In this document: positions 1 to 43,200 of the stretch, in pieces | How the letters are laid out: the number at the start of each line of letters is the position of its first letter | How positions within the stretch are numbered: position 1 is the stretch's first letter | Assembly (NCBI GenBank): GCA_022695795.1 | Contig: MU404231.1 | Span: 1 to 43,200, forward strand | From: Biscogniauxia marginata | Taxonomy: Eukaryota > Ascomycota > Sordariomycetes > Xylariales > Xylariaceae | Direction: 5' to 3' | DNA: 43,200 nucleotides | Program-made: the position numbers and the translations under genes | Notes under the pieces: model-generated | Told to the model about the DNA's origin: nothing | What the model saw: the letters and a program-made list of their open reading frames with translations, nothing else | Databases searched by the model: none

Positions 1-1975
1 CTTATTATAATTATTTATATCGTTTTATATTTATTATTATTATATTAATTTTAATAATTATTTTAATTATAAATTTTATCTTGTTAAAATTATATATATA
101 TATATATATTTAAATATTATATTTTATAATTATATTATATATTATTTTATATTATTTTCGATATATATTTAAGTTTTTATATAAAGCCTTTTAATTATTT
201 ATTTATTTATTTAAACGTATTTATAATGATTTTTATTACCGTACGAAATTAATAATTTAATTATTTTTTTAATTTATTTCGTATTATATTTATATAATAA
301 AAGGTTTATTATTATAATAACGTAACTTAAACAAAAAAATAATTAATTATTTAAGTTAATAATACGTCGAATAATTATTATCTTTTTATAAAACGTAAAT
401 TTTCGAATATTTAGTTTTATAATTAATCGTGTAAATATATCGTTATTTTGTCTTTATAATATTATACGAAAAACATTATAAAATATTATTTATATTTAAC
501 TATATAAATTATTCGAGTTTTTATTAATATTATAAAGGTTTAAAATAAATAAATAAATATATTTTAATTTCTTTTTATTTTTAAAAAAATATAAATATAA
601 TTTTACGTGTTTTAATAATAATAATAAATATATTATTTATAAATTAATTAACTTAAATTACGCGTTAAAAAAACTAAATACTTAATATAAAAAAGGTATT
701 TAGTTTTTAAAATATAAAATTAAAAAAGACAATTCGAATAATAATAATTATTAATTAATTTTAATGTCGCGTAAATGTTTTTTAATAATTAAAACTACGA
801 AAATTACAAAAATTAACTTGCTCGTTTATATAGCTTATTTACTTATAAGACATGTTAAACTTAAAACGTTTTAATTATTTAGTTATTTTAATATTTATAA
901 TTCGAAATTAATTTCGTTATAATTAAATCGAAGTTATTTATCGTTTTAAAAGGGTTTTAAATTTTTTTTTAAAATCGTAATTATTTTTAAAAATAAGTTC
1001 TTTAAAATTAAGGTTTTCTTAAATTAAGCGGTTTAGTTGTAAAGGTTTCATTTTTAAATTATATCGCTAAAAACGACGTAATTATTAAGTTAAATCTGTT
1101 ATAACTAAAAAAGTAAAGATTTCTTACTTGAAATAACATTATTAACAAAATTGTGAAGTATTTATAATTTAAATAATATTATAATTACGCGTTTAACGCG
1201 TAAAGTTTTATAAATAAATAAATAATAAATATAACGTAAATTAAAAATAATATTAAAAATACTTTTTTAAATATATTTATTTATATATTTAATAAATATG
1301 TTAATTAATAAATGTTTTTTAAATAATTATATATTTATTATTTATTAATTTTTAATAATAAAATTTAAATATTAAAACGCGTATATATTTAGCATTAAAA
1401 AGGTTTTTTTAGTATTTACGTTATAATTTATTATTTATACATTTAACGGCGCGTTATAACTGAAATTTAAAGATGTAAAGCAATATAAACTTTGAAGCGA
1501 ATTTACTTATAAATTATTATAAAAAAGAGATAAATATAAAAAATATTTATATTTATTTATAAAGGTGTTTTTAAACGTTTAAAATACTTAAATTAAAGTT
1601 ATTATAAAGTAGAGATTAAGATGTATTAATACGTGCGAAAGATTTTAAAAAAAAAATCTCGTAAATAAAAAAAATCGTAATAATTTAGTTTATATAAATA
1701 AATAAAAATATTATTATTTAATACGTAAATATTAAAAGTATATATAAATAATAATAAAATTATATAAAGAAAAAAAGGAGCTTTATAAGCTTTTAACTTA
1801 TAAGTTTTATTTTATAAACATTTATCTTTTTTATTTAACTAAGCTATTTAAAGTTAAGACTTATAAGGTCTTTTAAACCTTTGTAGCGTTATATCATTTA
1901 AACATTTTAAATATTAAAACAAGTAAATATATCGATTATTTAATCTTATAAAAAGAAGTGGTTATTTAAATCGCC
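1..1975. repeat. AT-rich block, probably RIP-mutated repeat DNA
   Basis: The sequence is almost entirely A and T, with stop codons in every frame and no open reading frame of note. The remaining cytosines sit mostly in CG dinucleotides, while CA is rare. This is the pattern expected when C-to-T mutation acts mainly on CpA, as in repeat-induced point mutation of Pezizomycotina. It probably represents ancient, thoroughly mutated transposon DNA packaged as heterochromatin. I cannot recognise the original element. The edge is fairly sharp: base composition becomes ordinary at about 1975. Confidence 0.8.
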
Positions 1976-2154
1976 ATTTAGCCCGCAGCTTTAAAGCGAA
2001 GTTTTAAGACCAGCCAGTAACGAACAAGGTTAAGTAGAATTAAAGTATTTCAGTCGTGGATAAATGGGGTTGAAGTAGCTTTATTATGGGTGCTAGTTGC
2101 TCTTTGTGGTCTTCGATTAACAATTCCACCAGTTGGTCAACTTATTAGTAAGTA

Positions 2155-2400
2155 TCTGGATATCGGCCTCTTGTTGACGAGGCCATGAATCATGTTGAGT
2201 CGATAGTGACTGGCCCGCTGCAAGAGGCTAGGCAAGCTCATTTTAATACCGAGGCCTCACATCATTTTTTGCACCGATAATGGGTGCCTAGGAACAGGAA
2301 ATGCATGTGATTGGGTAAGTTCATCTTGATATCGAGACCTCAAATCATTCCGAATCGATAGTGCTTAGTTTGGTAGAGAAGCCTATGAGAGCCTACTTAG
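2155..2400. repeat. degenerate tandem repeat, about 85-bp period
   Basis: Three diverged units begin near 2158, 2245 and 2328. Each has a GATATCG/AATACCGAG-like start, then a CCTCA...ATCAT stretch, then a CGATAGTG-like end; units two and three are also preceded by AAG(C/T)TCAT. The spacing is about 85 bp and not a multiple of three, so it does not look like a protein repeat. The repeat lies just outside the AT-rich block. Confidence 0.45.
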
Positions 2401-2998
2401 GGATGCTGGCTTTTTTGACTGGAAAGAATCGATCACCCTATCAGGTATTCGCGGCCCAACGACAGTTTCCGTCGGCCTTGGACGGCACTCGGTGGTGTAG
2501 TAGGAGCTTGTTGGCTCATGGGATTGCGGTCGTAATCCGTTATGTAGGTGCTTAACAAACAAAACTTCTCACCCAACCATTCACAGATCTCATTCACACC
2601 ACCAAGATCATGGGGCGAGGAAACGCTGACTAGTGCCCATATCTCTGAAACGGCGTGGGTCTTGCGACCGAACCACGTAATATGACATTAAATCCAGCAA
2701 AGAGCTCAACTGTTGCTTACCTAAAGACGTCGGTGAAGCCTTAAGTGGTGAGACGTCTTTCTGGAATAAGAGAAGACCCAGTTGACCCGACTGGTAATCA
2801 GACTGGCCAAGGGGTGCGGAGACTACGTCTCATGAGAACGACGACAGCCCGAGACTACTGAGATGTGTAAGTGGGCTGCTTTTGGGCAATAGTTTAATAA
2901 CCAAATTCGTCTTCATCTGCGTTCGGCCAGTGCCTCGGCGTGCGACAAAGGAGCTTATTCAGCATAGAGGCCAACGCCAGGGTGTTCCCGAAACTTTT
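2400..2998. other. intergenic, no gene seen
   Basis: Only short unsupported reading frames are present. Composition is ordinary. I see no RNA gene or element here. Confidence 0.5.
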
Positions 2999-3811
2999 TC
3001 AACTGGTTTTTGAGGGCATACGACTATTTGCCCTTAATAATATCCGTTTCGTAGAGCGCCTCAGGGTCATCAACACGCTCTCCTGCCGCAGATTCGCATA
3101 CTCTTGAGCGACTCGCCTATCTAAGGCTGGGTTTCTCATCATATGGTAAACATTCCCAGCCTTGTAAATCGTATGAATAGATTGGTCGACCGATTTGTCT
3201 ACCTTGTTGCGAACCTCCTCCTTGCACCCCTTAAGAAACATGTCATAGCAGATAAAGAAGCGCTCCCTACGGCGCAGCGTTACGACATTTAGCTTCAGGT
3301 CTACCGTCGGGTTGGCGTTTTCAGATGTTGCTCCGGCTTTTGTCTGGGCAATGTGTACAAGCAGGGAGTCCGTGAATTCTATCACCAGGTCATGGGCCAA
3401 GGAAATGGCTACGGAGGAGTGCCGAGATGAAGGGGTGTATTTCGTTTCGAAGAGACATCGTAATGTGCCATTTGCCTTTAATGCCTCAGAGCTTTCGGGC
3501 GCAATGTTTAGTTGCATATTGTACTCTGTAGGGTGGAATTGAAGCGCCGGCCGGAAGCGCTTGGGGAGGAAAGCTCAAAAACTAATTAATTGAGATGAAG
3601 AAGGCCAACTGATAGCAGAATCTAGGAGAACTAGTTGAAGTCTAGTTGTACCTCACTAGGTAGGCTAAACTGCTGCGCCACGCTATTTCTGCCATGGCCA
3701 AACAGTATTCAGCTCCTATTTTGGAGCCTTAATTCGATGCCTTTGTTTTGCCTAGATCTGAAAGCCAGAGGCCAAAAAATAAACATGGTAGATGATTTCC
3801 CGAAACTCCAT
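2999..3811 (-). pseudogene. RIP-type pseudogene of an unrecognised 270-codon gene
   Basis: One minus-strand frame runs from an ATG at 3811 to a stop at 2999 (271 codons) and is broken by seven stops with first bases at 3754, 3718, 3685, 3667, 3658, 3655 and 3577. Five are TAG and two TGA, with no TAA, matching C-to-T mutation of CAG and CGA codons. The last 172 codons (3517-2999) are clean and read like a real protein, with basic and hydrophobic segments such as YKAGNVYHMMRNPALDRRVA and a basic C-terminus. I do not recognise the family. The 172-residue part could still be a short expressed gene starting at 3517, but the same frame stays protein-like upstream of it, which favours a decayed longer gene. 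Confidence 0.6.
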
Positions 3812-3970
3812 TCGGTGCGGTGAGTAAGATAGGGTAGTTTGAACAAGTTATCAAGATATAAAGGAGGGGGTCATTATGAGCAGGCAACCTCTCCTACTAA
3901 TCTCGTCTCCCAGCTTTCCAAACTTGCGTACCGTCTCGCTGTAGTACCGCGACTTCTTCCAATTTAATGC

Positions 3971-4830
3971 TCAATGAGCCGTGTTCCGGAGTCCCGCACG
4001 TATATGCTGGCTCAAGCTGCCCAGGCGCGCCACGAGCGCGTATGACTGTGCTTCCTCGGGTTTCCAAGCATTCACGACCGCCGGCGCGGGCAAGGCCGGC
4101 AACCGACCCCCGTGAAAGGGGCCGTTGACGTCGTGGTAGAACTCGAGGCGCCGGAGGTCTTGCTGGCTGCGGTGCATGCGCGCCGGCGACAGGGCTGCTG
4201 AGCGGTCCGCGTACTCGACTGTCGAGTTCAGGTGGATGGGCCCACGGCAGGTTAAGCTGGTGGGCTGGATTGCCCTAGTTGTCCGGCGTGAAGACGATCA
4301 CCTCCATTCTGTAATAGTCCGAGATGACTTGGAAGATCTCCTCGTGCGTCAACTGCTTCGCCTCGCCTGCATCACGCCGGTTTGTGTGGAGGCACCACAG
4401 GATGCCGCGTCGCCCGTATTCCGGCCGTCCGTCTCGGACCGCCGTTGAAGCACGGTGTACATTCGGGAACCGCGAGTGCTCGATATACTGGGATCCGGGT
4501 ATCGGTATCGCTAGTGGATTGTGTGAGTCTAGAACCTCTATAAAGTACTTCTATATCTTGCTTTTGACTTGGAAGCCTTGGTGCGGGTCGGTAGTTACGG
4601 CATAGCTCACTCAATCCGGAATGTTTATAGGCCTTGGGCGTACTATAAAAGTATTTGAGCTCTATAGGCTATACTCAAAATTCGGCATCGGTGAGCATAG
4701 AAAGGCTCTATGCAGATCCGGATCTAGACCCGGAGTCCGAACGTAAAGGCCGTGGTAATATAGAAATACTCGCGTCTCGACGGATGCCTTCACTTTCGTC
4801 TTTACGCAAGTTTGTCTATTCGGTGTCAAG
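3971..4830 (-). pseudogene. decayed gene with four RIP-type stops and a frameshift
   Basis: Read on the minus strand, a single frame from about 4830 to 4277 gives protein-like sequence (for example REAGEAKQL-like and EEIFQVISDYYRMEVIVF segments) interrupted by stops with first bases at 4664 (TAG), 4613 (TGA), 4553 (TAG) and 4277 (TAG). Each can be explained by one C-to-T change in CAG or CGA. The frame then shifts by one base between 4277 and 4177, and coding-like sequence continues to a stop at 3971 (MHRSQQDLRRLEFYHDVNG and onward). I do not recognise the family. The 3' part is GC-rich, unlike the AT-rich block nearby, so damage is light and selective. Confidence 0.6.
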
Positions 4831-4905
4831 TTGTCGGGCCCTTAGATGCTATACTCATTCTTCCGTCGGTTCCCGTGCTTTAGGGGCATAACATAGCCGT
4901 TCGCT

Positions 4906-4950
4906 GTCGGCGGAGCCACACCAGGTCGTTGTGTGGCGTTGGCTCCGACG
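4906..4950. repeat. imperfect inverted repeat with two alternative stems
   Basis: GCCACAC at 4915-4921 can pair with GTGTGGC at 4931-4937, and CGGAGCC at 4911-4917 can pair instead with GGCTCCG at 4941-4947. The two stems overlap and exclude each other. It lies just upstream of the decayed gene ending at 4830 and could be the end of an old mobile element. Confidence 0.35.
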
Positions 4951-5116
4951 AGTCGTCGACCGCGAAGAAATGTAATAATAGTGTTTCTGTCAGAATGGTT
5001 ACCTTATATTAGTTATACGTCTGTTATACTGCGCTTGCGAAGGTGCCATGCTAATTACTACACATATCGAGGATTCTGACTTTCCTGAAGATAGAAAAGT
5101 AACCAAAAATGACTAT

Positions 5117-5302
5117 TATGACACGTGCATATCTAGATGGGATGAAGATACGAGGATAGGATAATCGAGTAGTCCAAGCGTAAGTCTAGGTAGGTGGGCT
5201 TTGCCCACCTATATATACACAGGAGGCCATAGTAGGACTGTATAGCAAGGGCATGGCCCCATTTTTCAACAGCGTAGGATACTAGAATAACTCGGTGTCA
5301 TA
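5117..5302 (+). mobile_element. MITE-like element, copy A
   Basis: A 186-bp non-coding element bounded by the inverted termini TATGACAC (5117-5124) and GTGTCATA (5295-5302). It shares extended similarity with copies near 10555 and 15035: a GATGAAGATA-GAGGATAGGAT block, an AGTCCAAG-GTAAGTCTA block, a central hairpin and a CAGGAG-CCATAGTAGGAC block. The hairpin pairs 5191-5199 with 5203-5211 around a TTT loop (9 bp). No reading frame is conserved between copies, so it would be a non-autonomous element. Confidence 0.7.
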
Positions 5303-7108
5303 TTTTAAAATATATTTGGGATCTTCAAGTGAATCTTCTTACAATGCCTCTCTATAATAATAATGGCTTGAGAAATTTGGGAGAAACTGGCTAACTCACC
5401 GCATATTGAAAACGAAGAAAATTCACACAGAAATGAAGCTCATATTAATTGGAGAATATACAATATTGGGAAACGCGGGTAATAAAGATAGTCGAACCCA
5501 CTACGTGGGTAGTAGCCAGTAGATAGTGTAAAGCCCAGGATTGTCGCTTAATGCGGACGTTCCCCTTAATCCTATGGCTTCTAATTGCCATTATCACCAA
5601 GCTAGGTATGTTGAGAGATACGCAATGCGGTGTGATATAAGACACAAGGATGCTACATGTAGGGAGACATTGAAAGAGGCTGTTTAGGTGTAAAAAGATC
5701 GCCTATCCGTGTATCTCTAGTTCCAGCTCTTCGTGCAACAACAACGTTATCGCCTATTAAAAAGGGCCTGAATCATAACATCTTAGGATGCACCAAGGTG
5801 CTATAGAATACCAATATATTTCTTGATGAAAACAACTTACATACAGAAATTGATTGCTCTAGGAACTAGTGTAAGACCCCTACACCGCATAGTGTGGATA
5901 TGCTCACCTATTATACGAATCTCTTGACAATGTTTGGCGCTATTTTGCCGTTGCTAACTTTGCTTCAAATTCCATCCCCTCTCAGTGCGTATCTTAGCAA
6001 TGTAAGTAAAGTAATGCTCGAGTATGAGGCCCCACCATTCATACCCGTAGTGTTATCGTTGTGAGACACGGATTGGGAATCTGCATGCAAGATCTCTTTC
6101 AATAGATGGCCCGAAGTTTAAACAATGGCCAATGACACAATAATGCGAAAATGCCATGCATTTTTCAAAAGAGGAGTAGAACACTTGGCCACATACAGCC
6201 TGCAACAGCTTTACCAATGAAAGTAATATTATTGATTTACTTGCAGAGGAGCGAATAGCGCCAAGACAACAATCGTCAAGTCATGAACTTCTTCACCCCC
6301 GAACCCCCCCGCCTCTGAGCCGGCCACTTGCCGCCGAGAGCCAAGAACCCCCGTCTTTCTTGAACCATGCGACTCGAGTCTTGGAGAGCGAATACGGGAG
6401 AAACAAGTGGCATTTCAACTTGGAGCTCGTTTGGATAATGCAATGCCCATTGTTGCGAATCAAGATATTGAGGTCAGTTATTCCACTGGAGGTTGTCAAG
6501 TTTGCATGTAAAGGGTATCTGTCTCAGGCCGGTGATTTAGCACTTAGACACGCCGCGATACCATTCGGCGGCTTCGGACCTCCATATTAATTACCCCTCA
6601 TAAGAAGACTGACTTATACGCCGGCCGGCCTGTGTGGAGTACACCACGGTCATAAAACCGATATCTAACCCGCCCCGGGGAACATGGCAGCGAGGACCCC
6701 TTTGGAGGCCTATCTCTTCGAATTTCACATTCGTGCATCCAAAAGATGATAAGTTGGTAATCGTTTAGCAACTATGACTTGTAGAAACAAGGCATGGGTA
6801 GAGAGAGGTAAGAGCCTGTCGCTAGAGCGACACCGCTTTTTTCCGACCACCTGATGGATGATGATGATGGAAGGGACGCCAAGTCCTGGGTTATTCCAGT
6901 GCTGTTAGTCTACTGGGATAACTAGTCGTAAACATGATCATTCGATCGATGAAGAAAGGGCGCCAAGAGGACTCCGCCTCTCCGGGTCCTGCTTGGCTGC
7001 TTGGCTCTGACCAGGCCTTCTGCATTCTAGGAAGCTTTGCAGGCTTTATTAACAGCGACCCCCCCGGGCCTCTTCCCTAACATTCTATCATATCTATGCA
7101 ATATAGTT
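5303..7108. other. intergenic region upstream of the ATPase, no gene seen
   Basis: Reading frames here are short and not protein-like. There is a small GAT-rich microsatellite near 6850-6870. The final part (about 6950-7108) is the presumed promoter and leader of the ENA-type ATPase gene. Confidence 0.5.
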
Positions 7109-10100
7109 ATGACGACCACCAGTGCTGCCACCATCACCGACGAGCCTCACACAGTCCCTATTGAGAGTCTCGAACGCCTCCTAGCTACCAACCGCAGCAA
7201 TGGCCTCGATAGCTCTGAAGCCGCCCGAAGACTGGACGCCGACGGCCCCAACAAAGTTGAGGGTGCAAAGGGCCTTTCGGTGTGGAAAATTCTCTTGAGG
7301 CAGGTATCCAACAGTCTGACCATGGTACTCATCCTTGTTATGGCATTATCATTTGCTATCCAGGATTTTGTTGAAGGCGGTGTCATTGCCGCCGTCATTC
7401 TGCTTAACATCGTCGTAGGGTACGTCTCAATGTCCTGAGTATTAATTCGTCGCTAAACATCCCCTGAAATATGCGCAGACTTGTCCAGGACTACCGCGCT
7501 GAGCAGACGATCCAATCGCTTTATGCTCTGTCGGCCCCCACGTGTAAGGTGGTTCGCTCGAGCTATGTAGAGACGATCAAAGCGGAGTCTCTGGTGAAAG
7601 GAGACGTCGTCGTCCTAAACGTGGGCGACATTGTCCCGGCAGACCTTCGTCTAGTCGACGGGCTGAACCTGTCTACCGACGAAGCACTCCTGACGGGCGA
7701 ATCCCTACCTGTTAGCAAACATCCGGAAGCCGTCCTAGCTAAAGCAGATGTTCCTCTTGGCGACAGGGTCAACATGCTCTATTCCGCAAGTACTATCACA
7801 CGTGGACGTGGAATGGGCATAGTAACAGCCACTGGTATGTCGACCGAGGTTGGAAAGATTGCTGAATTACTTCGGACCAATCCCAATCCTAGCGAGGGTT
7901 TATCTCGTCTAGCTACCTACTGGCTGCGTGTCAAGGCAGGCACACGCAGTATTCTCGGCTTACAGGGCACCCCTTTACAAGTTAAGTTAAGCAAATTCGC
8001 TCTGCTGCTGTTCGCGTTAGCGATCCTCCTCGTCATTATCGTATTCTCCGTCAGCCGTTGGGATATCGACGACGAAGTGCTTATCTATGGCATCTGCGTC
8101 GGTGTAGCGGTTATTCCAGAGTCCCTGATCGCCGTTCTTACCATCAGTATGGCTGTTGGGACGAAGGCGATGGCCAAGGGAAATGTTATTGTTCGGAATC
8201 TCTCCTCTCTGGAGGCTGTTGGCGGAGTTACTAACATCTGCTCTGACAAAACCGGCACTCTCACACAGGGCAAGATGATAACCCGAAAGATCTGGCTCCG
8301 GGATGGCTCTACAGCGACTGTTGAGGCCTGCACTCACCCACACGACCCGTGTAGCGGAACTGTAACTTGGGGAGAAGGACAGGCGCTTGATTCTCAGGGG
8401 ACGCTGTCCTCCATATCTCGAATGCCTCCAAGCGCAAAACGATTCGTCGAATGTATCTCGCTTTGCAATAACGCAACCGTAACCGATGGCAAGCCAACAT
8501 CTGCAGCCGAGGATACTGTCGAGACCTCCACGACTTCGACCACAGTAATCTCAAATTGGACTGCCGTTGGAGAGCCAACCGAGATTGCTCTCCAGGTGTT
8601 CGCCATGCGTTTCGGCATGAACAAGGCCACCGTCTCTCACGACAGCCACCTACTTGCAGAACATCCATTTGATTCCTCATGCAAGCGTATGACAGTCGTA
8701 TACTCTACACCTAATTCTAGCCATGTTGATGTATACACCAAAGGCGCGCTTGAGATGATATTACCGTTGTTGGATGCACCTGATGATGTTAAGGCCGATT
8801 TCACAGCCAAGGCTGAAGCACTTGCTGCCGAAGGTCTTCGCGTCCTCTGTATTGCGCATAAAACCATTCCTAGTGATGATATGCTCAAAGACAACCGAGA
8901 GGCCGCCGAAAGTAATTTGAAGCTCCTAGGTCTCGCTGGTCTCTACGATCCCCCTCGCCTGGAAACTGCAGAGGCCGTAAGACGGTGTAGGGTCGCCGGC
9001 ATCTCCGTCCACATGCTTACTGGCGACCACATCAAGACTGCAACTACAATCGCTCGCGAGGTTGGAATTCTGGGTGTCGATCTCACCGCCGCCGAGGCAG
9101 CCAACGCAACGATGCCTGCTGCCACCTTTGATTCTCTAAGCGACTCTGAAATTGACCAGCTCGATCGTCTCCCGCTAGTATTAGCCCGTTGCAGTCCAAC
9201 TACGAAAGTTCGCATGGTAGAGGCCATGCATCGCCGCGGAGCCTTCTGCGTCATGACAGGGGATGGTGTCAACGACTCTCCCGCTCTGAAGAAAGCTGAC
9301 GTCGGTATCGCAATGGGGCTTAATGGCAGTGATGTGGCCAAGGAGGCTGCAGACATGGTCCTCACCGATGACAACTTTGCTTCTATCGTCACCGCCGTCG
9401 AAGAAGGCAGGCGTCTGTTTGACAACATCCAAAAGGTATGTGCAATTTGTAACACATTCATCTATAACATAACCGTAGTTTATAGTTTACTAATAGGATC
9501 TAGTTCTTATTACACCTCCTCATCTCAAACGTTGCTCAGGTACTCTTGTTACTAATAGGGTTATCGTTTCACGATAGGAGGCAGACGTCCGTCTTTCCCC
9601 TATCACCTATCGAAATTCTATGGGCGAACCTGATCACCTCCTCATTTCTAGCACTAGGTCTTGGCTTAGAGGAATCACAGCCTGACATAATGCTTCGCCC
9701 ACCTCACGACCTCCGTATAGGGGTGTTCACGAGAGAGCTTATTATCGATAAGCTAGCCTACGGCTTTTTTATGGGGTCCATCTGTATAGGGGCTTTCACT
9801 TCGGTCAGCTATACCCCTGTAGCTAACGCTATGGAGTTGGGGCAAGACTGCAACGGCGGCTATAACGATACCTGTGATAAGGTATTCCGTGCACGCGCCA
9901 CGACGTATTCGACGCTTAGTTTCCTGCTGCTCATAACAGCCTGGGAAGTCAAGCATTTCACACGTTCGCTGTTCAATATGTACCCCGAGTTGTATACTGG
10001 ACCCTTTTCGGTCTATAAGACAATTTGGAGAAATAAGTTCCTATTCGGGGCTGTTATAGCTGGTTTCGTCATAACGTTTCCAGTCGTCTATCTCCCTGTT

Positions 10101-10232
10101 ATAAACAAAGAAGTCTTTAAACACACGGGGATCACCTGGGAATGGGGCGTGGTGTTCGCTGGCGTGGTGGTTTATATAGGGCTGGTAGAGATATGGAAAG
10201 CCGGAAAACGCCGCTATGTGAAGGGGCTTTGA
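7109..10232 (+). CDS. ENA-type (P-type IID) sodium/potassium-exporting ATPase
   Basis: Predicted exons are 7109-7419, 7479-9435 and 9504-10232 (introns of 59 and 68 bp), giving 998 residues, a little short for ENA pumps (usually about 1,050-1,100). Visible landmarks are an N-terminal cation-ATPase domain, TM1-TM2 in exon 1, the actuator motif TGES (residues 176-179), the TM4 motif VIPESL typical of type IID (about 315-320), the phosphorylation motif DKTGTLT (Asp about 360), the nucleotide-domain KGALE, TGDH and GDGVNDSP. Exon 3 carries the last membrane helices, beginning with the FLLHLL-type TM5 that follows FDNIQK. Family knowledge: ENA pumps export Na+ or K+ at the plasma membrane under salt or alkaline stress. 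The ATG at 7109 suits the family better than an in-frame one at 7037. Exon 3 uses ATA isoleucine codons far more than exon 2. Confidence 0.9.
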
Positions 10233-10554
10233 ATAGTCGTACCATGCATGATTATTGCCATGACTACATGACTAGACGAGTCCCTTCTGCGGTGAAATAA
10301 TCGATCAGTATTTTGGACGATTCAAGGGTAAACGCGCTTGGAATAGGTATTAGGATAACAATCATTTCTTATTGAGCAAGCACAGACTGCCACACCATGA
10401 TGGGTTGGGTTACATATATATATACTATATATACCTAGTTTCCCTCTTACTCATCTTCAAATAAATGCTTTATTTTAAACCTTTTATTTTATTTTCTTTG
10501 GGTAACTGTTCACGTGGGGTTCCAGATAACAGCCCTAACATCATTTACATTCTT

Positions 10555-10712
10555 ACACCGAGTTCGGTGTTGATATGAGATGAAGATATGAGGATAGGAT
10601 CAAGTTTATTAGCTCAAGGTGAGTCTATGAGACAGATGGGCTTCGCCCATCTATATATATACAGGAGACCAGGGGTCGTATACTCCATATTTCAACATTC
10701 GGGGTTTGTATC
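10555..10712 (+). mobile_element. MITE-like element, copy B
   Basis: Similar to copies A and C over the GATATGAGATGAAGATATGA block, the hairpin and the CAGGAGACC block. Its left end has ACACCGAGTT followed at once by CGGTGT, matching the inverse of copy A's right end (AACTCGGTGT). The hairpin pairs 10634-10641 with 10645-10652 around a TTC loop. Compared with copy A one stem pair has changed from G-C to A-T on both sides. The right end is shortened and abuts the 3' end of the amidohydrolase gene, so the element may contribute to its 3' UTR. Confidence 0.65.
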
Positions 10713-10731
10713 TCGCAGAAAAATAACACAG

Positions 10732-12351
10732 TTACGAGGCAGCATCAAATACCTTCTTACCCATAAACCAGGTTTGTATGACCTTCGCTTGAAGGAACTT
10801 CTCAGGGTTCCACTCCATATCGACCACCGCGAAGTCCGCCAGGCGACCAGCTTCGAGCTTCCCTGCCCACCTGTCAGCGAAACAGCTATATGCGGATCCC
10901 TCAGTACCGGCCGTGATTGCGGAAGCAAACTCGAGCGCAAAACTTGGGTTTACTCGATCTGTCAACTCCGGCTCCCGTGCTGACCGTCTTGTCGTGGCCG
11001 TGTAGACGTTTTTGAGCGGTGCGTGGGGTGCAGTAGGAGCATCGGATCCCAGAGCTAGCACAGCACCACCGTTCTCGAAGTCTGTATGTGCAAATGCACG
11101 CTGGCAGCGCGAATGTCCCAATAAAGATGGCCAGGCGCGGAGGATGGCAGGGTCGGCATGCACAGGTTGGATCGAGGCCGTGATACCTAGCTTGCCAAGC
11201 CGCGCCGCATCTTCAGGGGATGCGAGCTCCAGATGTTCGATTCGGTGTCTTCGGCCCGGAGTGGCATTCTGCTCAAGGGCATCGATGGTGACTCTGATTG
11301 TCTTATCCCCGATAGCGTGTAGTGCACACTGAAGTCCTGCTCTATCGGCCTTCTTGATGACCGGGCCAAGCTCCTGTAACGTCCAGATAGGTTCACAGGA
11401 GACTCCATTGGACGCGTAAGGTTCCGATAGGCCAGCCGTACACCCGTCAATGATGCCGTCACCAATCACTTTGATGCCCACCACGCGACATCCTGGGCTT
11501 GTTTCCGAATTAAATTGGCGATTGAGCTCAATGGCACGGTCGACCTGGGCGAGATTCTCTGCTTCTGTCTTTCGAGGGGTGATGAGCCAGTGTACTGCAA
11601 TCCGGATAGGTAGTGATTCTCTCCGGCGGAGTAGCAGCAATGCTTCCCAAGAATTCTCGTCCATAGCCATCTCGACCAATCCCGTGTACCCGGCTGCATT
11701 GTACGCTTCTATCGCTCCCTTCAATGCTGCTAATTTCTCTTCCATAGGCGCAACCTTTGCGATATGCGGCCAGACAATGGTAACCGCCGCGGCTTCGGAT
11801 AACAGACCGGATGTTTTCCCAGTCTCGTCGCGATAAATCTTCCCCCCCTCCGGATCAGGCATATCTTGTACACCTATCTCGTTTAAAGCAGCAGTATTGC
11901 ACCACGTCGAGTGTAAATCCTTGGAGTCGATGAAAATCGGCCGAGGGTCCAAGTCATCTATCATGCTCGCGAGTGCTTGGCCATCCGTCATGGAGTGCAT
12001 CCAACCTTTGCACATTATTCGGGCCACGGATGGGTGAGCTATGGCATATTCCTTGATTGTCCGCCGGATGTCCTCCAAGTTCTTACATGCCTCGAGCCCG
12101 GCTTTCTGGAGTGACTGTCCTAGCATCAGAAGATGCATATGTCCGTCGATAAAACCAGGCAACACTATGTGGCCGTTCAAGTCTTGTTTAACAGCCCCAG
12201 AAGCCTCAGCGTCTTTGATTTGGTCATCATTCGAGGAGCCGGTGTGAGTGATTCTCCCATCTTTATTAACTAACATACACTCTGAGAACGAGTGGTTTTG
12301 GCCCTTAGGGCCTGACAGGAAAAATCGTCCATTACAAAATAAGGTATTCAT
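10732..12351 (-). CDS. amidohydrolase family 3 (YtcJ-like) metal-dependent hydrolase
   Basis: A single uninterrupted frame of 539 residues from the ATG at 12351. An earlier in-frame ATG at 12453 would give 573 residues, but the start MNTLFCNGRFFL matches the usual beginning of this family, a short beta-sandwich followed by the barrel. The metal-binding motif GFIDGHMH (His 71 and 73) is present. Further likely ligands or catalytic positions are HAIGD, HRIEH and the C-terminal SDAPTAPH. The C-terminus (GRLADFAVVD) returns to the composite beta-sandwich domain. The family hydrolyses amide or related C-N bonds, but the substrate cannot be told from sequence. No signal peptide is seen from the chosen start, so a cytosolic enzyme is likely. 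The 3' end lies 20 bp from MITE-like copy B. Confidence 0.85.
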   Translation of the reverse strand: MNTLFCNGRFFLSGPKGQNHSFSECMLVNKDGRITHTGSSNDDQIKDAEASGAVKQDLNGHIVLPGFIDGHMHLLMLGQSLQKAGLEACKNLEDIRRTIKEYAIAHPSVARIMCKGWMHSMTDGQALASMIDDLDPRPIFIDSKDLHSTWCNTAALNEIGVQDMPDPEGGKIYRDETGKTSGLLSEAAAVTIVWPHIAKVAPMEEKLAALKGAIEAYNAAGYTGLVEMAMDENSWEALLLLRRRESLPIRIAVHWLITPRKTEAENLAQVDRAIELNRQFNSETSPGCRVVGIKVIGDGIIDGCTAGLSEPYASNGVSCEPIWTLQELGPVIKKADRAGLQCALHAIGDKTIRVTIDALEQNATPGRRHRIEHLELASPEDAARLGKLGITASIQPVHADPAILRAWPSLLGHSRCQRAFAHTDFENGGAVLALGSDAPTAPHAPLKNVYTATTRRSAREPELTDRVNPSFALEFASAITAGTEGSAYSCFADRWAGKLEAGRLADFAVVDMEWNPEKFLQAKVIQTWFMGKKVFDAAS

Positions 12352-12975
12352 GTCACCAAAATATATCGCGACGCACAAGACATTAATGATGAGCTGTCTG
12401 GCTCTTATAAGTAGCGCATCACGGCAGGCTACAGCTAAGTTATTATATCGCATCCTTCCCCAACCCCCACCCTCGCCGATCACGGAAAGCCTGCCGAGAG
12501 CCAAGATTATATATAGGTAGCTCTCTTAGACTACGCATGTGAGGGCATGGATAGTGAATACGAGACACATTTAGCTTTCTCAACCCAAGAGGAAGCAGAG
12601 CTAATCGAATTGACGTTAAGGAGCCTGTGTTGGTTCTGAGTGCACGGTTAACAGCTATGACTTCCCTTGGGGCGATCAATATCCGCGTACATGTATAAGT
12701 CCATAACGGCATCGATACAAGAAATACAGCACCATAGTTTATTATAGGTTTCATCTGAGCTTAACTTAGGCAAACTACTTGTATCATTTATAATCCAACG
12801 TTCTGCAGTGTTCACGAATTTTACACATGGAAGCGAGCACTTCGTATTGTCACCCTCGTGGCACTTTACCACTCGATACACATCGGGTTTTAAACACGGC
12901 TGTCCACATATCATATTCCCATTCCATTCAGAACCATGTCGTAAATCTAGGTCATTGTACACGATACACCAATTT

Positions 12976-13458
12976 TTAAGTGCAAGTGCCATAGTTGGGC
13001 TGGCAACCATTGGCCGCATCGCAGTGAGCCGTCGTGTTTCCACAGTAGCCCCTAAGCTAGGTCAACACTCTTTCACAGCCCGACAAACCCCTATGGGAGA
13101 GGATGATAACGTACGAAACAGAGCAGCATGTATAGCCACTCTCCGGACAGACATATCCGTATGTTCCAGCGCCCTCAGACCCGCACGTACCATCTGGGGA
13201 AATCGTCGTTCCGTCCACGGGCTCGGTACATGCTGCCGTGTCGTTCGAGTATGTCGCTTGGCATCCTACCGATGTGAGGCAGTACTCGTCGGTAGAGCCG
13301 CAATAACCATTAACCGAGCAGCATTTAAGGTCTCCTGGGCAAGTATATCCGTTGTTGGCACCACCGTTCTCCATGCCGCAGCTTCCATCGGGCGAGACTT
13401 CGGACCAGGCTGTAGCGGCCAGGATACCGACTGCAATTTTCGATGCTAGACTCAGCAT
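12976..13458 (-). CDS. small secreted protein with two hevein-type chitin-binding (CBM18) domains
   Basis: Exons 13458-13115 and 13051-12976, with a 63-bp intron (GTACGT donor, CTTAG acceptor), encode 139 residues. A signal peptide (about residues 1-19, MLSLASKIAVGILAATAWS) is followed by two domains, each beginning SPDG(S/T)CG and each with eight cysteines in hevein spacing, including CCSVNGYCG and, across the splice junction, CCSVSGYCG. The join restoring that motif is the main evidence for the intron. There is no catalytic domain, so it is not a chitinase or deacetylase. Small secreted chitin-binding proteins in fungi can bind cell-wall chitin or shield it from plant or host detection; that role is inference here. 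The amidohydrolase downstream is on the same strand but is probably unrelated. Confidence 0.88.
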
Positions 13459-15034
13459 GTCGAGAGTTTATTGTGCAATATTCCAAAGCGGAGTTAGTTT
13501 TTCGAGGCCGACAAGTCAGTATGCGCAGGGTATACAGATCAACACTGAGCGGAGCTCAGTTACCTTTATAGGTCAGTCAGGTATGTTATAAATTAGATCT
13601 TATTATCTCCCAGCATTTACCATTGTCGGGGAGAGGTTCGATTATCGTGAGAAATGGTTCCTAAAATTAGATTGTTAGTCCTGCTGAGATATAGGGGTAC
13701 TTTACAGATATCCCCCAAGATTTCCTTCTACGGATGGCCTCGACGCCTCGCGTACGATTTAGCCGAGGAAGTATACTCGAGGCAAAATGACGCGGACCAT
13801 CGACCAGTCGGTAAATCCATGCCCACGTCATTTGCGGCTCATTATTTTAATTGACGTATCCCCAAGGGGGGGGAGCATTGAGTCTCGAACAATTAAAGAT
13901 TAAACCCATTTTACGTAGGATACTACACGGATCTCAGGGGTCACTACTATAATGTGAAGCCCGGATCCAAGCGAGACGTGACCACCTCACTGGGCACTTC
14001 AGGCTTCTTTAATTAGATGACGAATCTCTTTCATCCAATTATAGTGTTCTGCATCACGAACGAACTGCGAGCCAAAGAGACGCAAATATATGAATATGTT
14101 CATGAGCGTAGGTAGCTTGATAGCTCTCTGAGAATATATTTGGACGATATTGAATAGGTAATTTCGAACATGAGCTCCTAAAACTTATATAATAACTTAA
14201 GAGCCAAGTGCAATGCAATGAACTCTGTTGGCACCGAGTAGAGCGACGGATAAAGACAAATGAGATAGTACGGGAAGCTGATGCGTCCATGAGTCAATGG
14301 GCTTCCAAATGCGAACTACTTCTCTAGCGATACGATATATCTCGATGAGTTATCACAGATCAAAGCAAAATGGCATGTATCTGTCGCTCTACTAAACATC
14401 GTAGCGGCCTCGGTGGATCTCCTGGGGAGTGAGGAGCCCCTAGTCATCACGATGGATGTAGGCAGGGAGCGAAAGTGTTCCGCGATATCGGCGCGGATGT
14501 GCTTGTCCCTATGAATTTTGAGTGTTAAGATCATTTTAAGGAGGGCAGGGAGGCGCTGGCTGCTTCATTCCAAGCAAAAGGCATTATATCAGAAAACTGC
14601 ATTAGCTAGAATCTGGAATAACCAAACAGCTATTGTGAATCTGTCTACCTCTCATAAATATTCTTTATCTGAGGACGAGTAGTATAGTTACCTGTAGGTA
14701 CTTCTGGTAATAGCATTTACGTTTTGAGAGAATCTAAGAATGCGGTTAATTGAAATACATCGCCTCTTACATACTTAACACCTTTTTCTTCTTTTAATTG
14801 GCAAATGCTTACATTATACTTCTAATTCGGTTCGGGAACCTGTATCTATCAAGTCTAAGAATGTCAAGGATTTATCAGGCCATAGCTACCCTTGATGTAA
14901 ACACTTGCCAATGAGCTAGGTTATTCCAAATTTGTCACAGACGTTCTCTCTTACAATTAGATATCTCAGTATGTACCGCTCACTACGCAATGTGTCACAA
15001 CGTAACTTCTTCAAAAAAAAGCAACTAAGCACTC

Positions 15035-15215
15035 CCTCTATTGATATGGGACGAAGATATGAGGATGGGATGATCGATTAGTCCAAGGGTAAGTCTATGT
15101 AGTAGGCTTTGCCCGTATATACCTATATACATATATATACGGGAGGCCATAGTAGGACCATATAGCGGGAGCATAACCTCATATTCCAACAGCTTGAGAA
15201 TAAATATTGGCATTG
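15035..15215 (+). mobile_element. MITE-like element, copy C
   Basis: Shares with copy A the GATATGGGACGAAGATATGA-like start, AGTCCAAGGGTAAGTCTATG, GGCTTTGCCC and the AGGCCATAGTAGGACCATA block ending in CAACAGCTTGAGAATAA. The terminal inverted repeats are no longer clear and the central hairpin is disrupted, so this looks like the oldest copy. Borders are approximate. Confidence 0.65.
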
Positions 15216-17791
15216 TTATGTTGCGGTATACCATTCTCTTGTTATGTAAGGGTACGAATATTATTTGTTGTTGCTCTGGAGAGGGAAAGCTACTCTCCAG
15301 GCCCACTACTCTGAGTACTATATACATCACAATGCATGGGCCACATGTTCGTGACATGTTGTATAAGGTCCTTTCGCTATCTGCTCCATGGTGGGATAGA
15401 TAACACGAATCTGGAAATGTTGATATATTGACGGTAGCCACAGCGACGAAACTATTTGACCCTTACGATATGAATTTTACACTTCGGGACTCCCAGGTCT
15501 TGTCCAGTCATTATTTGAAGACATGGTACTATCATTATTCAGCGGCCCTACGTTCTATGTCGTTGCGTGGTGTCAAAGGTATAAGGCAATACTAGGAGCA
15601 AGGGTCAAAAGGTGGGGCTACGAAGGAGTCTCGGTAACTACCAGCTCTCCGGATAGTCATCGGACTGTCATCATATAGACATTGGGTCGTCATCGAATAG
15701 GTGTATATAGGGCCTCATAGATCTACCTCAAAGTAGTAGGGCAGGCTCAAGACTGTATCCCCCCCCCCCTATACGTACTAGACCTAATAGATTACTCCTC
15801 TCACCCTACGTCCTACCTCAAACCTAACACGTGGGCTAAGACACCAGATAAAAGCAGTGGAATTGCACAAGCCAACGAAGATACCATATACCCCTTGTAT
15901 CTGATCTAAACTAGAGCTCAGGTTTTGATATCGCCACCTAGATCTATGGGTAGTATATGGAGTCTCGATATTTCTGGCCCGCAGCAGCAGTTATGATCGG
16001 GACTGTCTCTATAATTTAAAATCATTAGTAGTGCAAAATACACAGTATTCCATGATCAACACATTGATTCGAGAAGCCGAACGGAGATCGCAGTCCGACC
16101 CCTTAGTGGCAGAGAAGTTTGAGGGCAACCCTTCTGGATCTAACGCTCCTTAATTAATATAACTTTGGATAAAAGCGTCAGGGTCTAGTAATCTAATCGG
16201 TTCAAACTATCAGTTTGATATGGATTAACCAGTGAACGGTGAATGGAGTATATATCTGAGATATCTCAGTAGAAGTTAGTATAGACAATGAAGCACATTA
16301 CTGGGTGAAACTAAATTGGTCTGAAAGCTCCTAGCTGGGCGCGAGCTCAGTCAGCACCCAAGTTCAATACATACACGCACTCGCACACGAATAATACATG
16401 TCAATAATAATCTACGCCATAGGTTTATATGCCTCAAAATTGCAGGTGGTACCAAAAACACATTTAATAAGTCGATGTTGAATACGTACTGAGATAGTAG
16501 AGAATTCGCGTTTGACTTGTGGGAAACTTTGGAATTCAGGAAATAGCATAGACATGAGACAGGAAGAAGTACACACGCTATTAGCTCTCAATGAATTGGG
16601 TTTAGAATAAAGAAGATACCAACCAGATATCGAGATAGCTCTGAAGAGAAATAAAGGGAGAGATTCCTAATCTGTTAGCGGCAAGGATACTTAGGAAGAC
16701 TCGTAACGAGTCGTATACACAACTGTTATAATAATCTCACCTAGCCCCTATTATCGAGTTACTCCTAATTAATACATGACATTTTTTATGGGTGCACCCT
16801 GTCAGAAATATCGGAAAGTTGGTTTGTTCTGATTCCTACATCCTGCGTGTCTTAGACGGATGCATTGTTATAAAGTGTTGTTATTCTTGCCAATAATAAG
16901 CAACTACATGATCTAGGCAAACTAGATAATTAATATCTGACTATAGGTCCAATGCTCTTCTTCCCGGAGCCGGTCAATTCATTTTTCGGGGGTGTCAATT
17001 GTTAAATTCTAAATATATAGCCTCACACCATCCACCAACACTATCCTAGGGTCTGGTTAATTAAACTTATAATATATCTTAGTAAGCCCTGCACCGTGGC
17101 ATGAGTACATTAAGACCTATTGTATCTAGAAGTAGTTCTTGTAGAGGTGTATCTAGAAACTGCTTATGAGATACAAGTAGGTGGTGTGACTATGAGGAGA
17201 CTTATTAACGAAAAGTTAGCTAAATCCCTGTCAAATCTAATAATCAATTCCTTGGAATGTTGTAGCCAGATATTGTCAATTTCATCACGATATAGGAGGA
17301 ACATACTGCCCAATGGTTGACTCAAACATCAACATAGTACTGAGCCCTGCCGACGACTGATTCGCTGCGTTAGGTGCCTATGTAATTTTAAACACTTATA
17401 CGACATGGGGGGGCTAAGTTAGAAAAGGGGGTTGGAAGTTTAACATTGAATCACCTGAAGAATCATAACAGGTATAAGGCAATAAAATCAATCAGCTATT
17501 AAATTTTATCAAAGACATGCATATAACATTAGACCTTGTAGTTATTTTTTCTAATAAAGGGCTGTGTAGCATAAAAAGGGGGGAGCACGAATTGGCATCC
17601 CTCGTATAGTTAATCATACCACCAACTAGAGGATGGCTTACCTACCTATTATATGTGCCTAAGAATCATGAGGCTACGAGCCATCATAAATTCATGCGGT
17701 GCATGAAACCAGAAGAGCCTCGATGTCATCATTGACTGACCTGACTGACTTGCAACGCTGACGTAGTTCGCAAGCCCGCGGCGCAGATTCC

Positions 17792-17811
17792 TCGGCCCCC
17801 GACGGGGCCGA
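17792..17811. promoter_or_regulatory. GC-rich perfect hairpin/palindrome upstream of the acetyltransferase
   Basis: TCGGCCCC (17792-17799) is the inverse of GGGGCCGA (17804-17811), separated by four bases. It lies about 290 bp upstream of the proposed start at 18097 in a GC-rich patch within AT-richer DNA. It may be a transcription-factor site or a chance palindrome. Confidence 0.3.
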
Positions 17812-18096
17812 ATCCTCAGGCGATCCCAGCAAATGACACGACTCGACTACTTTGCCGCCATCATCCGTCGGTGGCCACCGTATAATAAGTCCTCACCCTA
17901 TTCATATATAGGCCATTGCATCAGGTGGAATGTCAAGTCATGATGGCGATGTCCTCGTGTGCGGTGATAACATGGCTGGCTTCTGATAAGGACGACTTTA
18001 TCATTTACCGGGGGGAAACAAGGGTATACACAATTAAACGAAAAAAGGAAGAAAGGCCGAGTGGGCACTTTCGAAGCCCATCTTCCTTGGCCTGCT

Positions 18097-19910
18097 ATGA
18101 AGTCATCATCAAAGGTTAGCATACGGGAGGAGAAAGGGAAAAAGAATCCGTTATCGAAGTACAAGGTCATCAGACGCCTCGGGAGCCTGTAGGTCGTCCC
18201 TATCATTTTTACTCAATCGCCCTTTTTATTTTTATTTCTCTTTTCTTGTTTATAGTATCTAATAATCCTTGCCCACGTAGGGAAGGCTTCCAGTCGGCGC
18301 AGCACTCGCTCGGCCACTACTACAGCACCGTCGTCACATGCCGGTATGCCGTGCCCTCGAGCCTCGCGGATCCGGATTTCCAGCCGCAACTTGAGGATGC
18401 CCTCGAGCGCGCGATAGCGCATGTCGTGCTCGAGGCACCCGCGCTGCGCGTCGGGCTCGTGGGCCAGGACACGCGGAAGCCGGTCTGGGTCGGGGTCGAC
18501 ACGGTCGACCTGCGCCGGCACATCGAGTGGCGGGTGCTCGAACCCACCACGGACTTAGACCAGCTATATCTGGACCTCGTGGCGCGCCGTATCGATACGC
18601 CCTTCGTGCAGCTCGAGACCGTACCCGGGTGGCGCGTTCTCGTGCTGCGAGTCGCGGGGTCTCAGTCCCTCGACGTCGTGTTCGAGTGGAATCACGCGAA
18701 TATGGACGGCATGAGCGCCAAGATATTCCACCAAATGTTGCTTCAGCAACTCAACAGTAGCATTAGTAACAGTGGCGGCACAGCATCACTTAACCCAGTC
18801 GCCGACCACGATGACACGCCATCGCTACACAACCACATCCTAACGATCCCCCCGACGGCGCGTCCACTGGTGCCCCCGATCGAGAAGCTGGTCCGGTTCA
18901 CCCTAACGCCGGGCTGGACCCTGTCTCAGGTGTGGAAGGAGCTCAAGCCCCCGCCGAGCAAAAAGGAGACTGTCTCCTCCTCCTCCACCTCCTCCTTCTC
19001 CACGCCGCTCGCGCGGTGGGCCCCCATCCGGCCACAGCCATACAAGGCCCGGCACCGGCAGTTCCTGCTCCCCGACGATCGCGTACGGAACGTGCTAGCG
19101 GGGTGCCACGCGCGCGGCGCCACGCTCACGAGTCTCGCGCACGTGATCGTTGCCGTCTCTCTCGCGACGCGCCTGCCCCCATCCGCGGCTCGCGGGTTCA
19201 TCGGTGAGACGGCTATTGACATGCGGCGGTTCATGCCGACAGCGCCTGAGACGTGCCCGTGGCTGGAGGATCCGGACCGCGAGCTAGGGGACTTCGTCTC
19301 GCTCGTGATGCATGAGTTTGACGGGCCGCTGCTGGAAGAGATGCGGACTTTGTCGTCGTCATCGTCATCTTCGTCGCTGCCGCCGCAGGAGACCGGAAAC
19401 CGAGATCAGCCGTCTGGTCCCGTTCTATCGTCCGCTCTCGAGGAGGTGCTCTGGTTCGAGGCGACACGCGTGCGCAGGGACATCCAGGAGAAGCTCGACC
19501 TCGGGCTCAAGAACGACCCGGTCGGTCTTACCAAGTTCGTCGTGGACTGGCGCACGATTTTTAAGGACCGCGCGCGCAAGCCGAGGCACTCGTCCTGGGC
19601 GGTCTCAAACCTGGGCGTGCTCGACGGCTCCCCGCCGTTGTCCAACGTGTCTGCGACGAACGGCGAGTCGGAGAAGGGCATAGACGTAGATAAGTGCCAT
19701 GATAATCGCTGGGGTATCGAGCGCGGTATGTTTTCCTTCGGGCCTGAGGCGACGGGGGCTGCGATGCGCATCGGCCTGTTGTCGGTGAAAGGCCGGGACC
19801 TCTGCGTGTCCTGTTGCTGGCAGGACAGCGTGGTTGACGTCAAGATTGGAGAGGCGCTGACTGCTGATTTGGAGAGATGGCTGCGATATCTTGGAAGACA
19901 AGTTGAATAA
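18097..19910 (+). CDS. alcohol acetyltransferase-family (AATase-like) acyltransferase
   Basis: Proposed exons 18097-18188 and 18281-19910 (92-bp intron, GTAGGT donor, CGTAG acceptor) give 573 residues. The long 3' frame has no usable ATG before the active site, so a first exon is needed; the exon proposed ends in KVIRRLGS and joins to LEGFQSAQHSLG, which is the usual start of this family. The HXXXD acyltransferase motif is HANMD (His 169, Asp 173), followed by GMSAK. The family uses acetyl-CoA to acetylate alcohols or related hydroxyl groups and belongs to the CoA-dependent acyltransferase fold. The true substrate is unknown. The gene is GC-rich and ends convergently with the chromodomain gene. 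A serine-rich insert near residue 400 looks like a disordered loop. Confidence 0.8.
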
Positions 19911-20517
19911 GAGTGTCTCCCTTATTTATCCTGAATGCCCTTCTCAGTCTTGCTAATTGTATTAATACATTATAAAGTTGGCATATAATTAGACATTAGA
20001 AGGGTTCAGCATCAGCATCGAAGACATCAGCGTGAGTATCTGTATAATAAGGGAGAGGCTTACCCGTATTTGAATTTAACTTAATTCATATCCTACTACA
20101 CTGCCATCAGTCAATACTGTGAATCTTGAAGCTGGTCTGTTAGGACGGACAGTATATAGAATAAGTTAAGCCTGTGTGTGTAATGTCGCCATCATGCTTA
20201 TGAAAACGATACTGCACCCATTTCCAAGATACACCACTAGACCATTTATCCAATAGAAACATTTATCCAAATAAAATACAACACGATCCTTTCTCAATTT
20301 TGGCACAAACTAGAACACCCCGTCGGCAACACTAGATAAATCCAGAGGACATGTCGCTCCACAACGCTTGCCTTTTTCTCGTAGCCGCCTCACACAGCTT
20401 GCCTCAACGCCTTATTGATGCAAGGTCTAAACCCCATACAAAACCACCTGGATCACAAGGAAATGGATATGTACAAGCAAGCAAATGATAGACGTCGGAT
20501 GTGTTGAAAGTCCACGT
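19911..20517. other. intergenic region between convergent genes
   Basis: This holds the 3' regions of the acetyltransferase (plus strand) and the chromodomain gene (minus strand). I see no further gene or element. Confidence 0.5.
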
Positions 20518-21776
20518 CTATTCGGTTCTTGTCCTTTTGCCACGGCCACGCTTCGCAAGATGTTTCTCTCGCCCGCCGATGCTTTTCCAATACTCCGCCA
20601 GCTGTTCGGGCGCGATGTTCTTCAGCTTTACTTCGGTCTCGGTCGACGTCTCGCCGCGGGTGGCAGGATGGCCGACCCACTGGACCTCGAACTGGAAGCC
20701 TCCCCTCGCCTTTTTCTCGTGCCGCAACACCTTGAATACGTGATAGATCTCGGGTGGGGGGTTCTTGGGCTTGATGAACAGGGCGTGGAGGCGGCCACCT
20801 TGAGACTTCCAATAGTCGTACAGGCTCTCCTCTGCGCCTCTCTGGATTTCTTCCTCCAGCTCCCAAGTCGCGTCCTCCTCTTTCTCGCCAACCCAGTGCA
20901 CAAGGAATTCCACAACGCCACTCCCATCGCTAGCCATCCGGTGCTTGAGGAGAGAGGCGATCTCGTGCTCTTCAAGGTCATCTTCGACACGGTCCGCTTC
21001 AGGCTTCGACTCTGGCTCCGGCCGAGCAGTGGTTTTCCCTTTGCCTTTCGGGGTAGCTTTGCTGGCAGGCTTGGGGTTGTTTTCACTTTGATCCTTATCG
21101 GTGTTATTTGAGGCTGCGTCGGCTGTGCTGTTTTCAAGCGGCCCTGTTTCATAACGAATTAGCTCGGGGAGATGATACGTTGCACCGCGTTGCCACACGT
21201 GCACGGTGGAATAATCGTACCAGATCCGCCCATGTCCGCCACGGGGACTAAGGGATTTCCCTGGGCTTCGTCTTCCGGGTCTGCTTGGAGTCGCGCAGCA
21301 TCTGGCTCCCTTGCTCGTGCAAGATTGGCAGCAGCATCGACACGCGATCCTTGGACTGGACTATCGTTCCCGGTTGCCATGGACGATCGACTACGGCGTT
21401 CTGTTTACTCCTTGTCAGTCATGCTGTGTTCAACGCGTGGCAGTTGGAATAATCATACTGATTTTGCCTGCGGATAGGCGGCCTCGGCTGCTGGAGTTGG
21501 GCGTTTCAGAGGAAATACGCGGTTTGCTGCGCTGTGAAACGGGAGTTCTCTGGGGTTCGTCGTCTATACGTCCAATGGTAGTAGTCAGTCATCGGCGTAT
21601 CCCTATCGATGACAGATCTCGAGGGAGGCTACATAAGTACCTTCGTCTATATCATCGTACGGGTCTATCTTTGCCTTTCTCTTAGTTCCCCTTAAACCCG
21701 GACTGCCGTTTGGCTGTTCGCCGTTGGCTCGCCCAGTCGCCGGCGAGTTGCCGAACATACTCAGGATGTTGTTCAT
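20518..21776 (-). CDS. chromodomain protein with two chromo-like domains
   Basis: Four exons fit perfectly in frame: 21776-21641, 21563-21459, 21400-21221 and 21143-20518, with introns of 77, 58 and 77 bp bearing GTACTT, GTATGA and GTACGA donors and CTGAC/CTAAT branch-like sites. The product is 348 residues. Residues 1-195 are low-complexity and charged, with a lysine- and proline-rich stretch. A chromodomain follows at about 198-258 (FLVHWVGEKEEDATWE) and a second related domain at about 262-335 (FEVQWVG); both end in YWKS-GGR, and a basic tail closes the protein. The layout resembles HP1-like chromo plus chromoshadow proteins, but the first domain lacks two of the three expected cage aromatics. 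It is probably nuclear and bound to chromatin; the histone mark is unknown. Confidence 0.78.
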
Positions 21777-22877
21777 GACGGAGCGAGAGAGGAAGGCAAT
21801 ATAGGAATTCAGGGATAAAGATATTAGGCTAATTATGTAGTATGATAGCGACGTGCCCGTCCGAGCCGGTTGGTTGATGATGGTTCTGTGATCGAGTTGC
21901 CAGCACTCCCAGCTCAGCAGTCGGAATGAACGACGGGATAGCTCGAGCTTGGAAATGAGATGGAAAAAAAAACGCAAACTAGAAGGAGTCGCTCTAGATT
22001 GACAAGCTCGCTCGACAGTGTTTAAAGGACAAATATGGTAGAGTTGATAGGGAGCTCCTAGTTTGGGCCTTATCCGGAAATCAAGGGAATGTCAAGAAAT
22101 TCGCCGAATTGATGACGGAGCAGATGCAGCAGAAATCGGGTGTTAATGCAGGTTTCGGTGGTCTGTGCTGAAGCTCCCTTTCGGAACATCGATACCCCTA
22201 GCTCCAGGCCCATGTTAATGCCATAACCTGCGATACCTGATTGGCTCAAATGTAACCTAGCATGCTAACCTAGGTACTTAGCAGTTCCCACTTCCCGTCT
22301 GCTTCTACCCAGTAGAGATCCTTAGGTATAGCTCCTAGCTCACACTAGTACATACCTGGTAAGTTCCTAGTGTTATAGGGCCAACGCTGCAACGGTCCCC
22401 CCTGTTTGTAGAGTCATGGTATATCGGGTAAATCTGAGAGGAGTCAGGACTCAGGAGACAGTCTGAGAACTATAATAAGAAATCAGGTGTGTTCTATATT
22501 TGTGTTAGAGAAATATGTATAGCGATATAATACTTTTCCCCCAGTCATGTATGTACTATGCAATGCTACCAATGCTACCAGGCCCTTCCATCTAGGTTAC
22601 CTAAAATACGGTTCAAAATATGCAATGAGATATCAGCTTATTTACATTGAAAGAAGCAAGATTAGGTAAGTATCAAAACAAACCATACCAAAACAAACAA
22701 AAAAAAAAAAGTTTAATGCAGGATAGGAGGATAAGATGGTTTGATGGATATGTAACATGAGGAAATCGAGGTGGAATTCAAGAATCGCCAAGGAGAGACC
22801 CTTCACACCCGAATTGTACGCCGCCCATGAAAGTAGGCAAAAATGAATTGCTGCAAACAGGCCCTACAGCTGTGGAC
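21777..22877. other. intergenic region, no gene seen
   Basis: This covers the chromodomain gene's promoter and the laccase 3' region. The stretch 22230-22400 repeats CCTAGGTA/CTTAGGTA-like words, and there is an A-rich run at about 22698-22711. No gene is supported. Confidence 0.5.
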
Positions 22878-24681
22878 TTACAGACCCGAGTCGATCTGCT
22901 TATAGGGGCTGTTTTTATAGTACTCGCGCCAGGCGTCGCAGTTGGCGTTGAACGCCGCCGCCTCTCGAGGGCTGATCTGTGCCAGCTGGTCCCTGACGCG
23001 CTCGAGGAAGTTGGCGCCGAACCCGCCGCTCACGTGCCATGCGATGTGGCAGTGGAAGAGCCAGGCGCCCGGGTTGTCCGTCTTGAAGGCGAGTACGAGC
23101 CACCCGTTCGCCGGGAGCATGGTGACGTCGCGTCGGACAGGATTGTTCCCCCTGAGCCGGCCTTTGTCCGCGGCCGTGAAGGGGCCCGCGTTCGCCGCCG
23201 ACACGCCGAGCACGAGGAAGTCGTGCCCGTGGAGGTGCACCGGGTGCGGGATGCCCGTCGCGTCCTCGATCACCCAGAATGTCCACACGTCCTCCTCGTC
23301 GACAATGATGATGTTCTCCGACCGGGGATACGACATGTTGCCCTCCATAATATTCTGGATCACCGGGCGCCCCCAGTCGACGAGTATAGATGAGTTGTCA
23401 ACCTTCCAGGAGACTATGGGCGCCAATGGCGGTATCTCAAGTGTTACATCAAGAGTATTCTCTTCTCTCGGTTTGAACGAATCCAGCGGGGCCTGTCGTC
23501 TTACGACAGGTGAATAGCTCAGGCTGTCCATACAATTAGTATTCGGTGGCGTAGTGCCCGGGTCGGTCGGGTTGCTCTTTGGGGCACCCTCATAATGGAT
23601 GATGGCGGCTGGGCGCGGGTTCACCGATATGCCGCACAAGTTCTGGGCAAACATCGTGACATTCATCCAGTAATTGCCTATAGGCTGCGAGGCGTCAATT
23701 GTGACATCGACACGCTGTCCTATGCCAAGGAAAACATTATTCGTCGTGAAGGAGTTGACCGGCACAAAGTCGGTGGAGATGACCGTCATGTCGTGCCCGA
23801 CAATTGACACTTGGAAATTGTGTTCGCTAGAAGGGTTTATCAACCGGAGACGATGACGCTTTCCCGGTGTCAGTGTCACTCTAGAGTATTCGCCGCCGGG
23901 GCCCACAGGGTTGATATTGGAACCATTGAACAGGACATTGTCACTAGGCGGAGCTGCTGGGCTGGTCTGCGTGGCTAGGACAATTCTTTCTGCTGTCTCG
24001 AGATAGTAGTCAAAAATTGGATATGCCCCCAGGTCGATATCGTAGGGAAGTGAAGCGGGCCCATTAATTACAATGGAACCAAATACGCCGTCCGTATACT
24101 GGGCAGAGAAATGGGAGTGATACCAAGACGTGCCATACTGGGTTGCATTAAAGGTGTACGTCTTAGATGCCCCGGGTGGAATAGGGCATTCTGTTACGCC
24201 GTTCGCTCCGTCTTGGATATTGGTCTTCAATTGTCGAAGACCATGCCAGTGAATTGACGTCCCATTTATATGAAGCTTATTCTTGACCGTGATTTGGAGG
24301 GTGTCTCCCCAGTCAGCAACTAGAGTTGGCCCAGGGAACTGATTGTTGACGAGCATAACCTTGTCTTTCACCCTGCCATCGGGGCCCTTCCAGTTGTCAT
24401 GCTCTGTGATTTCAAGGTTGAACTGTTCATTTCATTTTTAGCTAAACTTCGGCGCAATTGGAGATAGGTTCGCGAACCGTCTTCAAGCTTCCAGGAGGTG
24501 TGTTGGTTTCGTAATCAGTATGGATATCGAAGCCATCACTCCAGCACGCGCGGTTTGAAGGGGTATTACAAGACCCAGCATCCCGTGTGTTCAGCTCTTT
24601 GAGCGATGATGGAGCAGCTATAACATTCCCTATGGCGAATATCCCCGACACGACACTAGCTAGAGATAGTGGTGAGTGCAT
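22878..24681 (-). CDS. secreted ascomycete-type laccase (multicopper oxidase)
   Basis: Exons 24681-24478 and 24422-22878 (proposed 55-bp intron with a weak GTTCGC donor) give 582 residues, a normal laccase length. An alternative donor at GTTTAG would make an implausible 25-bp intron. The signal peptide covers about residues 1-22. All four copper-binding signatures are present: HWHG (126-129), WYHSH (His 170, 172), HPVHLHGHDF and HCHIAWH (525-531, T1 Cys 526). The residue ten after that Cys is Phe 536, the axial position linked in the family to higher redox potential. The protein ends exactly at DSGL, the C-terminal plug of mature ascomycete laccases, with no extension beyond it. It is expected to oxidise phenols extracellularly using O2. 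A CCCCT stress-type motif lies about 65 bp upstream. Confidence 0.92.
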
Positions 24682-27600
24682 CCTGAGAATGAAGAAGTGG
24701 CGAGAATAACGAGAATGGGCATGTGTAGATCAAGAGAAGGGATAAAGGGGTGGTTTGTGGTTAGGAGCCCACCACTAAGGCTATATCAAGCGAGCGGAAT
24801 GTTGCGCCGACGATACTAATAATTAAATACGGCAAGTTCTTCAACTGGATATAGAAGAGAGCATAGGCTTATATATATTATTGAAGCATCTATGAAAAAA
24901 GCTGTCAGATATCTTATCGAGGTCCTCGGTGCCGGGTGTCTGGTGACCATGATAATGGACCTCGCCGTCTTCATATTACTTGACAATCCGGCCTGGAAGA
25001 GTAGTTGGTCAATCGAGGCACTCATCTTGCGCCGTAATATATTGTCGCTTAGGAACGCCGGGGGAAAAAACGGCCTTGCGGGTACACCAGCTGGTGACCA
25101 TCAGTTGGGATAGTGACCCCATGTCTTAGTCACGAGTTGTCATCTAAATAGTAAGGAGCCTCAATAACTTCTCGCGAGACCTGAAACTTGGAAAGCAACT
25201 TCTAGGGATTTAATCAATATTCATAGCGTTGCAGGAAAGATTGTATCGTTATTCGAAAATTTGAAAGGTTACAGGTATGGCAACTAGTTCGTACGAGGCC
25301 TTGGCAAGATATGAGGCTTCGATGCCGTAGTTCCAGGTATACGACCTTTGAGGGAAAATGGGCGGCTATAAATTGCATTGTACCAAAGTACAGTGTATGT
25401 AATGAAAGAAGCATGGGCGATATGCTGGGCTACGGATATTTTGCTATAGGCACAGCTTAACAGCACTTTTATCTCCCGAGATCTTTTGATCAATATTCGA
25501 AAAGTTTATAACCTCCAGGTCGCTGAAATAGGTTTGGCCAGGATGTGCAAGAAGGGTTCCGGGTTCCGTGCTTGTGTCAGAAGACTCAAGAATAGGCCGT
25601 TGGTGATTTTATAATAGGCGTGCTATAGGTAGTATAGGAGTATGTCTCAAGACGTCAGGACAACTAGACTGCATAACAACATGAAGCTTAAAAAAAGAGT
25701 ATTATCATGGCTTGCCACCATTTTTAGGTGTGATTCGCCGTAAACGGCGCTGTCTTTCCATCCGTAGTCATATCTCCGCCTCACCTGCAGGAACAGACGG
25801 ATGGATATGCAGATAGTCGAGCTAATCGGATTCCACCTCAGCATTGATTGGCAGATCCACCAAGTCACGGAGTTACCATGGTACGTATCTTTAGCTGCCC
25901 CGTGCACCAATCACTCGGTGACCCCCGGCTATGCGAAGCGCAGTTTACTTCCTTCTCTCCTTTTCCCCTTATCTCACGATAGTAATTCGCTCTGTAGTTG
26001 TTCATAGCGCCTTAGTTTCTGTAGTATATTTCACCACCGTGACATGATATCGTGAATATGGACTTCAACATGCCTTCTTATAGTGCCAAATATATCCGAC
26101 TTATTCTCAGGCCTAGTGCTGGGCCTATCCATAAAAAAAAGGGAACTTCGTGTCACGTTCGCTGTATTGAAATATATAAAAAGACCTTTTAGTTTGTGCA
26201 TCAGCTCGAAAGATGTGGGCCATTTACCGCCTGATCCCCAGTCCTACTAATTAAGCGAGCGGAACGCCTTCGAAAACTACACCAGCGTGACGAAAAATAG
26301 GACTAACCCATCTGTACACACTTCCAGTTGTCTATACAATACTACGAATATAGTAAACAACGTCATTGCGACTCATAATGAAGCTTATAAGCTGGTGGTA
26401 ATTGAAATTTTACATAGACTAAGTGATTATAGGCTCGTCACCGGAATAGAGTTGAAGGAGGATGTCGTGAACTTAGAATCCATAGTCATTACAGCGTTCT
26501 ATTAAAGCCCCCTCTTTTATATGCAAAGGTTATAGAAGGTCTGATATAATACGTCATTGCCGTCTTCTACATCCCCGAGCAGATGATGTGCCTCATTGGA
26601 ATTTATATCAGTTACGCCAAGCTTCGGGGAAGTTATTCTTGACAATATTATACAACTCGGCGAATTAGATTGAGGAAACAAAGAAATCGGGGTCTTTGTC
26701 TCGACTGAGCAAGCTGCTCCGGTCGATTATATCAAGTTATGGGGTCTGATACTGTATTAAAGCGCAACAAATAGTATATTTTTCATATTGCTCTGTCTTT
26801 CAATCATAATGAGTAACCGAACAGTAAGTCACCTCATAAGATGTGGTTACATGAAAGCCCAAAGGATGCAGTGGGTTTCTAGAAATTCTCATGGCGTTAG
26901 GCGGCTGCATAACCGCTAACATTGTATTGCACCAACCTTGACGAGGCACTCAAGCAAGCTACGATTCTGATTCGATTACTTTCTAGCTCCGAAGACTCAT
27001 CTTACGAGATCTTCAAAGCGACTGACAGATAGGCACTCATGTGCACCGCACCCTGCCGTAGGGTGGTATTTGTGCTCATCCGGTTCATCAAGCGACCAAC
27101 AAACCAACCTGCAGGCGTGCCCATACATCAAGTCTTACCTTAGTCCTTGTCAGGCCATCTTTCAGTCTCCCACTCAACTTGAAATTTCTTCTCAGTTTTA
27201 CTAGTTTCTCATATTCAATACTAAATTTCTGCCTTATACGGTATTACATCCCGGCACCGGCCGTCTTATCTTGTCTTCCCAGTTGCCACTAAAACATATC
27301 CGCCAACATGTTAAAGCCTGGCCGTAGTGAACTTGTGATGATTAGGCAGCACTTATTAGAATAGTTCAGCCCCAATACTGGGAGCCCATATATGCCACCG
27401 AAATAGTCAAAATCACGATCAATATACCTATCTTTACGTTTTAACACAACACCTTATTTTATAACATGAAAATTTTAAATGCTTAATAATTAAGCTTTAT
27501 TTATATATTTAAGTTGTTTTATTATTTTATTAATATATTATTAAAAGTTAAAATATTTTATAAAAAATTATATAAACATATAAAATTATAAAATAACGTA

Positions 27601-29232
27601 TTATTTTAAAATTTTAATACTTTATTTTCTTTTTACATGTTATTATTCTTATTTTATTTAACTACGAACCTCTTTATAATATGTATTAGTTAAGTCGAGG
27701 CTTACCAGGCCAGTGGTTTAAAAATTCTTATAACTATCAAGACTAATATATCTAGGAGTTCCTAGTAAAGGTGTCTTCTGTCACGGCAGCGCAGGGGGGT
27801 TCAAGACAAGGCTTGATTTCCTGGTCTATTGACGAAAATACTAAAGGTGAAGAAGAAGGAAAATCTAGAATGGTCGCTAGGGCCATTCTAGCAGCTAAAT
27901 ACATTTCAGGCTTTGTGCGGGCCTTATTGTTCTGTAGTGAATACAATGGCGGGGTGCTCGCCTATTGTCTATTGTCCTGCCAGACCTAGCGTTGCCAAGC
28001 CGTGACATCTTCCTGTTATACTACACTTTAAGTATTCTTAGTTCTATTTACCTTGATACTCCCTATGGTATCATAAATCAACATTTATAACATCCGCGTC
28101 TATTAGACCTCACTGTAGAGCCCGTTATATATATACTACCAGCTTTCCAAGACTCATGCATAAGAAACTGTTGGGCAGCGAGGATAAGATAAATAATTAT
28201 CAAAACCACAAACTCATAGATTGGGCCTGTTCGCGAATATACTTTGTCGACTCTTTTTAGAGTTCTTTACAGCAACGAAACACAATAACCCCTCATGGGC
28301 TCTTCAGAACTTACATCAATCTGCACTAGAGGTTTGGGATCGGCACATAGGACAACACTCTTTCCCGTATTTAGACCTAGGCCCATTCGAAGCATGTTTC
28401 TTTGTAAGGGTATCGACTGAAGGATATATTTGAGATTTTATTTTGAATGAAAGTACTCCTTAGTCCCTTTGGTTTGTTAGAAAAATTTGACAACTATCGC
28501 CTCTTAGCTGATTATATCTAGGAGAAGCGGAGGAATACACTTTCATGTACGTTACACATACCTACTTATTAGTGTTACCGAATCTCAGTCTCTTATCGAA
28601 CACAGGAAATTCATGCTTGGCGATCGGCTCAACTCCAATTTTCCCTATAGCGTTATCGCGTATCGCAAGCTGGGGTCTTGTATAAATATATCAACTTGGA
28701 TAACTGTCGTAATCCTATTATGTGCCTAGAAATTCCAAGCCTATGGCGTAAGATATGGGTTGATAGTGAAATGATCCACCGAATTGTTAACACTTTCGTA
28801 TAGTTCGCCGCGGAAAACATACAGCAGTTATCAGTGGAGATGGCCCAACCTCTCTTCATACTATACTTATCATGGCATGGCGCTATTATGTCTCCCCTCA
28901 ATCAAGTCTGTTCCCTGAAATATTCCAAGAAACAGATAAGAACCATACTTATCAATCTTCAATTATCCGACTGTCATAACATCCGTGCCTGAGCTCCTAT
29001 ACCCTGACCCTCGCACTTATTAAGCCAGCGATACCCGTGATAACGCTAACCGGGCTTCCTATACTGTAGCGAGCCTAGGACATAATCCCGGCGATACGCG
29101 GATGTGTATATAAAAAGACTGTAGATCACTGGCTTGATTGCGATGATTCCCCTGGGCCATCGCCTTACTCTCTTCTTAGCTACCCGAGCCTCTGGTCTTC
29201 TACTATCGACGTCAACATTCTTACCGTAGAAC
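24682..29232. other. long intergenic region, no supported gene
   Basis: About 4.5 kb holding the laccase promoter, only short unsupported reading frames, and the AT-rich patch at 27447-27665. The end is the promoter of the Dal5-like transporter. Confidence 0.5.
27447..27665. repeat. small AT-rich, RIP-like relic
   Basis: A block of about 220 bp with the same near-pure A/T composition as the window ends, set abruptly in ordinary sequence. ATAACATG occurs near the left edge and its inverse CATGTTAT near the right edge, hinting at a terminal inverted repeat of a small mutated element or solo LTR. No identity can be given. Confidence 0.5.
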
Positions 29233-30950
29233 ATGGCTGAAGTCAAAGACGCCGTGGACAGACCTGTCAAGTCTCCAGAGATCGAAAAAGACAAGGATAA
29301 CTATGAAGCGGGAAACATGGACGTCGAGGCGGACCTCAAGGCCGGAACGGTCGTAGACCTTGATGAAGCCGAGCTGTTCTTGCAGCATCACGACATTCCG
29401 CACTCCCGCCTCGCCGAGCTCATGGCCGACGAGGAGGCCATGAAGAAATTAAGGCGAAAGGTAAATTGGAGCCTGATGCCTCTCCTGTGTGGCACGTACC
29501 TGCTGCAGTACATCGACAAGCAGGCCCTGAGCTATTCGGCCGTCTTTGACTTATTCACGTCTACCGGCATGACGAACGATCAGTACAGCTGGATGGCATC
29601 CATATTCTACATCGCCTATCTCGTTGCCGAGTGGCCCGCCTCTTACCTCGTCCAGCGTCTTCCCACTGGACGGGTAGTCAGTATTTTCGTTGTCATCTGG
29701 GGCACCATTATGCTATGTACGGCGGCCGCGCAAAATTTCGCCGGTCTTGCAGCCTGCAGATTCATGCTCGGAGTGTTCGAGGCCGTCATCACGCCCGCAT
29801 TCATGCTCATCGTGTCGCAATGGTTCACACGCGAAGAGCAACCCGCTCGTGCCGGGCTGTTCTACTGCTTTAACGGCTTCGGCAGTATGTTCGGTGGCAT
29901 ACTATTCTACGGCGTCGGCCAGGCCGATGGGTGGGACGTGTGGAGGATCATCTATGTTCTTTGCGGCGGCCTGACTGTATGCTGGGGCGTTGTTCTCTAC
30001 TTCTTCTTGCCGGATAACATCATGGACGCTAAACGCTACTCGGTCGAAGAACGAGCCATGCTGATCGCTCGCACCGCCCGCAACCGCACCGGCGTCTTCA
30101 GCCGCCAAATCAAGGTCGCCCAGATCAAGGAGGTCTTCAGGGACGCGCAGATCTGGCTTCTGTTCTTCTACGTGCTACTTAACGAGTGCATCAATGGCGG
30201 CATCGCCAACTTCTCAAAGCTCATAGTCAAGGGGTTTACTAATGATGCCTTGTTGACAACTGCATATGGTATCCCGTACGGTGCATGCACAGCTCTTTTT
30301 ATGTTCACGGGGCCATGGCTGGCGAGCAAGGTTAAGAACTTCCGCACAATCGTCATGATGCTGTGGCTGCTCCCAACGCTAGTCGCCGTGTGCTTGTTCT
30401 GGAAGCTCCCTCGGAGCAACCACGGTGGGCTCCTCACTGGATACTACATTGTAAGACAGACCCGATGCTTGCCATTTCGAACGAATTATTTGCTGATAAT
30501 GGATTGAAAGTGCGCATCTTTCGTTGGCTCTTTGATCGTAGCCTTGCAGATGCCAGCGTCGAACGTTGCTGGCTACACCAAGCGTACCACAGCAACCGCC
30601 TTTGTCTTTTTGGCATGTATGTAGCTTACAATTACCGATGTCCCAAATTTGATATTTTGATTTTTTATATCTGCTAACTTCGTTTTTTTTTAGACTGTAT
30701 TGGCAATATCATCGGACCCCATGCCTTTTTGAGCGAGGAAGCGCCAATCTATCAAACCGGGTGCCAGCTTATTATAGGATGCACAGCCGGACAGTTCATG
30801 ATTGCTATCATTTTGAGACTCCTTCTCATTCGAAGAAACAAGATCCGAGATGAAAATGACGATGCAGCTGGCGTCGCAGCCGGAGAAGACGAAGAGTTGA
30901 TGCAAGATCTAACCGACTTCGAGAACCCAAGGTTTCGATATTCATACTAA
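29233..30950 (+). CDS. MFS transporter of the anion:cation symporter family (Dal5/allantoate permease-like)
   Basis: Exons 29233-30450, 30511-30616 and 30694-30950 (introns of 60 and 77 bp; GTAAGA and GTATGT donors, a GCTAAC branch site in the second) give 526 residues, typical of this family. A charged cytoplasmic N-terminus of about 75 residues precedes the membrane helices. Landmarks are LQYIDKQALSYSAVF in TM1, the CRFMLGVFEA signature (about 175-184) and NVAGYTKRTTATA with GNIIGP in the C-terminal half; the last two appear only after splicing. Family members import allantoate, ureidosuccinate, nicotinate, pantothenate or related organic anions with protons. The exact substrate cannot be assigned. 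Confidence 0.9.
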
Positions 30951-31160
30951 GCGCAGATATGAGGCCTTCGAATGCGGTATTTTGACTTTGACTGAGTTGT
31001 ACATGATGAGTTTCTTGAGCGATTATAAATACAATCAATTCAACCAAGTGGTTTTCTCTCGCTTATGGTATCTCGTAGTCGCGTCAGTCGCCATGGCTTA
31101 GATAGGAGTTCTTCGGTTTTAGATGTCCTAATTCTAATGAGGCCAGTTTACTATCCGCCA

Positions 31161-33088
31161 TCAATCCTCCCATTTTCCCGTCATCCTCCACCAAAAGTCA
31201 CACTCCCTGTCCGCCCACTTGTAGGCCTTCGATGCTGCCGCTACCCCCACGCCCGTCCCTCCTGCTCGCTCGTCATTGCCTTCTCCCAATAGCATCGTCA
31301 GTCCTTTACCGCGACTCCAAGGCGTCCACTCTGGCCGATCGGCAAACTTGCCACTCTTGATCGAATTTGGATCGCCCTTTGTGATGAAGCTCACACAGTA
31401 AGCATGGAACTTGCCGGCGACCTCGTCTTGCGCGGGCGAGATCTCTCGCACCTCCTTGTTATATGTCTGGTATCGTATCTGATCACCATGGTTGGCACCG
31501 AAGAGCGCCGTCTTGTTGAGAGCCCAGTGATACAACCACACTGGCGGGTCGGAGCTCGAATGTGATGTTCCCCAGATCGCTGTCTGTCTCACGGGACAAG
31601 TGTAGGCGTAATGACCATATGCAGCTTCCAGGCGGTGGAATTGAGCACCGATGTCCTTGCTCCCGCTCGTGTCAAGATAAGGAGAGTCAGGATTCGTAGC
31701 CGGATCCGGATAGAGTGTTTCCAGCTTAGCTATCTCCGCATTGGATAGATGCGGTAGTAGGGTGCGATAGAAGCTGGTGAACTCGCTTGAGGCATTGGCA
31801 TTCCGTGGCACATAGAAGGAACCTTCGTTATGAGTAGAACCGGTAAGTATGGGAACCTTCTGCCACTTCCCTGATTTCCAAGCGGCTAAAGGCCTGCGAG
31901 AGATGATTTCGCCATCCAAGACTGGCTGCCACGCCCAGCGAACAGAGGGGTCAGATCTTTCGAAGACTTCCTTCCCAGCAGTATCCACCGTCTTAGAAGG
32001 GAGGCCGCGCAAACATGTGAGAATCTCTGGGTCTAGGAGGTTGGTGAAGTGAGCACATGGGGTCAGGTCTAAGAATTCGCGGAAATGTTGAGTGTTCAGC
32101 GCAGCGAAGGGCGGATGCATCGCACGTGCAGTATGAGCGCCGCTGTCCATAATCGCCTTATGGAAAAGTCGTTTAGGTTGGTTGATATCCATTATCAGAT
32201 GACCTATCTGTTTGATCGACGTAAGTATCATATCGTCCAATGCTCTTCAACTCAAAACTTACTCCATGTGCGGCTGCGCTCAGGCCCATGATGGTTACAT
32301 TATCAGGGTTGCCTCCAAATGCTGCAATGTTCTCCTGAACCCATTCTAAAGCGGCATACATATCCTTCAAGCCGAGATTTAGAAGGCCCTCCTTTGCGGT
32401 TAGTTCGGTATTAAGACCTCCAAAAACACCAATGCGGTACTGCATGCTAACTCCAATGAAAGGCTCTGGTGAATGAGCGAGCATACTGTGGGTGTTATGC
32501 ATTCGTGCCGCACCACGGTTGAATGCACCGCCGGGGATAAGGACCGCCACAGGAAGCGTCTCATTAGAAGCTGAATGACCGGCAGGACGCCAGATGTTTA
32601 TCGTGAGGCAATCCTCGGATTCATAGTCAGGCCCAAGTCCATCATCATCCAGAAAGGGAACCAGCTGTTTCCCGGGACATCTGTTTCCGTATTCAGTATG
32701 CAAGGACTCTTGTCTGTGATAGTTTCCATGGAGAGACCTACCTTGGACCTAGGAAAAAGGCTTTAAGCGTACCATTTCCTTCTGGAACTGGTACGGCCGG
32801 CCGAAACCTGAGATCACCGACAGGAGACAGCGCATATGGGATTCCCATGAACCCTTCCAGTGGCTTCGGGAATGAACCATCGTCTACCATACGACCGACA
32901 ATTGTTCCTTGTTTGATTCTAACTGACGGATGTTGCTGCTCCCATATCAGATCTACTAGTCCGTTCCGAACATTAGGTAGGTACATTAAGAGTGCCCCAA
33001 CTAGTACGGGAATCGTGGCGAACCAAGCCCATTTCGGGCTGGACCGTCGTGACCCAGGAGCCTTTGATGATGCTATAGCTTGTGCCAT
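31161..33088 (-). CDS. membrane-anchored type-B carboxylesterase/lipase
   Basis: Exons 33088-32742, 32680-32263 and 32207-31161 (introns of 61 and 55 bp, donors GTAGGT and GTAAGT) give 603 residues. One hydrophobic helix near the N-terminus (about residues 20-38) follows a basic stretch, suggesting a type II membrane anchor or an uncleaved signal. The alpha/beta-hydrolase core shows an EDCLTINIW motif, a GGAF oxyanion loop (about 166-169), the nucleophile elbow GLSAA (Ser 250), a likely acid Glu 383 in THNEG and a likely His 495 in ANHGDQI. The elbow normally reads GXSXG, so the last glycine is replaced by alanine here. Substrate unknown; an ester hydrolase is likely. It is convergent with the Dal5-like transporter gene. 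Confidence 0.87.
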
Positions 33089-34623
33089 TTGAACCCTCTT
33101 TGAAGATCATGTAGATTTTCAAACTGATGCCTCCCCGTCGTCTATATCTCGTAAAAGCAACTATGCTCTCACTTATAAAATTGCCGTGCTTATAGGTCTA
33201 CCAGTGCGAATCAACCCGGCGACATCGCTCAAAATGGAGTCTATCGCGGGGACAACTTGTGGGGATTTGGACTATAGGTGCCGAAGAGAACTCTACGATC
33301 GGCTCGCACATGCCGCCTATCAGCCCCACATTGGACTCCCTTGGCATTGAATAGGTACCTTAGGTAGGTATTCACAAACGATTTGGAGCTCTCTTGATAC
33401 ATATCTAACCTTGTACTAGATTCCGGCAGCGCACTGTAGCTGTGATTAGATTAGGACCTAGTTTATCAATCCGCGGATATTTGGAGATTGGAATATAGAA
33501 TAACCGCGGAAAAGTTAGGTGTGTTATGAAGATAGTTGAAGCTCAATGAGGTTATAGTCAAATTACTATACCATCGTACACCCACAGAAATATTTCTTAT
33601 ACAAGTATTGATGCATAATCACAGAACTATGAGATGAATAAGAATGCATGAAAGCTAGTTGCTAAATCGAGACTGAGCATATACGTTGACCATGGTACTC
33701 GGTATTATGTATTTATATCCTCGAACCGAGACCGATAATAACCAGGTGTATGTAATCATATAACAACGTCAATGATTGAGACCATATAAACAATTTCGGA
33801 TTAGATACATCGTGAATTGGGCCTGGGAAAGATGAATAATGACTTCTCTAAGTGTCGGATAGAATGAGGCAATCATAAAGGCACTGCTTGACTTTACATG
33901 AGCTAGCTACAAACGCTTTCCTTAGTGAGGTGCATTTTAATGACTTTGCAGCATGTCAGCTATTAAGGGCGACGTCTAACTAATGATGTCTCATTCAATA
34001 AGGGGGGGATGATCAAGGAGCTGTCGTATGGGTACCTCCGTGACATTGCCAGTAGCAGTATCTAACACCGCAATTACGATGTAACAATTGCGTCTTGTAT
34101 ACCATTCCCGGTGATAATAGCATCTTTCATAGGGGGTCGGTATATGTAATCGAGACCTATACTACAGTAGAATCTGAAGCTCGCAACAAACCTTTAGGCA
34201 TAATTAACAAGTAGGTAGCATATGGCTTTCACGATATCAGCATACGAGAGGGATGATAACGTTGCTGTTGCACAATAAGCTAGACCTAGAGATACACGGT
34301 TGCGCAGCCTTTTTGCCTGTAAACAGTTCCGTTGATCCCCAATCATCTTTGTGCAACTAATTTCTCGCCGCCATTTACCTCCATCGATACAGATCCCTGT
34401 AGGACATGAGAACTAGCTCTGGCTCCTGACAGTGGAGCTTCATACTTGCGTAGGGTTAACTACCGTTAGTGGCATGGTATTTTATATCATGGCCTGGTTT
34501 TTGTTTTTTTTTCTTCTCATGTTATAATACGAGTTCATGAGAAACCAGTACTTATATCACATGAAAGGTTGCAGCATTTCCCCCAGTAGGTGGCACCATC
34601 GAGAATTTATGCGGCCTCGATTC
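33089..34623. other. intergenic region, no gene seen
   Basis: This holds the esterase promoter and the 3' flank of the second MFS gene. Only AT-leaning sequence with short frames is present. Confidence 0.5.
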
Positions 34624-34648
34624 TGATGATGATGATGATGGTGGTGGT
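34624..34648. repeat. short trinucleotide microsatellite
   Basis: A run of GAT units turning into GGT units lies about 20 bp beyond the stop codon of the MFS gene that follows, in its presumed 3' UTR. Confidence 0.7.
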
Positions 34649-34668
34649 TTAATCACTCCATCCTTAAA

Positions 34669-36177
34669 TCAGTGTTGCACATCACGTGTAGAAGAATGCA
34701 ATCGTTGAGCTGGTCCCAATTCTGTCATTTCCTCCTCGTCGCTAGCTCGTCTTGGTCCATGAGTTTGATCGTTTTTTTCGTGGGTGTGTAGCTTCATATT
34801 GACAAACATGACGAACAGGCCAAGGTCATAAGCGATTCGCAGAGATCCAGCGACAATAAAGGCTATCCAAAATCTGTCGTTCCCAGCGAGAACACCGGTC
34901 ACACTGGGACCAATGGTGGCCGCTAACGTCCTCAAGGTGCTGGTAACGCCATTGACTGCCGTGCGCTCCTCGGGTTTCACAACTGCTGCGATGAACGCAG
35001 CTCGTGGTGCTTGGTCCATATTGTTTAGTGCCATGCGGATAAAGAACAGGACCACGGTGAGGGGAACATTGTTCGGAAATGGGAAGAGTAGGACAGCGGT
35101 TGAAGACGGGAGATGTGTAAAAACCATAGTTTTTATTAGACCAAGGTGTCGAGCGAGCGGACTGCCCAATACGGTGGAAAAGAAGGACATAAAGTAGCTG
35201 ATCGAGGCTATGTCACCAAGAAATGACTTGGATAAGTGAAACTTCCGGTCCAGGTAGTAATTGTTCAAGGAGAAGGAAACCATCCCGTCAGCTAGGGAGT
35301 CAACAGCCAAGAGAAACCATAATTTGTACATTGTAGAACGAGTTTCCGATGAGATTTGAGCAAATCGGCTTTTATTCTGTGTCGTAGGATGCATTGGGGC
35401 CGATGATGGGTGCAAGCTGTCGTGGCTTTCTTCACTAGCTCTCTCTGTAGCTTGGTCTCTTTCTTGCGTCTCATCGAGCAGCATCTCAGACTCTTCCGTT
35501 TTTGACACTTCATCCGAGAGTTCGCACTTGTTGCTCATTGACAGGACGAAAATAATGTTAAGTAATCCCATGATGATGTAGAGCCAGAAAATACCGTGGT
35601 ATGCATCAGTGAGTTCCCAGCCGTCGAGATTTTGTAGAAACTCGACCGCACGCCCGGAAACTTCGGTGCCGGCCGCCGAGCCAAGAATCGAGGTGGCCAC
35701 ATACCAAGACAACACATCGGACCGCGTCTTAGGAGTAGTGAGGTGGGATAAAGTGGATTCTTCGATCGCACGAAATGGGCCGAAATCACTTCCGGTAGCG
35801 CTGATCACCCCGACCACGGCCGCCAAGAGGAGAATCCAAAAGTTTTCGAAATAGATAAACACGGCACCCGAGAGAACCATGAGGGTCGCACCGGCGAGAA
35901 GCACCCGGCGGCGACCAACCCTGTCGGCCACCAGGGTTAGGCCGAGGGAGAGTAGAACATCACCGATGAGTGTCAACGTCATGAACAACCCAATGCGATA
36001 ATCTGAGAAGTCGAGGGCAGAGAAGAAGAGAGCCATGATCAGAGCGGTGCCGCCGTAGGCAAACATGCGACATGCTCGGCTGAAAATGATAAACCAGGCA
36101 TCACGGCCGGTGTGGTAGACGGAAGCAATCCCGAACTCATTGTAAATCCAACGGAACAACCTAGCAATCTGATACAT
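34669..36177 (-). CDS. MFS transporter, substrate unknown
   Basis: One exon of 502 residues from the ATG at 36177; seven further codons upstream begin only with GTG and are not used here. About twelve membrane segments are visible in two halves, with the MFS motif DRVGRRR (residues 85-91) between TM2 and TM3. A long hydrophilic central loop (about 216-282) is rich in Glu, Ser and Thr, typical of a cytoplasmic linker between the halves. The second half includes ALNNMDQAPRAAFIAAVV and GVTSTLRTLAATIGPSVTG. The C-terminal tail is charged. I cannot tell import from export, and no biosynthetic gene beside it hints at a substrate. Confidence 0.85.
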   Translation of the reverse strand: MYQIARLFRWIYNEFGIASVYHTGRDAWFIIFSRACRMFAYGGTALIMALFFSALDFSDYRIGLFMTLTLIGDVLLSLGLTLVADRVGRRRVLLAGATLMVLSGAVFIYFENFWILLLAAVVGVISATGSDFGPFRAIEESTLSHLTTPKTRSDVLSWYVATSILGSAAGTEVSGRAVEFLQNLDGWELTDAYHGIFWLYIIMGLLNIIFVLSMSNKCELSDEVSKTEESEMLLDETQERDQATERASEESHDSLHPSSAPMHPTTQNKSRFAQISSETRSTMYKLWFLLAVDSLADGMVSFSLNNYYLDRKFHLSKSFLGDIASISYFMSFFSTVLGSPLARHLGLIKTMVFTHLPSSTAVLLFPFPNNVPLTVVLFFIRMALNNMDQAPRAAFIAAVVKPEERTAVNGVTSTLRTLAATIGPSVTGVLAGNDRFWIAFIVAGSLRIAYDLGLFVMFVNMKLHTHEKNDQTHGPRRASDEEEMTELGPAQRLHSSTRDVQH

Positions 36178-37100
36178 TGTAAACAAAGAATGAGGCACGC
36201 GTTCTAATCAAAGTGTGGAAAGAAGATAAAAACAGAGCGATTTCAGCTGGTCCCATCAGGTTCGGCGTTTGCGGAGCCGGACTCGGAGCGTTTACCTACG
36301 AGATACGATACCGCAATGAGGGGACACGTGAATTTTGGAAACGAGGGGGATTAGACGTGACTAATCGGAGAGTTATCGCAATGAGCAGCCAAAATGACGA
36401 TCTCAGGATTTGGATACATATCAATACCAATATCGGGATTATGCGGTATTGGCCCTTGTTAAGATTTAGCAACTATTATAGTTTACGTCCCTCCGGAGTG
36501 TCACTCTCTACAAGTCCATGCTCACTTTTATCTTTTCCAGCCTTCATTAACTGTTTGTTTTGAAAATACCGAGCCTGTTTATGTACTTCATAGCTCGATA
36601 ACAACCATCCACATATCACTGCCAGGAAGATGGCATTAAGTTAGAACCTAGCTATTGCAGAGTCAGAGTTATGTTCAATATTGATATAGCCTTACATAGT
36701 ATTTAGATCATATCAGCAAGACTTATCTCTAGGGGTATGTTCGATAGGTCTCAACACAAAGGTAGTATATAGTATATCGCATACGGTCGGGTTCATTAGA
36801 GCCTAATGGAAGATGCATAACCCTTTTGACTAGCAATAATTACATAAGTGGTATTTCGAGGTCGAGATTCTTTGCTCCATAAATATGGCTGGTCGCATAC
36901 TTCTGTGTCTAACGTCTCAAACGCAGCAACTAAAACAGCACGCACACCTGCCTACTTACCTACCTCTCACATATCGAATGAGTTCCGTTACTTCAAAAAT
37001 TAAATTTCATGTGACTTTCGGGCATATACTTGCCCTTCTTCTCTCGAGATTCATCCCGAAGTCAACAAGACTTTCCTTCCCACACGACCATAAATTCACA
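36178..37100. other. intergenic region between divergent genes
   Basis: Presumed divergent promoters of the MFS gene and of the hypothetical gene at 37101. Reading frames here lack support. Confidence 0.5.
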
Positions 37101-37846
37101 ATGGCCAAGCTCGATAATATCGATCAAGACTTTGAGGACGAACCCCGCGAGAGGGCCTTAGCCCAGGTATGCCGCCGCTTGCGTTCACGCCTTGACGATA
37201 GCCATAACATCATCGATCAGTTACTTGGCTCCGTTCTCAGGAGGTGACAACGGTCAAGGAGCAGGGGAGGCAGTTCGTCACCTGGTTCCAGGAGAAGGCC
37301 GGGCCTGGCCATGATAATTTGGCTCTAGCAAAGTTTACCCAGCAGCTATCAAATCTAGTCAATACCCACATTCAAAAATCGATAGAACATTACCTCTCTA
37401 CAACCCTGGTGATTCATGACTCTCCTATGAGAAGTTCCACTGTCACCACTAAAACCTTCATCCTAACCCTAAGTTCTCATGCATCTCGATCTAAGTTCAA
37501 TGTTAGTAAGGGGGAGATATTATCACAACAAGCGCTAGGAAGGACGATATACAATGAGTGGTTAACTTCTATCAATTCCGGCCTTAGAAAACCTCATATT
37601 TTAGGCAAGAGAGCGCTTGGGCAGGAAGGGAGTGCTATAGAGCCTTCTGCTAAGCGGTCTTGCCCCGAAAAGAGGCATGATTCGGTTTCAGGCCTCCTGG
37701 AAGGCGTAGGTAACCATGGCAGAAACACAAGATCTTCATCGATACCTGCATACACAATATCCAGAGTCGGCCTTCGAATACGACTATTCTGTTGCGAGCA
37801 CGAGAAATATATTGATTTGATCGATGTCGAGGTGTGTGTTGATTAG
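37101..37846 (+). CDS. hypothetical protein, gene possibly frame-broken at its 3' end
   Basis: Exons 37101-37166 and 37241-37846 (74-bp intron, GTATGC donor, CTCAG acceptor) give 223 residues starting MAKLDNIDQDFEDEPRERAL. The join reads ALAQ-EVTTVKEQGRQF and keeps frame. No domain is recognised; the first 155 residues look like a soluble, partly helical protein followed by a basic KRALGQ/AKRSCPEKR stretch that could be a nuclear signal. From about 37700 the frame used here reads less naturally than another frame (see the downstream pseudogene entry), so the true protein may have been longer and the last 50 or so residues may be an artefact. Confidence 0.45.
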
Positions 37847-38269
37847 CCACCATATTGGCATCGAAATTTAACGAAGGAGGTAAGCCCAATCGCATTATAT
37901 ACTTGATTGAACACAATAGCCAATTTGCCTCGGCGCTCGATTGGGTCAGGATAGCCGGGCCATAACGCCGATGGTGGAACACTGGACTCAATGAGATGAG
38001 AGATCTATGTTCACTCAGGTCGCAGAGATGTTGTCTTTGTAGGTAAGAGCACAAAACACAAGCCGCACTACCTAGATCTAGTGTTAAACTGCCTTAGGGA
38101 GAAACCTGGCATTGGGGATGATATTTACCACCAGAAATTGCGACATAAAATCCTCCTCCCTATTGATGGATTCACATTCCCCAAGTGGAACCCTCCAAAA
38201 GTCGCCAAGTCGGAGTCGGCGATGGCCAGGTCTCGAGGAAGGGCACGGTCCAAGTCCTACAGTGAGTAG
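37716..38269 (+). pseudogene. downstream coding-like blocks in shifted frames
   Basis: Three protein-like blocks follow the hypothetical gene, each in a different frame: from 37716 (AETQDLHRYLHTQYPESAF), from about 37843 (SKFNEGGKPNRIIYLIEHNS, ending at a TAA) and from about 37950 to 38269 (VFVGKSTKHKPHYLDL, ending RARSKSYSE). The last block has an in-frame TGA at 37997 that a CGA codon would explain. Each move is one base in the same direction. Either a longer gene has decayed, or short introns I cannot define separate the blocks. Family unknown. Confidence 0.4.
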
Positions 38270-39248
38270 GATACTTCTTCATCATGGGGCCGACAACCCG
38301 AATGAGACATCTTAACTAATACAGCCTCAAGACAGACGGTACGATATGTCACGTCACGTTGTATACCTAAGCCGTATCACCTAATTAGCCTAGACCTTGG
38401 CGTCCTCAACGCCACAATCATATGCCGCGGCGAGCCGACAAGGTTGGACTGATATTGGAGCTGAAGACTTCGGGTATAGTGACAAATTATAGGGCTATTT
38501 GCACGTGAATGGACCTGGAGGCTCTCTTAAAAAAAGAATTTTCAGCACGGAGCAAGGCGAACCATGCTAGTGAACCACTGTGACCAGTGTGCATTAGAAC
38601 CAAGAGTGAGCTCTACCTTGGCGAGGAGGATTCAGAGGAATAATATTAATAGGGAGACAATACGCAGAAGCGTATGGTGACCCCGAACTTCGACCAACCA
38701 GGTTCGCCCCCGAAGCTTATATGACATTGCGTTAGAATTGCGTATGGCTCTCCTAGCCAATACCTTGGACATATGTCCGGCGTTCGTATTTATTATGCTC
38801 CTGCTCGACTGAGCTAGATCGAGAACTCTCGAGATCGTGTGGGCCGGATCCGTGATCTCGGAACGGTGAACTCTAACTTGGCGCCGACCGATGTTCAGCT
38901 AAGATTCATGCCGAGCTTATAGAATAGGCTCGTCCCGTTTGCGTCAAGCTCTGCTGATATGGCGTGCAGTCGCCAAGCAGCCACAGAACAACATGCAAAT
39001 GCTAATCCTACGTAACAAAAACTCGATCGCGTCATTGGCTCTCGACAAGGGTGGGTTTCCTTTCTCATCCAGTCGAGAAAGGTTGCATTGTCTCATCGAA
39101 TCCTTTCAAATAGGCAGGTTGTTATTCAATCGCGCGGCGCGCGGGAGAAGTTCAATATCTACCCTGCTCTCGCTCTGCACGCGCTCTATCTTCTCTCTAT
39201 GTTCTCTCGCTAGATGCGTCCTGCATTCGTTCTTTCAACCGTCGCAAC
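38270..39248. other. intergenic region and permease promoter
   Basis: No gene is seen. The last 90 bases before the permease start are rich in C and T (about 39160-39235), as is common at fungal transcription starts. Confidence 0.5.
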
Positions 39249-40970
39249 ATGGCTGACACCGCAAAGAAAGATCCAGAAGCCGCTGACGCGCGGGCGTTAG
39301 CAGCATCATCAGATGATGAATACGCCCCGCGGACGCAAGCTGTGGAGCAGTATGCGTACTCAGAATCGCGTAAGATCGGCGTCACTGGCGCCGTATTTCT
39401 CATACTGAATAAGATGATCGGAACGGGAAGTAAGTGAACGTTATATTCAAGACACGATGATAAACATTGGCTAGGGGCTAGTTGGCTAACGAGGGAGATG
39501 ACTAGTATTCTCAACGCCGTCGTCCATCTTTGCGGCTACGGGCTCCGTGGGCGTATCCATCATATTATGGGTCATCGGCGGCGTCTTGACGTTTTGCGGT
39601 CTGAGTGTGTTCCTCGAATTTGGTCTCGCAATCCCGCGGTCCGGTGGTGAAAAGAACTACCTAGAGCGAGTTTACCGGCACCCTCGTTATCTGGCAACTT
39701 GTGTCCTGGCGTCGCAGATGATTCTCCTAGGTTTCTCGTCCGGCAATTCGCTAGCTTTTGGTCGTTATGTACTGGCTGCATCCGGAAGTACCTTGGGGGA
39801 CGGCTGGGAAGCTCGTGGCATCGGCATCGCGTGCATCACCTTCTCCGTCGTCTTACACGCGACACTACCCAAATGGGGGCTGCGACTGGTAAACGTGCTG
39901 GGGGTATTCAAAGTGGTGATTCTCCTATTCATCGTTTTCTCGGGCTTCGCTGCACTCGACGGACGGCTTCTCGTCCCGCCTCCGGGCAACTTCCGCAATG
40001 CGTTTGCCATCGAAACAACTGAGAATTATGGAGGCCAAGGTGCTTACGGATATGCAACGGCCCTGCTTAATATCATCTATAGTTATAAAGGCTGGGAGAA
40101 CGCCAACTATGTCATCGGGGAGCTGAAGAATCCGAAGAAGACGCTGTCGATTGCAGCGCCGATTGCAGTCGGAGGCGTCACGATCTTGTACGTACTAGCC
40201 AATGTCGCCTATTTTGCCGCCATCTCCAAGGATGAATTGGCTACGTCTGAAGTTTTGGTCGCGGGCTTGTTCTTCCGCAATGTGTTCGGTGACAGTGCGG
40301 CCGCGAGGAGTCTGCCTGCCTTCGTTGCGATCAGTAATTTGGGCAATGTCCTGGCGGTGAGCTTCGCCCACTCCCGTCTCAACCAGGAGTTCGGAAAGGA
40401 GGCATTGCTGCCATTCAGCCGCTTCTGGGGCTCTAACAAGCCATTCAACACACCAGCTGCTGCGGTAAGTTATTCCAAAGCAAATTAATTGATTATGCTC
40501 GAAGCTCTAATTCTGGATAGCTATTCCTACACTGGATCGTCACTGTTATCGTTCTGATAGCTCCCCCGGCTGGGCCTGCGTACAACTTCCTCGTCAACCT
40601 TTACACATATCCAGGATCATGGATCAACGGGTTCGTCACTGCTGGTTTGATCTACCTGCAATGGAAGAAGTCCGAGAACTGGTCATCGCCATGGCATACC
40701 TTCCTGCCCATCTCCGTGCTCTACCTGCTGGCCAACATCTTTCTAGCCGCTGTTCCCTTTATTCCCCCGAATGGAGACTGGAACTCCGAAGGATACCCGT
40801 ACTATGTGTTTCCCGTGGTCGGCGTGGGTGTTCTTCTCCTCGGTGGCGTCTACTGGCTATGTTGGTCGAAGATATGGCCTGCTATTGGTGGATATAAGAT
40901 CGTAGCAACCAGAGCTTTCGATGAAACTGGGGCAGAAGTCATTAGATATCAGAAGCTCAAAACTCGATAG
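39249..40970 (+). CDS. amino-acid permease, methionine-permease (Mup1)/L-type group
   Basis: Exons 39249-39429, 39506-40464 and 40521-40970 (introns of 76 and 56 bp, both GTAAGT donors) give 529 residues. A charged N-terminus of about 42 residues precedes the first helix. Splicing restores IGTGIFSTPSS (about 57-67), the substrate-contact motif of APC-superfamily carriers. The LEFGLAIPRSGGEKNYLE motif after TM3 is typical of the fungal high-affinity methionine permease group. Around twelve membrane helices are visible. It is expected at the plasma membrane importing a neutral amino acid by proton symport; methionine is a guess from family resemblance. The N-terminal lysines could serve ubiquitin-dependent turnover, as in yeast permeases. 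Confidence 0.9.
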
Positions 40971-41312
40971 ACCTTCGCCGACAAGGGTCTAGGCTTGGGA
41001 GATCGGGTCATGTGGGTTAGATACTATCGAGAAAGACTGCTTGCTAGTCTAGCCGAAGATCAAATGCCACATGACTAAACTCGCATTGGACATAATACCC
41101 CTTTCTTATACTTTGGGTTAATTACTGGCTATATTATATTATCAGGAGTTCAGATACCTTCCCATTATACTCACACCATGTCTTCACTTTCAAGAGCAAT
41201 TATTAAAAAATACATTATCCGTAGTAGCCCTTCAAGATAAGAAAGGAAGAATAGGAGAAAAGAAACCAGCCCAGGGGGAAACGTTTTCTTAAGCAGATGA
41301 GAAAGAAAAGAC

Positions 41313-41317
41313 AAAAA
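41313..41317 (-). terminator. candidate RNA polymerase III terminator (T5)
   Basis: Five consecutive T on the minus strand, about 42 bases after the 3' end of the tRNA-Lys gene. This is the first T run of that length downstream. Confidence 0.5.
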
Positions 41318-41358
41318 TTGGTTGCAATCCCAGTTTGGCTGGGAAGCATCAGGAATTG

Positions 41359-41493
41359 AGCCCGATGCGGGGGTCGAACCTTTTGATTAATGGGTTAGGA
41401 TAATTGCTCTTATTAAATGCTTGTTTAGTATAACAACTTACCCGCAACCTTGAGATTAAGAGTCTCACGCTCTACCGATTGAGCTAACCGGGC
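41359..41493 (-). tRNA. tRNA-Lys(CTT) with a 62-nt GT-AG insert in the T-stem
   Basis: The minus strand folds into a full cloverleaf if 62 bases are removed: a 7-bp acceptor stem (GCCCGGT with ATCGGGC, one G-U pair), D-arm GCTC/GAGC, anticodon stem TGAGA/TCTCA with loop CTCTTAA (anticodon CTT, lysine), T-stem GCGGG/CCCGC with loop TTCGACC, and unpaired base T. The insert (41441-41380) falls inside the T-stem, not at the canonical site next to the anticodon. It starts GTAAGTTG, has TCCTAACCC about 16 bases before its end and ends AAAAG, so it looks like a fungal spliceosomal intron. Removing it restores the T-stem exactly. The internal A box (TAGCTCAATCGG) and B box (GGTTCGACCCC) are both intact but farther apart. 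If the insert is not removed the gene is a pseudogene. Confidence 0.85.
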
Positions 41494-42046
41494 AGGATTA
41501 ACGATCTTGCGATCGATGAGATCTTTTGGTGTTAAGCCATTTTTGTTATGGAGTGGACACATAGGGCCCACTTATATCCGTTGGTTAAAAGAAGCTACCG
41601 ATATACAGGTTAAAGTATATAACGACAAGAAAGGCATATTAAACTAAGAATATAAATATTAATAACCGCGAATAGCGATATTACTAATAATTATAAATAT
41701 AAATAAAAAATAATAATTAAAACCTTAATAATTGGCGTTACTTTTTATTTATATAAAAACTAAAAACTATATAAAAAAGTTTATTTTTTAAGTTATTTTA
41801 AAATAATTATTTTAATTTTTAAAATATATAAAGCATTACTTTTTAATATTATAATTCTTTTATTTTTTAAATTAAGCTTATACTCTTTTTAAAGATTTAC
41901 TTATTATTTATAAAATTTATTATTTTATAAAAAATTATACTAATTTATACTTAAGAAATATACTTTTAAAATATTAGTTTTTATATAAAATTACGAAAAT
42001 TAAATTAAATACATTTTAAAAATAAAATTTTATAATTACTTTAAAA

Positions 42047-42522
42047 TGTGACGAACCTTCTTATATGTTCCTAGTTAGTTAACTTCATAGGTAAGTACGT
42101 ACTAGGTTTTCTTAATTTGAAGGTAATAATGGGTTAAGATTGGTTTAAGTGATTTATAATTTCTTATTCGTTAAAGAGATTTTAAGGTACTCTCATTATA
42201 GTATTAAGGAGTGACTATAATCTTAAATTAATAGTTAAAAAACTAAAATGAATAACTAGACATATGAGAGACACCGTTCCTTTTATACTTGTTTATTCTA
42301 CCTTTTATTCCTTATAATTAGTATGTTAAATACCTTTAGATGAGTCTTATTCACACTTATCCATTCTCCACTGGATGTTGCTAGATGTGTTCTATCTACA
42401 CATATCCATATCACGTGACAATAGGTTGCTTTCCCTTCCAGGATCTATGTCCGGTGTAGAAACAAGAACAGTAGGAATAGTACCCCTGTCATTTAATTGC
42501 TTACCCTGGTTAGTTCGTAACA
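42047..42522. mobile_element. solo LTR of a retrotransposon
   Basis: A 476-bp segment begins TGTGACGAAC and ends GTTCGTAACA, imperfect inverted termini in the TG...CA form of LTRs. It is flanked on both sides by TAAAA (42042-42046 and 42523-42527), a 5-bp target-site duplication as made by Gypsy- and Copia-type integrases. There is no internal coding region, so this is the product of LTR-LTR recombination. It is clearly less AT-rich than the DNA around it, suggesting it arrived after the surrounding block had mutated. Confidence 0.75.
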
Positions 42523-43083
42523 TAAAATATGTTTTTCTTTATTTAATTAAAGTTACGTATTCTTATAAGAAAAAGCTTTTTATATAACTATTTTACTTTT
42601 TATTAACGTTAAATAAAAAACTATTATTATTAATAGTTTTTTTAAGTTAATTAACTTTAACTTGGTTTACTTTTTAAGCTTTTAATAATTACCTCGTTAA
42701 TTAAACAAGTTAATTTTTTTAGTCGAAATGCCAAAAAACAAAGCTTTAATTATTAAAGAATTTTTTATTTTCGAAAAACTTCGAAATAAAAAAGCTTAAA
42801 TTTAAAGAAATCTTATAAATATCGATTATTTAATCGAATAATAACGATTTTTATATTAATAAATAATATACGCCGTTCGCGGCTTAAAAATTACTTTTTA
42901 TTTTTACTTAACATAATAAATAAACTTTTAAAGAATTATTTATAATAATTATATCGCGAATATCGCCACTTTATAACTTAATTTAACTTAATTTTCTTTA
43001 AAAATAATTAAAAACTAGTGAAATAAGTTAATCATTATTAATTTTTAATTAAAAAGATATATAATTTTGTTATTTAAATTAAT

Positions 43084-43200
43084 AAAAAAGTTATATAAAT
43101 AAATAAAGTTATATAAATAAATAAAGTTATATAAATAAATAAAGTTATATAAATAAATAAAGTTATATAAATAAATAAAGTTATATAAATAAATAAAGTT
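43084..43200. repeat. 18-bp tandem repeat (minisatellite)
   Basis: The unit GTTATATAAATAAATAAA repeats exactly at 43090, 43108, 43126, 43144, 43162, 43180 and 43198, running off the window end. The perfect copies contrast with the degraded DNA around them and point to recent expansion. Confidence 0.9.

Follow-up and report, generated by a model that had tools for sequence, protein, structure and literature searches.

Results

The window, that is, the whole 43,200-nucleotide stretch of DNA analyzed here, constitutes an entire contig (C177, 43 kb) of a genome assembled as 45.3 Mb in 229 contigs. In protein searches, the best named matches of its transporter (79–81% identity) and its laccase (80–81% identity) come from Biscogniauxia/Camillea, a neighborhood that we take to be in the order Xylariales, family Graphostromataceae. 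On the minus strand, 1.7 kb from the end of the contig, lies a split tRNA-Lys(CTT) gene (41493–41359). Exon 1 (41442..41493) is composed of tRNA positions 1–52 and contains the anticodon CTT and the A box (about 41475–41486), and exon 2 (41359..41379) supplies positions 53–73. The two are separated by a 62-nt GT-AG insert (41380..41441) between positions 52 and 53, which we read as a U2-type spliceosomal intron. It begins with the 5′ splice site GTAAGT (41436..41441), contains a branch-site-like CTAAC (41394..41398) with 15 nt from the branch A to the intron end, and terminates in a 3′ splice site AG (41380..41381). The last base of the insert doubles as the first G of the B box GGTTCGACCC (41371–41380), so that both the A and B boxes are intact, and the first run of five T, a possible Pol III terminator, is situated 41 nt past the tRNA (41313..41317). 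The donor, the CTAAC element, the AG end and the intact promoter boxes are all as claimed in the original prediction, which was made from the letters of the window. Beyond the tRNA, at about 41600–42000, is a stretch that by eye is very AT-rich and resembles RIP-mutated repeats.

ARAGORN called no tRNA on the window, and Rfam recognized only the 5′ part of the Lys gene, with a wrong 3′ end (32.7 bits). A covariance model built from 18 intact tRNAs of the genome matched both parts across the gap with 54.1 bits. When the insert is omitted, ARAGORN calls a tRNA-Lys(CTT) with all stems paired, and the 73 exon bases are identical to those of both uninterrupted copies found elsewhere in the genome, confirming that removal of the insert restores a complete tRNA. 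The window pre-tRNA has a folding z score of −1.91; that of the Ile pre-tRNA described below is −1.50, for a folded stretch that is one base off, and neither value is informative. No group I or group II intron family of Rfam matched the window at the gathering threshold. Inserts of 48–66 nt, the range seen in this genome, are below the size of a group I or group II catalytic core. The suggestion that the insert has the size of introns in neighboring protein genes was compared with one such gene, the laccase, in which one homology-defined intron is ∼50–55 nt long. Among 4000 shuffles of the insert, a GT..AG reading was obtained in 0.3%, and a GT..AG reading plus donor and branch match in 0.025%.

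A DNA search of the genome with the window gene identified four further Lys(CTT) loci, on contigs C4, C7, C69 and C122. The C7 and C122 genes are uninterrupted. The gene on C4 contains a 58-nt insert (GTAAGT...TTAAT...CAG) at a site identical to that in C177, so that the proposed search for other T-arm inserts yielded a second Lys(CTT) gene split at 52/53. The C69 locus, whose 66-nt insert (GTCAGT...TAG) lies at the same site, has decayed; 10 of its 73 exon bases are changed, and 7 of these 10 changes are C-to-T or G-to-A, the type expected of repeat-induced point mutation. One 3′ flank is common to the interrupted C4 and the uninterrupted C7 genes, and another to C177 and C69. Because the Lys family mixes presence and absence of the insert, losses, gains or gene conversion must have occurred. 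A search with the pattern GGTAAGT..AGGTTCRA returned eight matches, two of which are Lys genes of this family; inspection by eye showed no tRNA at the remaining six, which gave no RF00005 match up to an E value of 1. Partly by eye, all five Lys(CTT) loci have a 3′ trailer of 38–54 nt before the first T5 run, starting with CAAYTCCYGWTGC (41313–41358, minus strand, in the window). In the C122 and C7 genes, the 3′ acceptor strand can pair with the trailer (GCATCGGG/CCCGATGC), and a second hairpin follows whose sequence differs between the two loci while its shape is kept. The intron of the C4 gene holds, by eye, a T-arm-like GCTTGCGGGTTCAATTC, that is, an extra B-box-like sequence.

The pattern is wider than the Lys family. 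Besides the decayed C69 copy, the genome contains at least seven interrupted tRNA genes, which belong to five kinds; this strongly supports the original description of a tRNA gene split by a spliceosomal-looking insert. In addition to the window gene and Lys(CTT) on C4, these are Leu(UAA), Ile(AAT), Trp(CCA) and two Leu(CAA) genes. The Leu(UAA) gene on C61, an RF00005 match of 24.8 bits, has a 48-nt insert (GTACGT...TACTAAT...TAG) at 23/24. Ile(AAT) on C43, found with two DNA queries built from 10 and 26 tRNAs, has a 57-nt insert (GTATGT...TACTAAC...TAG) at 26/27. Trp(CCA) on C113, located via a Trp D-arm pattern, carries a 56-nt insert (GTAAGC...CTAAC...CAG) at 26/27 together with an 11-nt intron after position 37, and shows an A-C mismatch at 31–39 in its cloverleaf. 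The two Leu(CAA) genes (within C7:574503–574690 and C40:247070–247257), located via a Leu D-arm pattern, each carry a 50-nt insert (GTATGT...TACTAAT...TAG) at 32/33 and a 36-nt intron at 37/38. The inserts thus sit at 23/24, 26/27, 32/33 and 52/53 (counted by eye from ARAGORN cloverleaves), and none is at 37/38, the position of the tRNA endonuclease. Omission of the insert gives the expected tRNA at seven of the eight loci, the exception being the decayed C69. Left unspliced, none of the eight is called correctly by ARAGORN, which finds nothing at three loci and assigns the wrong isotype at the other five; tRNA finders seek introns near 37/38, and such genes are therefore missed or mislabeled.

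Judged by eye, the 3′ flank of the Ile gene on C43 (CCCCGGCTTATACTAG...GGCTTAGGTTT) is similar to the 3′ flanks of two tRNA-like repeats, C26:425181 and C189:27565, and is possibly a tRNA-derived repeat beside the gene. A further candidate at C55:265428 (C55:265210–265440, minus strand), in which GGCGCAGTGGTAACGCG, a D-arm-like stretch, precedes a good intron-like GTACGT...CTGCTAAC...TAG, was dropped as it has no T arm. The Lys and Leu(CAA) junctions found no match in a viral contig collection, the Trp junction found in a genome contig collection two bacterial matches that are attributable to chance and lack a tRNA, and a Trp-like junction pattern found nothing in the window.

In order to compare the inserts with ordinary anticodon-loop introns, every placement of an insert that yields the same spliced product was listed and checked for a GT start and an AG end. 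Exactly one GT..AG register exists for each of the eight inserts, whereas none exists for any of 26 ordinary introns. The latter were placed as ARAGORN gave them, with several isotypes or borders doubtful (for example, C145 Leu(TAA) and C28 Tyr(ATA)); left out were duplicate sequences, the repeat-like L071 and L074, which is the interrupted Leu(UAA), and also outside this set are the 11-nt Trp and 36-nt Leu(CAA) introns at 37/38 and tRNAs in which ARAGORN placed no intron, among them one His of 95 nt and one gene of 87 nt labeled Ser. The inserts are 48–66 nt long, compared with 9–31 nt for the 26 ordinary introns. When each of the eight was shuffled 4000 times, a GT..AG register appeared in 0.08–1.2% of shuffles, and one with both a donor and a branch motif in no more than 0.23%. 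Fungal 5′ splice sites follow a GTRNGT-like consensus. The donors of all seven genes fit it (GTAAGT twice, GTATGT three times, GTACGT and GTAAGC), and the decayed C69 copy has GTCAGT. A YTRAY branch motif is present in seven of the eight inserts; 9–15 nt follow the branch A in six of these, the sole motif of the C40 Leu(CAA) insert lies 29 nt from the intron 3′ end, and a scan of the decayed C69 insert found none. Genome-wide, 1146 matches to GTAAGT..CTAAC..AG, some of which overlap, compare with 365 to the reversed control.

A bulge-helix-bulge was found in none of the eight inserts in its strict form and in one in its relaxed form; because just 9 of the 26 ordinary introns pass the relaxed form, this test separates the two classes poorly. 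In its GT-AG register, the Ile(AAT) insert has 4/4 central and two exon-side bulge-helix-bulge pairs. Within 54 nt downstream, each of the eight loci has at least five consecutive T. Among the inserts, that of Leu(UAA) on C61 holds five consecutive T, which could terminate Pol III transcription prematurely, and avoidance of T runs in the inserts is not significant, 20–89% of shuffles keeping runs to three or fewer.

Exons and introns of the interrupted genes differ in their conservation. The C177 and C4 Lys exons each show 0/73 differences from the intact Lys genes, and the exons of Ile on C43 equal those of the intact Ile on C45 in 74 of 74 bases. In the Leu(CAA) pair, 0 of 81 mature bases differ versus 7 of 50 in the GT-AG intron (Fisher p = 0.0009), and the 37/38 intron differs at 6 of 36 bases. 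When all 28 insert pairs were compared with shuffles, the Leu(CAA) pair proved plainly related, and three more pairs beat 95% of shuffles (C177–C69, C4–Leu(UAA) and C69–Leu(CAA) on C40), barely above chance. Within the Lys family, the similarity of the C177 insert to that of C4 does not exceed the level of shuffles (58.6% of which are as good), C177 and C69 are marginally similar (3.2% as good), and C4 and C69 are not above shuffles (15.5% as good). Unchanged exons beside drifting introns suggest selection for the interrupted genes.

The census of tRNA genes bears on whether the fungus could do without them. With the RF00005 profile, 60 matches with E values of up to 10 were obtained in the genome; 63 of 1528 first candidates were scored, and the census is incomplete. 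Our tally is 59 uninterrupted tRNA genes versus the seven interrupted ones and the decayed C69. The 59 comprise 51 RF00005 matches above 45 bits, Arg on C112, and seven others: Pro on C45, Phe on C54 (with, by eye, an anticodon-loop intron only), and three Gly, Asp on C150 and Thr on C19, these last five known as DNA matches only. Outside the tally are C179, C26:425181, C102 and C189 (which look repeat-like or AT-rich), a decayed Ser-like copy (C3:485507), and two Leu 3′ halves. Each of the latter is 42 nt long and corresponds to the 3′ half of the Leu tRNA on C145 (C73:207726–207767 and C2:222797–222838, 100% and 93% identical); they have no recognizable 5′ half and are perhaps retro-element remnants or further split genes. 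No tRNA-Asn was found in the whole genome by family search, DNA queries or an anticodon-arm pattern, and its gene may be another interrupted one. Human, yeast and similar queries for Phe, Trp, Asn, Val, Leu, Arg and Gly found a single Val gene only.

Intact copies exist for Lys(CTT), on C7 and C122, and for Ile(AAT), on C45. In this incomplete census, no uninterrupted Trp(CCA), Leu(UAA) or Leu(CAA) gene was found with RF00005, DNA queries or D-arm patterns. The Trp D-arm pattern has 24 matches, of which one is exact (C113), four are known Met or Arg genes, and 19 are not tRNAs, with no model match above 10.9 bits. The Leu D-arm pattern has four exact matches, namely Leu(CAG) on C7 and C107, Leu(TAG) on C145 and the interrupted Leu(UAA) on C61. 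Allowing one mismatch adds 11 matches, comprising both Leu(CAA) genes, two known Ser genes and seven that are not tRNAs. With up to two mismatches there are 215 matches versus 210 for the reversed control, and the accounting for Leu(UAA) covers the exact and one-mismatch matches. ARAGORN labels the C145 gene Leu(TAA), with an intron placed inside the anticodon; with a 37/38 split, the gene reads Leu(TAG) and its anticodon stem is fully paired. Were the ARAGORN label right, an uninterrupted Leu(UAA) would exist.

U6 is expected to be a Pol III gene. The sole U6 match in the genome (C41:126374–126530) contains a 57-nt GTAAGT...CACTAAC...CAG intron after GAAGAT, and its removal gives GAAGAT|TAGCATGG, the standard U6 core; another Pol III transcript thus seems to be spliced likewise. 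The intron contains a B-box-like ATTCGAATCC. The title of a 1990 paper by Frendewey reportedly places a B box within the Schizosaccharomyces U6 intron.

Discussion

The insert in the window gene is very probably a U2-type spliceosomal intron in a tRNA gene transcribed by Pol III, and the same would hold for at least six further tRNA genes of the genome. In the mechanism that the sequences suggest, TFIIIC would bind the A and B boxes, both of which are computed to be intact in the window gene, and Pol III would transcribe the interrupted gene as far as the T run observed downstream. The spliceosome would then remove the GT-AG intron by way of its CTAAC-type branch site, and the tRNA endonuclease would separately excise the intron seen at 37/38 in Trp and Leu(CAA). 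The joined exons are computed to fold into the usual cloverleaf.

Ectopic introns in nuclear tRNA genes have a precedent in the red alga Cyanidioschyzon merolae, whose tRNA-Ile(UAU) has introns at 12/13, 37/38 and 53/54 (PMC9602550). As in the present fungus, tRNA genes of C. merolae are described as interrupted in the D and T arms, sometimes along with a 37/38 intron (PMC9602550, PMC4090602). The processing of these introns is characterized as little known (PMC9602550); by the inference of a review, some eukaryotic endonucleases are able to cleave outside the canonical position (PMC4090602). By analogy, the fungal inserts might be cut by the tRNA splicing endonuclease and their GT-AG ends be due to chance. 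The pairs in the Ile(AAT) insert would fit such cleavage, and failure of the bulge-helix-bulge test proves little when ordinary introns themselves pass the relaxed form in only 9 of 26 cases. We nevertheless regard this explanation as very unlikely: endonuclease cleavage is what the review infers for C. merolae, whereas all eight fungal inserts have GT-AG ends and seven the branch motif, against no GT..AG register among the 26 ordinary introns; the strict and relaxed bulge-helix-bulge forms are found in none and one of the eight; and the yeast enzyme is described as cutting strictly at 37/38 (PMC4033280). The ordinary 37/38 introns share the genome, and in Trp and Leu(CAA) even the genes, with the ectopic inserts, and the 26 compared differ from them in both length and GT..AG ends.

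It is also very unlikely that the interrupted genes are dead or unused and their inserts old insertions that are never removed. The intact Lys(CTT) and Ile(AAT) genes leave room for this, since the window Lys gene is dispensable given the C7 and C122 copies, and the interrupted Lys(CTT) and Ile(AAT) genes could be unused; moreover, C69 is clearly decayed. The original prediction had held that intact Lys(CTT) genes elsewhere, together with an insert that is never removed, would speak against it, and the former do exist, but the C177 exons are perfectly kept. Constant exons beside diverged introns with retained splice signals argue against dead genes. For the Lys and Ile exons, which could be maintained by gene conversion, intact donors exist, but none is known for Trp, Leu(UAA) and Leu(CAA), and no uninterrupted gene was found for any of the three.

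The proposal that the insert is an introner-like mobile insertion with a target-site duplication fared less well and appears highly improbable. The GGT that flanks the window insert on either side is real, and proliferating introns are known in the related family Hypoxylaceae, though these lack flanking duplications (PMC8469720). Yet the GGT repeat is short, allowing four equivalent registers, and the end repeats amount to 3 nt in C177, 3 in C4, 4 in C69, 3 in Leu(UAA), 1 in Ile, 1 in Trp and 0 in both Leu(CAA) genes (4, 4, 5, 4, 2, 2, 1 and 1 equivalent registers for the eight inserts), and thus there is no constant duplication. A genome search for the window insert, the one insert covered, by a heuristic that skips very common words and scores only the best candidates, found no second copy; its matches elsewhere were confined to tRNA exons and, at most, some ten bases of neighboring insert. 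Similarity between the inserts of C177 and C4, which occupy one site, is at shuffle level. Assembly error or contamination might be considered for a gene 1.7 kb from the end of a contig that is itself the whole 43-kb window, but like arrangements with different inserts occur inside contigs of 916 kb (C4), 774 kb (C7) and 321 kb (C43), and this explanation can practically be dismissed.

The nearest known systems place spliceosomal introns in other non-mRNA genes. U6 of S. pombe, a Pol III product, splices an mRNA-type intron (PMC10484740) and resembles the interrupted tRNA genes in being a Pol III gene with a short GT-AG intron; the host, however, is a spliceosomal RNA, for which reverse splicing has been proposed as the origin, whereas tRNAs are outside the spliceosome. 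The rDNA introns of lichens and other ascomycetes are likewise ectopic spliceosomal introns in a non-mRNA gene with a non-Pol II transcript (PMC8527467). Removal has been reported for these Pol I transcripts, and yeast is able to excise the spliceosomal introns of lichens from rRNA (PMC8527467); for the present Pol III transcripts, removal is predicted from sequence. The main texts of two reviews, on tRNA introns (PMC4090602) and tRNA genes (PMC4033280), contain no word starting with 'spliceosom', and a review of April 2026 still classes tRNA splicing as spliceosome-independent (PMC13149111). No report of spliceosomal introns in tRNA genes was encountered among the listed titles and abstract openings of open-licence PMC papers, and any claim to a first report is provisional. 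The intron type and its presence in U6 and rRNA genes are known; tRNA genes as hosts appear to be new. Work by Bhattacharya from 2000 is reportedly cited for the spliceosomal introns of ascomycete rDNA.

The two splicing systems are taught as separate, with the spliceosome acting on mRNA and an endonuclease and ligase on tRNA. A genome needs Trp and Leu(UUR) tRNAs, and splicing is therefore likely to be a requirement, except if intact copies escaped our searches or are absent from the assembly; such copies may sit in gaps. On balance, we favor the view that every copy of Trp(CCA), Leu(UAA) and Leu(CAA) needs the spliceosome, some of them together with the endonuclease in the same molecule, that reading of the codons UGG, UUA and UUG, and through it translation, depends on the spliceosome, and that several Pol III transcripts are routinely spliced by it. 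If so, routine splicing of several genes would proceed without a need for Pol II transcription, and the fungus would offer a natural system for studying the entry of introns into structured RNAs. The passage of essential tRNAs through the spliceosome would break the separation of mRNA and tRNA splicing, and translation in this fungus probably depends on a spliceosome that cuts tRNAs as well as mRNAs.
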